Counted from the first letter of the stretch, positions 1 to 64,000 are shown. The stretch: DNA of 64,000 nucleotides from Akkermansia muciniphila (GCA_945861535.1 CAMAUZ010000006.1:62001-126000), one strand, 5' to 3'. Numbers and translations are program-made. Notes: a model not told the origin generated them from the letters alone.

Positions 1-685
1 CAATCTTCGTGAACCCCGCCACCGCCGCGGCCCGCGCCACGCCCGTCGTCGCCACCTCGAGCATCGCCGCCGCCACCTCGCGCCCCGCCGCCGCCGCCTG
101 CGCCGCCGCCGCCGCCGCGTCCACCGTCGCCTGCGTCGCCGCCTGCGTCGCGTTCGCCATTTCCAACCGCGCCTTGGCCGTATCGACGCTCTGCTGCACC
201 ACGAGGTCCGGCGCCTTCTCCTGCGCGCGCTTCGTGCGCTCGAACTCCAGCCCGGCAATGTCCAGCTCCGCCTTCGCCCGCGGCACCTCCGCGCGATACC
301 GCGCCGCCGTCGCCTTGGCCGACTCGACATCCGCCGTCGCCTTCGCCACCCCCGCCGTCGCCTGCAACACCTCGGCCTTCGCGCGCGCGACATCTGCGAG
401 CAGTTCTGGCGCGTCGATCTCCGCCAGCACCGCGCCCGCCGCGACCTCGTCGCCCCGGTCCACCGCGATCGTTTTCAAATAACCCGGCACGCGCGCAAAC
501 AGCGTCGCCTGCTGCCACGGCCGCACCACGCCCGGCAGCGACACAAACCGATGAATGTCCCCGCGCGTCGGCGTGACGACGCGGACGGTGGGCGCAGAAG
601 TGCCGCCGCCCGCTCCCGTTTGAGCGTGGGCGTGTAGTGCCAGGACCAGTGGCGCGAGAACAAGCAAGGTGTGGTGCAAGAGCAT
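1..685 (-). CDS. RND efflux periplasmic adaptor (HlyD/MFP family), 3' end beyond window
   Basis: The frame is open from the ATG at 685 to the window edge (228 codons), so the C-terminus is missing. It starts with a signal peptide-like segment (MLLHHTLLVLAPLVLALHAH), then a beta-strand region with the adaptor signature (VSLPGVVRPWQQATLFARV, GYLKTIAVDRGDEV, LAEIDAPELLAD) at about residues 45-105, typical of the lipoyl/barrel-sandwich part of membrane fusion proteins. After it comes a long alanine/glutamate-rich helical stretch, the alpha-hairpin that contacts an outer-membrane channel. It lies 7 bp downstream of a MazF-like toxin gene and in the same direction as the RND permease, so it is read as the adaptor of that pump. 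Family-level assignment is firm; the exported substrate is unknown. Confidence 0.88.
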   Translation of the reverse strand, partial: MLLHHTLLVLAPLVLALHAHAQTGAGGGTSAPTVRVVTPTRGDIHRFVSLPGVVRPWQQATLFARVPGYLKTIAVDRGDEVAAGAVLAEIDAPELLADVARAKAEVLQATAGVAKATADVESAKATAARYRAEVPRAKAELDIAGLEFERTKRAQEKAPDLVVQQSVDTAKARLEMANATQAATQATVDAAAAAAQAAAAGREVAAAMLEVATTGVARAAAVAGFTKI

Positions 686-692
686 AGGCGGT

Positions 693-1025
693 TCAGCGAC
701 CCGTGAGCACATCAAGGGCGGCAAGCAGTTCATTCAACTCGGCTTCAGAAATTGTCCCGAGCCGTTTGCCCACAAAATCCGGGTCCACGGCACGAACCTG
801 GAACACCAACGCGACTGAGGGAACGCGGAGGCCGTTCGTGGCGTTTGCGTCGATCAAGACGGTGGCGGGAAATCGCAGAGCTGCGAACTGGCTGGAAAGG
901 GGGATCACCGCAACGGTCGGTAGGTTCAGCGCGCCATCCTGCAAAACAACCGCTGGTCGGCGCCCCGCCTGAACCCGGCCCTCGCCGGCCGGAAATTCGA
1001 CCCAAACAACGTCGCCCTGCCTCAT
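693..1025 (-). CDS. MazF/PemK-family toxin (endoribonuclease)
   Basis: 110 aa. It starts MRQGDVVWVEFPAGEGRVQAG and continues RRPAVVLQDG and TVAVIPLSSQ, the core of the MazF/PemK fold: the G-D-V-W-x-V start, the R-P-(A/V)-V-V-L strand and the P-L-S-S/T strand. Family members are mRNA-cleaving toxins neutralised by a small partner encoded just upstream. Here the start codon overlaps the stop of the upstream AbrB-like gene by 4 bp, the usual antitoxin-toxin coupling. The pair sits between the RND permease gene (9 bp away) and the adaptor gene (7 bp away), an unusual place. Length is normal for the family. Cleavage specificity cannot be read from sequence. Confidence 0.88.
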   Translation of the reverse strand: MRQGDVVWVEFPAGEGRVQAGRRPAVVLQDGALNLPTVAVIPLSSQFAALRFPATVLIDANATNGLRVPSVALVFQVRAVDPDFVGKRLGTISEAELNELLAALDVLTGR

Positions 1026-1258
1026 TGGGCCGGTTCCTCGTAGGGAAATTTATCCCACCCAGCTGCGTCGAGCGACTGCCACTCATCAAGCTCGCGCTGG
1101 AGCGCTTCCGGGATAGGGCCGTTGTTCAGCGGAATAAGCAGCAGACCGTGGCGTGTCTCGACAACGCGGACGGTGGTGGCTGGTTCAAGATGGTAACGGC
1201 TCCGCAACTCGGCGGACAACAGGACCGAACCGGTGGGATCAATGGTGGCTGTACTCAT
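1022..1258 (-). CDS. AbrB/MazE-type antitoxin
   Basis: 78 aa. The N-terminal half (MSTATIDPTGSVLLSAELRS, then RYHLEPATTVRVVETRHGLL) has the swapped-hairpin AbrB pattern: D-x-x-G-x-(V/I)-x-L-x-x-x-(L/I)-R, then L-x-P-x-x-x-(V/L)-x-V-x-E. This is the DNA-binding part that normally autorepresses the module. The acidic C-terminus (WQSLDAAGWDKFPYEEPAQ) is the part expected to wrap around and block the toxin. It precedes the MazF-like gene with an ATGA overlap. Its start lies only 9 bp after the RND permease stop, so it is probably transcribed with the pump; if it represses its own promoter, that promoter would have to lie inside the permease gene or upstream of it. Confidence 0.82.
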   Translation of the reverse strand: MSTATIDPTGSVLLSAELRSRYHLEPATTVRVVETRHGLLLIPLNNGPIPEALQRELDEWQSLDAAGWDKFPYEEPAQ

Positions 1259-1267
1259 AAAGGGAGG

Positions 1268-4200
1268 TTAACTGGTTTTCTCGCCGCTTGCACCGCTGAA
1301 CTGCGGACTCCCCGGATCATCGGGATCGAGCGACGCCGAGCGCGTGTGCTTGCCCGCCATCACAATCGCGAACACCGACGGCAGGATGAACAGCGTCGCC
1401 AATGTCGCCGCCGCCAGACCGCCGATCACCGCGCGCCCGAGCGGCGCGGTTTGCTCTCCGCCGTCGCCGAGACCGAGCGCCATCGGCAACATGCCCGCCA
1501 TCATGGCGAAGCTCGTCATCAGGATCGGCCGCAGCCGCGAAGTCGCGCCACTGAGCGCTGCGTCCTTCGCCGACGGCTGGTAGGGCGCGCTGTCCTCAGC
1601 GCGCCGCTCGGGGGCCGGTGCGTCCGCGGCGGGCTGAGGACAGCCCGCCCTACCCACGCGCGCCCGCTCCGCAAATGTCACCAGCAAAATCGCATTCGCC
1701 ACCGCCACGCCCACCGCCATGATCGCGCCCATGAAGCTCTGGATGTTCAACGTCGTGTGCGTCAGCCACAACGTCAGCGCCACGCCCGCGATCACCGCGG
1801 GCACCGTCGAGATCACCACGACCGCGAGCCGCACCGACTGAAAATTCGCCGCGAGCAGCAGGAAAATCACCACCACCGCCAGCGCCAGCCCGTTGCGCAA
1901 CCCCGCGAACATCTCCTCCATCGGCACAATCTGCCCGCGCACCGCGACGCTGGTCTTCGCCGGCGGCTCGCCCACTTCCTTCAACGCCCGCCGAATCTCC
2001 CGCGCCACCGCGCCGAGGTCCGCGCCGTGGATGTTCGCCGTGAGCGAAACGACGCGCACCAGGTTGTAGCGCTCGTACGTCTGCGGCGCGGTGCCTTCCC
2101 CGACGGTCGCGATGTTGCGCAGCAGCGTGGCCTTGCCGCCCGTCGTGGTGACCGGCGTGTTCTTGAATTCCTCGACCGTGTTCACGCGCCCCTGCGGCAC
2201 CTGCACCTGCACGCTGAACGCAATGCCGCTCGCCGGGTCCGCCCAATAGTTCGGCACCGTGAAGCGGCTGCTCGCCGTGCTCGCCACCAGCGACCGCGTC
2301 GCATCAGCCATGCGCACGCCGAGCAGGCCGGCGCGCTCGCGATTGATGTGAACGTCCAGCGTCGGGTAGTCCAGCACCTGCGCGTATTGCAGATCGCGTA
2401 ACGCCGGAATCTTCCCCAGCCGTTCGCGCAGCCGCTCAGCGAACTCCTTGCTCACCGCCAGACTCTGACCCTGCACCGCGATCTCGATGGGCGTCGGCGC
2501 GCCGAAGCTCATCACGCGCTCGACGATGTCGCTCGGCTCGAAGCTCACCAGCACCTCGGGCAGCTCGGCCTTGAACATGCCGCGCAGCTTTTCCTTCAGC
2601 GGCTCCGTGCGGACGGCGCGCGGTTTGAACTGCACCTGCAGCACGGCTTCCTCGGGGCCGGCATTCCACTGATGAATGAGGTTCACCGGATAATTCGCCG
2701 CGTGAACCCCGACCAGCCCGATGCTCATGGCGACATTCTCCGCCCCAGCCTCGCGCTTGATCAGCTCCAGCACGCGCAACGCAATGCCCTCGGTCTTCTC
2801 CAATTGCGTGCCCGGCGCGGCGCGCAGCCGAAGCTGAATCTGCCCCGCATCCACCTTCGGAAAAATCTCCGTGCCCAGCCGCGGCCCGAGAAACCACAGC
2901 CCCACCGCCGCTCCGCCGAGATAAACCAGCAGCACCAGCCAGCGCGCCGCGAGCAGCGGCCGGAGCAGCGCGGCGTAAGCATTGGGGAGCGCGCCCGCCT
3001 CGGGCGCACCAGCCGACGCCCTCGTCGGCTGGCCGGGGGCGGGCGAAGAAATAGGCGTGTCGGAATTCGCGGGCGCTCCGGGGTTTCCGGCGAGGGCGCC
3101 GGAAACAGCACCCGGGGCGGGTGCGCTCCCCGAACCGGCGTGCCCGCGCAGCAGCCACACGCTCAACACCGGCACCAGCGTGCTCGACAGCACAAAACTC
3201 GCGATCATCGAAAACCCCACCGCCAGCGCCAGCGGCGTGAACAGCGCCTTCGCCGCGCCCTGCATGAAGAACGCCGGGATGAACACCGCCAGCACGCACA
3301 ACATCGCGAGAAAACGCGGCGCAGTCGTCTCGACCGTTGCATCGAGCACCGCGCGGGCGAGGCTGGGCCGGTAGGGCGCGGTGTCCTCACCGCGCCGTTC
3401 GGACGCTCCCGACGATTCGGCGGCGGGCTGAGGACTGCCCGCCCTGGCTGCCCGGCGCGCCAGATGCACATGGATGTTCTCAATCGCCACCGTCGCCTCA
3501 TCCACCAAGATACCGACCGCCAGCGCGAGGCCGCCCAGCGTCATCAGGTTGATGTTCTGCCCGCTCATCCACAGCGCGAACGTCCCGGCCAGCAGCGCCA
3601 CGGGAATATTGATCACCACGATGAACGCGCTCCGCCAGTCGCGCAGAAACAGCAACACCATCAGGCCCGTCAACACCGCGCCGAGCACGCCCTCCTTCAC
3701 CAGATCGCGAATCGCCCGCACCACATACGGCGACTGATCAAACTCGTAGGTCACCTCGATGTCGTCCGGCAGCACCTTCTTGAAATTGGGAATGTTCGCC
3801 TTCACCAACTCGACCACCGACAGCGTCGAGGCGTCCGCGCGCTTCGTCACCGGCATGTACACCGTGCGCTTGCCGTTCGCCAGCGCGTAGCTCGTCACCG
3901 TGTCCGCGCCATCGACCACATCGCCGAGATCGCGCACAAACACCGCGCCGCCGCCCGCGCCCGTGCGGACGGGCACCGCCGCGAGGTCTTGGATGTTCTT
4001 CACCACCGCATTCACCGGCACGAACGGATACTTGTCGCCGATGGGCAGGTTGCCCGAAGGACTCAGCGTGTTCGCCGCCGCCATCGCCGTGACGACTTCA
4101 TCCGCCGAGATGCCGTAACTGCGCAGCCGGTCGGGCTTGAGATTGATGAGAATCGTCCGCGCGCTCCCGCCAAACGGTGGCGGCGCTGAAACGCCCGGCA

Positions 4201-4708
4201 GCGGCGCGAACAGCGGCCGCACCTGATTCAGCGCCGCGTTTTGCATCTCGCCGACCGTGCGGTTCGCATTCGTCGTCGAGAACACGAGATAGCCCACCGG
4301 CACGCTGCCCGCGTCAAACCGCGTGATGAACGGCCCCGGTGTCCCCGGCGGCATGAACGCCCGCGAGCGGTTGACATACGCCACCACCTCGGACAACGCG
4401 GACGCCATGTCCGTGCCCGAATGGAACTGGAGCTTCATGATGCTCGCGCCCTGGATCGACTTGGACTCCACATGCTCGATGCCCGTGATGTAGAGGAAGT
4501 GGTACTCGTAGAAGTAGGTGATGTAGCCCTCCATCTGCGCCGGGTCCATGCCACCGAACGGCTGCGCGACATAGATCGTGGGAATCCCCAACGGCGGGAA
4601 CACATCGCGCGTCATCCGCTGCAACCCAATCCACGCGCCCAGTGCAACCGCGATCACCGCCACCACAATCGTGAGCGGGCGGCGAAGTGCGAGGCGGACC
4701 AGGTTCAT
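1268..4708 (-). CDS. RND efflux permease (AcrB/MdtB-like, HAE family)
   Basis: 1146 aa inner-membrane proton-driven efflux pump. The N-terminus (MNLVRLALRRPLTIVVAVIA) is TM1. Motif GGLALAVGILVDEATVAIEN at about 395 is TM4 with the family's acidic proton-relay position (D-E). The C-terminal GLAAATLATLFILPSVFAIV is the last helix. It is some 100 residues longer than usual because three extra stretches sit in loops: about residues 420-447, 527-575 and 1019-1044. Each corresponds exactly to a palindromic DNA element (3370-3450, 2984-3131, 1579-1654) that is read through in frame. It is followed by an antitoxin-toxin pair and then the adaptor gene on the same strand. The substrate is unknown. Whether the pump with three insertions still works is not known, but the frame is intact from end to end. 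Confidence 0.93.
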   Translation of the reverse strand: MNLVRLALRRPLTIVVAVIAVALGAWIGLQRMTRDVFPPLGIPTIYVAQPFGGMDPAQMEGYITYFYEYHFLYITGIEHVESKSIQGASIMKLQFHSGTDMASALSEVVAYVNRSRAFMPPGTPGPFITRFDAGSVPVGYLVFSTTNANRTVGEMQNAALNQVRPLFAPLPGVSAPPPFGGSARTILINLKPDRLRSYGISADEVVTAMAAANTLSPSGNLPIGDKYPFVPVNAVVKNIQDLAAVPVRTGAGGGAVFVRDLGDVVDGADTVTSYALANGKRTVYMPVTKRADASTLSVVELVKANIPNFKKVLPDDIEVTYEFDQSPYVVRAIRDLVKEGVLGAVLTGLMVLLFLRDWRSAFIVVINIPVALLAGTFALWMSGQNINLMTLGGLALAVGILVDEATVAIENIHVHLARRAARAGSPQPAAESSGASERRGEDTAPYRPSLARAVLDATVETTAPRFLAMLCVLAVFIPAFFMQGAAKALFTPLALAVGFSMIASFVLSSTLVPVLSVWLLRGHAGSGSAPAPGAVSGALAGNPGAPANSDTPISSPAPGQPTRASAGAPEAGALPNAYAALLRPLLAARWLVLLVYLGGAAVGLWFLGPRLGTEIFPKVDAGQIQLRLRAAPGTQLEKTEGIALRVLELIKREAGAENVAMSIGLVGVHAANYPVNLIHQWNAGPEEAVLQVQFKPRAVRTEPLKEKLRGMFKAELPEVLVSFEPSDIVERVMSFGAPTPIEIAVQGQSLAVSKEFAERLRERLGKIPALRDLQYAQVLDYPTLDVHINRERAGLLGVRMADATRSLVASTASSRFTVPNYWADPASGIAFSVQVQVPQGRVNTVEEFKNTPVTTTGGKATLLRNIATVGEGTAPQTYERYNLVRVVSLTANIHGADLGAVAREIRRALKEVGEPPAKTSVAVRGQIVPMEEMFAGLRNGLALAVVVIFLLLAANFQSVRLAVVVISTVPAVIAGVALTLWLTHTTLNIQSFMGAIMAVGVAVANAILLVTFAERARVGRAGCPQPAADAPAPERRAEDSAPYQPSAKDAALSGATSRLRPILMTSFAMMAGMLPMALGLGDGGEQTAPLGRAVIGGLAAATLATLFILPSVFAIVMAGKHTRSASLDPDDPGSPQFSGASGEKTS
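1579..1654. repeat. Palindromic repeat family A, copy 1, in frame inside the RND permease gene
   Basis: Outer arms GGTAGGG and CCCTACC (1648-1654) enclose two hairpins: GGCGCGCTG-TCCT-CAGCGCGCC (1584-1605) and GGCGGGCTG-AGGA-CAGCCCGCC (1628-1649). The two loops are complementary, so the whole element can also pair as one long stem. It encodes a Pro/Ala/Arg-rich stretch in the cytoplasmic loop before the last transmembrane helices of the permease. Confidence 0.9.
2984..3131. repeat. Multi-hairpin repeat family B, copy 1, in frame inside the RND permease gene
   Basis: Outer stem GGGGAGCGC (2984-2992) and GCGCTCCCC (3123-3131). Inside are four hairpins: GCGCCCG-CCT-CGGGCGC (2991-3007), CAGCCGACG-CCCT-CGTCGGCTG (3010-3031), GTTTCCGGCG-AGGG-CGCCGGAAAC (3083-3106) and GCACCCG-GGG-CGGGTGC (3108-3124), with a GAATTC core between the second and third. 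It encodes the extra residues 527-575 of the permease, in the large loop between the two halves of the protein. Confidence 0.9.
3370..3450. repeat. Palindromic repeat family A, copy 2, in frame inside the RND permease gene
   Basis: Starts GGTAGGG. The first hairpin is GGCGCGGTG-TCCT-CACCGCGCC (3375-3396). Compared with copy 1 it has a C-to-G change on one side of the stem and the matching G-to-C on the other. The second hairpin GGCGGGCTG-AGGA-CTGCCCGCC carries one mismatch, and the end (CCCTGG) has drifted. It encodes about residues 420-447 of the permease. Confidence 0.88.
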
Positions 4709-4979
4709 GTCGTCGTGCGTGTCGGCAAATGCGGTTTCAAATCAGGGCGGCGATGCTCGCGGAACCCTTCACCCGACGCAACCACCGCGATGGTGCGGGT
4801 TGCGAGCGTCCGCCCCCCCCCCGGGGCGCACCCGCACACCGGGTACGGAGCGCGGATGTGTCCGCCGAGGACCAGCCGCAGCGGCCCCGAGACCGCGCCG
4901 ACACGTGATGGAATCCGACGCGTCCCTTGCGGACAACGTGCTGCGGTTGGTGCGCCGCGCACCCAGCCGCGCTCTGGGA

Positions 4980-5008
4980 AAAATCCTCGCGGCGCGCGCG
5001 AGGATTTT
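4980..5008. terminator. Perfect 12-bp inverted repeat with flanking A/T runs (terminator-like hairpin)
   Basis: AAAATCCTCGCG, loop GCGCG, then CGCGAGGATTTT: a perfect stem with A's at one end and T's at the other, so it could act as a factor-independent terminator in either direction. No gene ends right beside it; both neighbouring operons are transcribed away from it. It may instead be a repeat arm or an attenuator-type structure. Confidence 0.45.
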
Positions 5009-5046
5009 ACTGTTGCACTCACGGACAGACCGACTCGCCACCAATT

Positions 5047-5087
5047 CCTCCCCTCCCATTCCCTTGCCCCAAATTCCCCTGCCAACG
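5047..5087 (-). repeat. Dispersed repeat H, copy 1
   Basis: On the minus strand this reads TTGGCAGGGGAATTTGGGGC followed by AAGGGAATGGGAGGGGAGG. A nearly identical stretch (one or two differences over about 39 bp) is on the plus strand at 21339-21378. Both copies are in gene-free DNA. Confidence 0.8.
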
Positions 5088-5255
5088 CCCCTGTGCTAAC
5101 GAGCGGCTGCGGCCCGCGCCGCCAGTAAGATCACCGTCCTCCGTCCCAGTCCCCATCTTTGCATTCTTTGCCTCCTTTGCGGCCATGGCTCCTCCCCGTT
5201 TTGCGGTTCAAAAACCGTTGCCTTCACCCCGCGCATCCGCACACTCCCGCGCACC

Positions 5256-6431
5256 ATGAGCAAGAAAAACACGCCCGCTACCTCCAAAAAATTCGCCGCC
5301 TACCCGCGCCTCAACCCCTTCGGCGTCGGCAAAGACATCTCCGCCGCCGACCTCATCGACCAGTCGATGCTCGCCTACAACGGCGGCCGCCTCCGCGAGG
5401 CCGCGCAACTCCTCGCCAAGAAAATGCTTCCCCGCGACGGCTTCGTCGGCCTGTCTCTCACCGGCGCGCTCACCCCCGCCGGTCTCGGTAAAAGCTGCCT
5501 TATTCCCCTGATGAAAGCCGGTTTCGTGGACTGGATCATCTCCACCGGCGCGAACCTCTACCACGACCTCCACTTCGGCCTGGACATGCAGATCCACAGC
5601 GGCACGCCCTTCCTTGATGACGTCGCCCTCCACGCCGACGGCGTCATCCGCATCTACGACGTCCTCTTCGATTACAACGTCCTCCTCGACACCGACGCCT
5701 TCGTCCGCGAAGTGATCCAAGGCCCCGAATTCCAGCGTCCGATGGGCACCGACGAATTCCATTACCTCCTCGGCAAATACGTCCACGCCCGCCAGCAGAA
5801 ACTCGGCATCGCGGACAGCTCCGTCCTCGCCACCGCCTACGAATGCGGCATTCCCATCTTCACCAGCAGCCCCGGCGACTCCAGCATCGGCATGAACGTC
5901 GCCGCCATGGCCCTGCGCGGCTCGCGGCTCCTCCCCGACGTGAACCGCGACGTGAACCAGACCGCCGCCATCGTCTATCACGCCAAGAGCACCGGCCACA
6001 CCAGCAGCGTCTTTATCCTCGGCGGCGGCAGCCCGAAAAACTTCATGCTCCAGACCGAGCCGCAGATTCAGGAAGTCCTGGGCATCCAGGAAAAAGGCCA
6101 CGACTACTTCCTCCAATGCACCGACGCCCGCCCCGACACCGGCGGCCTCAGCGGCGCCACCCCCGCCGAAGCCGTGAGCTGGGGCAAAGTCGATCCCGAC
6201 AAACTCCCCGACAGCGTCGTCTGCTACACCGACACCACCATCGCCCTGCCGCTCCTCACCGCCTACATGCTCGCCCGCGTGGCCCCTCGCAAACCCAAGC
6301 GCCTCTACGACTCGCGCGACGCCATCCTCGAAGTCGTGCGCGCCAAATACCTCGCCACCGGCACCGTCACCAAAGTCACCACCAGCCGCAAAATCGCCAA
6401 ACGCGCCAGCAGTGTGGGGATGAAGAAATGA
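5256..6431 (+). CDS. Deoxyhypusine synthase-like protein (DHS/homospermidine synthase superfamily)
   Basis: 391 aa. The fold family uses NAD and spermidine, transferring an aminobutyl group either to eIF5A (archaea, eukaryotes) or to a small polyamine in bacterial relatives. Visible motifs: [18 protein letters not shown] (about 65-82), [15 protein letters not shown] (NAD-site region, about 90-105), [13 protein letters not shown] (about 205), [12 protein letters not shown] (about 251) and [13 protein letters not shown] (about 300). The K in S-W-G-K matches the catalytic lysine of deoxyhypusine synthase (A-V-S-W-G-K-I in the human enzyme). Bacteria lack eIF5A, so a polyamine role such as homospermidine or an aza-guanidine product is more likely. 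Its stop overlaps the jetA start by 4 bp (ATGA). The exact substrate is open. Confidence 0.88.
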
Positions 6432-7930
6432 ACGGCGATCTTCCAAGCCTCGGCTCTCGCCTCTCGCGTTTGCTCAACGGCGGCTTCTTCCGCCCGTTGA
6501 GCCGCCCAACCGCCGCAGTATATGTCGATTGTGCCGAACGGCTTGTCGATGCGGCGGATGAGAGTGGGCAGGTACCGCATGACGAGGCGCGGTTGCTAAT
6601 TCGCGATGTGCTCGTCCAGCATCCCGATATTCAGCTCGATGAGGATGAGGGCGGGCAGTTCCGGGACCTGCAACAGCGCGCCGCACAGTTCTTCAATAAG
6701 CTCCTCGAAGCCCACTGGTTGGAGCCACGCCTGGTGAGCTTGGATGAAAACTTCGTGCTCATCGCCCCGCCGCTGCATGCCTTGCTAGAGATGTTGCGGA
6801 AGCTGGCCGAGAATCGCCTGGAGGAACTCAGGGACTTCGCCGGAGCTTTGCGCTCGCTGTGCAAGGACCTGTTGGCGGTGGATAGCGACGGCAAGTCGAT
6901 TTGCTTCGACCCCAATCGCCTCGGGCCTGCAGAAATGCGCCAGACGGTGAAAGACCTGCTGGAACGCGTCGAGCGTGCGGGCAACCAGATGCACGCGGTG
7001 GAATCCCTCATCCTCCAACACGAGACCGCCCAGCGCGCCAGCGGTTCGGCGCGGGAGACGCTCGACCGCTTCCTCGTCGAGTTCCACGCCGGCCAGCACA
7101 TGGTTTGTTACGACGCCTTGCAGGAGGCGGGCTTGCTTCCCCGGTTGGCCGCCGCGCGCAACGTCGTCCAAGAAGCGTTGAACGACCCGTTCACGAAGCA
7201 GCGGCTTGCCGAAGGACTCGCGGTGCACTCAAAACTCGATTCCGTGGATGCCTACGGCGAAGCCGAGCGGCAGTTCGCCAAACTCGAACGCCTGCTCGGA
7301 GCCATCCCCAAGAAGCAGCGGCTCATCGACGGACGCATGGCAGACTTCAGTCGTCTCTCCGACGCGCGCTACCGCTACCAGACCGAGATGCGCGGGCGGA
7401 AGCCGGAGCAGGTGAAGGCCTACCTCGATGCCGCTGCCGCACTTCATGCGGGCAAATCCTTCGCCGACCTCGCCGCCGAGCCGGGGATGCCGCTGCTCTC
7501 GCCCACGGTCGAAATCCTGTGGGGCCGCGACGCCCTGTCGCGTCCGCGCTCGCAACGTCTGCCCGTGGACTTGTCGGTGGCCACCCCGCCCGACGACTCC
7601 GGTCCCGGGGCCGCACAGGACGAAATCCGTCGCCGCAACCTGAACGTCCTCACGCCCCAGCGCGCCGCGAAATTCGTCGAGCGCCATCTGCCTGCGAAGG
7701 GCACGCGCATCTCCACCGAGACCCTGCGTGTCCACGTCGAGGATGACTTGCTCGATTTGCTGGCCGTGCTGGCTTTCGACCGTGGCCCCTCCGCCAACGG
7801 CGCACCCCGCACGGTGCGCTGGCGCGTGCATCCAGTCCGCGCGGACTTTGACACCGAACCGGCCCGCATCCCGCGAGATGCCGAGGCGGGTCGCTTGATG
7901 GAACGTTTCACCCTGGAAAGGACTCACTGA
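6428..7930 (+). CDS. jetA: Wadjet anti-plasmid system subunit JetA (kleisin-like)
   Basis: 500 aa. The start at 6428 gives an ATGA overlap with the upstream gene; the frame also runs open upstream inside that gene, but that part is a shadow. The N-terminal region ([20 protein letters not shown]) resembles the winged-helix start of JetA proteins, and the body is helical and charged ([20 protein letters not shown]). The assignment rests on this plus perfect synteny with a DUF4194 protein, an SMC-like ATPase and a TOPRIM protein. In Wadjet, JetABC forms a MukBEF-like loop-extruding motor that detects small circular DNA and JetD cuts it. The N-terminus looks more like type II JetA than the DUF3375 type I form; that subtype call is an inference. 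Confidence 0.86.
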
Positions 7931-8566
7931 ATGGCTCTCCCGTGGCCCACCTTCTCGACCTGGCACCGCATCCGCGAGGAAGACCGCGCGGCGATTTCCG
8001 ACGTGCTCGCCGAGCTACTCGCCCACGGTGCGCTGCTGGGCGACACGGGCCGCGACCGCGAGTTGTTCCTGCTGGCCCGCGAGCATCAAGCCGAGCTGGC
8101 CGAATACCTCGCGCCGCTGCACCTGGAACTTTACGCCGACCCGGACAAACCCATCTTCTACGTCCGCCCCGTGCCCGGCGACTGCGGGTTGATGGCGCGC
8201 TTCAACAAGGCGGAGACCCTACTCGTGCTCACGCTCTGGCGGCTTTATCACGACGCCCGGATGGCGGCGGTGTCGGAGACCGTGGTTGTGTCCGCGAACG
8301 ACGTGTGGCAGCGGCTCAAACTCTACTTCGAGACCCTCACCCCGCCGACCGAGGCGCAGTTGCGGGAGATGCTGGGCCGGCTGCGAAACCGCCGGCTCGT
8401 GCGCCTCGACTGGGCGGAAGATGCGACGCGTTTCGGCGAGTCGCAGATTGAAATCCTGCCCACGCTTGCGCGCGTGATTCCTTTTGAGAACGCGGCGGCG
8501 TGGGAGCAGCAGGCCGCGCTGTATTGCCAGCCCACGCCCGACACGGCGAAGGAGGAGCAACCATGA
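7931..8566 (+). CDS. jetB: Wadjet subunit JetB (DUF4194, MukE-like)
   Basis: 211 aa, starting directly after the jetA stop (TGA then ATG). DUF4194 features: a winged-helix region with FNKAETLLVLTLWRLYHDAR (about 94-113), VVVSANDVWQRL and LREMLGRLRNRRLVRLDW (about 143-160), then a hydrophobic strand IEILPTLARVIPFEN. JetB is the MukE-like bridge of the Wadjet motor. It ends with an ATGA overlap into jetC at 8563-8566, so the four jet genes form one tightly coupled unit. Confidence 0.88.
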   Translation: MALPWPTFSTWHRIREEDRAAISDVLAELLAHGALLGDTGRDRELFLLAREHQAELAEYLAPLHLELYADPDKPIFYVRPVPGDCGLMARFNKAETLLVLTLWRLYHDARMAAVSETVVVSANDVWQRLKLYFETLTPPTEAQLREMLGRLRNRRLVRLDWAEDATRFGESQIEILPTLARVIPFENAAAWEQQAALYCQPTPDTAKEEQP

Positions 8567-11500
8567 GCCAGCGCATCTCCCTCACGCGCGTCATCGCCAT
8601 CCACTGGTATGGCTTTCGGCAAATCTTCGACGTGGAGGACAACGTCCTCATCTCCGGTGCCTATGGCACCGGCAAGTCCGCGCTGCTGGACCTGATGCAA
8701 TACGTCCTGCTCGGGGGCGAAAAGCAGTTCAACCGCGCCGCTGCCGGCAACGCCCGGGGCCGCGACCTCGTCGGCTACTGCCTCGGCGACACGAATCAGC
8801 CAGGGCGGGAGGGCGGTCGGCACTTCCTCCGGCCAAGCGGCGTCACCATCGTTGCACTGGAGTTCACCCGGCCCGTCGAGCGCGGAAAGAAGGAGGCGAA
8901 GCGGGAGACGTGGGGCATCCGCATCGAGTTCTCCAGCCTGGACGCCGCGCCCCGGCAAACTTACTTCTGCGTGCCCGACCGGCTCGAATACGCCGCGCTC
9001 GCGCCGGACGGCAAAACCTTGCTGGCCGACGACGCCTTCCGCACCTGGATCCGTCGCGAGTATGGCAACGAGAGCTTGTTCTCCTTGCAGCGCGAATACC
9101 TCGCTGAGATGGCCGCGCCGCGCCACCTGAACTTCGATGCCGCCGCCTTTCACCGCACGTTTCCCAAGGCCATCGCCTTCGAGCCGGAGGAGCATGTTGG
9201 CAAGTTCATCCGCGAGTTCATCCTCGAGGAAAGCCCGCTGGACGTGCGCGAAGTGCGGTCCGCCCTCCGCGCCTACGACGACACGCGGAAGCGGCTGGAG
9301 AAGCAGGAGGACGAGGCCGCTTTCCTCCGCCGCATCGGCGAGCATCACACGCACTACGAGACCGCGCGTCGCGAAGAAGCCGTGCTGCGGCACACGGGCA
9401 TCGCGCTCAAGCTGCTCCAAGCCGAGGAGCGCCGCGACCGCCACGCCGCCGAACTGAAGCGACTGGAGGCGGAACACGCCGAGGACGTGAAGGCGCTGGA
9501 GCAGGCAAAGACGGACAGCGCCAACGCGGAGAAATTGCTGACCGAAGTCCGAGGTCAGATGGATTCCACCGACCACGACTTGAACCGCTACGAGCTTCAG
9601 AAGATTGAGCTGAAGCAGAAAGTGAACGCGCTGAAAGAAGCGCAACAGACGATTCGGAAGCGTCTCGATGACCGGCATTATCGCTGGGTGAACTGGCTCA
9701 AGCACGGCGCGGCGCTCCCGCTCGAAGGCTTGCGCGACGCGCTCACGGTGGACGACGCTCTGCTCGCCAGCCTCCGCTCCGGAACCGACGCCGAACGACT
9801 GGCCGCGATGCAGAAGCTGGCGGCGCGGTTCAACGAACTGTGGCGCGAGATCGAGAAGCTCTTGCAGCCCCTCGGCGAAGAAATTCGCGCCGCCGAGAGC
9901 CGCTTGCGCCAGCTTGCCGCCGACTTGGAGAACCTCGGCAAGGGCCAGACTCCCGGCGCGTTTCCGCTCTTCCAAGCCATCCGCCAGAAGCTCGGCAGCC
10001 GCAGCGAGCAATTGGGACGACTCATCGAAGTGAAGCCGGAGGCCGAGCGCTGGTGGCCCGCACTGGAGTTGTTCTTGGGTCGCAACCGCTGGGTCATCGT
10101 GGTGGAGAATGCCGCCGACTACCGCGAGGCCTTGGAGATACTCCGCCGCACCCCGCCGGGCCGCGAACCGGAGTCGCTGCTCAACCCTGCCGAAGTTCGC
10201 CAGCTTCGCGGCGAGGCGCGAACAGACTCGCTGTTCAGCAAGGTCGAGGTCATTCACCCCGCCGCGCGCGCTTATGTCGAGCACCTGCTGGGCGACGTGC
10301 AATGTGTGGCTACCGTCGAGGAGTTGGAAAGCTGCGCTGCCGGTCGGGCCATCACACCGGAGGGACTTTTCAAACAAGCGCCGTTGCGGCGTCGGCTCCG
10401 GCCCGCCGAGTCCGTCCCGCTCACGTTGGGCCGCGAGGGCTTGAAGCGAATGGAGGCCGCCATCCGCAAGGAGCAGTTGGAAAAGCGCGCGACCTTCGAC
10501 GCCTTGAAGCAACGGCTCGCCGATGTGCAGACCTGGCTGGACACGGGACGCAAGGGCGAGCTGGCGGACGCGACGCTGCCCGACCGCGCGGGCGAACTGC
10601 CGCAATTGCCCGAGCGCGAGAAGGAGTTACGCGTTGTGAGGGAAACCATCAGCCTGCTCTCGACCCCCGAGCGTGCGGCGCGGCAAACAAAGCTTAAGAA
10701 TTTGGAGGACCAGAAGACCGAGCTCGACCGGAAAGTTGGCAGCTTGCTCCAGACGCAACTTGGATTCGGCCTTCGCATCAAACCGCATCGGGAAGGGATC
10801 GAGGCCGCGAACCAAGAAATCGAGACGGTGCGGTTGAACGTGGAGGCGAGCCATGTCGAGCTGGCCCGCCACTTCACCGGCCTGCTCAACGCCGAGCTGA
10901 CGCAGGAGCGCGATGATCTCCGCGCTGAATTTCCGAAGTGGACGGAGTGCTTCGAGCAGGCACTGACCCGTGCGAACGCGGCCGGCCAGCGTGCCAGCGA
11001 CGCGCGGCATCAGCGCGACACTGAGCGGGAGCGCCTCGCCACGACGCGCGATGCTCACGGGCAGTTCCGTCACCCGGAGTATCAGCACGAGTTTTCGGCC
11101 ACGGACGCGAGCAACGAGGCGTGGGCCGCCCGGCTGCGCGTGCTGGACGAGGTGGAGCTGGCGAAGTCCCGTCAGCTCGCTGCCGACTGCAAACTCGCTT
11201 GGGAGCGGCGGCTAGAACGCGACGTGCTGAACGGGTTGAACAGCCGCGTGACCGATGCGCAGAACACGGTGCGATTGCTGGATCGTTACCTGAGCCAGCC
11301 GATTGGGAAGTTCCGCTATCGCATCAGTCAGCGACGCGACACGCAGGGCTACGGGGCGATTTGGCGGTTGCTGGACACGGGCTTGGAGGCGACGGACCCG
11401 TTGGCGGCGGCGGTTCAGGAAGGCGAAGTTCAGCGCGCAAAGGAGGAACTCATGCGCGCCGTGGACGCGCCGGACCAGAGCGACGACCGGGCCCGGCGGC

Positions 11501-11961
11501 TGTTAGATTACCGCAACTACCACCACTACGACCTGGAGATGGTCCCGGCGGACAAGCCCGACGCGCCGGCGATTTCGCTCGGACGCAGCGGGCGCAACCT
11601 CTCCGGCGGTGAGAACCAAGCACCGTTCTTCATCTCCATGCTGGCGGCCTTCCGCCGCGTGTATGACCGGGGCGACCGGAGTTCTGTCCGCTCACAGCAA
11701 CTCGGCTTGGTGGTGATGGACGAAGCTTTCTCCAAGCTCTCTGGCGACGGCATCGAGGACTGCCTCGCGCTGGCGAAAATGTTTCAATTGCAGCTCGTCA
11801 TGGCATTTCCGCCGGAACGGCTGGGGGTGATGGTGCCGCACGCGCAAACCGTGGTGATGTGCCAGAAGGAAATCGAACGCGACGAAAAGGGTTACGTGAC
11901 GCGGATCGACAACATTCCGTTGCTCACCACGATGGCCGAGGCGCTGGAGGCTTTGTCGTGA
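8563..11961 (+). CDS. jetC: Wadjet SMC-like ATPase JetC (MukB/SbcC-like)
   Basis: 1132 aa from the ATG at 8563 (ATGA overlap with jetB); an earlier in-frame start at 8500 is unlikely. Walker A is GAYGTGKS at residues 32-39. Two long coiled-coil stretches rich in E/K/R/L/A (about 290-400 and 620-900) flank a central hinge-like part. The ABC signature is NLSGGENQ at about 1011-1018 and Walker B LGLVVMDEAFSKL at about 1047-1059, followed by a conserved QLVMAFPPERL segment. This is the motor ATPase that extrudes DNA loops in Wadjet; all catalytic motifs are intact, so the protein should be active. Length is normal for JetC. Confidence 0.93.
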   Translation: MSQRISLTRVIAIHWYGFRQIFDVEDNVLISGAYGTGKSALLDLMQYVLLGGEKQFNRAAAGNARGRDLVGYCLGDTNQPGREGGRHFLRPSGVTIVALEFTRPVERGKKEAKRETWGIRIEFSSLDAAPRQTYFCVPDRLEYAALAPDGKTLLADDAFRTWIRREYGNESLFSLQREYLAEMAAPRHLNFDAAAFHRTFPKAIAFEPEEHVGKFIREFILEESPLDVREVRSALRAYDDTRKRLEKQEDEAAFLRRIGEHHTHYETARREEAVLRHTGIALKLLQAEERRDRHAAELKRLEAEHAEDVKALEQAKTDSANAEKLLTEVRGQMDSTDHDLNRYELQKIELKQKVNALKEAQQTIRKRLDDRHYRWVNWLKHGAALPLEGLRDALTVDDALLASLRSGTDAERLAAMQKLAARFNELWREIEKLLQPLGEEIRAAESRLRQLAADLENLGKGQTPGAFPLFQAIRQKLGSRSEQLGRLIEVKPEAERWWPALELFLGRNRWVIVVENAADYREALEILRRTPPGREPESLLNPAEVRQLRGEARTDSLFSKVEVIHPAARAYVEHLLGDVQCVATVEELESCAAGRAITPEGLFKQAPLRRRLRPAESVPLTLGREGLKRMEAAIRKEQLEKRATFDALKQRLADVQTWLDTGRKGELADATLPDRAGELPQLPEREKELRVVRETISLLSTPERAARQTKLKNLEDQKTELDRKVGSLLQTQLGFGLRIKPHREGIEAANQEIETVRLNVEASHVELARHFTGLLNAELTQERDDLRAEFPKWTECFEQALTRANAAGQRASDARHQRDTERERLATTRDAHGQFRHPEYQHEFSATDASNEAWAARLRVLDEVELAKSRQLAADCKLAWERRLERDVLNGLNSRVTDAQNTVRLLDRYLSQPIGKFRYRISQRRDTQGYGAIWRLLDTGLEATDPLAAAVQEGEVQRAKEELMRAVDAPDQSDDRARRLLDYRNYHHYDLEMVPADKPDAPAISLGRSGRNLSGGENQAPFFISMLAAFRRVYDRGDRSSVRSQQLGLVVMDEAFSKLSGDGIEDCLALAKMFQLQLVMAFPPERLGVMVPHAQTVVMCQKEIERDEKGYVTRIDNIPLLTTMAEALEALS

Positions 11962-11962
11962 C

Positions 11963-13027
11963 ATGAACCTCGTCCGCGTGCCCATTGCCTGCGAACTGTT
12001 CAAGCAGTGGCAGCGCACCCGGGGTGGTCGGGAAGATGCGGCTATCCGTCCGTTTTCGCGCGGGTGGGAAGACTTGCTGGAAGACGCCGGCATCGTCTCC
12101 GCCGTGGATCGGGGCGACGCCGAGCGGGATGGGCGAACTCTTCAGAGTGAAGGCTGGTTGGAGTTAAAGTCCGTTCGAGGGCGTCCGCACTTCATCGCGC
12201 GCGCGGTGATTCCGCTGGAGCAGGAAGGGCGCTGGAAAGCGGCCTTTGGTTTCACCCCGCCCTCGGATGAGGAGGCGAGGCGGATTCGGGAGCATCCGTG
12301 GCAGCCAGCCCTGGCCTTTCTGCGGGAAGCGCGAGTTGGCCTGCCGTATGAGGACTTGCGCCGATTGGACGCGTTCCTTGCCAGCGATGGAAGTGCGGGT
12401 GTCCGGGTGCCGATCAAGGAGCGTTCATTGCAAATCTTTGGCGATGAGAAGCGGTTGGATATGCTCGCGGATTCGGTTTTGTTTCGGGAAGGGCGGCTGA
12501 GTCTCTCGCAACTTGGCTGCGAAATTGTGGCGGAGCCGCTGGGTTGGAAACGGGGACCAGTGGCGGCGAACACAGGTGCGGTGATCGTGCTGGAGAATGC
12601 AGCGACTTGGCACAGCTACGACCGTTGGAATAGAGCATCGCCGCAGTTCAGCGCGGTGGTTTACGGCGGTGGCAATCGCTTCGTGGATGCGGTCGGTTTT
12701 CTGAACGAAATTTTCCGTGAACTGGGTGGCCCGCGGCGCGTGTTCTACTTCGGCGATCTGGATTCCGCCGGTCTGCGGATTGCACGCCGCGCTTCGGAGC
12801 GGGCGCAGCGGCTGGGCCTGCCACCAATCGAGCCGCATGTCTGGAGCTACCGGGAACTACTGAAATTCAACTCTGCCGATGCGGTTGTGGAGGAAGACGA
12901 CGTTCTTTCTGATGCCGACTTAGCTTGGATCGGCGACTTGGTGGAATCGGTCCGCCCGTTGCTTGCGTCAAGGCGCAGGCTCGCCCAAGAGCACATAGGT
13001 TGGGAATACCTCTTCCGGGTGACGTAG
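11963..13027 (+). CDS. jetD: Wadjet nuclease JetD (TOPRIM, topoisomerase VI A-like)
   Basis: 354 aa, starting 1 bp after the jetC stop. The N-terminal half is the DUF3322-like arm (AIRPFSRGWEDLLEDAGIVS). The C-terminal TOPRIM half carries VIVLENAATWHSYD at about 207-220 (the conserved glutamate) and FYFGDLDSAGLRIARR at about 260-275 (the D-x-D metal pair). It ends with HIGWEYLFRVT, like the conserved E/W-rich tail of the family. JetD cleaves plasmid DNA once the JetABC motor has finished extruding it. Key metal residues are present, so the system looks complete. Confidence 0.9.
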   Translation: MNLVRVPIACELFKQWQRTRGGREDAAIRPFSRGWEDLLEDAGIVSAVDRGDAERDGRTLQSEGWLELKSVRGRPHFIARAVIPLEQEGRWKAAFGFTPPSDEEARRIREHPWQPALAFLREARVGLPYEDLRRLDAFLASDGSAGVRVPIKERSLQIFGDEKRLDMLADSVLFREGRLSLSQLGCEIVAEPLGWKRGPVAANTGAVIVLENAATWHSYDRWNRASPQFSAVVYGGGNRFVDAVGFLNEIFRELGGPRRVFYFGDLDSAGLRIARRASERAQRLGLPPIEPHVWSYRELLKFNSADAVVEEDDVLSDADLAWIGDLVESVRPLLASRRRLAQEHIGWEYLFRVT

Positions 13028-13117
13028 TTTAGATCGATTTCGCTGGGTGTCCGGGTTGTTTCGCGTCCGAGTGCCCATCGTGAGTTGTTCCCAATAGCCG
13101 GTCCTATTTGCCGGTCC

Positions 13118-13263
13118 GGGGAGCGCGCGCCGCTGGCGTGCAGTTTTCGGCGGCCCGCCGAAAACTCGTTCCGCAAACCTTTTCGGACTGTGGAAATGGC
13201 AGACGGGGGAACGAGCGTTTGGGCGGGCCGCCCAAACCGGCACGCGGGCCGCGTGCGCTCCCC
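13118..13263 (-). repeat. Multi-hairpin repeat family B, copy 2a (inverted relative to copy 3)
   Basis: Outer stem GGGGAGCGC (13118-13126) and GCGCTCCCC (13255-13263). Inner hairpins: GTTTTCGGCGG-C-CCGCCGAAAAC (13143-13165), CTCGTTCC pairing with GGAACGAG (13165-13172 / 13208-13215), GTTTGGGCGG-G-CCGCCCAAAC (13217-13237) and GCACGCGG-G-CCGCGTGC (13240-13256). The whole element is nearly the reverse complement of 18962-19108. Confidence 0.92.
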
Positions 13264-13416
13264 GGGGAGCACACGCGCCCTCGCGTGTCGCCGGATGCGC
13301 CCTCGCATCCGGCGTCGGGGGGTGCCGCCAGGTCGTGAGAATTCTCGGTGCCTGCGTGCCACGCGGGTTTTCCGCGAGGGCGCGGAAAACGGCACCCGGG
13401 GGCGGGTGCGCTCCCC
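13264..13416. repeat. Multi-hairpin repeat family B, copy 2b
   Basis: Directly abuts copy 2a. Outer arms GGGGAGC and GCTCCCC. Hairpins: ACACGCG-CCCT-CGCGTGT (13271-13288), GCCGGATGCG-CCCT-CGCATCCGGC (13290-13313), GAGAATTCTC (13337-13346), GTTTTCCGCG-AGGG-CGCGGAAAAC (13367-13390) and GCACCCG-GGGG-CGGGTGC (13392-13409). Left loops read CCCT and the right one AGGG, as in copy 1. Confidence 0.9.
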
Positions 13417-13427
13417 GGGGCGGCGGT

Positions 13428-14696
13428 TTATTTTTCGCCGAGGCAGTAGAGGGCGCGGTTGGAGCGGACGAGGAGGCGGGGGCCGTCGAAGGCCGGGGTG
13501 GCGTTGAAGACGCCGCGGCCGTTCTCAAGGGTGTTGTCGGCGAGCTTGGCGAATTTCGGAGAGGCCGCGAGGACGACGGCGCGGCCGCCGCGGCCGAAGT
13601 AGTAGAGTTTGCCGTCGGCGATGACGGGCGAGGCGTAGATGCCGCCGGGCGAGGGGGCGAGGCGTTCTTCGTAAACGACCTCGCCGTTTTTGGCGTTCAC
13701 GCAGAGCGCCAGGCCGAGGTTTTCGTGGGCGAAGTAGAGATGACCGTCGTGATGGACGGGCGAGGGAACGTTGGAGCCTTTGCTGTTTTTCCAGAGGACA
13801 TGGGTGGCGTTGACATCGCCGCGGCCGCCGGCGCGGACGGCCATGGTCACGGTCGGGCCGCGGCCACCGATGAGATACACGACGCCATCGCGCACCACGG
13901 GGGTCGGGCACATGTACCAGGAGATGCCGGTGTCGCAGTGCCACGCGGGCTGGCCGGTGGCGGCGTCGAAAGCCTGCACGCGACGGCTCATGGCGGTGAC
14001 GACCTCGGTCTTGCCGCCGGGCGGAGTGACGAGCGCCGGGGCGTGCCAGGATTCGGTGATGCCCCGGGCGCGCCAGATTTCGCGGCCGGTCTTCCGGTCG
14101 AGCGCCACGAGCGAGCTGCTTTCCACGCTGGCGTTGATCAGGACCAGTTCCTGATGGAGGACCGGCGACGTGGCCGAACCCCAGCCGTTCAATTGGGAGC
14201 CGACCTTGGTGTTCCAGAGTTGCTTGCCCGCGTGATCGAAGGCGAAGACGCCGGATTTGCCGAAGAAGACATAGACGCGTGCGGCGTCCACGGCGGGGGT
14301 GCTGGTGGCAAAGCCGTGGTCTTCGCGAATGCGTTCCTGCTCGGGCAGGTCGGCGGCGACGGGGGTGTTCCAGAGCAGCTTGCCGGTGACGCGGTCCAGG
14401 CAGAGGAGGTGGCGCTGGAGCGAGTCCATGTTGCCACCGCTGATGCCGGGGCCGAAGCCGGTGTAGCAGGTGAGGAAAATGCGGTTGCCGAAAACCACCG
14501 GGCTGGACGCGCCGGGGCCGGGCAGGTCGGTCTTCCAGACGATGCCCGAGGAATCGCTCCAGTTCAGCGGCGTGCCTTTGGCGTCGCTGACGCCGGAGCC
14601 GCCGGGACCGTGGAATTGCGTCCAGTCGGCGGTGAGGCCGGTGGCGGTCGAAATGAGCAGCAGGCTGGAGAGCAGGGTGGAGTGGAGTGATGACAT
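13428..14696 (-). CDS. Secreted PQQ-like beta-propeller repeat protein
   Basis: 422 aa from the ATG at 14696. The frame stays open further upstream, but that part translates a palindromic repeat. N-terminal signal peptide MSSLHSTLLSSLLLISTATG, then the start typical of planctomycete/verrucomicrobial PQQ-like propellers (DWTQFHGPGGSGVSD). Repeated blades follow, such as LCLDRVTGKLLWNTPVAADL, VALDRKTGREIWRARG, AFDAATGQPAWHCDT and CVNAKNGEVVYEERLA. These are the pattern a-(L/F)-D-x-x-T-G-x-x-x-W of the pyrrolo-quinoline quinone-like repeat. No catalytic cofactor site can be pointed out, so it may be a binding scaffold rather than a dehydrogenase. It converges on jetD. Confidence 0.87.
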   Translation of the reverse strand: MSSLHSTLLSSLLLISTATGLTADWTQFHGPGGSGVSDAKGTPLNWSDSSGIVWKTDLPGPGASSPVVFGNRIFLTCYTGFGPGISGGNMDSLQRHLLCLDRVTGKLLWNTPVAADLPEQERIREDHGFATSTPAVDAARVYVFFGKSGVFAFDHAGKQLWNTKVGSQLNGWGSATSPVLHQELVLINASVESSSLVALDRKTGREIWRARGITESWHAPALVTPPGGKTEVVTAMSRRVQAFDAATGQPAWHCDTGISWYMCPTPVVRDGVVYLIGGRGPTVTMAVRAGGRGDVNATHVLWKNSKGSNVPSPVHHDGHLYFAHENLGLALCVNAKNGEVVYEERLAPSPGGIYASPVIADGKLYYFGRGGRAVVLAASPKFAKLADNTLENGRGVFNATPAFDGPRLLVRSNRALYCLGEK

Positions 14697-14997
14697 TCGA
14701 TGCGTTTGGCCCGATGGGCAACGCGCGGCAAGGAAAAAGGCGGGGGCGTGCAAGCCCGTATGTTTCACAGTCCTACTGCAGGTGCTGGCTGCCCGCCCAT
14801 GTAGCGCATGGTTTCCAAACCTGCTGTGTCGCGGACTTCCCAGTCGGCTGGGTGTCGGCCTCGCCGGACGCGCTGCGGGTTTAGAAACCCGCGATACAGT
14901 AGGCTTGGAAGCCTGCGCTACAAAATGGGTGTGAAACATCCGGGTTTGCCGACTCGCCGCCGTTGACGCACGAAGTCGCGGCGAACATGTTCGCGGC
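14697..14997. other. Gene-free stretch with palindromic element between divergent genes
   Basis: 301 bp between the PQQ-like gene (minus) and the second antitoxin gene (plus). Most of it is the family C element (14760-14939). The remaining parts, at 14697-14759 and 14940-14997, should hold the two divergent promoters, but none is clear. Confidence 0.65.
14760..14939. repeat. Multi-hairpin repeat family C
   Basis: Outer arms ATGTTTCACA (14760-14769) and TGTGAAACAT (14930-14939). A second stem is GTAGCGCA (14801-14808) with TGCGCTAC (14914-14921). Inner hairpins: GGTTT-CC-AAACC (14810-14821), CCCAG-TCGG-CTGGG (14839-14852), GCGGGTTT-AG-AAACCCGC (14875-14892) and AGGCTT-GG-AAGCCT (14901-14914). 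The sequence is unrelated to family B but the layout is the same: outer stem with four hairpins. Confidence 0.88.
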
Positions 14998-15228
14998 ATG
15001 AGCAATGCAACTGCGGTCGTTCAAGCCCGCGTGCCCGCGCGACGCCTGCAACGGGCCGAGAAGATTCTCCACAAGCTGGGCCTTACGCCGTCGGATGCGC
15101 TGAACCTGTTGCTGGCCCAAATCGAAATCCGGAAGGGCCTCCCCTTTCTGGTCAGCACCCAACCGCAATCCCTGCTCTCGGCTGACGAACAGGCGGCGGA
15201 ATGGACCAAGGCGTTCGGTGCCTACTGA
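14998..15228 (+). CDS. RelB/DinJ-type antitoxin
   Basis: 76 aa. The central motif AEKILHKLGLTPSDALNLLL is the ribbon-helix-helix signature of RelB/DinJ antitoxins (A-x-x-(I/V)-L-x-x-x-G-(L/M)-(T/S)-x-S-x-A-(I/L)), followed by a short QIEIRKGLPF. These proteins bind their own promoter and neutralise the partner toxin. The downstream PemK-like toxin overlaps its end by 11 bp. Pairing a RelB/DinJ-type antitoxin with a MazF/PemK-type toxin, not RelE/YafQ, is a mixed combination. Confidence 0.83.
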   Translation: MSNATAVVQARVPARRLQRAEKILHKLGLTPSDALNLLLAQIEIRKGLPFLVSTQPQSLLSADEQAAEWTKAFGAY

Positions 15229-15541
15229 ACCACAGCCGGGCGAGGTTTGGTTTGCGGAGCTTGGCATGGTCGAGAAGAGCCGGCCCGTCTTGGTTCTCGC
15301 GTATCCTCAGCCTGCTGATGCCCGCGCGCTGGTCGTGGTTGCGCCGCTCACTTCGCAGATTCGCGGCCTGCGTGGCGAAGTTCCCCTGGGCAGACTGCGT
15401 TGGCTTCCCAAGCCGTCCGCGGTGAATGTGCAAGGTCTGGCCAGCTTTGATCCACGCACGCTGACCCGCCGTCTCGGCGTTCTTCCCAGCGAGCAGTATG
15501 TGGCAGTGAAAACTGCGCTGCGCGACCTGCTGCAATTGTGA
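15218..15541 (+). CDS. PemK/MazF-family toxin
   Basis: 107 aa from a GTG at 15218 that overlaps the antitoxin gene by 11 bp. Motifs: QPGEVWFAELGMVEKSRPVL (G-x-V-W start and the S-R-P-V-L strand), LVVVAPLTSQIR (the P-L-T-S strand) and VNVQGLASFDPRTL (the (D/N)-x-(D/N)-(Q/G) strand before the last helix). All are in the order of the PemK fold. It should be an mRNA interferase. It is clearly a different protein from the toxin at 693-1025. Confidence 0.87.
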   Translation: MPTEPQPGEVWFAELGMVEKSRPVLVLAYPQPADARALVVVAPLTSQIRGLRGEVPLGRLRWLPKPSAVNVQGLASFDPRTLTRRLGVLPSEQYVAVKTALRDLLQL

Positions 15542-15741
15542 TGCGAACCGATCACGGCAGCTTCTGAAATTCCAACGCGCGCGTGGGCGTGATCGGCCAA
15601 TCCACCGGTTTCCCCACCTTGCTGCGCCCGAGGACGGGCGCACTCCGGGCCGCGTGCGCTTCCCATTTGGTTTCGGGGTTGGGATTCACCCGCACCGGCT
15701 CCGGGGTTGCCACGGGGGGCGCGGCGGGGGAGCATCGGTAG

Positions 15742-16875
15742 ATGTTGCCGAACTTGGAAACGTTGCCGCCGTCGGTGCCGCCGGGGGTGGCTCCGGCGTC
15801 GCTCGGGGCGGGGGCGCGGGTGGTGTTGCGGACGGTGGGTTTGCAGAAAGCGTTCGGGCGGACGATGGCGTTGGATGGGCTGAATCTGGAGGTGCGGGAG
15901 GGAGAGATTTACGGGTTTCTCGGGCGCAACGGGGCGGGGAAGACGACGACGATTCGCGCGTTGATGGGGATTCTGCAGCCGGACGCGGGCGAGGTGGTGT
16001 TGCTGGGGCGCGCGATGGCGCGCGTGGACACGGAGACGAAACGCCACATCGGCTATGTGTCGCAGGAGCCGCATTTTTATCCGTGGATGACGGGGGCGCA
16101 GCTCGGGCGGTTTGTGGGCGGGTTTTATCCGACGTGGGATCACGCGGAGTTTCGGCGGTTGATGGGGGCGTTGCAGTTGCCGCTGGACCGGCGGTTTTCG
16201 CATCTGTCGGGCGGAATGCAGATGAAGCTCGCTCTGGCGTTGGCGCTGGCGCATCGGCCGGCGCTGCTGATTCTCGACGAACCGACGGCGGGGTTGGACC
16301 CGGTGGCGCGGCGGGAGTTTCTGGACATTCTCGCGGGGCAGGCGCGGCAGCGGGGGCGCACGACGTTGTTTTCGTCGCATCTGATCGAGGAGGTGGATCG
16401 CGTGGCGGATCGGATCGGAATCATCGAGGCGGGGCGGATGCGGTATGAGGGGAGCTTGGCGGAATTGAAGGCGACGGTGCGGCGCGTGCGTGAGGCGCGG
16501 GGCCGGGTGGGGGCAAATTCTGCGCCCGCAGGAGAGGTGCCGCCGGCGGTGCCGCCGACAGTGATGCGGGTTGGGGATGTGGCGCCGGTGCTGGAGGTGC
16601 CGCCGGTGTTGGGTGGGGCGCTCGCAATGCCGCCGGTGCCGGTGCCGGAAGTTTTCGTGCCGCCGATTCCCGCGCCGCCGCGTTTGGGATTGGCGGTGCC
16701 GATGGGTTTTGAATTGCTGCGTGATGAATCGACGGAGGCCGAGACAGTGCTGGTGTTGCGCGCGCCGGCGGAGCGGTGGGGGATGATGGATTTTGGCGCG
16801 GGGGTCGTGGTGGAGGCGATGTCGTTGGAGGATGTGTTCTTGAGTTTTGTCGCGGGGAGGCGGATCGAGTTGTGA
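15742..16875 (+). CDS. ABC transporter ATP-binding protein with Pro/Val-rich insert
   Basis: 377 aa. Walker A GRNGAGKTT (about 60-68), Q-loop YVSQEP, signature LSGGM, Walker B LLILDEPTAGLDPV and H-loop FSSHL are all intact, so it should hydrolyse ATP. After the ATPase core (to about 245) comes an odd 60-residue stretch of P, V and A (such as GEVPPAVPPTVMRVGD and EVPPVLGGALAMPPVPVPEV). A conserved-looking tail follows, ending MSLEDVFLSFVAGR, which matches the usual C-terminus of ABC-2 type ATPases. The insert separates the core from that tail. It forms an operon with two ABC-2 type permeases downstream. Confidence 0.92.
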   Translation: MLPNLETLPPSVPPGVAPASLGAGARVVLRTVGLQKAFGRTMALDGLNLEVREGEIYGFLGRNGAGKTTTIRALMGILQPDAGEVVLLGRAMARVDTETKRHIGYVSQEPHFYPWMTGAQLGRFVGGFYPTWDHAEFRRLMGALQLPLDRRFSHLSGGMQMKLALALALAHRPALLILDEPTAGLDPVARREFLDILAGQARQRGRTTLFSSHLIEEVDRVADRIGIIEAGRMRYEGSLAELKATVRRVREARGRVGANSAPAGEVPPAVPPTVMRVGDVAPVLEVPPVLGGALAMPPVPVPEVFVPPIPAPPRLGLAVPMGFELLRDESTEAETVLVLRAPAERWGMMDFGAGVVVEAMSLEDVFLSFVAGRRIEL

Positions 16876-16900
16876 GGGGAGAAATTCTCAGGGAGGTGGT

Positions 16901-16980
16901 GGTGGGGCGCGTCTGTCCTCAGCGCGCCGGTGGGGTGTTCGACCGGTTCGGCGGCGCGCTGGGGACAGACGCGCCCTACC
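16901..16980. repeat. Palindromic repeat family A, copy 3, between ABC ATPase and permease genes
   Basis: GGGCGCGTCTGTCC (16905-16918) pairs perfectly with GGACAGACGCGCCC (16963-16976), and inside it CAGCGCGCC (16920-16928) pairs with GGCGCGCTG (16953-16961). It ends with the family's CCCTACC. In this copy the long-range stem is better kept than the two small hairpins. Confidence 0.88.
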
Positions 16981-17017
16981 TTTCGCGTTTCGCGCTTCGG
17001 GGGAATTTCATCGACCC

Positions 17018-18940
17018 ATGATCGGCATCACGCTCACGCTTTTACGGAAGGAAGTGCGGCAGCATTGGCTGCCGTTTCTGGCGCTGGCGGGGCTGTGTTT
17101 GGTGGCGTTGGGCGGGATTGTCGCGTGGCTGATGCGGGCGTCGCAGGTGGCGAGCGTGTTCGAGCCGGTGCGGATGTTTCTGATGTTCGGAGTGCCGTTG
17201 GCGGCGGCCATTTTGTGCGGGCGGTTGGTGGTGGCGGAGTATCAGGCGAAGACGCAGTTGTTTCTCGAGGCGCTGCCGGTGAGCCGGATTCACATGGTGC
17301 TGGTGAAGTTCGTGTTCGGCTTGGTCGCGTTGCTGGCGATGGTGTTGACGACGCTGGCGTTGGCGGCGTTGGCGGGGCGGCGGCATGAGGCGATGACCGG
17401 GCAATTCGCGGTGAACCTCACAGCCAGCGCCGCGGCGCACGCGTTGTTTTGGTTCACGTTTTTTTTTACGACGGGGTTGCTCGGGCGGTATCGCTGGCCG
17501 CTATTGATCCTGCTGGTGTGCGCGGCGTATGCGGTGTCGGTGGGGACGGCGTGGGATGTGTCGGAGTTTGGGCCGTTCAAGCTACTGGGCGACCGGTTCG
17601 CGTTCGAGCGCGAGGCGACGCCGGTGCGGGCGTTGCGCGAGGCGCTGCTCGCGGCCGGCGGGTTGGCGGCGGTGGGTTTCGCGCTGGCGCTGGTGCGCGA
17701 GGGGAATGTGTCGGCGCTGTTGGCGGAGCGGATGTCGCAACGGGAGAAGGTCTTCGTGTCGGTGGTGCTGCTCACGACCGTGGCGGTGCTCGGCACGGTG
17801 TCGGCGAAGACGAAGCACGAGCCGTATCGGCTGCCGGACGCGGTCGAGGTCGTGGTGCGCGGCGTGGTGGTGAAGGTGGCGGGGCCGGAGGCGAAGGCGC
17901 GTCCGCTGGCGGAATTCCTCGCGGGTGAGATGGCGGAGCTGCGGGAGTATCTCGCGCTGGACGCGCTGCCGACGGTGATGATCACGCGGCGCAGCGATCT
18001 GGATGCGAACAAATTCGAGCGCGGCAAGATCTCGAACGCGGAGGGATTTCTCGTGCGGTTGAATTACGACGCGGAGGGTTTTGATCGCGGGCGGTTCGTC
18101 GCGTGGCTGGCAGGGGAAGTGGTGAATCATCGGCTGCACGGGCGCGCGGGGCGGGAGCCGCGGCGGTGGGTGCTGGATGGGTTTGGCGAGTTCTGGCGGC
18201 GGCGCGCGAAGCTGGGTGCGCCGCTGGCGGAGGACGCCGATCTGGCGCTGCGGGCGTTGGTGGGCTTTGGCGAATCGGGTGTGGACGCCGCGGCGCTGGC
18301 GGCGTGGCTGACGACGCGGGAGCGCGTGGGTGAGGGCGTGGCGGTGGGCATGGCGTGGTCGGGATTGCGGACGATCGAGCGGGCGCGGGGAGCGGAGGCG
18401 TGCCGGGATTTTCTGCGGAATGTGCTGGGGCGGCGGCTGCCGCAGGACGTGCGGGCGGTGTGGCGGGATCGGGGGACGGTGGGGGCGCGGCTGCGGCGCG
18501 CGGCGGGGTGGACGGAGACGGAATTGCTCGCGGCGTGGAACGGCGAACTGAAGGCGGCACGGGCGGAGTTGGCGGCGGAGTTGGCGAAGGTGCCGCGGCC
18601 GGCGTTGGATTTGAAACTCGTGGCGGCCACGCCGGAGACGGTGGTGGTGCGGTATCGCGTGGGGTTCGGTTTTGCCCCGGTGGTTTCGGCCGCGGCGGGG
18701 GAGGTGGAGTATCGGTTGCGGTATCTGGAACTGCCGCCGTTGAACGAGGCGTTGGAGGAGGATTTGTTGAAGGACGAATTGCATCGCGAGGTGTTGGAGC
18801 AGGCCGGGGAACACGAGTTGCCGGCGACGTTTCCGCGTGGTGGACGGCTGGTGGCGGGTGCGGCGGTGTTCGCGCCGGCGCTGGGGTGCGATGTGATTTC
18901 GGGGTGGCGGCGGGTGACGGTGGAGGGGGTGGCGCGATGA
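17018..18940 (+). CDS. ABC-2 permease fused to a degenerate gluzincin-like peptidase domain
   Basis: 640 aa from the ATG at 17018 (the frame is open upstream through a repeat). The N-terminal half (about 1-265) has six transmembrane segments of ABC-2 type (LPFLALAGLCLVALGGIVAW, FVFGLVALLAMVLTTLALAA). The C-terminal half lines up by order and spacing with the peptidase domain of the next gene. Where that protein has H-E-T-T-H, this one has G366-E-V-V-N370, and the downstream WFHEGLASY is here WVLDGFGEF, so the zinc ligands are lost and it is probably a non-catalytic paralogue. A further helical domain and a C-terminal beta-domain follow. It could scan or bind peptides for export; the function is not established. 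Confidence 0.8.
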   Translation: MIGITLTLLRKEVRQHWLPFLALAGLCLVALGGIVAWLMRASQVASVFEPVRMFLMFGVPLAAAILCGRLVVAEYQAKTQLFLEALPVSRIHMVLVKFVFGLVALLAMVLTTLALAALAGRRHEAMTGQFAVNLTASAAAHALFWFTFFFTTGLLGRYRWPLLILLVCAAYAVSVGTAWDVSEFGPFKLLGDRFAFEREATPVRALREALLAAGGLAAVGFALALVREGNVSALLAERMSQREKVFVSVVLLTTVAVLGTVSAKTKHEPYRLPDAVEVVVRGVVVKVAGPEAKARPLAEFLAGEMAELREYLALDALPTVMITRRSDLDANKFERGKISNAEGFLVRLNYDAEGFDRGRFVAWLAGEVVNHRLHGRAGREPRRWVLDGFGEFWRRRAKLGAPLAEDADLALRALVGFGESGVDAAALAAWLTTRERVGEGVAVGMAWSGLRTIERARGAEACRDFLRNVLGRRLPQDVRAVWRDRGTVGARLRRAAGWTETELLAAWNGELKAARAELAAELAKVPRPALDLKLVAATPETVVVRYRVGFGFAPVVSAAAGEVEYRLRYLELPPLNEALEEDLLKDELHREVLEQAGEHELPATFPRGGRLVAGAAVFAPALGCDVISGWRRVTVEGVAR

Positions 18941-19155
18941 ATCCGAACGCGAGAAGACGAAGGGGAGCGCACGCGGCCCGCGTGCTGGTTTGGGCGGCCC
19001 TCCCGAATCTTCGTGCCCCGGTCCGCCTTTTCTGCGGCGGGGAAAAGTTAGTGGAACGAGGTTTTCGGCGGGCCGCCGAAAACGACACGCCAGCGGCGTG
19101 CGCTCCCCGGGGCCTCCGCCTTCTCACGTCGGCGGCTACGGGGGGCGCGCGATGA
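18937..19155 (+). other. Open 72-codon frame bridging two permease genes through a family B repeat
   Basis: The frame starts at ATG 18937, overlapping the stop of the upstream gene (ATGA), runs open through the whole repeat at 18962-19108, and stops at TGA 19153-19155, overlapping the ATG of the next gene (again ATGA). The product would be Arg/Ala-rich with no recognisable fold. More likely it reflects a repeat that inserted between two coupled genes while keeping a translatable link. Not counted as a normal protein gene. Confidence 0.5.
18962..19108 (+). repeat. Multi-hairpin repeat family B, copy 3
   Basis: Outer stem GGGGAGCGC (18962-18970) and GCGCTCCCC (19100-19108). Hairpins: GCACGCGG-C-CCGCGTGC (18969-18985), GTTTTCGGCGG-G-CCGCCGAAAAC (19061-19083) and CACGCC-AGC-GGCGTG (19086-19100). 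The GTTTGGG arm seen in copy 2a is partly decayed here. It is almost the reverse complement of 13118-13263. Confidence 0.92.
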
Positions 19156-21041
19156 AACCACTGCTGGCCAAGGAACTGAGCGCACTGCGGCCGTTTGGGG
19201 TGCTGTTTATCGTGTTGGGGAGCCTCAACGTGCTGAGCGCGATGTTCTCGGACTTTCTCGATATGAAGAGCCTGGCGCATCTGGTGAACGCGTCGGTGCG
19301 TGATTCAGATCCCGATGTGCCAGGGTTTTTGGCGGTGTTCGCGCTCGGCGTCGGGTTGCTCGTGCGCGAGCGGGATGAGGGGACGCTGGAGTTTCTGGAT
19401 GCGTTGCCGTGCGGGCGGCGGGACATTTTTCTGGCGAAGCTGACGGCGGGTGCCCTGGTGGCGGGATTGCTGCCGTTGACGGGAAACATCTGGGTGCTCG
19501 CACTGCACGCGTGGTCGCGGGATTCGCTGGAGCCGACGTTTCACTGGGGGATGGCGGGGCAGACGTTCCTGATCGAATGGTTCGGCGCGGTGGTGACGCT
19601 CACGCTCGGGCTGGCGCTGGGTTTTCTGCGGCGGTTTGCGTTCTTCGTGCTGGGCCTGCTGTGCGTGGGCTTCTTCGTGCTCGAACACCGGCAGGTGCCG
19701 TGGATCGACCTGCTCAATATTTTCGCGCTCACGCGCTATGATTTTTACGGGGCGGACGTGGTCACGCCGTGGTCGCGGCTGGGCGTGCTGCTGGCGCTCG
19801 GGGGCGGCTGTGCGGCGCTGGCGTTCGGACTTTTCCGCCTGCAAGGGGATCGCACGACGGTGATCGCGACGCGGCTGGCGCGGGTGCCGTTTCGTGGGGT
19901 GCTCGTGACGGTCGGAACCATCGCGATGGTCGGGCTGTGGATCGGACTGTTCGCGTGGGTGATGAAGGATCAGGTGCAGGAGGAAGACCCCAAGGCGGTG
20001 CGCGTGGAATATCCGACGTGGGAGGTTTCGCGCGCTCATGCTGGCGGCTACACGTTTTTGTATCCGGCGGATTCGGCGGAGCGTGCGCTGGCATTGGCGC
20101 GGCGGGCGGAGGGGATTCACGGGCAGGTGCGGAGTTTTTTTGGTGCGGAAGCGCCGGGGGAAATCGTGGCCGACCTTGCCAGCCCGCTGCGGCACGGGCT
20201 GGGCGGCACGGCGAATTGGAAGCGGGTGAACATGAATCTGGCGATGGGCGCTGATGCCGAGGAGCTGGAGGCGATCCTCGGGCACGAGACGACGCATGTT
20301 TACATCGATGTGCTGAGCAACAGCCGGATGGCGGAGAAGTTCAATGCGACGCGGTGGTTTCACGAGGGGTTGGCGAGTTATGTCGAGCATCGTTTTTTTC
20401 GGCCGCCCGAGGCGCTGGACAAACTGCGGCGGCTGGCGGCGGCGGCGCATAAACGCAAGGCGGCCGAGTGGGATGATCTGGTGGACAACGCGGGCTGGTC
20501 GCTGCGGCGTGATGCGAATCTGGCGTATCCGCTGGGCGAGGTGTTTGTCGCGGTGCTGGTCGAGCAGCACGGCGACACCGCGCCGGCGCAGCTACTGCGC
20601 GCGGCCGGGCGCAAGGATCTGCCGGAGAAACTCGTGGGGGCGACGTTGTGGCGTGATTTATTCCAGCACTGCGGCTGGGACCTCGCGAAGACGCTGGATG
20701 GGTATTACGCGCGGTTGCGGGCGCTGGCGGAGGGGGAGCATCGCGAGTTTGTGGAGTCGTTGCCGCGCCTCAGCGGGCGCGTGCGCATGGAGAGGGATCG
20801 CATCAGCATCGAACCGGTGGTGCGGGGGGCATTGCCGGAGGGCTGTCGCATCGTGTGCCAGCTCCGCAGGCAGCCGGATGACGCGGAGACGGATTTTGTG
20901 CAGCCGCACCGGGAGGATGAGCTCTTTTGGGCGGAGCGTTCGGCGCTGCCGGGCGGGACGTTTTGGTATCAACTTGGTATCAAGTCGCCGCTCACGGATT
21001 TGCCGGTGTGTGAGGAATGGCAGAAGGCGAATTTGCGGTGA
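19152..21041 (+). CDS. ABC-2 permease fused to a zinc metallopeptidase (gluzincin) domain
   Basis: 629 aa. The N-terminal half (about 1-275) has six membrane segments of ABC-2 type: PFGVLFIVLGSLNVLSAMFS first, later FLAVFALGVGLLVRERDEGT, LRRFAFFVLGLLCVGFFVLE and GTIAMVGLWIGLFAWVM. The C-terminal half carries a full gluzincin zinc site: H378-E-T-T-H382 inside EAILGHETTHVYIDVL, and the third ligand E405 in RWFHEGLASYVEH, the spacing found in M1-type peptidases. It thus couples a transporter half to a peptidase, probably facing the periplasm. It sits in one operon with an ABC ATPase and an inactive paralogue. Substrate unknown; proteolytic maturation of an exported peptide is one possibility. 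Confidence 0.85.
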   Translation: MKPLLAKELSALRPFGVLFIVLGSLNVLSAMFSDFLDMKSLAHLVNASVRDSDPDVPGFLAVFALGVGLLVRERDEGTLEFLDALPCGRRDIFLAKLTAGALVAGLLPLTGNIWVLALHAWSRDSLEPTFHWGMAGQTFLIEWFGAVVTLTLGLALGFLRRFAFFVLGLLCVGFFVLEHRQVPWIDLLNIFALTRYDFYGADVVTPWSRLGVLLALGGGCAALAFGLFRLQGDRTTVIATRLARVPFRGVLVTVGTIAMVGLWIGLFAWVMKDQVQEEDPKAVRVEYPTWEVSRAHAGGYTFLYPADSAERALALARRAEGIHGQVRSFFGAEAPGEIVADLASPLRHGLGGTANWKRVNMNLAMGADAEELEAILGHETTHVYIDVLSNSRMAEKFNATRWFHEGLASYVEHRFFRPPEALDKLRRLAAAAHKRKAAEWDDLVDNAGWSLRRDANLAYPLGEVFVAVLVEQHGDTAPAQLLRAAGRKDLPEKLVGATLWRDLFQHCGWDLAKTLDGYYARLRALAEGEHREFVESLPRLSGRVRMERDRISIEPVVRGALPEGCRIVCQLRRQPDDAETDFVQPHREDELFWAERSALPGGTFWYQLGIKSPLTDLPVCEEWQKANLR

Positions 21042-21059
21042 TCTGTAAGCGGAAAGTTT

Positions 21060-21099
21060 AACCACGGGTGGACGCGGATTAACACGGATTGGAACGGGG
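21060..21099 (+). repeat. Dispersed AACCACGG/ACACGGAT repeat, copy 1
   Basis: AACCACGGGTGGACGCGG followed by ATTAACACGGATTGGAACGG. A shorter copy of the same kind (AACCACGGACGGACACGG) lies at 43975. Similar direct-repeat strings are common between genes in this group of bacteria; that is recalled, not tested here. Confidence 0.65.
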
Positions 21100-21338
21100 A
21101 CTGCATGAGTACGGGACTCGGCCAACGAGGGGGGGCGGGAAGTTGGGTTTCATCAGTGTTTCTTGGGGGATGCACGATGTTTCTCAGACGCAAGTATTCC
21201 GTCGAGTTGATTCCTTTGGACCACAGAGATGCGATGCACACAGAGCGCGGAGCCGCGACCGAAGCGCTTTGGGCGCGGAGGGGCAGGCGTGATTTGGTTG
21301 GCGGCGCGGGACGGAGCCGCTCGGGAGCAGGGCCGAGT

Positions 21339-21378
21339 TTGGCAGGGGAATTTGGGGCAGGGGAATGGGGAGGGGAGG
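21339..21378 (+). repeat. Dispersed repeat H, copy 2
   Basis: TTGGCAGGGGAATTTGGGGC then AGGGGAATGGGGAGGGGAGG, nearly the same as the minus strand of 5047-5087. Confidence 0.8.
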
Positions 21379-21451
21379 GCGCGGGTTTATTAGCGGATCG
21401 GGGGAACTCGGTATTTACGCGGTGGAATGAGTGGGGCAGGATGCGGGCGTT

Positions 21452-22843
21452 ATGTTAAGCCGACAGCGAGTTGTGCGACGACAGGTTCACCAGGTGGTGG
21501 ACGCGGGGTTGTTTGGCTTGAGCTTCTGGCTGGCGCATCTGTTGCGGTCGAATTGGGAGATCGAGGTGTTCGGGGGGGCGGCGCAGATCGAGCCGTTTGC
21601 GGAGTATTTGTCGCTGTATCTGTTCCTGATTCCGTTTGCGCCGCTGTTGTTGGAGTCGCAGGGGTTTTATGACCGGCACCTGGTGGAGACGCGGCGGCAG
21701 ACGGCGTGGTCGCTGGTGAAGGCGTGTGTGCTGGTGGCGGTGGGGGTGGTGTTGGTGACGTTTTTGTTCCGGCTGAAGCCGGCGCGGTCGGTGGTGATCA
21801 TGTTCGCGGGGATCAGTTTCGCGGTGATCTTTTTGAAGGAGGAGGGGTTGCGGTGGTGGCGGCGGACGGTGTTCGGACAGCGGTTTTTTCAGAAGCGGGT
21901 GATCTTGATGGGGACGGCGGAGGAGACGGCGGAGCTGGGGCGGGAGCTGGCGGGGCGGGCGGGGGAGGGGATCGGGGTGGTGGCGGAGTTTAATTTGAAC
22001 ACGCGGCCGGTGGAGCGGTTGGTGGATTTGTTGCACGAGCATTCGGCCAACGGGGTGATCATGTGTGCGCAGCACAATTATTTTGCGCAGGCGGAGAAGG
22101 CCATCGAGGTGTGTGAGCTGGAGGGGGTGGAGGTGTGGTTGCTGGCGGATTTTTTCCGGACGCAGATTTCACGGGTGTCGCTGGATGATTTTCACGGGCG
22201 GCCGACGCTGGTGTTCCGCTCGACGCCGGAGGATTCGTGGCAGTCGGTGGCCAAGCAGGTGATCGACACGGTGGGGGCGGCGGTGTTGTTGGTGCTGGTG
22301 TCGCCATTGCTGGCGCTGGTGGCGCTGCTGATCCGGGTGAGTTCGCCGGGGCCGGTGGTGTTCAAGCAGAAGCGGAGCGGGTTGAACGGGCATCCGTTCA
22401 CGATGGTGAAGTTTCGCTCGATGGTGACGGACGCGGAGCAGCGGCAGCAGGAGATCGCGGGGTTGAACGAGATGGGGGGGCCGGTGTTCAAGGTGACGCA
22501 CGATCCGCGGGTGACGCCGATCGGGCGGTGGCTGCGGAAGTACAGTCTGGATGAGCTGCCGCAGTTGTGGAACGTACTGCGGGGGGAGATGAGCTTGGTG
22601 GGGCCGCGGCCGTTGCCGGTGGATGAGGTGCGGCGGATTTACGATCTGGCGCATCGGCGGCGGCTGAGCGTGAAGCCTGGGTTGACGTGTCTGTGGCAGG
22701 TGAGCGGGCGCAACAATGTGAAGGATTTCGATGAGTGGGTGCGCCTGGACTTGGAATACATTGACAATTGGTCCTTGTGGCTTGATTTCAAAATTCTTTT
22801 GCGCACCATCCCGGTCGTCTTCCTCGGAACGGGCGCGAAATAG
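21452..22843 (+). CDS. Polyprenyl glycosylphosphotransferase (WbaP/WcaJ-like sugar transferase)
   Basis: 463 aa from the ATG at 21452. It has an N-terminal block of four membrane helices (such as [37 protein letters not shown]), a Rossmann-like CoA-binding-type segment ([20 protein letters not shown]), then a further membrane helix and the catalytic bacterial sugar transferase domain. That domain shows the motifs [49 protein letters not shown] and [15 protein letters not shown]. Such enzymes load the first sugar-1-phosphate onto undecaprenyl phosphate to begin exopolysaccharide or O-antigen units. The next gene is a UDP-sugar decarboxylase 36 bp away. The sugar is not predictable from sequence. 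Confidence 0.93.
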
Positions 22844-22879
22844 TCGGCGTCGCCGGATCGCAGAGGGGCATCATCATTC

Positions 22880-23881
22880 ATGGCCAAAAAAGCATCGTCT
22901 CGCGCGCCCAAACCGGCTGCCCCCGCAGCGCAACCCGTGTCGGTCGTGACCGGTGGGGCGGGTTTTCTGGGGTCGCATCTCGTGGATATTCTGCTGGGGC
23001 GGGGGCATCGGGTGATCGTGATTGATAATTTGGTGACAGGTTCGACGGACAACATCGCGCATCTGGCGGGGAACCAGCATTTTCGGTTCGTCGAGCAGGA
23101 CGTGACGGAGTTTTTGTTCTTGGAGGGGCCGGTGGATTACGTGTGGCATTTCGCGTCGCCGGCGAGTCCGATCGATTATCTGGAGCTGCCGATTCAGACG
23201 TTGAAGGTGGGGGCGTTGGGGACGCACAAGGCGCTGGGGTTGGCGAAGCAGAAGGGGGCGCGGTTTCTGCTGACTTCGACCTCGGAGGTTTATGGTGATC
23301 CGCTCGTGCATCCGCAGCCGGAGGAATATTGGGGGAACGTGAATTCGGTGGGGCCGCGGGGCTGCTACGACGAGGCCAAGCGGTTCGCGGAGGCGCTGAC
23401 GATGGCGTATCACCAGCAGCACGGGGTGAAGACGCGGATTGTGCGAATTTTCAACACCTACGGGCCGCGGATGCGGGTGAAGGACGGGCGGGTGGTGCCG
23501 GCGTTCATCAGCCAGGCGCTGGCGAATGAGCCGATCACGGTGTTCGGGGACGGCCGGCAGACGCGCAGTTTCTGTCATTACTCGGATCTGCTGGAGGGCA
23601 TCTATCGGCTCATGATGGGCGACTACCATCTGCCGGTGAACATTGGCAATCCGCAGGAGTTCACGATGCTGGAGTTTGCGCGCGAGATCATCGCGGCGAC
23701 GGGGTCGAAGAGCCGGGTAATTTTTCAACCGCTGCCGCAGGACGATCCGAAACAGCGGCGGCCGGTGATCACGAAGGCGCAGCAGTTGTTGGGCTGGGAG
23801 CCGAAGGTGCCGCTGCGCGCGGGGTTGGTGGATACGATTGAATATTTTCGGAAACGGCGCGCGATGACGCCTGGAAATTGA
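22880..23881 (+). CDS. UDP-glucuronate decarboxylase (SDR family, UXS-like)
   Basis: 333 aa. NAD-binding [13 protein letters not shown] at about 24-36, acidic [40 protein letters not shown] and YDEAKR (the Y-x-x-x-K catalytic pair), then [11 protein letters not shown]. The string P-Q-x-E-x-Y-W-G-x-V-N is characteristic of UDP-glucuronate decarboxylase, which makes UDP-xylose. It is preceded by a short Lys/Ala/Pro-rich tail before the Rossmann fold. With the upstream sugar transferase it probably supplies precursors for a surface polysaccharide. Confidence 0.92.
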
Positions 23882-24002
23882 TTATGTGTTTGACCCCCCC
23901 CGGTATTTCCAGTACCCCATCTCACGCATACACCTGTGACCGCGTGACAGAAGGCGGTGCGGGTGTTTTTGTCTGCTGAATTGCACGAAACGCCCCAGCT
24001 AA

Positions 24003-26051
24003 ATGCTTAAATCGAAGTCATTTCTCTGCGCCGACTTTGGTTCCGGCTCGTTGAAGCTGGCGGAGTTCGAGGCGAACGACTCGGGGTCGCTGCGTCTGGT
24101 GAAATACGTCATCACGCCGCTCGGGCCGGAGGGGATGCAGGAGAGCGCCCGCGAACAGGTGCTGTTCAAGGCGTTGAGCGACACGTTGGGACAGGGGGGA
24201 TTCAGCTCGAAACGGTTGAATCTGTGCGCGCCGGCCTCGGCGGTGTTCTCGAAGTTCGTCAAGCTGCCGCAGGTGGACGCGAACAAGGTCACGCAGATCA
24301 TTCAGTATGAGGCGCAGCAGAACGTGCCGTTCCCGCTCGAGGAAGTGGTCTGGGATTATCAGATTCTCGGCTCGACGGCCGCCGGGGAACTCGAGGTGCT
24401 GCTGGTCGCGATCAAGAACGACGTGGTGGACGGCTTCTTCCGCAGTTGCGAATCGTCGCGCGTCATCCTGCAGTTGATCGACGCGGCGCCGGCGGCCCTG
24501 TGCAACGCCTTCCGGTTTAATTACGCCGATGTCGAGGAGTGCTCGATGTTGCTGGATATCGGGGCGAAGACGAGCAACGTGCTGATTTTTGAGAAGGGCA
24601 AGGTGTTCTCCCGCAGCATCAACATCGGGGCCAACTCGATCACGACGGATTTTTCCAGCGAGGCGAAGGTTCCGTATGCGGCGGCGGAAAAGCTGAAGAT
24701 CGAGTCGGGGTTTGTGAGTTTGGGCGGCGCGTATGAGGAGCCGGATGATCCAAATCAGGCCTTGATCTCCAAGATTTCGCGGCAGGTCATGACGCGTCTG
24801 CACATCCAGATGAACCAGACCATCCAGTTCTACCGCGGGCAGCAGGGTGGCTCGATGCCGCAGCGGTTGTTTCTGGCGGGCGGGGCGTCGTTGATGCCTT
24901 ACACGGCGCAGTTTTTCGCGGAGAAGCTGAACGTGCAGGTGGATTATTTTAATCCGCTGAAGAACATCGAAATCGGCCCGGCGATCAACCTCGAGGAAGT
25001 CGCGCGGGTGGCGCATTCGCTGGGGGAAGTCGTGGGCTTGGGCATCCGCAATCTGGCCGAGTGCCCGGTGGATTTGAACTTGATCCCGAAGGCACGGCTG
25101 GCGCGGCAGGGGTTCAAGGAGAAGCAGCCGTATTTCATCGCGGCCGTGTTCAGTCTGGTGCTGGTGGTGACTGCTTACGGGGCGTTTTATCAGTTGGTGG
25201 CGGGTTCCCGCAAAGGGTCGCTGGACAAGATGCAGGGCCGGCTGGAACCGCTGAAACGGGATGCGCGGGATTTGCAGGATGCGCGCAAGGAACTGCTCAC
25301 GGTGAATGAGATGGCGCAGCTTTATCAGGAGCCGATCGAGAGCCGTTACTACTGGATTCAGATCGTTGGAAACCTCCAGAGGATATTGGCGAAACTCGAG
25401 GCGGCCCCGTTTGCCAGAGAAGTGGCGACCACCAACAAACTCGGGGGTGCGTCCGCCGCCGGTGCGAACACCAATGCTGCTCCTGGTGGGATGTCGCTGA
25501 CTCCGGTATCGCCGACGGGTCCGGGTCAGGGGCTGATGGGCGACGCTATTCAAGCCGGTATCTGGGTCGAGTCTCTGGTGCCGATCGTCGTGGTCGGGGC
25601 GGCGCCCGCGGCGCCGCGGGGTCGCGGGCCGGGTGCCGGCGGTAAAGCCAGTCCGGGGGAGCTTCCGCCCACTGGTCCGGGCGGGCCGATGGGCGGGCCG
25701 ATGGGTGGGCCGGGCATGGTGCCGCCGCCGAATCTGCCGCCGGGAATTGTTCCGCCAGGGATGGGGCTACAGCCGGCGATGGGTGTGGGCGCGGGCCGGG
25801 GTGCCTTGCCGACCGGGCCGGCGGAAATTTCCCAGCTCAACCTATCGTGCCGGGCGCGGAACTTGGTGCATGTGTCGCCCACGGCCAACAACGAGTTTGT
25901 CTATGCCGTCGAGGACGCCCTGAAGAAGAGCGAGTTGTTCGACGACAAGGGGACCATGCTGACCGGCAAGATCCAGCAGGTGGACGCCAGTGCGGTGAGT
26001 TTCACCTTTGACGTGGTCCTCCAATTGAAAAAGCCCATCCGCCTCAACTAG
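24003..26051 (+). CDS. PilM-like actin-fold protein fused to a PilN-like part (Amuc_1101-type)
   Basis: 682 aa. Residues 1-350 are PilM-like: ADFGSGSLKLAEF (phosphate 1 loop), PQVDANKVTQIIQYEAQQN, SMLLDIGAKTSNVLIFEKGK (phosphate 2) and RLFLAGGASLMPYTAQFFAE. Then comes VDLNLIPK (about 357), which recalls the I-N-L-L-P start of PilN, followed by one membrane helix (YFIAAVFSLVLVVTAYGAFY, about 375-395), a coiled coil and a Gly/Pro-rich linker (GGPMGGPMGGPGMVPPPNLP) before a small C-terminal beta domain. It therefore looks like PilM and PilN in one chain. In type IV pilus machines these link the cytoplasmic motor to the periplasmic alignment proteins. It is the first gene of the pilus block. Confidence 0.87.
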   Translation: MLKSKSFLCADFGSGSLKLAEFEANDSGSLRLVKYVITPLGPEGMQESAREQVLFKALSDTLGQGGFSSKRLNLCAPASAVFSKFVKLPQVDANKVTQIIQYEAQQNVPFPLEEVVWDYQILGSTAAGELEVLLVAIKNDVVDGFFRSCESSRVILQLIDAAPAALCNAFRFNYADVEECSMLLDIGAKTSNVLIFEKGKVFSRSINIGANSITTDFSSEAKVPYAAAEKLKIESGFVSLGGAYEEPDDPNQALISKISRQVMTRLHIQMNQTIQFYRGQQGGSMPQRLFLAGGASLMPYTAQFFAEKLNVQVDYFNPLKNIEIGPAINLEEVARVAHSLGEVVGLGIRNLAECPVDLNLIPKARLARQGFKEKQPYFIAAVFSLVLVVTAYGAFYQLVAGSRKGSLDKMQGRLEPLKRDARDLQDARKELLTVNEMAQLYQEPIESRYYWIQIVGNLQRILAKLEAAPFAREVATTNKLGGASAAGANTNAAPGGMSLTPVSPTGPGQGLMGDAIQAGIWVESLVPIVVVGAAPAAPRGRGPGAGGKASPGELPPTGPGGPMGGPMGGPGMVPPPNLPPGIVPPGMGLQPAMGVGAGRGALPTGPAEISQLNLSCRARNLVHVSPTANNEFVYAVEDALKKSELFDDKGTMLTGKIQQVDASAVSFTFDVVLQLKKPIRLN

Positions 26052-26055
26052 CCGA

Positions 26056-27021
26056 ATGATGAAGTGGCTCAAGGACAATATCGTGCTGGTGGGCAGCGTG
26101 CTCGTGGCGCTGGTGTTGCTGGCGCTGTCCATCCTGTTCCTGCTGAGCAAGCAGGCGGAAAACCAGAAATTAAACGAGCAGTGGACGGCCTTGACGGAGC
26201 AATTGGAGGCGCTCGTTAATCAATCCATCTACCCCAGTCAGGACAACGTCAAAGTGGCCCGCGACAGCACCCGGACGCTGCGCAAGTTCGTCGACGATGC
26301 GGAGAAGCTCTTCCCCGTCGCCCCGCCCCAGAAGTTCGCCAATCAGAAGTTCAAGATTCATCTCGAGAAAACCATCGCCGATCTGACCAAGGAGGCGACC
26401 GACGCCAATGTGATGGTGCCCAAAGGTTATGGGTTTGCGTTCGGTGACCTGCGTCCGAAACCGAACTTGCTGCCTTACACTCTGGACGCGTTGGCGGTGC
26501 AATTGGCCGAAGTCCGGTCGCTCTGCCACGTTCTGTTCAAGGCGAAAATCCAGGCGCTGGAGAGCGTGCAGCGACTGGCCATTTCGCTGGATGATCAGCA
26601 AGGCTCGGCCGACCACCTCACGGATCGTACGGTGGCGACCAATGCCTTTGCGACCTTCACACCCTACCGGATCATCTTCAAATCGTTCAGCGCCGACTTT
26701 GGCAACGTGCTGAACGCCATCGCGGCGACGCCGGAGTTTTTCATTGTCCGAACCGTGAGCATCGAACCCGCGGAGCGCGAAGCGGAAGTGGGCGCTGGAT
26801 TTCAGCCGGGTATGCCGGGGGTGCCGGCCATGCCGAGTCAGCCGATTCCGATACTCCCTGGAGGTGTGGCGCCACGTCCGCTTCCCCCGGGGGCGCGCCC
26901 CCCAGCGCCCCCGCCCCCCGCGGCCTCCGCGAAACCGATCGCGGTGCTCCAGGAAAAAGTGTTTCGGGTGACGATGTTGATCGAAGTCGTCAAGTCCAAG
27001 TCGGCACCGCGGACCAAGTAA
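26056..27021 (+). CDS. Pilus-associated membrane protein (Amuc_1100-like)
   Basis: 321 aa, starting 4 bp after the PilM-like gene. It has a short cytoplasmic start, one membrane helix (IVLVGSVLVALVLLALSILF, about 9-28), a coiled coil (KQAENQKLNEQWTALTEQLE), a globular region with a PilO-like strand segment (TPYRIIFKSFSADFGNVLNA), then a Pro-rich linker (about 255-300) and a final strand EKVFRVTMLIEVVKS. This layout matches the Akkermansia Amuc_1100 protein, and its place between a PilM-like and an Amuc_1099-like gene supports that. Amuc_1100 is an outer-surface pilus-locus protein. Identity at family level is an inference from layout and synteny. Confidence 0.78.
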   Translation: MMKWLKDNIVLVGSVLVALVLLALSILFLLSKQAENQKLNEQWTALTEQLEALVNQSIYPSQDNVKVARDSTRTLRKFVDDAEKLFPVAPPQKFANQKFKIHLEKTIADLTKEATDANVMVPKGYGFAFGDLRPKPNLLPYTLDALAVQLAEVRSLCHVLFKAKIQALESVQRLAISLDDQQGSADHLTDRTVATNAFATFTPYRIIFKSFSADFGNVLNAIAATPEFFIVRTVSIEPAEREAEVGAGFQPGMPGVPAMPSQPIPILPGGVAPRPLPPGARPPAPPPPAASAKPIAVLQEKVFRVTMLIEVVKSKSAPRTK

Positions 27022-27025
27022 CGCC

Positions 27026-27838
27026 ATGGAATATCTCAAGCGGCATTACGAAAAAATCCTCCTGAGCATCGTCTTGCTCTTCTTGGCGGGTGCGGCGGGC
27101 TATCTGATTTACCAGGTGTCCAATAAACGGCAGGAACTGAAGGTCAAGGAGCAGAAGATCATTGAGGGCACCCCCAAGAGCAAGCTCAAGCCGCTGGACG
27201 ATGCCCGGTACCGAAAACTGCTCGAACTCGGCAAGACCGGTGAGCATCTGGAATTGGGTAAAAACCACCACGTCTTCAACCCGGTCACTTGGGTCCGCAA
27301 ACCGAATGGCGAAATCGTCAAGATTCAGTCCGGCAACGAAATTGGTTTGCGGGCGGCGGTGGTCACGAAGATCACGCCTTTGCATCTGACCGTGGATATG
27401 ATTGCGACCGGCACTGCCGAACGGCCGACTTACAGCGTGGGTGTGACGCGCGAATACTCGCTGGATCCGAACAAAAAGAAAAAACAGGCACGGACCGTGT
27501 CCTTGAACAACAAAGTCGTCGTCGAGGTGGGGCTGTCCTATGTGGTCAAGGAGATCAAGGGAACCTATCCCGATGTGGAGCTGGCGGTGGACCTGACGAC
27601 GGGGGAGGAAACGCAAACCATCAGCCTGTCCAAGGGCAAGCCGTATCAGAAGGTGATGGTTTACACCTGCGACCTCCGCTACCCGCCGGACAACATCAAT
27701 TATCCCCCCGGACAACGTGAAAATAACAAGGTAGTCATTGCCGGGGAAGAAGCCATCATCAGCGCCATCAAACCGAATGAAGTCACCCTGCAGGTTCCTT
27801 CAACGCAACAACGCACCACTCTTCCGTTTCGCCCCTGA
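27026..27838 (+). CDS. Pilus-locus membrane protein (Amuc_1099-like)
   Basis: 270 aa, 4 bp after the previous gene. N-terminal membrane anchor (YEKILLSIVLLFLAGAAGYL, about 8-27), a short helical linker, then a beta-rich periplasmic part (LRAAVVTKITPLHLTVDMIA; VSLNNKVVVEVGLSYVVKEI). It ends with a strand that describes the value of a stored property (ISAIKPNEVTLQVPSTQQRT), like the PilP-type domain that docks on the secretin. The position immediately before the secretin gene fits a PilP-like role. Function is inferred from position. Confidence 0.75.
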   Translation: MEYLKRHYEKILLSIVLLFLAGAAGYLIYQVSNKRQELKVKEQKIIEGTPKSKLKPLDDARYRKLLELGKTGEHLELGKNHHVFNPVTWVRKPNGEIVKIQSGNEIGLRAAVVTKITPLHLTVDMIATGTAERPTYSVGVTREYSLDPNKKKKQARTVSLNNKVVVEVGLSYVVKEIKGTYPDVELAVDLTTGEETQTISLSKGKPYQKVMVYTCDLRYPPDNINYPPGQRENNKVVIAGEEAIISAIKPNEVTLQVPSTQQRTTLPFRP

Positions 27839-27854
27839 CCGTAAGCTGACGCCT

Positions 27855-30818
27855 ATGTTTGCATCCTTCCTGAAAGCCGCGCCGCAGTTGTTCTCCGCCC
27901 TCCTCACGTCCCTGCTGTTGGCCGGCTTGTTCGCGCCGGTCAGCGGGCGGGCGCAGAATGCTGCGGATCCCGCCAGCCCCGCGCCGCCTCCCAATCCGGT
28001 GGCGCCCGCCGCGCCCGTTAATCCGGCCGAAAGCCCGGCTCCCCCGCCGCTCTCGGTGGCCCCGGAAGCCGCACCGGCACCGGCACCGGCCGGCACCCGT
28101 CCCGGCCAGCCCAATCTGTTGTTCGCGGCGCAGGAGGAAGCCCTGCGGCGGCAGGAAACCGCCATTGTGTTGAAGCAAACGCTGCTGCAAGCACAGCAGG
28201 TGCAGAAGCTGCGCGACCTGCCCACGGCGGCGAAACTGTACGAAGAAGTTCTGGGCCTCTCGAAAAAAATCGGTGGCGCCGGAGTTGAGAAGGAGCATGT
28301 GGAGGCGATGGCCGGTCTGGCCCATGTGCGTCTGCTGCAGGCGATGGCGGAGCAGGAGCGGGGCGAGTTCGACAATGCAGCGGACTTCGCCCAGAAGGTG
28401 TTGGACCTTGATCCGCAGCACAAACAGGCCCTGGAGTTCAAGAAATTCAACCTGGTGGTCGAGGCCGCGAACAAGAGCCGGTTGATCAGCAGGGAGGCGC
28501 TGGCCAAGCTGCCGCAGTATAAGGCGCACCACGAAAAGGTAAAAACGCTGTTACGGGACGGGCAGTTTTATTTTAACCACCGGCAGTGGAGCGACGCCGA
28601 ACCGAAATTTCGTGAGGCGGTCAAGATGGATCCCAACAATGATGCCGGATTCTACTACCTGAAAATGATTCAGGAGCAGCGGTTCGACGAGGAGATGCGG
28701 AAGCGCGAAATCACCTACCAGCAGCGCGTGTTGCAGGTCGCCGAGGCGTGGAATCCGGCCAAGCGGGAGCCGTTGCCTTCGCCCAATCCCTACATGCGGA
28801 CGAACATCGGCATACCCTACCCGGCGGGCAAATTTCCCCACGGCATGACCCATACCAGCCGCGGCCGCGTGGCCATCCTCGAGAAACTCCATTCCATCAT
28901 GATTCCCGAGTTGATCTTTGATGGTTTGCCGTTCAACGAAGTTGTCAAGTTTCTCGACGAACAGACCAAGAAGAACGATCCGTCCCCCGGTAGAAAGGGC
29001 ATCAATTACATCATCAATTCCCAGATTGAGGAACCCGTCCGCGCCGCCGGTCCGGGCGGTGGTCCGGGCGGGGCTCCGGGAGCCCCCGCCGCGCCTCCGG
29101 CGATTGATCCGAACACCGGTCTTCCGCTCCCCGCCGCCGCCGCCGCCGGCACCAAACTCGATCTCGACACGGTCATCGTGAAGATCAATCCGGCCGTGCA
29201 AAACCTAACCTTGTTCCAAGCGTTGGATGCGATTCAAAAATCAGCCGACAAACCGATCCGTTATTCGGTGGAAGATTACGCGGTTGTTTTCACGGCCAAG
29301 TCACCCGAGACCGCGGTGCTCTTCACCCGCACCTTCCGGGTTAATCCGGACACCTTTATGCAGGGATTGGCCGGCGTACGCAGTGAATCGGTGGTGACGG
29401 TGCAGTCCAGTGTCGGCGGCGGCCAGCAGGGTGGTCAGCAAGGTGGCCAGCAGGGCGGCCAGCAGGGCGGCCAGCAGGGCGGCCAGCAGGGCGGCCAGCA
29501 GGCGGGCGGCGGCGCTGGCGGTCTGACGGTCGCTCGCATCAGTGTCGCAGGTGGTGGTGGTGGCGGTGGCGGTGGCGGTGGCGGTGCGGGTGGCGGCGGT
29601 TTGGCCTTCGTAACGCAAACGAATCTGACCTCGGCGGTCAACGGCATGGTGTTGGCTTTTTTCGGGTCGGCGGGGGTGAACATCACCAACTACGGCGGCA
29701 CGGTTTTCTTCAATGATCGCAATGGACTGCTCTTCGTGCGCGCGTCCATGGCGGATTTGGAAATCATTGAGGAAGCCATCGAAGTCCTGAACGTGGTGCC
29801 GCCGCAGGTTTCGATCGAGGCCAAGTTTGCGGAAATCAGCCAGCAGGACAACCGCGCCCTCGGCTTCGACACTTTCTTGGGCAACGTCCTGATGGGGGGC
29901 GGGGCCGTCGGGGTGCAGGGTGGCACGGCGCCGTCGTTCACGCCGCCGCCAACCCGGGCCAATCCGCTGGGGATTTTTCCCACGCAAGGTTTTGCGCAGG
30001 GGCCGGCCGACAGCTTCATAAACAATGGTGTTGAAGGCGGTGGCAACACGATCGCCACGATTTCCGGCATTCTCACCAACCCCCAGTTTCGGCTCGTGAT
30101 CAAGGCCTTGGAATCCCGCTCGGGCACGGACGTGCTGACCGCGCCCCGGCTGATCACCATCAGCGGCCGGCAGGCCCAGCTACAGGTCACGGACAACCGC
30201 ACCATCGTCACCGGCATTGCGGCCCAGCAGGGGCAGCAGGGTGGTCAGCAGCAACAGCAGCAACAGCAGGCCGCCCAGCAACAGCAGGCCGGCCAGGGCG
30301 GTGCCGTCTCCCTGCAACCCAGCACCCAGTCGCTGGCGACCGGCCCGGTGCTCGACATTTTGCCGTATGTGGCGGCCGATGGGTTTACCATTTCGATGGC
30401 GTTGATTCCTTCGGTGGTGGAATTCGTGGGCTACGATGATCCGGGTCCGTTCGCCGTCTTGGTTCAGGGCCTCACCGGTGGCACGGCTGCGGTGCCGCTC
30501 GTCGCCCGGTTGCCGCTGCCCCGGACCCGGGTGCGGCAGGTGGTCACCAGCGTCATCGTGTGGGATGGCCAGACCGTCATGCTCGGCGGGCTGATCTCCG
30601 ACGAAGTCATCAACACCCGGAACAAGGTGCCGTTCCTCGGCGATCTGCCGGTCTTGGGGAATTTGTTCCGCACCGAGTCAAAATCCACCTTCAAGAAGAA
30701 CCTCTACATCTTCGTCACGGCGACGATCATTGATCCGGCGGGCAACCGGGTTCACTCCGACAGCGAGCTGCCATTTGCGGCCCAGACCGGGCCGCCGCCG
30801 CAGATCGGTGGTCAGTGA
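27855..30818 (+). CDS. pilQ: Type IV pilus secretin (PilQ/Amuc_1098-like)
   Basis: 987 aa from the ATG at 27855; the frame is open upstream but that overlaps the previous gene. Signal peptide (FSALLTSLLLAGLFAPVSGR), a Pro/Ala-rich spacer, a TPR-like helical section (about 85-290), N-domains, and the C-terminal secretin channel. The secretin signature is VPFLGDLPVLGNLFR (about 926), with SVIVWDGQTVMLGGLI before it. It holds three low-complexity loops: seven GGQQ units (about 522-549), a Gly run (about 566-583) and a Gln run (about 795-812). These lie in surface loops and are unlikely to be part of the channel wall. It forms the outer-membrane pore of the pilus. Confidence 0.93.
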   Translation: MFASFLKAAPQLFSALLTSLLLAGLFAPVSGRAQNAADPASPAPPPNPVAPAAPVNPAESPAPPPLSVAPEAAPAPAPAGTRPGQPNLLFAAQEEALRRQETAIVLKQTLLQAQQVQKLRDLPTAAKLYEEVLGLSKKIGGAGVEKEHVEAMAGLAHVRLLQAMAEQERGEFDNAADFAQKVLDLDPQHKQALEFKKFNLVVEAANKSRLISREALAKLPQYKAHHEKVKTLLRDGQFYFNHRQWSDAEPKFREAVKMDPNNDAGFYYLKMIQEQRFDEEMRKREITYQQRVLQVAEAWNPAKREPLPSPNPYMRTNIGIPYPAGKFPHGMTHTSRGRVAILEKLHSIMIPELIFDGLPFNEVVKFLDEQTKKNDPSPGRKGINYIINSQIEEPVRAAGPGGGPGGAPGAPAAPPAIDPNTGLPLPAAAAAGTKLDLDTVIVKINPAVQNLTLFQALDAIQKSADKPIRYSVEDYAVVFTAKSPETAVLFTRTFRVNPDTFMQGLAGVRSESVVTVQSSVGGGQQGGQQGGQQGGQQGGQQGGQQGGQQAGGGAGGLTVARISVAGGGGGGGGGGGGAGGGGLAFVTQTNLTSAVNGMVLAFFGSAGVNITNYGGTVFFNDRNGLLFVRASMADLEIIEEAIEVLNVVPPQVSIEAKFAEISQQDNRALGFDTFLGNVLMGGGAVGVQGGTAPSFTPPPTRANPLGIFPTQGFAQGPADSFINNGVEGGGNTIATISGILTNPQFRLVIKALESRSGTDVLTAPRLITISGRQAQLQVTDNRTIVTGIAAQQGQQGGQQQQQQQQAAQQQQAGQGGAVSLQPSTQSLATGPVLDILPYVAADGFTISMALIPSVVEFVGYDDPGPFAVLVQGLTGGTAAVPLVARLPLPRTRVRQVVTSVIVWDGQTVMLGGLISDEVINTRNKVPFLGDLPVLGNLFRTESKSTFKKNLYIFVTATIIDPAGNRVHSDSELPFAAQTGPPPQIGGQ
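29418..29501 (+). repeat. 12-bp tandem repeat in the secretin gene
   Basis: Seven copies of a 12-bp unit, consensus GGCGGCCAGCAG, coding for G-G-Q-Q. The middle copies are identical and the first two have synonymous changes (GGTCAGCAA), which points to recent expansion by slippage. All copy-number changes would stay in frame. Confidence 0.9.
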
Positions 30819-30912
30819 TTTTGGCCGGGGTTGCCGGGCTGCGGTCCACCTCGGGAGTGGACGTTTCGCGGCGGTGCCCCCGTTTCTCTCGCCACGTTTG
30901 AACTCGCTACCC

Positions 30913-31860
30913 ATGGCTCCAGACCGCGCGCCGACCCCAGCGGCTCCGGCTGAAAAGCTCCGGGCGTCCGGCCCCCGTGGCGGCTGCCTGTTGCTGGTCG
31001 ATGGTCATGCGTACGCCTATCGGGCGTTTCACGCCATTCGCAGTCTCTCCTCGCCGACCGGCCAGCCGACCAACGCGATTTTTGGCTTCCTCCGCATGTT
31101 GGACAAAATGCGCGTCGCAGTGACTCCCACGCATCTCGCCGTGGTTTGGGATGGCGGTCTGGCCGAGGAACGGGTGGCGCAACATCCCGAATACAAAGCC
31201 GGTCGTCCGCCCATGCCCACCGACCTGGAGGCGCAGTTGAGCGGTATTGCGGATTATCTGGATGCGGCCCGCATCCCGTCGCTGTGCCGCAAAGGAGTCG
31301 AGGCCGATGACTGGATTGCGACGTTGGCGCGGCAGGCGGAGGCGGTGGACTGTCGGGTGGTCATTGCCAGTTCCGACAAGGATTTCATGCAGTTGGTCAC
31401 TCCCCGGATCGGCCTGCTCAATCCGAACGACAAGAGTGAAACCATCTGGACCGACGTGGAAGTGCGGGCCAAGGCGGGCGTGGCCCCCGGGCAGATTGTG
31501 GACTGGCTCAGTCTGGTCGGTGACAGCGTGGACAACATCCCGGGCGTTCCCGGGGTGGGAACCAAGACCGCCACTGATCTGCTGGAACGCTTCGGCTCGG
31601 TGGAGAACCTCTATGCGCGACTTGATGAAGTGACTTCCGAGCGCATCCGGTTGAAATTGCGGGAAGCCCACGCTGTCGTGCGCAAGAATCAGGAACTTAT
31701 CCGGCTGCGCGAAGACATCGCGGGCGACTTCCAGTTGGCGGACTATCGGGTGGTGGCCCCGGATGCTCCCCGCTTGGTCGCGTTGTTTACCGGCTGGGGA
31801 TTCCGCACCCTGCGGCAGGAGCTGGAGGCCGAGCTGGTCGGCCAGCGTGAGTTTTTTTGA
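30913..31860 (+). CDS. Stand-alone 5'-3' exonuclease (Pol I N-terminal-like)
   Basis: 315 aa from the ATG at 30913. Motifs of the FEN/Pol I 5' nuclease: LLLVDGHAYAYRAFHAI (first metal aspartate), VVWDGGLAEERV, PEYKAGRPPMP (Y-K-x-x-R), GVEADDWIATLA, VIASSDKDFMQLV and LSLVGDSVDNIPGVPGVGTK, the helix-hairpin-helix with the last acidic pair. It ends right after this domain; no polymerase part follows. It would remove RNA primers or flaps. It lies after the pilus block and reads the same way. Confidence 0.92.
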   Translation: MAPDRAPTPAAPAEKLRASGPRGGCLLLVDGHAYAYRAFHAIRSLSSPTGQPTNAIFGFLRMLDKMRVAVTPTHLAVVWDGGLAEERVAQHPEYKAGRPPMPTDLEAQLSGIADYLDAARIPSLCRKGVEADDWIATLARQAEAVDCRVVIASSDKDFMQLVTPRIGLLNPNDKSETIWTDVEVRAKAGVAPGQIVDWLSLVGDSVDNIPGVPGVGTKTATDLLERFGSVENLYARLDEVTSERIRLKLREAHAVVRKNQELIRLREDIAGDFQLADYRVVAPDAPRLVALFTGWGFRTLRQELEAELVGQREFF

Positions 31861-31986
31861 CAAATCGCATGAACCTCCTTGACGACAACCTTCTGCGAAA
31901 CCCGGTCGGTAGAAAACCGTAGGCACCCAAACCGAAGAATCCGTGGACAACCCCACCCGCTTTTGTTACTACCCGTGCGGACTAAT

Positions 31987-33876
31987 ATGCTAGCTCAATT
32001 CAGCCATAAAATTCGGCTTTTCGCCGGGTTGGTTGCATTGGCCGGGTGTGTTTCCGCCGCTGCGCAGACGACCTTTCCCCCGCTGGCCGGCGAGTCCCCC
32101 CTGAGTGGTCCGCTGCCCGGTGATCAGGTGTTTCCGTCCGTCGCCGTGGGCACCGCGGGCGGCTATGTCGTCTGGCAGGACAATGTGACCGATGGCGATG
32201 GCTGGGGCATCAGTGCGCTGCGGTTGAACAACAATCTCTCCGGTTCGCAGGCCCCCTTTCGCGTCAATCAGGCCGGTGCCGGAAATCAGGAGAATCCCCG
32301 TGTCGGACTGTTGCCCGCAGGTGGTGCGGTCGTGGTCTGGCAGGGCGGGGCGCTTGGCGCCCAACGGATTTTCGCCCGCTTCCTTGCGGCCGACGGAACC
32401 TTCGCCACCGGTGATATCTTGGTGAACACTTATCTCAGCGGCGAACAGATTAATCCCAATCTGGCGGTGCTGACGGATGGCAGCGTGGTCGTAGTCTGGG
32501 CCAGCGCGGGACAAGACGGCAGTCTGCAAGGTGTCTATGGGCAACGCCTGTCCGCGACGGGTGCCAAGTTGGGGACGGAATTTCCCATCAACCAGACTAC
32601 CCTGCTAAACCAACGAACTCCGAGTGTGGCCGCGCTCACCGATGGCGGGTTTGTGGTGGTGTGGATTTCCGAAACGCGACTGGGTCTGGATGCCAACAGT
32701 GTCGATGCCTTTGCGATCGATGTGATGGCCCGGCTCTACAACGCCACGGGCACGGCGACCGGCAATGAATTCAAGCTTAACTCTTCGGCCAATGCGTGTG
32801 CCAATCCGGCGGTTTCCCCCGGTGTGACCGGCGGGTTCACGGCGGTGTGGAGTCAGCGCGACGCGGGTAATGTCGCGACTGGCTGGGATATTTTCACCCG
32901 CTCGTTTACTGCGGCCGGCACGGCCGGTGCGACCGAGGTGCGGGTGAATTCTCATACCTATGGCGATCAGTTTTCTCCCCGGATACAAAGTGTCGGCACG
33001 GATAGGATGGTGGTATGGACCAGCCTGGCGCAGGATGGCTCGCGGGAGGGAATCTATGCCCGGCTGCTGGGCGCGGCGGGACAGCTCGCGGGCACGGAAT
33101 TTCGGGTGAATACCACTACCGTAGGCCAGCAAATGCACCCGGCCATCGGTTCGGACGGGTTAGGTCGCTTCCTAGTCGTCTGGACGAGTTATGCCGCGGA
33201 TTCGCGCTTTGATCTGTTCGCCCAACGCTATGCCATTTCAGTAGCATTGCCCCAGTTGCCCGCTCCGATGGTGACAGCCCTTAGTCAGTCCAGAATCGCC
33301 GTCTCTTGGCCGGAGTTGGCGGGCTATGACTTGTCATCGTATGGAGTTTATGTCGATGGCAGTGCTACTCCCACGCTGGTGACTAGTAATTATCATGTGA
33401 TCAGCGGACTGGGTGCGGGAACGACTCACACGGTGCGATTGGATTATGTGCTGCGCGATGGGCGGCGTCCGGCCCCGTCGGCCGTGGCGACGGTGACAAC
33501 GTGGGGCGAAGACGCCAATTTCGATGGCTTGCCCGATGACTGGGAGGCGCGTTACTGGGGCAACGATCCTACCCAATGGCCCGCAGCCAATGAGGATAGC
33601 GACGGCGATGGCGTCAGCAACTTGCGGGAATTTCTCGCGGGCACGGATCCGACCGACGGCCGGAGCGCCCTGCGCACGCGTTTGGCGGACAACGGCCAGG
33701 GTTGGCGGGTGCATTGGGATGCCCAACCGGGTTTCGTATATATGCTCCAGGCCTCCACCGACCTGGCGACTTGGACGAATGTAGGGATCGCCCGTTTCGC
33801 CGCGGGCACCAACGACTCGGTTCTGGTCACTCCCGCCGCAGGGCGGTCCTTTTATCGGATTGTGCGGGTGCGATGA
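31987..33876 (+). CDS. Secreted repeat protein with FN3-like and calcium-binding-like parts
   Basis: 629 aa from ATG 31987. Signal peptide KIRLFAGLVALAGCVSAAAQ. Residues 30-415 hold six or seven repeats of about 55 residues with the pattern (G-G-(F/Y)-V-V-V-W...DGS...G-x-(Y/F)-x-(Q/A)-R...(F/V)-x-(V/I)-N), for example DGSVVVVWASAGQDGS, GGFVVVWISET and DRMVVWTSLAQDGSREGIYA; these look like propeller blades. Then comes a fibronectin type III-like stretch (about 420-510), a thrombospondin type 3-like loop SDGDGVSNLREFLAGTDPTD and the tail VYMLQASTDLATWTNVG...SFYRIVRVR. The tail recurs in two proteins encoded downstream. It overlaps the next gene by ATGA. Confidence 0.8.
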   Translation: MLAQFSHKIRLFAGLVALAGCVSAAAQTTFPPLAGESPLSGPLPGDQVFPSVAVGTAGGYVVWQDNVTDGDGWGISALRLNNNLSGSQAPFRVNQAGAGNQENPRVGLLPAGGAVVVWQGGALGAQRIFARFLAADGTFATGDILVNTYLSGEQINPNLAVLTDGSVVVVWASAGQDGSLQGVYGQRLSATGAKLGTEFPINQTTLLNQRTPSVAALTDGGFVVVWISETRLGLDANSVDAFAIDVMARLYNATGTATGNEFKLNSSANACANPAVSPGVTGGFTAVWSQRDAGNVATGWDIFTRSFTAAGTAGATEVRVNSHTYGDQFSPRIQSVGTDRMVVWTSLAQDGSREGIYARLLGAAGQLAGTEFRVNTTTVGQQMHPAIGSDGLGRFLVVWTSYAADSRFDLFAQRYAISVALPQLPAPMVTALSQSRIAVSWPELAGYDLSSYGVYVDGSATPTLVTSNYHVISGLGAGTTHTVRLDYVLRDGRRPAPSAVATVTTWGEDANFDGLPDDWEARYWGNDPTQWPAANEDSDGDGVSNLREFLAGTDPTDGRSALRTRLADNGQGWRVHWDAQPGFVYMLQASTDLATWTNVGIARFAAGTNDSVLVTPAAGRSFYRIVRVR

Positions 33877-35312
33877 CACGTATGCGCCAACTCATTTTCA
33901 ACCTGATCGCGGTGGTGCTGTTGGCGGGATCGGCCTCGCCCGCGCGCGCCTTTTCGATGCTGGGGCCGTTTGCCCCGTGGCAGACCACGGCCCTGGGCTA
34001 CAGCCTGTTGGCGACGGACCCTGGCGGGCCGATGGACATCGCGGAGGACTATCGCCTGACTCTCCCGTTCATCACCTATGGCTTCGATGAATCGTTCATC
34101 ACCTTTTTCGGAACGGAGGGAATGGCGGCGGTCGATGCCGCGTTTGCGGTCCTGAATAATCTCCCGGCGGCGTCCCAGATTAATTTGGCCAATTATCCGC
34201 CCGGCAATGCCGCCTTGCTGAATTTTCAGGCGCAGGCGCTGGGCGTCCGCGACGTTAAATCGACCGTGTTGAGTCTTCTGGTCGAGCAGATGGGCTTGGC
34301 CAATCCGGTCCGTTACACTTGGACGCTGCGGGATTTGCAGCCCAACGCCAGTAACACCGCGACCAATTACTGGGTGGTCCGCCGGAATTTCGATCCCGTC
34401 TCCAAGTTCTATTCCAGCTTTGTCAACGGCACTCTCTATACCTATCGCATTCGTAACTTCACCACACCGCTGGCCTATACGGACGCGGTCGAGCAGACCA
34501 GTGATCCGGCGCAGGAGAACGACCGGCATCTGCCCGTGGCGGGATCCGTGCCGGCGCCCGGGCAGTTTTTCACGGGACTAACTCAAGACGATGTTGGCGG
34601 TCTGAAATTTCTGCTCAGTTCCACCCGTTCTCATGTCGAGACCCTCAGTTCGAGTGTCTCCAACTTTGTGACCTACTCCTCCCCGTGGACCCCGTTTGGT
34701 GTCACCAACGCCGGTGGTACCAACGCCATCTTGATCACTCAGGGAGTGCGCGGCGGGGTGGAGAAAATCACGTTTCAGAAGCTGCAATTTGATTCCCTGC
34801 TGGGATTGCCGGGTGGGGTGACCAATGTCTGGACGGACCGGGTGCGGAGCCTGACGAACACCTTCTTTACGAATCAGATTGTGCAGCGGATCTCGACCAA
34901 TGTGGACATCCTGTTTGCGGCGGAGGATCTCGGATTGGACCCGCTCACCTTCACTCCACTTACCGTGACGCGGACGCCGATGTCCTTTGTCAACAATGCC
35001 GCATTGAACCAAACCCCGCCCGCCACCTTGCTGAATGGCCCCGGGGAAATTCAGGTGGCGCCCGGCGGTGCTGGCGGTGGGGGCGGCGGTGGTGGTGGGG
35101 GCGGCGGCGGCGGCGGGGCCGTGCTGATCAGTTTCAACCGCATCGGCGAATTCATCGTGAATTCGAATTTCCTAAATCCCTTCTTGGATGAGGCGAATGC
35201 CAGCCGGTCGTTTGTGTGGGGATCCTTCGATGGGACGGCCCGACCACCGACGCTCTATCCCAACTCGCTTTCGCTACAGCTTTTGGAGCAGCAGATCGGC
35301 TTGCGGCGATAG
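33873..35312 (+). CDS. Secreted protein of unknown function
   Basis: 479 aa. The start at 33873 overlaps the previous stop (ATGA). Signal peptide QLIFNLIAVVLLAGSASPAR. The mature part is rich in N, T, S and aromatic residues, with segments such as RYTWTLRDLQPNASNTATNY, SKFYSSFVNGTLYTYRIRNF and GQFFTGLTQDDVGGLKFLLS. A run of about 16 glycines near the C-terminus (about 400-415) separates a final 65-residue part. No known catalytic motif was recognised. Its coupling to the genes on both sides suggests a joint role at the surface. Confidence 0.75.
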   Translation: MTRMRQLIFNLIAVVLLAGSASPARAFSMLGPFAPWQTTALGYSLLATDPGGPMDIAEDYRLTLPFITYGFDESFITFFGTEGMAAVDAAFAVLNNLPAASQINLANYPPGNAALLNFQAQALGVRDVKSTVLSLLVEQMGLANPVRYTWTLRDLQPNASNTATNYWVVRRNFDPVSKFYSSFVNGTLYTYRIRNFTTPLAYTDAVEQTSDPAQENDRHLPVAGSVPAPGQFFTGLTQDDVGGLKFLLSSTRSHVETLSSSVSNFVTYSSPWTPFGVTNAGGTNAILITQGVRGGVEKITFQKLQFDSLLGLPGGVTNVWTDRVRSLTNTFFTNQIVQRISTNVDILFAAEDLGLDPLTFTPLTVTRTPMSFVNNAALNQTPPATLLNGPGEIQVAPGGAGGGGGGGGGGGGGGGAVLISFNRIGEFIVNSNFLNPFLDEANASRSFVWGSFDGTARPPTLYPNSLSLQLLEQQIGLRR

Positions 35313-35325
35313 CGTCACCCACTTC

Positions 35326-38265
35326 ATGCGCACTGGTGCTCTCACTTTCCTCCGGTTTCGTCGTCTGGTCTGGCTGGCCGGGTTGGCGCTTGCGGCGTTC
35401 ACGACCGTGGGCCAGCCGGTGGCCGTCTATCGCAATGACGGGAATGTCTTCAACCCGCAGATCAACGCCACCTCGGTGATCAATGCGGGCCGGATCGAGA
35501 CCTTCACCGGCTCGGCCTTGTTTCAACCGCTGGACATGGTGAACTTCGCCAATCTCTTCGGTGCCGTGATTGTGGCCAATCCCGGCTTGCGTTTTGATTT
35601 CCTTAGTTCGGTAAACGGACTGCATTCGCCGTCGGCGAGTTTTGTGAACCGCGGGATGATTTCCATGAGCGGCGACCCGTTGGCCAGCGTGGGTCTTCAG
35701 ACCAACAGCGCGGGAACGGCGTTTGCGAACAGCGGCGGACGAATGCTGGTGACGGCGAACAGTGTCGATGTGAACTCTGGCACCTTGGTGGCCGGGGCAG
35801 AGGGGTTGGTGCGGTTGGTTGGAGCGAGGATCGATATCGGGTTTTCGCGAATCCAGGTGGGCGGGTTGGACAATCTCTATTTTCCCGGGCTGGTTGGTCG
35901 GACTAATTTCCTCAACCCGACCTTCGTGCGCGACACCTATTGGGCTGCGGGGACCAATCAGGCCATGAACACCAACTTCGGCACGGCGCTGCCATTGTCG
36001 CTCGCCTCCGGCCAGCCGTTCGGCGTGGTGCCGCTGATTTCGTCACCTCGCCATCAGGTCGAGCCGCGCTCACCGGGTTTTGCCACGGTGCCGGAAATTA
36101 CGAACACGCCCTTTCAGCCGTTTGTCTATATCGACCAGACGAATCCCACCAACCATGTGGTGCAGGTGGTGTTTCTGGCCACCAACCCCTCGGACACCAA
36201 TATGATCGCGTCCGTGCAGTTCGCGCCGCGCATATCCGGGACCGTGCCGGTGGTCTCCTTGGCGAGCCGTAGCTTCAGTTTCTCGGGTACCCAGTTTGTC
36301 ACCAACACTCTCTATTTTACTGACACATCCTTGTTCCTGACCAACAACACGCTGGTGCAGAATTTTGCGGATAATTCCTTCCGTCCGCTGACCTATGAGC
36401 TGGCCCGGACCAATCCGGTGGGTTTGCTGCCACTCTCCCCGCCCAATGCGCCATATAGCAGCGTCATTTTCTATCAGCCGGGATACTCGAATATTTTCGT
36501 CACCAACAGCTACTCTGCCTATCGCGCCGAGATCGGTGTGAATCCCTTTGCCACCAACTTCTCGAGCTTCAACCCCGGACTTTCCGATCCCACCAATTCG
36601 GGCGGCCGGGTCGAACTTATCGGCGACGCTTTGAATCTGGGGGGGGCGGCCATCCGCGCCGAGACCTCGATCACGATCAAGACCTCCAATCTGGAGCATC
36701 TCACCAACGGACTGCCGCCGCCGATTTTGGATGCACCCATCATTAACTACGACCTCGTGGACTCCAGTGCGTCCCTGGCGCTGACGAACATCATCCCGGC
36801 GTCGGTGTCACGGATCAACGGCCGACTCTCCGCCTGGTCTGGTACGTGGCGGAATCGCGACGGAAATACCAACGCGCCGGTGGATCTGACCTATCATGTA
36901 TTGATTCTCGACGCCTCCCAATTGCTCTCCTCTCAGGCGGTGGTCAGCCCCTCCCTGACGATTAGCAATGCTAACATACAGTTGGAATCCACGTTGAATG
37001 CGGGCCGGACCTTCACCTTGAATGCGTCGGCGGTAACCTTCAATTCCTCCAACCGGCTGGTGCTCTCCTCAAACTTTTTTCCAGTGTTGGGCCAAACCAA
37101 TTTCCCCAGTCTCACTGCCTTCACCAACGCGGGCTACATCTTTGTGCCGGGTGAAGCCCGGTTTGGCAGTGACCGCACGCTGCCGTTGGCGTCGGTGGTG
37201 AACCGCGGCAGCAATGCCTCCATCAGCGCCGTGGCGCAATTCATCCGGGCCGACAGTTTTGAGAACGGCGGCCTCATCGAGGCCCGGACGGGGCCGATCA
37301 GTGTGCAGGCTGCCTCCGCAAAAATGGACAATGGCAGCCTGAGCGCGGGCAGTGACATCATCTTGGGCGGGGGCAATCTCAAGGTGCGTGGACATGATTT
37401 CCGTGCGGCGGGGCGGCTGATTCTCAATGTCACCACTTCCTTGACCGATCTGACTGATCCGGCTGATCCGCGGACCGATGCCTCCAACACCTGGCGGTGC
37501 GCCTTCGGATTCCGCATGGATGCCCGACCCGCATCGGGCAACCTGCTGGGAACCACGATCACGACCGCCATCCCGCCGTTCTCTGAGGTGCCCCATATCT
37601 GGGGCGCGGCGGATCGGGGGGCGTCCCGGGCGGGTTATTCCAACAATCTGGCTATCGGGCGATTGGTCATCAACGGAGACAGCACCAGCCGTGCAGTTTT
37701 CTCGGGTCTTACTCCGGGCAGCGCCTTATACGTCGATTATCTGGAATTGACCGGTGCCGGAGTGAACCTTTCCCTGCTGACCAATGTGCTGGCGATCAAT
37801 CCGGGCATGACGCTCTATTTCGCTGGCGCCAGCGTTCCGGTGGACAAGCTGGACGGACAGTTTGGCGGGCGGCTGCGCTGGGTGCGGGATTACGCCGGGG
37901 CGAACTCTTCGGCGGACACGCTGCTTCCCAGCGGTCAGAGCGTGAAGGTCAACGCGGCGCTGCTCGGGAGTTCGCTGGTGGATTCGGATGCGGATGGTAT
38001 ACCGAACCAGTTTGATTTCAGTCCGTTTGATGGCGTGCTTTTGTACCCGACCTATACCGATCTGCCGGTGCGTTCGGTGCTGATCACCTGGGAGTCGGCG
38101 GCACAGACTGTCTATCGCGTCGAGACCAACTCGTTTGCGCCGTCGCAGTGGGGATTGCTGCGGCACTACACCAACGCCACCCCGTTTAATTCCTTGGTGA
38201 CAATTCAAGATCCGATGCCGACGAATGGTTCCCCGCGTTTCTATCGGGTACTCTACACTCCCTAG
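35326..38265 (+). CDS. Large secreted adhesin-like protein
   Basis: 979 aa from ATG 35326, 13 bp after the previous gene. Signal peptide RLVWLAGLALAAFTTVGQP. The body shows repeated short beta segments like those of parallel beta-helix/haemagglutinin-type proteins: GGRMLVTANSVDVNSGTLVA, GGRVELIGDALNLGGAAIRA, NGSLSAGSDIILGGGNLKVR and RAAGRLILNVTTSLTDL. The C-terminal part has DSDADGIPNQFDFSPFDG (a calcium-binding-like loop) and ends RFYRVLYTP. It is probably surface-exposed and structural or adhesive. No enzyme motif recognised. Confidence 0.78.
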   Translation: MRTGALTFLRFRRLVWLAGLALAAFTTVGQPVAVYRNDGNVFNPQINATSVINAGRIETFTGSALFQPLDMVNFANLFGAVIVANPGLRFDFLSSVNGLHSPSASFVNRGMISMSGDPLASVGLQTNSAGTAFANSGGRMLVTANSVDVNSGTLVAGAEGLVRLVGARIDIGFSRIQVGGLDNLYFPGLVGRTNFLNPTFVRDTYWAAGTNQAMNTNFGTALPLSLASGQPFGVVPLISSPRHQVEPRSPGFATVPEITNTPFQPFVYIDQTNPTNHVVQVVFLATNPSDTNMIASVQFAPRISGTVPVVSLASRSFSFSGTQFVTNTLYFTDTSLFLTNNTLVQNFADNSFRPLTYELARTNPVGLLPLSPPNAPYSSVIFYQPGYSNIFVTNSYSAYRAEIGVNPFATNFSSFNPGLSDPTNSGGRVELIGDALNLGGAAIRAETSITIKTSNLEHLTNGLPPPILDAPIINYDLVDSSASLALTNIIPASVSRINGRLSAWSGTWRNRDGNTNAPVDLTYHVLILDASQLLSSQAVVSPSLTISNANIQLESTLNAGRTFTLNASAVTFNSSNRLVLSSNFFPVLGQTNFPSLTAFTNAGYIFVPGEARFGSDRTLPLASVVNRGSNASISAVAQFIRADSFENGGLIEARTGPISVQAASAKMDNGSLSAGSDIILGGGNLKVRGHDFRAAGRLILNVTTSLTDLTDPADPRTDASNTWRCAFGFRMDARPASGNLLGTTITTAIPPFSEVPHIWGAADRGASRAGYSNNLAIGRLVINGDSTSRAVFSGLTPGSALYVDYLELTGAGVNLSLLTNVLAINPGMTLYFAGASVPVDKLDGQFGGRLRWVRDYAGANSSADTLLPSGQSVKVNAALLGSSLVDSDADGIPNQFDFSPFDGVLLYPTYTDLPVRSVLITWESAAQTVYRVETNSFAPSQWGLLRHYTNATPFNSLVTIQDPMPTNGSPRFYRVLYTP

Positions 38266-38319
38266 CGGGTGGCGGGAGCTGGTGTGCGGTAATTGGTTTT
38301 GGCGGTCGATACTCGGGCT

Positions 38320-41300
38320 ATGCCTGGCTCAAATGACATGATGAGATCACGAAGTCCGCGTGGGTACGCCGGAGCGCTGCGGCGTCTGGCTGTGCTCGGT
38401 GCGCTCCTGCTGGGCATGGTGATGCCGATGGCGGCGGTGTCCGGAGAGGTCGCCCCGACCGCGGCCCGTGCGGTGGTCAACTTCTCGGCCCTGGCGGGTG
38501 GTCCCATCGCTGCCAGCACCACCAGAGGAGCGGTTGCTGCGGGTTCTGGGGTGCGAAACCGCGTGGCGGCCTCGCCGTTGCCTGTGGATTCATTTCGCGG
38601 CTTGGTGGATAATCTAAATTCCATCCCGCCGGATACGCACGGCGCGGTGGGCACCAATTACCTGATGGCGGTTGGGAATGGGTCGGTGCAAATCCAGACA
38701 CGTTCGGGCGCTGTGGTGAGTTTGGTGGACTTGGGCGCCTTTTGGCAGAGTGTTTTCACCAACAATGTCACGGACGTTTTCGATCCCAAAATCCTCTATG
38801 ACGAGACCCGGGACCGGTTCGTGTTCACGGCCTGCTACGGGGCGTTGGACACCAACTCCTCCGTCCTGATCGGCGTGACCGCAACGGGCGATCCGACGGG
38901 CAACTGGTTTCTCTACCGGGTTCCGGGCGATCTCACCGGAGCGACTTGGGCCGACTACCCGAGCATTGGCTTCAACGCCAACTGGGTGGTGGTGACCATG
39001 AACATGTTCGACATCGTGAACGGCCCGTTCGTCCGGTCGCATGTTTACATCTTTGACAAGGCCAACCTCTATGCGGGCGGCGCATCGGCCAACCACACCC
39101 TGTTCGCCAGTCCGGATCCGCAGGCCTTCACGCTGTCCCCGGTGGTGAACCATGATAATACGAGGGAAATGTATCTGATTGAGAATCTCGGCGGCCAGGG
39201 ACCGGGCAACAGCGGCGCCTTGCGTTTGTATGCCATCACCGGCCCGGTGGGAGCGGAGACGGTGAATCTGCGCGGGCCAATTGTGGTTCCCCAAGGATGG
39301 AGCGACCGTCCGATCGTGGGCAATGCGGATTTCGCTCCGCAACTCGGATCGGCGGTCCGCATCATGAACAACGATTCGCGCATGCAGAACGCGGTCTTGC
39401 GGAATGGCTCGTTGTGGTGCGCGCAAAACATCTTCCTGCCCGCCGGCGGCGGCGGCGGGACGCGGACGGCGGTGCAGTGGTTTCAGATCAATCCGCGGGG
39501 CGGTGCCATTGTGCAGCGCGGACGGATCGATGATCCGTTGGGGCAGCGGTTCCACGCCTTTCCGAGCATTGGCGTCAACCGCATTAATGACGTGTTGGTG
39601 GGCTACTCGACCTTCAGCACCAATCAGTTTGCCAGTGCCAGTTATTCTTTCCGGTTGGCAACCGATCCGCAAAACACCCTGCAATCAGAAACGCTGTTGA
39701 AGCCCGGCGAGGGTCCGTATTTCAAAACCTATGGCCGGGGCCGAAATCGGTGGGGCGATTACAGCATGACCGTGCCGGACCCGCTTAACGGTTTGGATAT
39801 GTGGACCATTCAGGAATACGCCGCCGCTCCGTTTGGCGACCCGAACATTGACGGCAACGGGCGTTGGAGCACGTGGTGGGGAAAGGTGTCGGGACCGACT
39901 GCGGCGGACGGGGTGCTGGAACTGACGGTCACCCCGCCCTCGGGGTCGTTGTTGCAGGGTGGCACCCAGATCGCCATCTCGGTGACGGTCACCGATTCGG
40001 GGGCGATCACCAACGCACTGGTGCGCGGCTCTTTCGGCGTGCTGACCAACGTGGTCTTTCCGAACGATGGGCTGGTGCCCGACCGGGCGGCGGGCGACAA
40101 CATCTACACGCTAAATGTCACGGTTCCCAATCTGGTGAGCAACGCGCTTGACCTGACCCTGCAGGTCAGTGCCCCGGGCAAGGCGGACGCCGCTCTTACC
40201 GTCACTTATCTGGTACAGTCTCCCCCGCCCAACGATAATTTCGATCAGGGCAGCCGGATTCCGGATGGGGGCGGGATGGTGACCGGGCACAACACCTTTG
40301 CCACCCACGAAGCTCCGGGCGAACCCCTCCATGTGGGAGTCACTGATGCGACTAATTCTGTATGGTGGTATTGGTCCCCGACCAACAATGGCACCGTTCT
40401 CGTGGATACTCTCGGCACGGCGTTCAATAATGTGGTCGCGGTCTATTTCGGCAGCAATGTCTCGAATCTGGTGCAATTGGCGGCTTCCGATGACACGCCG
40501 ACGGTCAATGGCGTGCGCCGGCAGCCTTTTCTCTACTTCTCCGCCACCAATGGATCGACCTATCGCATCGCGGTCGCGGGCGCGTCGCCCGCAGATTTCG
40601 GGGCTATCACGCTGCGGGTCCGACCCGACGAAGTTCCGGACACCAATGCCCCGGTGGTGGCGGTCACCAGCCCCCTGAGTGGATTGGTAACGACCAATGG
40701 TTTTCTAACTCTGACCGGGACGGCGTTTGACCCGGTGGATGTCAATGGCGAAAGCAGCGGAGTGGCGGCGGTCTTGGTGAGCTTAAATCGCACCGCGCCG
40801 GTCACCGCCTTTGGCACCACCAATTGGACCAACTCCGTGGTGTTAAACCGGGGCACCAACGTGATCCGCGTGGTGGTGGTGGACCATGCGCAGAACAGTT
40901 CGCGGCCGGTGATCATTTCCGTCAATTACCTTGTCCTCGAGGCGCCGCACGATCTGTTCGTCAATGCGCGGGTGCTGACCAATTCGGTAGGAACGAAATC
41001 GGTGGCGACGGTCAATGCCACCGCCACCAAGGAAGTGGGCGAGCCGGATCACGCCGGGAAAGTGGGTGGCAAATCGGTGTGGTTCTCCTTCCTGTCGGCC
41101 ACTGATGGGGTGTTGGACCTCGACACGCGGGCACCGCTGGGCGTCCCGCAGTTGGACACCTTGCTCGCCATCTACACGGGTGATCGCGTCTTCCGCGCAA
41201 GCCTCGTTTCGAGCAATGACAACGCCGTTCCGGGTGTCACCTACAGTCAGATCAGCCAGCCAATCCGCTCCAATGTGACCTATCATATTGCGGTGGATGG

Positions 41301-42225
41301 CTTGGATGGCGCGACGGGTCTGGTGGGGTTGAATTACAGCTTTACCGCTGCCCCGGTGGTCGCGGTGACGGTCGTGGGTCTGACCAACGGGCTGATCACT
41401 CCCCTGGCGAATCTCTATCGGGCGAACAGTCAAACGCAGTTTTTGGCGCTGCCCAATGCCGGCTACGATTTCGTGATGTGGCAGGGGTCAATTGATTCAC
41501 TCGAAAACCCCCTGCACCTGACGCTCGCCAGCAATGTCGTTCTAAGTCCGATTTTTCTCCCCCATGATTTCAGCGACAGCTTCGAGTCGGGCAACCTCAC
41601 CCGCCTTCCGTGGACAAATTCTGGCGCCGCCCCGTGGACCGTGCATCGGGCTGACCCCAACGACCTGGCCAACGTCGGCCGAACCTTTGTGGCACGCTCG
41701 GGCGTCATCGGGAACGGGGCCGTCAGTTCGCTGATACTCAGCACGGCTTTTCGCGCGGGACCGGCGACTTTCGACTATCGGGTAAGTTCCGAGGCATTGA
41801 GCGACTTCTTTGTTTTTCTGATTGATGGCGTGGTGCAGACCAACTTTTCCGGCGAGACCGGTTGGCAGCGTTTCACCTTCGCCCTGACCGCCGGGCAGCA
41901 CGATCTCGAGTGGCGCTATGGTAAAGATGCTAGCTTCGCCAGCAACCTGGACGCCGTGTTTCTGGACAATGTGGATCTGCCGGTGGTGATTCCGAAGACC
42001 CTGTCCACGCCGGCGCTACTGAGCCGTCTTGACGTCACGACGGGCAATTCGCAGTTACGGATTCGGGGACAGACGAATCAGGTTTATATCATCCAGGCGT
42101 CCACGGACCTTTTCAATTGGCAGCCTCTTGCAACCAATATCGCCGTGCATGGCTTTATTTTCTTCCAGGATCCCGAGGGAGCAGCCAACTACAACGTCCG
42201 TTACTATCGCGCGCTGGTACCGTAA
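38320..42225 (+). CDS. Very large secreted multidomain protein with PPC-like and InlB-B-repeat-like parts
   Basis: 1301 aa if started at ATG 38320; ATGs at 38338 and 38341 are alternatives and keep the signal-like segment LAVLGALLLGMVMPMAAVSG. The first half (about 90-520) is a large unrecognised domain with DFAPQLGSAVRIMNNDSR-like strings. Two prepeptidase C-terminal-like domains follow: PPNDNFDQGSRIPDGGG...SVWWYWSPTNNG and APHDLFVNARVLTN...SVWFSFLSATDG. Then there is a divergent InlB B-repeat-like part (GYDFVMWQGSIDSLENPLHL), a jelly-roll-like stretch, and the tail VYIIQASTDLFNWQPLATN...YYRALVP. It is the end of a run of four secreted-protein genes. Confidence 0.8.
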   Translation: MPGSNDMMRSRSPRGYAGALRRLAVLGALLLGMVMPMAAVSGEVAPTAARAVVNFSALAGGPIAASTTRGAVAAGSGVRNRVAASPLPVDSFRGLVDNLNSIPPDTHGAVGTNYLMAVGNGSVQIQTRSGAVVSLVDLGAFWQSVFTNNVTDVFDPKILYDETRDRFVFTACYGALDTNSSVLIGVTATGDPTGNWFLYRVPGDLTGATWADYPSIGFNANWVVVTMNMFDIVNGPFVRSHVYIFDKANLYAGGASANHTLFASPDPQAFTLSPVVNHDNTREMYLIENLGGQGPGNSGALRLYAITGPVGAETVNLRGPIVVPQGWSDRPIVGNADFAPQLGSAVRIMNNDSRMQNAVLRNGSLWCAQNIFLPAGGGGGTRTAVQWFQINPRGGAIVQRGRIDDPLGQRFHAFPSIGVNRINDVLVGYSTFSTNQFASASYSFRLATDPQNTLQSETLLKPGEGPYFKTYGRGRNRWGDYSMTVPDPLNGLDMWTIQEYAAAPFGDPNIDGNGRWSTWWGKVSGPTAADGVLELTVTPPSGSLLQGGTQIAISVTVTDSGAITNALVRGSFGVLTNVVFPNDGLVPDRAAGDNIYTLNVTVPNLVSNALDLTLQVSAPGKADAALTVTYLVQSPPPNDNFDQGSRIPDGGGMVTGHNTFATHEAPGEPLHVGVTDATNSVWWYWSPTNNGTVLVDTLGTAFNNVVAVYFGSNVSNLVQLAASDDTPTVNGVRRQPFLYFSATNGSTYRIAVAGASPADFGAITLRVRPDEVPDTNAPVVAVTSPLSGLVTTNGFLTLTGTAFDPVDVNGESSGVAAVLVSLNRTAPVTAFGTTNWTNSVVLNRGTNVIRVVVVDHAQNSSRPVIISVNYLVLEAPHDLFVNARVLTNSVGTKSVATVNATATKEVGEPDHAGKVGGKSVWFSFLSATDGVLDLDTRAPLGVPQLDTLLAIYTGDRVFRASLVSSNDNAVPGVTYSQISQPIRSNVTYHIAVDGLDGATGLVGLNYSFTAAPVVAVTVVGLTNGLITPLANLYRANSQTQFLALPNAGYDFVMWQGSIDSLENPLHLTLASNVVLSPIFLPHDFSDSFESGNLTRLPWTNSGAAPWTVHRADPNDLANVGRTFVARSGVIGNGAVSSLILSTAFRAGPATFDYRVSSEALSDFFVFLIDGVVQTNFSGETGWQRFTFALTAGQHDLEWRYGKDASFASNLDAVFLDNVDLPVVIPKTLSTPALLSRLDVTTGNSQLRIRGQTNQVYIIQASTDLFNWQPLATNIAVHGFIFFQDPEGAANYNVRYYRALVP

Positions 42226-42423
42226 GCCTCGGAGTGGCCCGTGGGCGCGAGAATGCATCTGGCGTGGACCTGGCGGAAGAGTCGAAAGGTGCATCTCCGA
42301 AGGTTGCAGCCGAGTGCCAATGAGATGGGGGAATTGGCTGCAAGTAACTGAGATGCCCCACGGAGTCGATGCGAGTTCAAACCCGCGCTTGACGCTGCAA
42401 AGTGACCACCCCACCGTGCCGAC

Positions 42424-43017
42424 ATGGCTGCCCCACAGAATAACCCGCTCCACCGCTCTTCCCCGACGGATGGGCCAAACGACCGCCGGTTTTCCAGTGC
42501 CGGAATCCTCCGCGGCCTGTTCAGTCTCGTGCTGGCCTTCCATTTCGCTGCCATCTTTCTCCATGCCTTTCCCTGGTCGCCGTTCGTGGCGAAGCTCGCT
42601 CCATATTATCTGGGATACATCAATGTCTCCGGGCAGCAACAAGTGTGGGCCATGTACAAATCCCCGTTTCACTTTGACCCGCGGTTTGAAATTGAAGCGA
42701 CTGATACCGGCGGAAATTTGATCAAACCCTTTGGTAGTTCAGCCGACTGGCAGCCCCGGAAACTCTATTTTGTTGAATCGCTCCTTATGTCGAATGAGGA
42801 ATTTGCCGTGGCCTTCATCAAATACATTGGCGGTCAGTATGTGCTGGCTGATTCCCTGAAGGGACGGAACGCGGCGGGAGAAGCGCTCCAGCCTGCGCTG
42901 GGGTTGAAGGAAATCCGGATGCGGATGCTGAAGTCATCGGCCCCGCCGCATGGCGAAAGTCGGATGCGGCTCAATCTGGATTATGTCCTGGAGAAGGAGT
43001 TCAAAGTGTCCTTATGA
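42424..43017 (+). CDS. Small membrane-anchored protein, partner of HTTM protein
   Basis: 197 aa. One N-terminal membrane helix (ILRGLFSLVLAFHFAAIFLH, about 28-47), then an extracytoplasmic part with GQQQVWAMYKSPFHFDPRFE and NEEFAVAFIKYIGGQYVLAD. It ends with an ATGA overlap into the HTTM gene, so the two are made together. Family not recognised. The spacing and the W-x-M-Y/F-P-type motif after the helix resemble other short proteins encoded next to HTTM genes, which is a weak hint only. Confidence 0.7.
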   Translation: MAAPQNNPLHRSSPTDGPNDRRFSSAGILRGLFSLVLAFHFAAIFLHAFPWSPFVAKLAPYYLGYINVSGQQQVWAMYKSPFHFDPRFEIEATDTGGNLIKPFGSSADWQPRKLYFVESLLMSNEEFAVAFIKYIGGQYVLADSLKGRNAAGEALQPALGLKEIRMRMLKSSAPPHGESRMRLNLDYVLEKEFKVSL

Positions 43018-43949
43018 AGGAGCTGATGGTTCTGTGGGACCGTTTCTTCTTTGCCCGGGTGGATGGCCGGCCGCTGGCGATTTTTAGGATCGCGTTTGGG
43101 GCCTATCTCTTGGTCTTCTACTGGCAGCTCAAGTGGATACTGGAGCTGTTTTTCCTAAAGACCGGCTTTGTCGTCCATCTCACCTCCAAACCGGTAGCGA
43201 GTTTTCCCAATAACCTGTTCGTGAATTTGCCGAACGGTTCCCCAACTTGGTTTTATTTCCTCTACGGCGCCACCTTTGCGATCATCGCGTTCTTTATTCT
43301 GGGGCTGGGAACCCGGATCGCCGCCGTGCTGCTGTGGGTTGTGACGTGTGGGTGGTTGGGACCTCTCGCAGTCGGCTCCAACAGTGCAGACAATGTGGTC
43401 CGAACCTTGTCGTTCCTGTTCATGGTCGCGGCGATCGCCGGTCATGTGAACACTTGGTATTCGCTGGACGCGCGGCGGGCGCGACGGACTGCGGGTGTGA
43501 GCGACCCGCAGATTCCCGTCTGGAGCACGCGATTGTTTCAGGTGCAACTGGCCTTGATCTATTTCTTCTCGGGCTTCCACAAGCTTGCTTCCAACGACTG
43601 GTACAACGGCAGCGCCTTGCACTATGTCTTCTTTCAGACCACCTGGTCCCGCGTGGATCTGTCCTGGGCGACGAATTTTCCGTTTGTCACGGGCCTGATG
43701 ACTTATGCCACATTGTTCTACGAATTGGTGCTGTTCCCGGCGCTGGTCTGGAACCGGCATACGCGGGTGCCGATCCTTGCCTTCGGAATTCTGCTGCATC
43801 TGAGCATCGCCGTGACCATGAAGGTTTTTGTGTTCGGCGAGATCATGGTCTTGTTTTACCTGTGTTTCCTCACGCCTGAGCATTACGCCCAGCTCGTCGG
43901 TTTCTGGCGGCGGTGCTTGTTGAAGGTGGGGAAACGCGGTGAGGGATGA
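43014..43949 (+). CDS. HTTM domain membrane protein (vitamin K-dependent gamma-carboxylase-like)
   Basis: 311 aa with about seven membrane segments: IFRIAFGAYLLVFYWQLKWI, FYFLYGATFAIIAFFILGLG, AAVLLWVVTCGWLGPLAVGS, TLSFLFMVAAIAGHVNTWYS, VQLALIYFFSGFHKLASNDW and ILAFGILLHLSIAVTMKVFV. The start (RPLAIFRIAFGAYLL) and the YFFSGFHKL segment followed by W-Y-N-G-S-A fit the HTTM family, which includes the gamma-carboxylase core. Whether it carboxylates anything in bacteria is not known. It overlaps its small partner by ATGA. Confidence 0.85.
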   Translation: MKELMVLWDRFFFARVDGRPLAIFRIAFGAYLLVFYWQLKWILELFFLKTGFVVHLTSKPVASFPNNLFVNLPNGSPTWFYFLYGATFAIIAFFILGLGTRIAAVLLWVVTCGWLGPLAVGSNSADNVVRTLSFLFMVAAIAGHVNTWYSLDARRARRTAGVSDPQIPVWSTRLFQVQLALIYFFSGFHKLASNDWYNGSALHYVFFQTTWSRVDLSWATNFPFVTGLMTYATLFYELVLFPALVWNRHTRVPILAFGILLHLSIAVTMKVFVFGEIMVLFYLCFLTPEHYAQLVGFWRRCLLKVGKRGEG

Positions 43950-43974
43950 GGGGAGAACCTGAAGCTGATATTTC

Positions 43975-43998
43975 AACCACGGACGGACACGGATAAGC
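43975..43998 (+). repeat. Dispersed AACCACGG/ACACGGAT repeat, copy 2
   Basis: AACCACGGACGGACACGG then ATAAGC; same kind of sequence as 21060-21099, just after an operon end. Confidence 0.6.
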
Positions 43999-44310
43999 GG
44001 GGCGGGATACCGAGGATTATGTTGTCCGACCCTCGAAACGGCAGTTAAGGCGAACCACGAAAGAGACGAAAAGGGAGCGAACCTGCGGTTGGCCGCTGTC
44101 GCATTACCTTTCGCGTCCGATGACGGATTTTGAACCCGCATGGCCGTCTGCGCTCGTGCTTTTCGAGTATTTCATGACTTCAACTGGTTTCCGCAGTGGC
44201 AGCGGAGTTGTTTGGTGGTTTAGCTGAGGGGGCTCAGTTTCCCCGGCTGTTTTGGGGGGCAGAGAGCCGGGGTGGGGCGCTCGGATTTCGCGGATTCGGG
44301 AGTCCGAAGA

Positions 44311-44333
44311 CCGGGAAATTTGACATTTCCCGG
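44311..44333. other. Perfect 9-bp hairpin upstream of rplM
   Basis: CCGGGAAAT, loop TTGAC, ATTTCCCGG. No T-run follows, so it is not a standard terminator. It is about 70 bp upstream of the putative rplM promoter and could be a repeat arm or a protein-binding site. Confidence 0.5.
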
Positions 44334-44405
44334 CGTCCGTAGGCATTCTCTAATGTACGGTGGCGGTGGGAAACGCTGCGGGCAAAATAGATTCGGAAAT
44401 GCCTG

Positions 44406-44433
44406 TTGACTTGATCGAACTCCTTGTTAGCCT
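44406..44433 (+). promoter_or_regulatory. Possible sigma-70-type promoter for rplM-rpsI
   Basis: TTGACT (44406-44411), 16-bp spacer, TAGCCT (44428-44433), 24 bp before the rplM ATG. The -35 box is good, the -10 box is weak. Proposed from consensus match and position only. Confidence 0.35.
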
Positions 44434-44457
44434 CCGGCCTCTTTTATATTGGTAGAA

Positions 44458-44892
44458 ATGAAAACGTATTTGCCGAAAAACTCACTGGAAGCCCGTAAAT
44501 GGCATGTCATCAACGCGGAAGGTGCCGTGTTGGGGCGGATGGCGGTGCAGATCGCCGACACGCTGCGCGGGAAAAACAAACCGATTTACACGCCGCATCT
44601 CGATGCCGGCGACTTCGTGGTGGTCATCAACGCTGAAAAAGTGGTGCTGACCGGCAAGAAGGAAGACGCTAAGACGTTCATGAGCTACTCCGGGTGGAAA
44701 GGCGGCGAGAAATACACCTCGGTCGCCCAGGTTCGCGCCAAGCATCCCGAGCGGTTGATCACCCACGCGGTCAAGGGGATGCTGCCCAAGAACCGGCTGG
44801 GCGATCAGTTGCTCACCAAACTCAAAGTTTACAAAGGCGCGGCGCACCCGCATCAAGCCCAGCAGCCGGACGTTGTCGCCCCTTCCAACTAA
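44458..44892 (+). CDS. rplM: 50S ribosomal protein L13
   Basis: 144 aa. ATG 44458 is chosen over an in-frame TTG at 44449. Family motifs: RKWHVINAEGAVLGRMAVQI, LRGKNKPIYTPHLDAGDFVV and the central VINAEKVVLTGKK, then ITHAVKGMLPKNRLGDQLLT and LKVYKGAAHPHQAQQP. All match L13 throughout, at the normal length (about 142-150). L13 is an early-assembly protein of the large subunit. As in most bacteria it is followed by rpsI, here 15 bp away. Confidence 0.97.
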   Translation: MKTYLPKNSLEARKWHVINAEGAVLGRMAVQIADTLRGKNKPIYTPHLDAGDFVVVINAEKVVLTGKKEDAKTFMSYSGWKGGEKYTSVAQVRAKHPERLITHAVKGMLPKNRLGDQLLTKLKVYKGAAHPHQAQQPDVVAPSN

Positions 44893-44907
44893 TCACGCTC
44901 TTATTTT

Positions 44908-45309
44908 ATGGTCGCACCCAAGATTCAAGAATTCCTCGCCACCGGTCGCCGCAAGACCGCCGTCGCCAGTGTCCGGCTTTCCGCCGGCACGGGCAAAGTC
45001 CTCATCAACGGTCGCACACTGGAAGTTTATTTCGGCATCGAGATGCTCCGCGCCTCGGTTGTGTTTCCGTTCAAAATCACCGACCGCGTCGGCAAGTATG
45101 ATGTCCGCGCCAACGTCAAGGGCGGTGGACCGACCGGCCAGGCCGGCGCGATGAGTCTGGGCATTTCCCGCGCGCTGTTGGAAGTGGATGTTACTTTGCG
45201 CCCGATCCTCAAGGCTCAGGGGCTGTTGACGCGTGATTCCCGGATGCGCGAGCGCAAGAAGTACGGTCAGCCCGGTGCCCGCAAGCGCTTCCAGTTCAGC
45301 AAGCGTTGA
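44908..45309 (+). CDS. rpsI: 30S ribosomal protein S9
   Basis: 133 aa. Motifs: FLATGRRKTAVASVRLSAGT near the start, VKGGGPTGQAGAMSLGISRA in the middle, and the terminal RERKKYGQPGARKRFQFSKR, whose basic end reaches the tRNA in the ribosomal P site. The final S-K-R is present. It pairs with rplM and is followed by an intrinsic terminator at 45330-45359. Confidence 0.97.
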   Translation: MVAPKIQEFLATGRRKTAVASVRLSAGTGKVLINGRTLEVYFGIEMLRASVVFPFKITDRVGKYDVRANVKGGGPTGQAGAMSLGISRALLEVDVTLRPILKAQGLLTRDSRMRERKKYGQPGARKRFQFSKR

Positions 45310-45329
45310 TTGCCGCTGTTTCCTTTCAG

Positions 45330-45359
45330 CCCCGCTGGCTCGTGCTGGCGGGGTTTTTT
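45330..45359 (+). terminator. Intrinsic terminator of rplM-rpsI
   Basis: CCCCGC (45330-45335), loop, GCGGGG (45348-45353), then six T's (45354-45359), 20 bp after the rpsI stop. Confidence 0.8.
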
Positions 45360-45453
45360 GTTGGGTGGAGACAAAGTCCGCCCAGTCCTGGTGACCCCGG
45401 CGGTTTACAATTCGCGGAGGGCGGGGAAATCTGCCGTCGCGTTGTTTCCTAGA

Positions 45454-46521
45454 ATGATGATGAAAACTCCCGTACAAGTTGCGGTCGTTGGGGCTTCCGG
45501 CTACTCCGGCGAAGAGCTGGTAGGTCGGTTGTTGAACCATCCCGGCGTCGAGTTGACGGCGGTCACTTCGCGCCAGAATGCCGGCCAGACGGTCGCGCAG
45601 ATTTTTCCCCGGTTTGCCAGTCATCCTCGCGCGAAGCTGCTGCGGTTTACGGAGCCGAATCCCGAACTGCTGGCCAAACAGGCGCACATTGTTTTTCTCG
45701 CCCTGCCACACGGCGTGGCGGCGGAGTTTGCCGTGCCGTTGTTGAAGCTGGGATGTGTGGTCATCGACCTGAGCGCGGATTTCCGGCTGCGCAGCGCCGC
45801 CGTGTATCAGGAGTTTTACGGGCACGAACATCCCGCCCCGGAACTGCTCGCACAGGCGGTTTATGGGTTGCCCGAGTTTTATCGCGAATCCATCCGCGGC
45901 GCGACGTTGGTGGCTTCGCCGGGTTGCTATCCGACCAGCATTTTGCTACCGGTGATTCCGCTTTTGCGCGCGCGGTTGGTGCATCCGCAGGGGATCATTG
46001 CTGACTCCCTCAGCGGGGTGAGTGGTGCGGGCCGCAAGGCGGATGTGGACTATCTCTTCGCCGAGTGCAACGAGAGCGTGCGTCCCTACGGCGTGCCCAA
46101 GCACCGGCATCTTTCCGAGATCGAGCAGGAGCTTTCGCTCGCGGCCGGGGCGGCGGTGGTCATTCAGTTCACGCCGCACCTGATTCCGGTCAATCGCGGC
46201 ATTCTCACGACGCTGTATCTCACGCCCGTGGCGGGCTGCTCCTCGGCCGCAGCGGTCGCTGCCCTCGGTGAACGGATTGCCGCGTGCTATCAGCAGGCTT
46301 ATGCCCACGAGCCGTTTGTGCGGTTGTTGGACGGCAAGGCCATGCCTGACACGAAAAATGTCGTGGGCACGAATGTCCTCGAACTCGCCTGGCGATTGGA
46401 TGCTCGCACCGGCCGGCTCATTGTCATGAGCGCCGAAGATAATCTGGTGAAAGGCGCCAGCGGCCAGGCGGTGCAGAGCATGAATATTCAGTGTGGCTTT
46501 CCGGAGACTTTGGGGTTGTGA
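45454..46521 (+). CDS. argC: N-acetyl-gamma-glutamyl-phosphate reductase
   Basis: 355 aa. Three consecutive ATGs (45454, 45457, 45460) can start it; the protein proper begins KTPVQVAVVGASGYSGEELV (NADP-binding G-A-S-G-Y-x-G). Other motifs: IVFLALPHGVAAEF, VIDLSADFRL, YGLPEFYR, the active-site cysteine in VASPGCYPTS, SGVSGAGRKA, RHLSEIEQEL and HLIPVNRGI. All are typical of ArgC. It catalyses the third step of arginine synthesis. It comes after the rpsI terminator and so probably has its own promoter in 45360-45453. Confidence 0.96.
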   Translation: MMMKTPVQVAVVGASGYSGEELVGRLLNHPGVELTAVTSRQNAGQTVAQIFPRFASHPRAKLLRFTEPNPELLAKQAHIVFLALPHGVAAEFAVPLLKLGCVVIDLSADFRLRSAAVYQEFYGHEHPAPELLAQAVYGLPEFYRESIRGATLVASPGCYPTSILLPVIPLLRARLVHPQGIIADSLSGVSGAGRKADVDYLFAECNESVRPYGVPKHRHLSEIEQELSLAAGAAVVIQFTPHLIPVNRGILTTLYLTPVAGCSSAAAVAALGERIAACYQQAYAHEPFVRLLDGKAMPDTKNVVGTNVLELAWRLDARTGRLIVMSAEDNLVKGASGQAVQSMNIQCGFPETLGL

Positions 46522-46553
46522 AGGCTTTCTTCCCGCCTTGGGCGGGGATGAGG

Positions 46554-46690
46554 AAAAAGCTCAAAGACTGAAGCTCAAAGCTCAAGGGAAGGACCAAGGA
46601 TCAAGTCAGTCCAAGCTCCAATATTGACAGAGCAACCTTGGAGCTTGGCATTTCCCTTGAGCTTTAAGCTTTGAGCTTTGAGCTTTCCCC
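46554..46690. repeat. AAGCTCAAAG inverted repeat (family E), copy 1
   Basis: Left arm AAAAGCTCAAAGACTGAAGC followed by TCAAAGCTCAAGGGAAGG. Right arm is its near reverse complement, TTTCCCTTGAGCTTTAAGC then TTTGAGCTTTGAGCTTT. The right arm runs into the end of the histidine kinase gene and supplies its last residues and stop (S-S-K-L-K-A-stop). A GC hairpin without T-run (CCCGCC-TTG-GGCGGG, 46532-46546) sits just before it after argC. Confidence 0.85.
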
Positions 46691-49543
46691 CGCCCCGTCC
46701 AGAATCTCCCGCAGTTTTGCCCGCAGTTGCTCCGGCTTGAACGGTTTTTGCAGGAATCCCCCCAGCCCTGGCGCGGTGAAGCGTGCCGAAACTTCCTGTT
46801 CGTTGAATCCGCTCATCAGTAGCACCCGCACGTCCGGCTGGATTCGGCGCAGCTCGCGGAAGGCCTCCTCGCCATCCAGGTTCGGCATCGTCAGGTCCAG
46901 CAGCACCAGCGCGATCGCGTTTGGCTTTTGCGCAAAAATATCCACGGCTTCCCGGCCATCCGCGGCCTCAATGGTCTGAAAGCCGAAGGATTCCACCAAG
47001 CCCGCGCACACCATCCGCACGGGTTCCTCGTCATCAACCACCAGAATTGTTCCCGTGCCCCGCCAGTTGTTCGCCGCAGGCGTCGCTGAACGGAACTCCT
47101 CCGCCGCTCCCTCGGTCCGCGGCAACAGCAGCCGGAACGTCGTCCCCTGTTCCGGCGTGCTCGTAACTTTTAAGGCGCCGTGATGCCCGCGCACGATCCC
47201 GAGTACCGCCGCCAGGCCCAGACCGCGTCCCGTGAACTTCGTCGTGAAAAACGGATCGAAGATTCGCTTCACTGTTTCCGCATCCATTCCGCAACCGTCG
47301 TCCGCGACTTCGAGATAAACGTAGTCGCCGGCGGGCAGGTCCGGGGCCAGATGGGTGGTTTGGAGAAAGGGCGCATCCGCGTGCATCGCGCCTGTGCTCA
47401 CCGTGATCACGCCCGCCCGGTCGCCGATCGCATCGGATGCATTGATGACCAGATTCATCAGAATCTGCTGCATCTGTGTCGCGTCGGCTTGGACCGCCGG
47501 TAATTCCGCCGCCAGCTTTAGTTCCAGCACCGCTTTTTTGCTTACCGACAATTGCAGGAACGCCGCCGAATCCTGCACCAGCGCGCTGAGGTTGATGCGG
47601 CGGAGCACGAAGCGCCCCTTGCCGGAATAGGCCAGCATCTGTTTGCACAATTCGGCCGCCCGCAGCGAAGTGCTCTCGATCTGTTCGAGATAGCGGTTGG
47701 CGCCGCCGCCGGTCTTCATCGCCATGCGAACCAAGGTGGCGTTGCCCAGGATGCCCGTGAGCAGGTTGTTGAAATCATGCGCAATGCCTCCGGCCAGCAC
47801 GCCCAGACTCTCCAGCTTCTGCGTCTCCTGCAACTGGCGCTCGAACTGCAACTGTTCCTGCTCCGCCCGCTTGCGCTGGGTGATGTCCTGCAGCACGGCC
47901 ACATACACCGGCGGGATTTCCTCGCGCGAGAGCAGCAGCCGCACTTCGACGGGATACTCCGAGCCATCCTTGCGCCGGTGCGATGACTCGAACACCACCA
48001 GATTCTCCGTGCCCGCCAGCAACGGTGCGCGCAGTTGGGCGAACCGCTCCGCCGTCAGCGACGTTGTGATATCCAGGGGTGAGAGCTGTTGCAGTTCCTC
48101 CGGGGTGTAACCCAGATTCTTGCGCGCGCCTTCATTGACGTTCAGGAAGCGCAAGGTCGAGGCCTCGAAGACGTAGATTTCATTGCGCGAACTGTCGAGA
48201 ATCCGCCCCAGCCGCTCGTTCAATTTCTCCGCCGTGCGATAGGCCGTGATGTCCATCGCCACGCCCGCCATGCGGAGCGGTTTGCCCGCCGCGTCGCGGG
48301 TGACATCCCCAATGCTCCGCATCCACCGGGTCGAGCCATCTGGCCGCACCAGTCGATACTCCGCCTGATAGGGATGGTTGGTCGCCAGCGCGTGTTGAAT
48401 TCTTTGCTGCCGATAATCCCGGTCCTCCGGATGGATTTGGCGCAGCCAGGTGTTGTAAGTGCCGTCAAAGCTCCCGAGCCCCATCCCGAACAGTTCGGCC
48501 ATTCCGTCGGACCACGTGATTTTTCCGGTGGCAAACTCCCACGTCCACGTCCCCATGCGCGCGCCACTCAGCGCCATGCGAAGCTGCTGGTCGCTCTGTC
48601 GCAGCGCCGCCTCGGCCTCGACCCGCTCCGCCACGGTCGCGGCGATGATCAGGTTCGCGATCACGGCGATCGCGATGAACGTCTGCAGGAGCCAGACATT
48701 GTCCGCAAACGAACCCGCCGAGAACGGCCCCTGTTCGCGCGCCGTCGCCAGTGTCGCGATGGTCGCCACCAGGAGGTTCGTGTAGGCCGCCCCCGCCGGC
48801 CCGAACCGCAGCGCCGCCCAGATCAAGAAAGGAAACGGAATGAAAGCCAGCGGCGCATCCGCATACGGAGTTTCCCAGCCCCGCACAAAAATTAGATAAC
48901 AACTGGTCGCCAGCCCGCCGAGCATCAGCGTCGCCTCGAGCAATCGCGCGGCCGTCCAGCGGGCAAACGCGTTTCGGCGCGTCGCCAGCAGCACTGGCGC
49001 GCCGACCAGCACGCCAATCAGGTTCCCCAGCCACCATGTCTGGATCGCACCCGCGCAATTCTCCCAGTCAATCTGCCCGCCCACGGTGAGGCTCGCGATC
49101 CCGCCCAGCGCGCTCGCCGCCGACGGCAGGATGGCTGCCAATGCCAGAAAACGAAATACTTCAGCCAGCCGGTTCAGCGAGGTTTCGTAGCACCGGCCCC
49201 GGCCAAACCACTGAAACGCCAGCAAGGCCTCGAGCACGTTGCCGAAGCCCATGGCCAGCGCAGTCCACGGCGACATGGGCAGGAGGGCATTGACGAGAAA
49301 CGACCCGGCCAAAATGCCCGGTGCCAGCCGCGGGCCGAACATCAGAATCGCCCCCACCGACAGGCCCGAGGGCGGCCAGACCGGCGAGACGCTGGGACCA
49401 ATGGTCGCGAATAGCAGGCCGAACTTCGCCAGCACAAAATACAGCCCGCCCACCAGCACATTGGCCGCCAGCGGCGACATTAATGGGGGCTTCACGGCCG
49501 ATGGCAGGGCCGTGGGTTGCGAGGGTGAAGGTGTGGCGACCAC
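46664..49543 (-). CDS. Hybrid sensor histidine kinase (MASE1-PAS-PAS-HisKA-HATPase-receiver)
   Basis: 959 aa. MASE1 integral membrane sensor at about 25-310 (VLVGGLYFVLAKFGLLFATI, PVWPPSGLSVGAILMFG). PAS 1 at about 320-435 (MRSIGDVTRDAAGKPLRMAG) and PAS 2 at about 445-560 (RKDGSEYPVEVRLLLSREE). The HisKA phosphoacceptor is GGIAHDFNNLL (His near 590), the N-box NLVINASDAIGD, the G-box GRGLGLAAVLGIV, and the C-terminal receiver has VLLDLTMPN (Asp near 883) with LQKPFKPEQL. It can therefore phosphorylate itself and pass the phosphate internally. The signal is unknown. Its last residues come from a repeat. It lies downstream of a nucleotidyltransferase-like gene on the same strand. Confidence 0.92.
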   Translation of the reverse strand: MVATPSPSQPTALPSAVKPPLMSPLAANVLVGGLYFVLAKFGLLFATIGPSVSPVWPPSGLSVGAILMFGPRLAPGILAGSFLVNALLPMSPWTALAMGFGNVLEALLAFQWFGRGRCYETSLNRLAEVFRFLALAAILPSAASALGGIASLTVGGQIDWENCAGAIQTWWLGNLIGVLVGAPVLLATRRNAFARWTAARLLEATLMLGGLATSCYLIFVRGWETPYADAPLAFIPFPFLIWAALRFGPAGAAYTNLLVATIATLATAREQGPFSAGSFADNVWLLQTFIAIAVIANLIIAATVAERVEAEAALRQSDQQLRMALSGARMGTWTWEFATGKITWSDGMAELFGMGLGSFDGTYNTWLRQIHPEDRDYRQQRIQHALATNHPYQAEYRLVRPDGSTRWMRSIGDVTRDAAGKPLRMAGVAMDITAYRTAEKLNERLGRILDSSRNEIYVFEASTLRFLNVNEGARKNLGYTPEELQQLSPLDITTSLTAERFAQLRAPLLAGTENLVVFESSHRRKDGSEYPVEVRLLLSREEIPPVYVAVLQDITQRKRAEQEQLQFERQLQETQKLESLGVLAGGIAHDFNNLLTGILGNATLVRMAMKTGGGANRYLEQIESTSLRAAELCKQMLAYSGKGRFVLRRINLSALVQDSAAFLQLSVSKKAVLELKLAAELPAVQADATQMQQILMNLVINASDAIGDRAGVITVSTGAMHADAPFLQTTHLAPDLPAGDYVYLEVADDGCGMDAETVKRIFDPFFTTKFTGRGLGLAAVLGIVRGHHGALKVTSTPEQGTTFRLLLPRTEGAAEEFRSATPAANNWRGTGTILVVDDEEPVRMVCAGLVESFGFQTIEAADGREAVDIFAQKPNAIALVLLDLTMPNLDGEEAFRELRRIQPDVRVLLMSGFNEQEVSARFTAPGLGGFLQKPFKPEQLRAKLREILDGAGESSKLKA

Positions 49544-49769
49544 GAATTGTCCGGAGGGTATAGCTCAAGACCGGGGCCGGGGGCAATTTCTTACTGGTAC
49601 CGGACATGGCCCGGTGGGGATAAAACGATGGTCGAGAAATGGGGGCAGAAAAATCGGAAGTGCCGGGAAGGGGATCTGGGTATCTGCTCGGCGTTTACTT
49701 TTTTCTGCCAGCCGTCCCGCTGTCCCGATAATCGGGCGGCGGGTGGCAGGGATTGGTTCGTTCAACGGC

Positions 49770-50441
49770 CTAAAGTTTTTTCCGACCAATCTCCGCCAGG
49801 CGGTCTTTCAACGTTGGATCGAAGTCCTGATACTCGCGTTCGGCCCGGAGGATGGCGGGTCGGGTGATCTCCGCGCGGACGTCAATGTCCCGGTGCCACA
49901 GCTCGCGCCAGAGAATGCGCGTGTTCATCAGCAGGTCGCCGCGGGCGGTCTCTTCGTCGAACTTCGGCCGGTAGAGATCCACCGCCTTTTGCAGATGCCG
50001 GATGAACTCGGCCTCGGTCGGATGGCCGGTCCTACCGATCACCAGTTTGAAGGCGTTCAGATCCTTTTCCTCGAGCCGCTGGAGCTTGCTCACCAACACG
50101 TCCCACGGATGCACGAGGCGAAAAATGTACCCGTGCAAGCTGACTTCGGTCGCCCGCAGCGGCCAGTCCACGGTGCTCTTGAAGGCGAGGTGATCGCAGA
50201 CTTGGAAGCAAAACTCCGCCTTGTCTTTGGACAGGTTGTTGGCATCCACGACCTCGCTGACCAACGCGAAGAAATCCTCCGGCGGGAATACGTCCACATC
50301 CTGACTCAGAAAATTCGAGTCGGGCAGAAGCTGGAGTGCAGCCGAGCCGAAGACCTTTATTCGCAGTCCGGGAGTCGGCGGCAGCAGGCTGGCCAGCAGT
50401 TTAAGGAGGTATCCGACTGTTTGTGTTTGGGTCGGTTTCAT
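49770..50441 (-). CDS. Nucleotidyltransferase-like protein (DUF6036-type)
   Basis: 223 aa from ATG 50441; a TTG 51 bp upstream is less likely. Features: FGSAALQLLPDSNFLSQDVD (G-S, then the D-V-D acidic pair of nucleotidyltransferases, about 32-51), VCDHLAFKSTVDWPLRATEV, VHPWDVLVSKLQRLEEKDLN (the second conserved block with K and D) and a helical tail. This matches the nucleotidyltransferase fold used by DUF6036/AbiEii-like proteins. No toxin-like partner gene is directly beside it. The substrate is unknown. Confidence 0.72.
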   Translation of the reverse strand: MKPTQTQTVGYLLKLLASLLPPTPGLRIKVFGSAALQLLPDSNFLSQDVDVFPPEDFFALVSEVVDANNLSKDKAEFCFQVCDHLAFKSTVDWPLRATEVSLHGYIFRLVHPWDVLVSKLQRLEEKDLNAFKLVIGRTGHPTEAEFIRHLQKAVDLYRPKFDEETARGDLLMNTRILWRELWHRDIDVRAEITRPAILRAEREYQDFDPTLKDRLAEIGRKKL

Positions 50442-50801
50442 TTCTCTACCGTTTCTCCGTCGCCACAGGCGGGGAGGTAAACCGATCGCCAAACTTCAGC
50501 GCGAACTGCAGCGTCGGCGCGCTAGGCGCCGATCGCGCGGCGTGAGCCGCCCTGCCCGCTCGCGCAACAGGATGCGCGCGGCGATGCGGGACTTGCGCCA
50601 GCAGCGGTCGAGTTTTGTGGGGCCAGGGGGCGGCATCAGTCGTCGATACCTGAAGCCCGCCGCCGGGTCAAACGCGGCGGACGGGGCCTGCCTATTTCGG
50701 GCGTTGTTGCGCGACGCGTTCCGCCCCGCGCCACCATGGCGAAAGTTGAATGCCATCCGAATGCCTCCAGTCCGAAACGCTTTGAAAATCGCCCCACTAC
50801 C
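50442..50801. other. Gene-free stretch between divergent genes
   Basis: 360 bp between the nucleotidyltransferase-like gene and the TPR protein gene. It holds a hairpin TCGGCGC-GCTAG-GCGCCGA (50514-50532). An alternative longer start of the TPR gene (50736) would use the last 66 bp. No promoter was clear. Confidence 0.5.
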
Positions 50802-51782
50802 ATGCTGAAAACTTTCGTCCGCCTGCTGTCGATCAAGCCGATTCTGATCCTGTTTCTCATCCTCGTCGGCGGGGTGTTGGTCGGCGGCTATATGGCCTTC
50901 GACCACTATTGGATCAAGGAACCGCCGGTCGAGCTGGTGAAGAGCCGGCTGTGGGACCGCCTGGAAGACAAGTCGCACCTGCGCAAATTCGACGGCGGGA
51001 TCAAGCTCGCCGACGAGAAAGACAGCGCCGCCATGCTCGTCGCAATGAACAAGCAGTACGATTCCGCAACCACCTGGCAGATGATGTACCAGTTCTTTGG
51101 CGAACATCTCTGGCAGGCCGAGGACATGTTGAAGAGCAACGATCCCCAGAAACAGCAGGACGCCTTTCGCATCATGGCGGAAATCGGCGCCCGCGCCGCC
51201 CGTAACGCCTATCGCGACGGCGCGAGCGATGCCTGGCTCGGTGCCCGCATCGCGCAGGCCTACTTCCTGCCGAACCGCCCGCTCGTGCAGGCGATGGTGG
51301 CGGCGCAAAAGGCCACCAACGCTCCCCCCGTCGATCCGAAGGCTGCGAAAGCCGCCGCACGAGTCGTCGCCAAACCCGCCCGCGCCAACCTCGCCAAGAC
51401 CTTGACTGAAGAATCGTTGATCCGCTCCGCCAATCGCATGTTCGAGACGGCGGGGGAGATGGAGCCCGTGTTCAAGAATTACCAACTGCTCGTCAAAATC
51501 GCCCCCACCAATCAGGTGATCCCCATCCGCCTGGAGTATGTCCGCGTCTTGGAAGGCGATAATCGTTTCGATCAGGCGATCGCCGAGATGCAGCAGTTGC
51601 TCAAGACCGCGCCCACCAATCAAATCGTGCCCCTGCGGTTGGAATATGCCCGCGTCCTGGAGCGCGGCGGCCGCTTCGAACTGGCGATCACCGAATTGCA
51701 GCAGATCACCAACACGAATCTCACCACCAAAGCCCTCGATCGTCTGGCGGTGAAACTCAAGCAGCGCGCGGACAATAAGTGA
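50802..51782 (+). CDS. Membrane-anchored TPR-like protein
   Basis: 326 aa from ATG 50802, chosen because it puts the membrane helix (PILILFLILVGGVLVGGYMA, about 12-31) near the start; ATG 50736 would add 22 residues. A helical part follows with an internal pair of near-identical TPR-like units: APTNQVIPIRLEYVRVLEGD and APTNQIVPLRLEYARVLERG, then RFELAITELQQITNTN. The middle (about 185-205) is Ala/Lys/Pro-rich. No enzyme motif. It is probably a periplasmic scaffold; the partner is unknown. It ends just before the family E repeat at 51796. Confidence 0.7.
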   Translation: MLKTFVRLLSIKPILILFLILVGGVLVGGYMAFDHYWIKEPPVELVKSRLWDRLEDKSHLRKFDGGIKLADEKDSAAMLVAMNKQYDSATTWQMMYQFFGEHLWQAEDMLKSNDPQKQQDAFRIMAEIGARAARNAYRDGASDAWLGARIAQAYFLPNRPLVQAMVAAQKATNAPPVDPKAAKAAARVVAKPARANLAKTLTEESLIRSANRMFETAGEMEPVFKNYQLLVKIAPTNQVIPIRLEYVRVLEGDNRFDQAIAEMQQLLKTAPTNQIVPLRLEYARVLERGGRFELAITELQQITNTNLTTKALDRLAVKLKQRADNK

Positions 51783-51795
51783 CGAGCGGAGGGGG

Positions 51796-51850
51796 CAAGC
51801 TCAAAGCTCAAAGCTTAAAGCTCAAGGGAAGGTTCAAGTACCAAGTTCCA
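51796..51850 (+). repeat. AAGCTCAAAG repeat (family E), copy 2, left arm
   Basis: AAGCTCAAAGCTCAAAGC then TTAAAGCTCAAGGGAAGG, beginning 13 bp after the stop of the TPR gene. Its inverted counterpart is at 52169-52210, about 320 bp away. Confidence 0.85.
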
Positions 51851-52168
51851 ATTCTGCTCGACGGAGTTTCGGATCTGGTCGCGTTTCAATTTCTCATCGC
51901 CAGCCCGCTTCACTACCAGCCTGGCCCGCCCCGCTTGGCACTTGGACTTTGTCCCGAATGGCCCTTAGATAAGGAGACACCCCAGATTTATTGGGCTTTT
52001 CACCGAGTTTCAGGCACACCTCCGCCCGCCCGTGAAACCACGCTTCGGAAAACCTCAATGAATTCCATCCACTGATAGAAGCGTTTTCGAGACTCTGCAG
52101 TATCGACACTGTGCAACCTTCTGTAACTGCGTGTTTTAGGTCTTATCTTAGGGCCATTCGACTTTGTC

Positions 52169-52210
52169 CCTTCCCTTGAGCTTTGAGCTTTATCCTTTGA
52201 GCTTTCCCCC
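52169..52210 (-). repeat. AAGCTCAAAG repeat (family E), copy 2, right arm
   Basis: CCCTTCCCTTGAGCTTTGAG then CTTTATCCTTTGAGCTTTCC. It lies 8 bp beyond the stop of the GAF histidine kinase gene (minus strand). Confidence 0.85.
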
Positions 52211-52218
52211 GACCGCGT

Positions 52219-53991
52219 TCACTGCGGTGCCAGCGGCAGCACGACGGTGATGGTGGTGCCGCGCCCCACGGTTGATTTCAGCTTCACCCGGCCGCGATGC
52301 GTCTCCACCACGCGCGCCACAATCGCCAACCCGAGGCCGGTCCCCTTCGTCTTTGTCGTCGTCAGCAGGGACGAAAACGCGCGCTGCCGCTGCTCCTCGG
52401 TCATGCCGATGCCCGTGTCGCGAAACTCGATCCACACATGCGTCGGCTGCGGACTGCTGCGGGGCACTCTCACGGCGCGCGTGAGGATCGTCAGCCGTCC
52501 GCCCTTGGGCATCGCTTCGACGGCGTTGAGCGTGAGGTTCAGGAAGACCTGCTCCAACTGCGTCGCGTCGGCCATCACCGTCGGCAGATCGGCTTGCGGA
52601 CGGCGGAGGAGCTGGACGTTGTGGTTGGAAAGCTTGTGGCGCACGAGCAGGGCGAGGTCGTCGAGCAGTTCGTTCACGTTCACCGGCCCGAGCTGCGGTT
52701 CGGTGTTGCGGGCGAAGTCGAGGATTTGCTCCACGATGCGGTTCAGCCGGTCCATCTTTTCGCGGATGATCTCGCTATCCTTGGTCCGCGGATCGCCCGG
52801 CGGAAACTGCAGGTCCAGCGAGTGGTAGAGCATCTTCATCACCGTGAGCGGATTGCGGATTTCGTGCGCGACCTCGGCCGCCAGCAACCCGAGCGCACTG
52901 AGTTTTTCCGCCTGCCGCAACTGCTCCTCGACATCGACGATGCGCTCGTAAAGCCGCGCCTTCTCGATGGCCAGCGCGGACAAACCCGCGAGCGCCGACA
53001 GGATGTGAATCTCCTCGTTGGAAAAATTGTGCGCCTGCCCCGTGTACACGCTGAGCGTACCGATGGCCGTGCCGCCGAAAACCAACGGCACGCTGAGCAG
53101 CGACACCAGCCCTTCCTCGCGGGCGATCAGCACGTTTTGATACCGCGCGGAGGTTTGAACATTTTCGATGCCGATCGGCTTGCGCCGGCGGATCACGATG
53201 CCGAGCAGGCTTTCCGCCACGCTCAACGGCGGCTTGTTGCGATAGGCCGGGCCGGCCCCGTGACACGCGCGCAACTCGAGCAAGTCCCGCGCGTCGTTCA
53301 GCAGCAGGATCGAGCACATTTTCGCCTGCATCAGCACGCAGGCCTCGCGGGTGATGACCTCCAGCGCCTCGTCGAGGTTCAGCGTGGAATTGATGGTCTG
53401 GCTCACGCTCACGAGTGATTCCAGCAACGCCCCCTTGAGCCGCGCCTGTTCGTAGAGCCAGGTGTTTTGAATGACGCGCGCGGCCTGCACCGCCAGCTCC
53501 TCGAGCAGCGCCTGATCGCTCGCGCTGAAGGCATTCTCGCGGTCCGAATCGACATTGAGCACGCCGCGCACCTCGCCTTTGACCTCCAGCGGCACGGCCA
53601 GCTCCGAGCGCACGTTTTCGCGGAGCATGATGTAGCGCGGGTCGCGGCGGACATCGCCCACGCGCGCGGCCTTGCCGGTGCTGAAGACCCAGCCGGTGAT
53701 GCCCGTGCCGGGGCGCAGCTTCAGGTTCGCCGCCGATTCGGGCAGGCCGTACGCCGTCTCGATTTGCAGGAAGCCGGTGGTGGGATTGATGAGCACGACC
53801 GAGCCGCTGGAGGCCTGCATGAGCCGCACCGCCTCGCCCATGATCAATTGCAGCGCTTGCTGCGGATCAAGGGTCGAGTGGATGACATTCCCAACCTGAT
53901 GCAGCAGTTCGAGCCGCTCACACCGGGCTTTCAATTCCGCAAGTTGTTCGTCGCTCACTGCCGCCAAATATCCCGGCGGAGCGCGGGGCAT
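52219..53991 (-). CDS. GAF-domain sensor histidine kinase
   Basis: 590 aa from ATG 53991; the frame stays open to 54345 but that would run into the divergent gene. Two GAF domains: about 20-180 (LHQVGNVIHSTLDPQQALQL, GITGWVFSTGKAARVGDVRR) and about 195-350 (VSVSQTINSTLNLDEALEVI). Then HisKA with AAEVAHEIRNPLTVM (His near 377), the N-box NLTLNAVEAMPKGG and the G-box GTGLGLAIVARVVETH. There are no membrane helices, so it is cytoplasmic. No receiver domain. No response regulator is encoded next to it; the HDOD gene starts divergently 326 bp away and may work with it. Confidence 0.9.
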   Translation of the reverse strand: MPRAPPGYLAAVSDEQLAELKARCERLELLHQVGNVIHSTLDPQQALQLIMGEAVRLMQASSGSVVLINPTTGFLQIETAYGLPESAANLKLRPGTGITGWVFSTGKAARVGDVRRDPRYIMLRENVRSELAVPLEVKGEVRGVLNVDSDRENAFSASDQALLEELAVQAARVIQNTWLYEQARLKGALLESLVSVSQTINSTLNLDEALEVITREACVLMQAKMCSILLLNDARDLLELRACHGAGPAYRNKPPLSVAESLLGIVIRRRKPIGIENVQTSARYQNVLIAREEGLVSLLSVPLVFGGTAIGTLSVYTGQAHNFSNEEIHILSALAGLSALAIEKARLYERIVDVEEQLRQAEKLSALGLLAAEVAHEIRNPLTVMKMLYHSLDLQFPPGDPRTKDSEIIREKMDRLNRIVEQILDFARNTEPQLGPVNVNELLDDLALLVRHKLSNHNVQLLRRPQADLPTVMADATQLEQVFLNLTLNAVEAMPKGGRLTILTRAVRVPRSSPQPTHVWIEFRDTGIGMTEEQRQRAFSSLLTTTKTKGTGLGLAIVARVVETHRGRVKLKSTVGRGTTITVVLPLAPQ

Positions 53992-54317
53992 ACAATCTGG
54001 AAACTGCGGTGGGGACTGGGAAATCACGGAGCCACGCGGAAGGCAGCGGCCCGCCCCGGCAAGGCGCGGGCGGTTTTCGCTGATGAGCGGACGAAATTTT
54101 CGCCGGACGGAGCGCGCGCTGCCGGCCGGCGGCGAGTGGTGGTGATTCCGCCTCCGCGCAGGGCGGGCGGGCGCGAATGCGGGGCGAATCGCCGCCCCTG
54201 CCGGCGTGCGCCCGGAGGCGGTCCGGCATCGCGCTCCGGCGTGGGGTCGGGCGGCCGGAAATATCGGCGCGCCGCCGGTTAATCTTCGCCCGGCACTGTC
54301 GATAGCGGGAGAGACAT
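53992..54317. other. Divergent intergenic region between GAF kinase and HDOD protein
   Basis: 326 bp, GC-rich, carrying both promoters. A GGGAGAG ribosome-binding-like string lies 6 bp before the HDOD ATG. No other motif stands out. Confidence 0.55.
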
Positions 54318-55238
54318 ATGGATGTGTTGACCGCCAGCTTTTCAAAAAAAACTGCGGAGCCGCTGGACCGAACGGAAATCGAACAGCGCCTTCGCAATTG
54401 TCCCCGGCTGCCCTCGTTGGGCAGCATCAACAGCGCGTTGCGCGAGCTGTTGAACGCGGACAATCGCTACAGCTCGCAGATCTCCGATGTGATCCGCCGC
54501 GACCCCAGCCTCACGGCGCGGCTGTTGCGCCTGGTCAACTCGGTTTATTACGGTTTCAACTCCCGCATCAATTCCATCGAGGAAGCGGTGTTTTATCTCG
54601 GCGTGCGGCAGATCCGGCAGCTCGCCACGGTGACGCCGATCATCGAGGACTTCCAACGCATCGCCGGCAAAACGCCCTTTCCGTGGCGGCTCTTCTGGCA
54701 GCATTGCATCAGCACGGCCATCCTCACCCGCGAAATTCTCAATTCCGACAAACCCGCCAACGACGAGGCGGACTATGTCGCCGGGCTGATCCATGACGTG
54801 GGCAAAATCGCGATGGCCGCGGTCTTTCCCGCGCACTTCAACGACATCCAGCAACGCATCGTCGCCGAACCCATGGACCTGCTCGCGCTCGAGGTCGAGG
54901 TGCTCGGCATGGACCACGCCGAGCTGGGCGGCTTGTATCTCGAATACCACAATCTCCCCGACGTGCTCGTCGAGGCGGCGCGCTATCATCATCAGCCGGA
55001 GGCGGCGCCGCAGCATTCGGAACTGGTCGCCGCCGTGCAACTGGCCGACCGCCTGGCGCGTTACTCGAAGATCGGCCACAGCGGCAACCCGGGCGAAATA
55101 AGTTTCCAAGACTGGGTCGATTCCAGCGGTTGGGGCATCCTCTTTCCCCACCGCGAGGTAACCGAACTCGACCACAAACGAGCCGACCTCAAGCGCAACC
55201 TCGAACATCTGCCGACGATTCTCGAAGGCATCGTCTGA
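54318..55238 (+). CDS. HDOD domain protein
   Basis: 306 aa. The HDOD domain (about 25-230) shows LPSLGSINSALRELLNADNR, VIRRDPSLTARLLRLVNSVY, ISTAILTREILNSDK and the H-D pair in VAGLIHDVGKIAMAAVFP. It ends with a helix-rich part (ELVAAVQLADRLARYSKIGH). HDOD proteins are signalling adaptors, often with histidine kinases or cyclic-di-GMP control. It faces away from the GAF kinase gene. A shared role in one signalling path is likely but not shown. Confidence 0.9.
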   Translation: MDVLTASFSKKTAEPLDRTEIEQRLRNCPRLPSLGSINSALRELLNADNRYSSQISDVIRRDPSLTARLLRLVNSVYYGFNSRINSIEEAVFYLGVRQIRQLATVTPIIEDFQRIAGKTPFPWRLFWQHCISTAILTREILNSDKPANDEADYVAGLIHDVGKIAMAAVFPAHFNDIQQRIVAEPMDLLALEVEVLGMDHAELGGLYLEYHNLPDVLVEAARYHHQPEAAPQHSELVAAVQLADRLARYSKIGHSGNPGEISFQDWVDSSGWGILFPHREVTELDHKRADLKRNLEHLPTILEGIV

Positions 55239-55529
55239 GCCGCGTCGATGCAGTCCGGACGCCTGGCGCGCGGCCTTCAGGCCGCAGAAACGTCCATCCG
55301 CACGGGCCGTCCCAAATCACCCGAACGCCTCCCGCAACCCGCTCTTCGGTGATTCGGAACAGCCCGTCCAGAAGTTTGCGCGCACCTGTTCAACCCGCGC
55401 GTTTCAGGGGCGTGGAGTGCTGGTGGGAAAAGCAGCCGCCGAGGTGACGAGGCGGAGGCAACTTACCCCAACGCACCATCCCTCCTTCTCCATCTCATTT
55501 CCGGCTTCTGCGCGAAATTCCGAAACCAC

Positions 55530-55554
55530 AAAAAGCCCCGCCAACCGGGGGCTT
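55530..55554 (-). terminator. Terminator-like hairpin beside the palindrome
   Basis: On the minus strand: AAGCCCC, loop, GGGGCTT, then a T-run. It sits next to the 34-bp palindrome. No gene ends at it, so it may be part of a repeat unit with the palindrome. Confidence 0.5.
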
Positions 55555-55555
55555 C

Positions 55556-55589
55556 GCAAAACTCTGTCGCATATGCGACAGAGTTTTGC
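55556..55589. repeat. Perfect 34-bp palindrome
   Basis: GCAAAACTCTGTCGCAT followed at once by its exact reverse complement, with no loop. Such a perfect palindrome is unlikely by chance and may bind a dimeric protein or be a dispersed repeat. Confidence 0.9.
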
Positions 55590-55950
55590 AGAGGTCGATG
55601 CGCGGGTTTTCCGCGCTGCTTTTGCCCAAAACCGCTGCTTTCGAGAAAAGGTCCGAGATCGCCAGCATCCTTCGCTCGGCCTTTCGCGTACGCCGGCCCG
55701 TGCTGCGCTGTTTCGGCCCTCGGGTTCTCCTCACCACGTCGGCTCCTCATGTCGTCGGCTACGACCGGCCGGCAAAATTTCCGACCGGCTCGGAAGGCCT
55801 CGCTCCGACTGCTTGCTGATGACTGACGGGACGGGGAGGAGTTGCAGTTGTCGGGGCGGGGTGATCAACCGAAGGGGGATCGGGGACCTCGGTTTTCGTC
55901 GGCCTCCGCTGGTGCTTATTGGCGTAGGCGGAATGGGGTCGCATGAAAAC

Positions 55951-55975
55951 AAAAAAACCCTCGGTTGCCCGAGGG
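55951..55975 (-). terminator. Intrinsic terminator of tRNA-fMet
   Basis: On the minus strand CCCTCGG, loop GCAA, CCGAGGG, then seven T's; it lies 10 bp beyond the tRNA 3' end. Confidence 0.85.
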
Positions 55976-56061
<86 letters not shown>

Positions 56062-56692
56062 AACACCTGAAAAACTTTCCGCCGGAGAAAAGTTTTGCCA
56101 GCGGGTTTCCCCACCGGCGAGGGATAACTACGGGGTCGCACGCCGGGGGGCAAGGGATTTCACGGGAAATCTTTTTCGGGCCGGCTTTTTCGTGGCGGGC
56201 GGCGGGTGGCTTTGCCTCTGCGCACGCGAATTCGCAGGGCGTGATCCGTGACTCGTGACTCGGTTGGTCTCCGCGTGCGCGAATATGCAGGCGGCGTGAG
56301 ATGATTGGAGGCGGGAACTGCCGGATGCACGGGGAAAGGGGGGGGCGTCGGCAAAGGAATGGCGGCAAAGGAATGGGGACAAGTGGTTTCTCTGCTTTTA
56401 TTCCTTTGCCTCCATTCCTTTGCCATCTCGGCTATCGGGAAGCGGCGAGGACCAGTGCTGCGGGGAATTCCGGGCAGAAACGGATCGCGTTTTCCCACCT
56501 CCGCGCCTGTGCGGCGCTGGCGAAATGGGCAGAATTGCGCGCGTCGCAGGTTTTCCAAGATGCCCTGAATATTCGGCGGCCGCTCTGGTCTGTCTCCGCT
56601 CCAATGACCCGCGAGATTCAGTTCGTGATTGCGAACGGGAATCGTCGGCGGCCGTAGTTGAGTCCAGTCACTGAATCTGCCAAAGGCACTGA
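56062..56692. other. Gene-free stretch upstream of moxR-like operon
   Basis: 631 bp. It holds an inverted GGCAAAGGAATGG / CCATTCCTTTGCC repeat (56350-56424) and otherwise no recognised motif. The promoter of the MoxR operon should lie near its end; none is certain. Confidence 0.6.
56350..56424. repeat. GGCAAAGGAATGG inverted repeat
   Basis: GGCAAAGGAATGGCGGCAAA then GGAATGG on the left, and CCTTTGCCTCCATTCCTTTG then CC on the right, which are near reverse complements. The TTTGCCTCC-type core recurs at about 5157-5180. Confidence 0.8.
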
Positions 56693-57730
56693 ATGAGCAC
56701 ATCGAAAGACGCTTCCGCACGCGGGATGGAACAGAAGGATTTGCAGGCGGTCGAGCAATTGAAGAAGGCCGCCGCGACGATCAAGGCCGAGTTGTCCAAG
56801 GTCATTGTCGGCCAGGAGCAGGTGGTCGAGGAGGTGCTGATTTCGATTTTCACGCGGAGCCATGCGCTGCTGGTCGGCGTGCCCGGTCTGGCGAAGACGC
56901 TGCTCGTTTCGAGCCTCGCGCAGACGCTGCATCTGAGCTTCAAGCGCATCCAGTTCACGCCGGACTTGATGCCGACGGACATCACCGGCACCGAGGTCAT
57001 CCATGTGGACCCGGTGACGAGTGAGCGGCAGTTCCGGTTTTTGAAGGGGCCGATTTTCGCGAACATCGTGCTGGCGGACGAAATCAACCGCACCCCGCCC
57101 AAGACGCAGGCGGCGATGCTCGAGGCGATGCAGGAGCGCAAGGTGACGGTCGGCGGCAATGATTACACGCTGCCGAAGCCGTTCTTCGTGCTGGCGACGC
57201 AGAACCCCATCGAGCAGGAAGGCACGTATCCGCTGCCGGAGGCGCAGCTCGACCGGTTCATGTTCAACATCGTGGTCGATTACCCGACCGCGAAGGAAGA
57301 GCTCGCGATCATGAAGATGGCGACGGGCGTGATGCAGGAGAAGCTCAGCCCGGTGCTGTCGGAGCAGGACATTCTGAATCTTCAGGACACCGTGCGCCGG
57401 ATGCCGGTTTCGGATCATGTGTACACGTATGCGGAGAAGATCGCGCGGGTGACGCGTCCGAAATCGACCGAGGTGCTGGACTTCTGCAAAAAGTGGCTGT
57501 CGTGGGGCGCTGGTCCGCGCGCGAGCATCAATCTGATCATGGCCGCGAAGGCGCGGGCGATGCTGCACGGGCAGGTTTACGTGGGTTGCGAAGACGTGGC
57601 GGCGGTCGCGCTGCCGGTCATGCGGCACCGGATCATTCCCAATTTCGCGGCGCAGAGCGAAGGCGTCACGGCGGACGACATCACGCGCAAGATTCTCGAG
57701 TCGCTTCCGAAGGACGAGAAGCTCGGGTAG
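56693..57730 (+). CDS. MoxR-family AAA ATPase
   Basis: 345 aa. Walker A-like loop GVPGLAKT, FKRIQFTPDLMPTDITG, Walker B NIVLADEINRTPPKTQAAML, sensor region FFVLATQNPIEQEGTYPLPE and AQLDRFMFNIVVDYP, then SWGAGPRASINLIMAAKARA near the C-terminus. All are MoxR motifs. MoxR ATPases work with DUF58 and VWA proteins as chaperone-like systems that remodel or insert metals in partner proteins. First gene of the operon at 56.7-64 kb. Confidence 0.95.
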   Translation: MSTSKDASARGMEQKDLQAVEQLKKAAATIKAELSKVIVGQEQVVEEVLISIFTRSHALLVGVPGLAKTLLVSSLAQTLHLSFKRIQFTPDLMPTDITGTEVIHVDPVTSERQFRFLKGPIFANIVLADEINRTPPKTQAAMLEAMQERKVTVGGNDYTLPKPFFVLATQNPIEQEGTYPLPEAQLDRFMFNIVVDYPTAKEELAIMKMATGVMQEKLSPVLSEQDILNLQDTVRRMPVSDHVYTYAEKIARVTRPKSTEVLDFCKKWLSWGAGPRASINLIMAAKARAMLHGQVYVGCEDVAAVALPVMRHRIIPNFAAQSEGVTADDITRKILESLPKDEKLG

Positions 57731-57738
57731 AGAACGTC

Positions 57739-58155
57739 GTGAACGTGGAAGAATCTCCAGCCTCCGAAATTGTCTCTTGGTATGCCGGTCGAACAACCTA
57801 CCGCCGCAACTTTGTGGATGAAGGCATTCAGAAAGTCTGCTTTGAAGAGCGGATTGTGATTGTGAGAGCGCAAACATTCGAGGAAGCAGACGAGAAAATC
57901 TGGGCTGAAGCGAAGAGTTACGCCGCTAGCCAGATTGAGCTTGAATATGAACTTCTGCCAACGTCTGCAATTTATACCACTTCGGAAGCAACGTTAGCTG
58001 AAGGCAGTGAAGTTTGGTCGGTGATTCGGGAGGAGAGCCTTGACCCGTTCGTTTACGAAGAACATCACAACGCGAAAGAGTTGGACAGTTTCTCAGTTAT
58101 GCATGTCGTGCATACAGACACGGAAGCGGCGCTGAAGGCGCGTTATTCCAAATAA
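57739..58155 (+). CDS. DUF4288-like protein inside the MoxR operon
   Basis: 138 aa from GTG 57739 (a second GTG at 57745). It reads VSWYAGRTTYRRNFVDEGIQ, then a strand-rich part with EERIVIVRAQTFEEADEKIW and ending HVVHTDTEAALKARYSK, like DUF4288 proteins. It sits 8 bp after moxR and ends directly before the DUF58 start. The codon use is much more A/T-rich than its neighbours (codons such as ATT, GAA, AGT, CCA). This gene is not normally part of MoxR-DUF58 operons, so it looks like a later arrival. Function unknown. Confidence 0.75.
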   Translation: MNVEESPASEIVSWYAGRTTYRRNFVDEGIQKVCFEERIVIVRAQTFEEADEKIWAEAKSYAASQIELEYELLPTSAIYTTSEATLAEGSEVWSVIREESLDPFVYEEHHNAKELDSFSVMHVVHTDTEAALKARYSK

Positions 58156-59061
58156 ATGGACAAAGCCCATCTTGATTTGCTCCTCGACCCGGTCGCGATC
58201 TCGCGCGCCGAGACGCTGGGCCTGCACGCCCGGATGCTCGTCGAGGGCTACATGGCGGGCGAGCACAAGTCCCCGTATCACGGCTTCGCCATCGAGTTCG
58301 CGCAGCATCGCGAATACGCCCCCGGCGACGACCTGCGGCATCTCGACTGGAAAGTGCTCGGCCGCACGGATCGCTACTACATCAAGCAGTACGAGCAGGA
58401 GACGAACTACGTCGCGCACATCCTCCTGGATGGCAGCGAGTCGATGAAGTACGGCTCGGGCAAATACACGAAGCTCGACTACGCGAAGATGATCGCGGCG
58501 TGTCTTTCCTACATGATCCTGCATCAGCGCGATGCGATTGCGTTGGACATCTTCGACACGGTGACGCGCGATTACCTCCCCCGCAGCAACAGCCACAGCA
58601 TGATCCACAAGGTGCTGACGACGCTGGCGGCGTTCAATCCCACGGCGCAGACGAACATCGCCGTCGTGCTGCACGACATGGCGATGCAAATCCGGCGGCG
58701 CGGCATCGTGATCATCATCAGCGACCTGTTCGATGATGAGCAGAAGGTTCTCGAGGGCATCCAACATCTGCGCTTCGGCGGGAACGAAGTCGTGGTGTTC
58801 CATGTGCTCGACAAGGATGAGCTGGAATTTCCGTTCACCGGCCTGATCGAGTTCCACGGGCTGGAAGGCATCCCGAAAATTTTGACGCGTCCGCAGGAGA
58901 TCAAGAAGAGCTACCTGCGGGAACTCGAGGCGTTTCGCACGACGCTGCGCGAAGGCTGCGAACGCAATCAGTGCCACTACGTCCCCGTCAACACCTCCCA
59001 GCCGCTCCACGAAATCCTCAGCGGCTACCTCGCGTTCCGGTTGAAGACCACCACGCGATGA
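58156..59061 (+). CDS. DUF58 domain protein
   Basis: 301 aa. The conserved DUF58 core is present: AGEHKSPYHGFAIEFAQHRE, YAPGDDLRHLDWKVLGRTDR (the Y-x-x-G-D-D-x-R-x-(I/L)-D-W motif), then the VWA-like half with ILLDGSESMKYGSGKYTKLD and IVIIISDLFDDEQ. It is typical for a MoxR partner. No membrane helix, so cytoplasmic. Confidence 0.94.
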   Translation: MDKAHLDLLLDPVAISRAETLGLHARMLVEGYMAGEHKSPYHGFAIEFAQHREYAPGDDLRHLDWKVLGRTDRYYIKQYEQETNYVAHILLDGSESMKYGSGKYTKLDYAKMIAACLSYMILHQRDAIALDIFDTVTRDYLPRSNSHSMIHKVLTTLAAFNPTAQTNIAVVLHDMAMQIRRRGIVIIISDLFDDEQKVLEGIQHLRFGGNEVVVFHVLDKDELEFPFTGLIEFHGLEGIPKILTRPQEIKKSYLRELEAFRTTLREGCERNQCHYVPVNTSQPLHEILSGYLAFRLKTTTR

Positions 59062-59138
59062 ACTCCGCCATGCGCCTGCCGAACTTCATCAAACCAGTTG
59101 CCGCAACGGCTGCCGGGCATTCCTACTGATTCGCGGCG

Positions 59139-61397
59139 ATGTCATTTCTCAATCCATTTTTGCTGTTCGGCGCGGGCGCGGTGGTGATTCCCATCGTCAT
59201 CCACCTGCTGAACAAGCGGAAATTCCAGCCGGTGACGTGGGCGGCGATGCGGTTCATCAAGGCCAGCCTGCAACAAAACCAGCGGCGGATGCAGATCGAG
59301 GATTTGCTGCTGCTGTTGCTGCGCTGCCTGCTGCTGCTGCTGCTCGCGCTGGCGCTGGCGCGGCCGGCGATGCGCAGTTCCTCGAACAAGGTGCTCGGCC
59401 AGTCGAAGGTGACCGCCGTCCTGCTGCTCGACAATTCTGCGAGCATGGGCATGAGCGACGGCGTGCAGACGCGCTTCGACAAGGCGCGCAAAGCGGCCGA
59501 GCAGGCGATTGATTCGTTGCCGGCGGGATCGGCGGCGGCGGTGTTCCTCGCGTCCGACGTGGCGCAGGCGGTCATCTCCGAGCCGACGCATGATCTGAAT
59601 CTGGCGCGCAAGGTGGTGCGCGAGGCGCAGTTGTCGGACCGGTCGAGCGACATCTATCCCGGCATCGAGCGCGCGCTGGAAACGCTGCGCAACCGGCTGG
59701 CGATTCGGAAGGAGATTTATCTGTTCACCGACGGCCAGGCCAACGGCTGGCGGCAGATGGCCGACGTACAGAAGATTCTGAAAAAAGCGGGCCAGACGGG
59801 CAGCGCCGAGGAAGTGCAGGCGCATGTGGTTTTGATCAGTGATCGCGAGGAACGGAATCTCGGCGTGAGCGCGCTGTCGGTCGTCACGGGGCTGACGCCG
59901 GCGAACCGCCCGCTGCGTTTCGAGGTGCAGGTGACCAATCACGGCAAGCACGAGGCGCGCGACATTCGCGTGGCGTTGAGCGTCGATGGCGAGCCGCCGA
60001 GCGACGAGGTGAACATCCCGTCGCTGCCGCCGGCTTCGACGCGCGGAGTGTCGGTGTTTGCGCGGTTCCGCACGGAGGGATTTCACACGGTGACGGCGCG
60101 GATTGCCGAGGACCGGTTGCGCGGGGACGATCAGCGGGTGCTGGCGGTGCGGGCGATCCGCGAAGTGCGCGCGCTGCTGGTCGATGGCAATCCGGCGGGT
60201 GAACCGCGCGAGACCGAGACCTTCTTCCTGCGCCATGCGTTGCAGCCTGTGGCGGCGGCGGATGTGGAGAATTATTTCATCAAGAGCACGATCATTCCCG
60301 CTGCGGAATTTTTCGAGGCGCGGCTGGACGACTACGATGTCGTGCTCCTGGCGAACGTCCCCGAGTTTCCCGAGGCGACGGTCGTGGCGGTCGAGAATTA
60401 TCTCCGGCGCGGCGGCGGCCTGATCATTTTCCCCGGCTCGAAAATCAACGCCGGTTTCTACAACACGGTCCTGTTCAAACAGCATCAAATCCTCCCGGCG
60501 TCGCTGGGCGAGCCGCGTGGAGACGCCGGGCAGGAGGACAAATTTTTCGGGCTGCAGACCAAAAATTACGATCATCCGATTGCCGCGCTGTGGAACGACC
60601 CCGGCGTCGGCACGCTGGGCAGCGTGCGTTTCTACCGGGCGTTTGACCTCATCCCCGCCGTCGAGCCGGCGACCACGAACGCGCCGCCGAGCACCGCCAA
60701 AGCGGCCAGGGCGGGCAAGGGCAAAATGCCGGAAGTGAACGAGGCCAAAGAAGTCGGCGCGGCGCGGATTGTCCTGCGGTTTGCGGATGGTGCGCCGGCC
60801 ATCGTCGAGCGGCCGTGGGGCCTCGGACGCGTGGTGTTGTTCAGCAGCTCGGCGTCGACCGCGTGGAATGATTTGCCCGTGCGGCCGGCGTTTCTGCCCT
60901 TGATGCACCGCACGCTTGGCTCGGTGCTGAACCGGCAGGATGAGAATCTCAACGTCCGCGTCGGCCAGGGTTTCGCGCGGCGGATGGGCGGCGAATTTCT
61001 CGGACGCGAGGCGGTCGTCGTCGCACCGAGCACCGCCAAGCAGCCCGTGCGCGAATCGCGCAAGATCGAACTGGTCGGCGGTGCGCCGTTGCTGCAATTC
61101 GAGGGTACGGACCGCGGCGGCGCTTACGATGTTTCGGTGAAAGATCCCGCCACGACGCTGCGCTTTGCGGCGCAACCGGACCCGGCGGAGTCGTCGCTCG
61201 AAGAAATGACCGAAGAAGACGTGAAGTCGCTCGGCACCGTGGCGCATGTGCTGCGGTGGAGTCCGAACCTCTCGTTGCGCGAGGCGTTCGAGAAGGACCG
61301 GCTCGGCGCGGAATTCTGGCTGCCGCTGCTGCTGCTCGTGCTGGCCTGTGCGGCGGGCGAGATGTATGTGGCGCAACGATTCAGCCGGTCCAAATGA
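59139..61397 (+). CDS. BatA/VWA-domain membrane protein
   Basis: 752 aa. N-terminal BatA-type part with two membrane helices (NPFLLFGAGAVVIPIVIHLL, then LLLLLLRCLLLLLLALALAR), then a VWA domain with the MIDAS motif in VLLLDNSASMGMSDG (about 91-105). Between about 250 and 700 there is a long beta-rich region (LRFEVQVTNHGKHEARDIRV) and a GATase-like stretch (DYDVVLLANVPEFPEATVVA, GGGLIIFPGSKINAGFY). A C-terminal membrane helix closes it (FWLPLLLLVLACAAGEMYVA). Follows DUF58 after 77 bp. Role in the MoxR system inferred from context. Confidence 0.92.
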   Translation: MSFLNPFLLFGAGAVVIPIVIHLLNKRKFQPVTWAAMRFIKASLQQNQRRMQIEDLLLLLLRCLLLLLLALALARPAMRSSSNKVLGQSKVTAVLLLDNSASMGMSDGVQTRFDKARKAAEQAIDSLPAGSAAAVFLASDVAQAVISEPTHDLNLARKVVREAQLSDRSSDIYPGIERALETLRNRLAIRKEIYLFTDGQANGWRQMADVQKILKKAGQTGSAEEVQAHVVLISDREERNLGVSALSVVTGLTPANRPLRFEVQVTNHGKHEARDIRVALSVDGEPPSDEVNIPSLPPASTRGVSVFARFRTEGFHTVTARIAEDRLRGDDQRVLAVRAIREVRALLVDGNPAGEPRETETFFLRHALQPVAAADVENYFIKSTIIPAAEFFEARLDDYDVVLLANVPEFPEATVVAVENYLRRGGGLIIFPGSKINAGFYNTVLFKQHQILPASLGEPRGDAGQEDKFFGLQTKNYDHPIAALWNDPGVGTLGSVRFYRAFDLIPAVEPATTNAPPSTAKAARAGKGKMPEVNEAKEVGAARIVLRFADGAPAIVERPWGLGRVVLFSSSASTAWNDLPVRPAFLPLMHRTLGSVLNRQDENLNVRVGQGFARRMGGEFLGREAVVVAPSTAKQPVRESRKIELVGGAPLLQFEGTDRGGAYDVSVKDPATTLRFAAQPDPAESSLEEMTEEDVKSLGTVAHVLRWSPNLSLREAFEKDRLGAEFWLPLLLLVLACAAGEMYVAQRFSRSK

Positions 61398-61421
61398 GCT
61401 TTATCCCGGCCTGACGAATCC

Positions 61422-63905
61422 ATGACTGATTTCATCCTCAAACTCCTCGGAGCGCGCCTCGAAAGCGCCGGCGACATCGCCGGTGTGCGGCTGATGTTCC
61501 ATGGCGGCATGGGGATGGGCTGGTTCGTGCTCGGGATGCTGGTGCTCGGCGGGCTGGCATGGTGGTTGTATCAGCAAAGCCCGGTCAGCCTCACGCCGCT
61601 GCGCCGGCGGATTCTCACCGCGCTGCGCATTATTTTCCTGACGCTGCTGCTGCTGCTGCTGCGCCCGGTGCTGTCGTTCACGGTCGAGGGCAGTGTGCGC
61701 CGGTCGTTGCTGCTGCTGGTCGATAACAGCGCGTCCATGCAGATCAAGGATCCGCGGATTCATGCGGACGACGTGAAGCGCGTGGCGCTGGCCCGCAATG
61801 TTCTCGATCCCGCCAAGGGCCTCGGCCAGGCGGTCGAACAGGCGCGTCTGGGCGGTCTCGATAATCTCGCGCGCATGGACATCGTGAAGTCGGCGTTGCG
61901 CAACGAGCGTCTCGACCTGCTGCCGCGGCTCGATCAGGAGTTTGACCTCGTGCCGTTTTCCTTCGCGCAGACCGTCAACGCCCTGCCGCGCGGCAAGGGC
62001 GACGAGGTCGAAGGCGACGAGAAAAAAGAAACCACCGAGACCAAGAAGCGCCGCAAGAAGGCCTCGGTGAAATCATTTGAATGGGTGGACCGCCTCGATG
62101 GCACGGGCACGCTGACGGCCTTGGGCGATGCGATGCGCGAGGTCGTGCAGCGCAAACGCGGCCAGCCGCTCTCGGGCGTGTTCATCGTGACGGACGGCGC
62201 GAGCAACAGCGGCCTGTCCCCGCTCGAAGCCGCTGCCGCCGCGAAGCAGGAGGGCGTGCCGTTGTACATCTACGGCGTCGGCATCACGTCACCGCGCGAC
62301 ATCATCGTGGCGGGGATTTACGCGCCGGACATTTCGTTCGTGAAGGACGAGGTGCGGGTGAATGTGCGGGTGCGTTCGCAGGGCCTGGCCGGCGAGACGG
62401 CGCGGCTGGTGCTGAAGCTCGGCACGGAGAAGATCGCCGAGGAAGAAGTGCGGTTTGCCGGCGACGCCGAGCAGTTGGTCGCGCTCAAGTTCACGCCGGA
62501 ACGCACGGGAGATTTTGAACTCGAGGCTTCCATCGAGCCGCGCGCCGACGAGACGGTGAAGGACAACAACTCGCGCACCCAACGGCTGCGCGTCATCGAC
62601 AAGAAAATCAAGGTGCTCCTCGTCGAGCAGGCCCCGCGTTGGGAGTATCGCTACCTTCAGGCAATGCTTATGCGCGACCGGCGCATCGAGGTGAAGGTGG
62701 TGCTCTTCGAGGGCGATCCTTCGATCTCGCGCGGCGAAGGAACGCCGTACCTCGAGGGCTTCCCGACGCGCAAGGATGACCTCTACAAATACGATCTGAT
62801 CTTGTTCGGCGACGTCGATCCGAAGTCGCTCACGACCGCGAACATGGAGGCGTTGGCGGATTTCGTGAGCAAGTTTGGCGGCGCGCTGGTGATGGTTGCC
62901 GGCAAGCAATTCAGCCCGAACGCGTATCGTCGCACGCCGATCGAGCGCATGTTGCCCGTCGAGTTTGAGGCCGGCACTGCGGCCGCTTCGACCGCTGAGA
63001 CCGTGGCCGACAAGCCGATCCGCCTCCAGCTCACCGCCGCCGGCAAGTCGAGCACGATGATGAAGCTCGCGGAGAAGGATGAGGAGAACGTGAACTTCTG
63101 GAAGAATCTGCCGCCGATTTTCTGGGACGCCCGCGTGACGCGCGCCAAGCCCGGCGCGGAAGTTTTGCTGGTCGATCCGGACCCGGTGAAGGAAACGCGC
63201 TTTGGCAAAATGCCCGTGATGGCGCTGCAACAATATGGGCTCGGCCAGGTGCTCTACATCGGTACGGACAACACCTGGCGCTGGCGCAAGAACACGGGCG
63301 ACAGCTATCACACGGCGTTCTGGGGCCAGATTTCGCAGCGCATGGCGGTGCAGCGACTGCTCGGCGCGTCGAAGCGCACGCAGCTCACCTCCGAGCGCCA
63401 GAACTACGTGACCGGTGATCGCGTGAACATTTACGCGCGGTTGTATTCCGTCGGGTTCGATCCGGTGACCGATCCGTTCGTGCGTGGTTTTTACGGGCTG
63501 CGTTCGGGCACGATTGGCGAGCAGAGTGAATTGCAGTTGCGGCCGGTGCCCGACCAACCGGGCGTGTATCGCGGTGAATTCATCGCGCCCGCGCCGGGCT
63601 TGTATCATCTGCACGTCGATCAGGACCCCGAGATGAAGCTGGATTTCAGCGTCACCGAACCGCGCTTCGAATTGGGCGAGACGGCGATGAACGAGCCGTT
63701 GCTGCGCGAGATGGCGTCGGTCAGCGGCGGCGCGTTTTTCCGCGAGGAAGACTTGTTCAAGCTGCCCGACACGATCATGAAAAAGACCGACCGCGTGCGT
63801 TCGCCGCTGGAGGTCGAGCTGTGGTCGTCGCCGTTGTATTTCCTGCTGTTGATCGGCGTGGTCACCGCCGAGTGGATCCTGCGGAAGTTGTCGCATTTGA
63901 AATAA
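61422..63905 (+). CDS. Large VWA-domain membrane protein
   Basis: 827 aa. Two membrane helices at the N-terminus (GWFVLGMLVLGGLAWWLYQQ, ILTALRIIFLTLLLLLLRPV) are followed by a VWA-like domain with the MIDAS motif LLLLVDNSASMQIKD (about 100-114). A charged stretch KKETTETKKRRKKASVKS interrupts the VWA fold at about 205. A long beta-rich part and a GATase1-like stretch (GGALVMVAGKQFSPN) come later, and a C-terminal membrane helix (YFLLLIGVVTAEWILRKLS) ends it. It is a distant relative of the preceding protein with the same domain order, 24 bp after it. Confidence 0.9.
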   Translation: MTDFILKLLGARLESAGDIAGVRLMFHGGMGMGWFVLGMLVLGGLAWWLYQQSPVSLTPLRRRILTALRIIFLTLLLLLLRPVLSFTVEGSVRRSLLLLVDNSASMQIKDPRIHADDVKRVALARNVLDPAKGLGQAVEQARLGGLDNLARMDIVKSALRNERLDLLPRLDQEFDLVPFSFAQTVNALPRGKGDEVEGDEKKETTETKKRRKKASVKSFEWVDRLDGTGTLTALGDAMREVVQRKRGQPLSGVFIVTDGASNSGLSPLEAAAAAKQEGVPLYIYGVGITSPRDIIVAGIYAPDISFVKDEVRVNVRVRSQGLAGETARLVLKLGTEKIAEEEVRFAGDAEQLVALKFTPERTGDFELEASIEPRADETVKDNNSRTQRLRVIDKKIKVLLVEQAPRWEYRYLQAMLMRDRRIEVKVVLFEGDPSISRGEGTPYLEGFPTRKDDLYKYDLILFGDVDPKSLTTANMEALADFVSKFGGALVMVAGKQFSPNAYRRTPIERMLPVEFEAGTAAASTAETVADKPIRLQLTAAGKSSTMMKLAEKDEENVNFWKNLPPIFWDARVTRAKPGAEVLLVDPDPVKETRFGKMPVMALQQYGLGQVLYIGTDNTWRWRKNTGDSYHTAFWGQISQRMAVQRLLGASKRTQLTSERQNYVTGDRVNIYARLYSVGFDPVTDPFVRGFYGLRSGTIGEQSELQLRPVPDQPGVYRGEFIAPAPGLYHLHVDQDPEMKLDFSVTEPRFELGETAMNEPLLREMASVSGGAFFREEDLFKLPDTIMKKTDRVRSPLEVELWSSPLYFLLLIGVVTAEWILRKLSHLK

Positions 63906-63916
63906 CCGAGCACCGA

Positions 63917-64000
63917 TGAGCCAGGCCGTCGAAACACCGAATCCCGTTGCCGTCAGCCCGAGTCCCGAGCTGGCGGGGCGGCTGGGCGCGGTCCGGCGCA
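63917..64000 (+). CDS. Start of next gene of the VWA operon, 3' part beyond window
   Basis: Only 28 codons are visible (MSQAVETPNPVAVSPSPELA, then G-R-L-G-A-V-R-R). It begins 11 bp after the previous stop on the same strand, so it is part of the same operon. Too short to identify. Confidence 0.55.

Follow-up and report, generated by a model that had tools for sequence, protein, structure and literature searches.

The window analysed here (the whole stretch of DNA, 64,000 nucleotides, from a genome of 7.9 Mb) carries three successive genes on one strand, T, A, and B, which form the unit T-A-B. T codes for an ABC ATPase, and A and B code for ABC-2 permeases with large C-terminal domains. An earlier note on this DNA had let the permease pair extend from the start of A at 17018 to the end of the B stop codon at 21041, and both positions are exact. 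The features are as follows (window coordinates).

15742..16875 (+): T, ABC ATPase with a long C-terminal extension (ORF; PF00005, E 1.5e-31)
17018..18940 (+): A, ABC-2 permease with a C-terminal putative pseudo-peptidase domain, 640 aa (ORF; ABC2_membrane_4, E 5.7e-6)
17018..17809 (+): membrane part of A, residues 1-264, six NosY-like helices plus helix 7 (246-264) (NosY 7znq_y, Z 15.5 over residues 3-228; hydropathy and charge census)
17810..18937 (+): C-terminal half of A, residues 265-640, predicted gluzincin-like fold without zinc site, followed by a beta domain
18113..18127 (+): G366-E-V-V-N370 of A, opposite the HExxH of B (sequence, profile alignment, paired rows)
18176..18178 (+): D387 of A, opposite the third zinc ligand (profile alignment; D in 27/30 rows)
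19152..21041 (+): B, ABC-2 permease with a C-terminal gluzincin-like peptidase domain, 629 aa (ORF; ABC2_membrane_2)
19152..19967 (+): membrane part of B, residues 1-272, six NosY-like helices plus helix 7 (7qba_E)
19896..19964 (+): helix 7 of B, residues 249-271, predicted to take the peptidase domain across the membrane
20010..21038 (+): peptidase domain and C-terminal beta domain of B, residues 287-629 (3ftu, Z 16.1)
20283..20297 (+): HETTH of B, residues 378-382, two zinc-ligand His and the catalytic Glu (30/30 rows)
20364..20366 (+): E405 of B, third zinc ligand (30/30 rows)
20526..20528 (+): Y459 of B, candidate catalytic Tyr (29/29 rows having a residue there)

The motifs of T are intact (Walker A GRNGAGKTT, signature LSGGM, Walker B LLILDEP, H-switch SSH). 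The two permeases are linked to this intact ABC ATPase, and all but a few relatives have an orthologue of T immediately before A. In the Pfam scan, the ABC-2 family matches of A and B are confined to their N-terminal parts, with B scoring 29.1 bits against a cut-off of 27.2 and A scoring 26.9, just below its cut-off of 27.0. On the soluble halves of the window proteins, no Pfam or NCBIfam model scored above cut-off, and scans of the soluble halves of relatives returned weak or scattered matches only.

A plain BLASTP comparison of A and B is near noise and uninformative, and their homology shows only via profiles. Profile-profile alignment identifies A and B as full-length paralogues (99.8% probability, E 1.2e-27). 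W384-V-L-D387-G388 of A is aligned with W402-F-H-E405-G406 of B, so that RWVLDG stands opposite RWFHEG and D387 takes the place of E405.

Structures were predicted with AlphaFold2 from an alignment of 11 sequences for B and of 10 sequences for A. The mean pLDDT was 80.9 for B and 77.8 for A, and the block of B from residue 370 onward mostly reached values of 85-97. In the predicted models, both membrane parts adopt the six-helix ABC-2 fold, the best structural match for B being NosY (7qba_E, Z 17.9 over residues 1-232); the corresponding NosY value for A is 15.5. The soluble part of B matched LTA4 hydrolase (3ftu; Z 16.1, 222 aligned positions, 3.7 Å), and the soluble part of A matched the M1 aminopeptidase PSA (8sw0; Z 13.7, 219 aligned positions, 3.6 Å). 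Foldseek on its own gave modest E-values of 1.5e-3 (B) and 1.0e-3 (A). The background Z for models lacking a clear match is 7 to 8, and helical bundles can by chance attain about 13; A, at 13.7, lies close to this limit, and the assignment of its soluble part leans also on the profile homology to B. The case for an M1 fold is built on matches to many independent M1 entries, on Z values well over the background of 7-8, and on the HExxH of B lying in the expected helix (369-388); E405 is found in helix 397-415. Both C-terminal halves are thus predicted to fold like M1/gluzincin domains. This agrees with the earlier note, which had ascribed the same layout and gluzincin-type C-terminal halves to both permeases. 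Chance as an explanation for the peptidase likeness of A was ruled out by the profile comparison and the fold. Foldseek rows of A to helicase Brr2 and to Integrator subunits were dropped, as they combined very low TM-scores with long helical stretches.

The proposal that the two permeases are an active/inactive pair was based on H378-E-T-T-H382 and E405 in B and on replaced ligands in A. Each of these residues of B was recovered in the sequence, as was G366-E-V-V-N370 of A, with D387 in place of the third ligand by profile alignment. The division is systematic. Among 30 paired rows of A and B (28 distinct loci, as L012/L056 and L055/L083 are duplicates), H378, E379, H382, and E405 of B are each conserved in 30, although one of the two patterns used in the species-genome scan contains HET..H and degenerate copies of B may have been missed there. 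Y459, a candidate for the catalytic Tyr by analogy with gluzincins, is present in 29 of the 29 rows having a residue at that position. The gluzincin (clan MA) signature, HExxH with a downstream Glu ligand, is therefore complete in B in all rows. HExxH occurs in none of the 30 rows of A, where the third-ligand position is occupied by D in 27; seven rows retain the first-position His, not the second. With the gluzincin ligands absent, A is a pseudo-peptidase. It has near-fixed residues of its own, namely E380 (29/30), W384 (29/30), G388 (30/30), and W393 (28/30).

For the searches in Myxococcota, Acidobacteriota, and Planctomycetota, a profile without a HET..H requirement was used, and it did recover degenerate relatives of B in Planctomycetota (L107 1124-3304, minus strand; L108 1-1254, plus strand; L109). 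In L107, the site reads HATAH, so that the ligands H, H, and E are kept while Ala replaces the catalytic Glu; the L108 relative has no HExxH site. The A part in L107 looks frame-shifted past its membrane part. Judged from these sequences, the core family keeps the active/dead division, and B has lost catalysis as well in a remote branch, so that not every relative depends on it.

Although its predicted fold is that of M1 enzymes, B is gluzincin-like and, by motif and profile, outside peptidase family M1. The GAMEN motif is absent and most rows have G-x-A-x-W there (the place being set by spacing, not by coordinates), the ligand spacing is HExxH-x22-E as compared to HExxH-x18-E in M1, and none of 11 B proteins matched PF01433 at E up to 1. 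Membership of B in M1 was ruled out on these grounds. M1 aminopeptidases (LTA4 hydrolase, ERAP, PSA) share with B the soluble fold and the set of HExxH, downstream Glu, and Tyr. In contrast to them, B is anchored in the membrane behind an ABC-2 permease.

Loci in T-A-B order are present in four phyla, namely Verrucomicrobiota, Myxococcota, Planctomycetota, and Acidobacteriota; a same-genus relative of the window (L048) is a Verrucomicrobiota metagenome assembly. The adjacency of A and B, together with the ATPase, is thus conserved in relatives. The earlier note had named two outcomes that would refute it, C-terminal halves without an M1/gluzincin-like predicted fold and a pair that relatives lack, and neither was observed. 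In the order to which the window belongs, B is rare (only 5 of 320 genomes) and A adjoins B where contigs are intact; in one genome (G001), A and B are on separate contigs, with each match ending near a contig end. According to a scan of 84,980 species genomes, B is present in Archangium, Citreicoccus, a Pirellulaceae, a Thermoanaerobaculia, and several Verrucomicrobia, and every locus holding the region had the T-A-B order. The profile search in Myxococcota detected B in 19 of 195 genomes, and in the regions fetched, A is directly upstream of B in all but one genome (G721). Acidobacteriota contributed one further full locus (L105 in G910). Start and stop codons of successive genes overlap in most loci inspected (in L049, L050, and L055, the end of A and the start of B coincide at 5998).

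The exceptional genome G721 carries a solitary soluble relative of the B peptidase (L096 878-2647, minus strand), which lacks a permease part but keeps HETAH; its peptidase domain is followed by a C-terminal part resembling Sel1-type repeats. No relatives of B were found on plasmids. A phylum-wide search with an early B profile returned generic ABC-2 membrane matches only, apart from the window itself. Among the neighbours, compared by ORF layout and sequence starts, no conserved gene hinting at a substrate and no shared function was found.

In a phylogenetic tree, the A sequences group in one clade and the B sequences in another (100/100 support for each), and thus the split into an intact and a dead copy is older than the spread over phyla. 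The distance matrices of A and B correlate with r = 0.97, as expected for a unit that is inherited together, although shared vertical descent alone also yields such a correlation. Comparison of two same-genus genomes gave dN/dS values of 0.20 for A (0.23 for its soluble part) and 0.09 for B. The dead domain of A is kept by purifying selection, with a weaker constraint than that on B. A was considered as a decaying gene, and this was ruled out by its dN/dS of 0.20 and the fixed residues E380, W384, and G388.

In both proteins, a further hydrophobic helix follows the six NosY-like helices (residues 249-271 in B, where the predicted model has a helix at 248-272, and residues 246-264 in A). Both ends of NosY-type permeases are cytoplasmic, and helix 7 should therefore put the soluble domain into the periplasm. 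The loop before helix 7 is basic (K+R > D+E) in 29 of 30 rows of B and in 24 of 30 rows of A. After helix 7, K+R exceeds D+E in none of 30 rows of B (acidic) and in 17 of 30 rows of A (mixed), so that the positive-inside pattern around helix 7 is clear for B. From helix 7 and the charge pattern, we infer that the C-terminal domains of A and B are both periplasmic.

The earlier note knew of no described transporter of this form. This stands for the two-gene active/pseudo pair, as literature searches found no description of such a pair, nor of ABC-2 permeases with gluzincin, pseudopeptidase, or aminopeptidase domains under those terms. It does not stand for the combination as such, since a single-chain ABC-2 plus M1 fusion is known (TCDB 3.A.1.145; Myxococcus xanthus Q1D520, 1200 aa, 13 TMS; PMC3924187). 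Like T-A-B, that protein has an ABC-2 membrane part, followed by one more helix and then by a zinc peptidase with an M1-like fold. It carries both membrane halves and a single true M1 domain (HEVAH...E, with 19 between) in one chain, whereas T-A-B has two chains of about seven TMS, and each of these consists of a membrane half and a peptidase-like domain, one of the two domains being dead. Single-chain fusions of this kind were also seen in genomes that carry T-A-B (L140 3967-7704, minus strand; L141 1-3510, plus strand); they have 1246 aa in G771 and 1170 aa in G707, the latter from an ORF that runs off the start of its contig. Against the 1246-aa protein, the B profile gave no recognisable match (E 1.1) and the A profile had no hit, so that T-A-B is a separate family and identity with 3.A.1.145 was ruled out.

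Two other systems are comparable in part. NosFY (of NosDFY) shares with T-A-B the membrane fold (Z 15.5-17.9) and a separate ATPase gene, but NosY is without a C-terminal peptidase domain, whereas A and B add helix 7 and a peptidase-like domain. In PCAT/AMS transporters, a C39 peptidase, or in HlyB a degenerate C39-like domain, a dead peptidase relative with a non-catalytic role, is by analogy part of an ABC exporter (PMC8277102). These belong to a different ABC class, their cysteine peptidase is N-terminal and cytosolic, and active and dead forms occur in different transporters, whereas T-A-B has both as one pair.

We consider it about an even chance (roughly 50%) that the products of the three genes assemble into a single NosFY-like ABC-2 complex, most likely T2-A-B, which couples ATP-driven movement to cleavage by B. 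The arrangement presupposes that A and B heterodimerise, that B is catalytic, and that the substrate is peptide-like, all of which we infer. The earlier note had suggested a heterodimer of a catalytic and a pseudo-peptidase half, perhaps for maturing or clearing peptides; its reading is supported as to architecture, fold, and conservation, and is a proposal as to assembly and function. By hydrolysing ATP, T would set the membrane helices of both permeases in motion. This movement would either export a peptide-like substrate or drag or open the periplasmic domains, and the zinc site of B would then hydrolyse the emerging substrate in the periplasm. Because the GAMEN glutamate is absent, B is probably not an aminopeptidase of the M1 type but an endopeptidase or a special-purpose hydrolase. 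The dead domain of A may act as a substrate-binding, docking, or allosteric partner, by analogy to the degenerate C39-like domain of HlyB. The T2-A-B complex is supported by the restriction of the zinc site to B, the fixed gene order, the overlapping codons, the fully supported clades (100/100), the correlated distances (r = 0.97), the M1/gluzincin and NosY folds, purifying selection, the charges around helix 7, and the missing GAMEN, and also by the precedents of the single-chain fusion with 13 TMS and of HlyB. It is weakened by the lack of a substrate hint from neighbouring genes, by the mixed charge of A after helix 7, and by the degenerate B copies in L107 and L108.

NosDFY works on the periplasmic side. 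A related machine, in which T, as in NosDFY, would cause periplasmic conformational changes, the domains of A and B would be an ATP-gated protease acting on envelope proteins or on peptides that are outside beforehand, and nothing would be exported, is rather unlikely in our assessment. The membrane parts match NosY best and helix 7 gives the required periplasmic placement; however, NosY resembles ordinary ABC-2 exporters too, so that the fold cannot separate transport from force transmission, and no conserved periplasmic partner gene was found among the neighbours by ORF layout and sequence starts. Mechanical transmission and delivery by T2-A-B cannot be told apart from the sequence data.

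NosY forms homodimers, and by this precedent A and B might assemble separately as T2A2 and T2B2, with A a plain exporter that carries a decorative remnant domain. We regard this as improbable, given that a single ATPase gene serves two permeases in fixed order with overlapping reading frames, that A and B always occur together, and that the soluble part of A is under selection. It is equally improbable that B binds zinc or another metal without being a protease, the pair then being a metal-handling or sensing module, as might be suggested by L107 with its H, H, and E ligands and Ala for the catalytic Glu, since E379 (30/30) and Tyr459 (29/29) are invariant in the paired rows.

Beyond the T2-A-B complex itself, and somewhat more tentatively, the unit may represent a new family of ABC machines, with catalytic and pseudo gluzincin domains facing each other on a heterodimeric ABC-2 transporter, which would perform ATP-gated proteolysis of a periplasmic substrate that it delivers itself. 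If true, an ABC transporter would here have a periplasmic zinc peptidase of its own, accompanied by a conserved dead twin. With the active and the dead copy held in the same complex over four phyla, it would provide a clean natural case for studying pseudo-enzyme function, and the question of function is raised for a domain family outside the coverage of Pfam and NCBIfam models. The proposal is testable, as the soluble domains have about 350 aa and the three-gene operon is present in culturable myxobacteria (Archangium, Citreicoccus).

The spacers within the unit contain inverted repeats. The spacer between A and B (18955-19135) is one copy of a palindromic repeat that is dispersed in the genome and measures about 150 bp; its arms, at 18962-19017 and 19053-19108, are 77% complementary. 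At least 43 copies are present in the genome (40 of 304 candidate places scored), and similar inverted repeats are located at 13116-13265 and 13260-13420 of the window. The spacer between T and A holds a different inverted repeat (16901-16980), with 29-nt arms that are 93% complementary.
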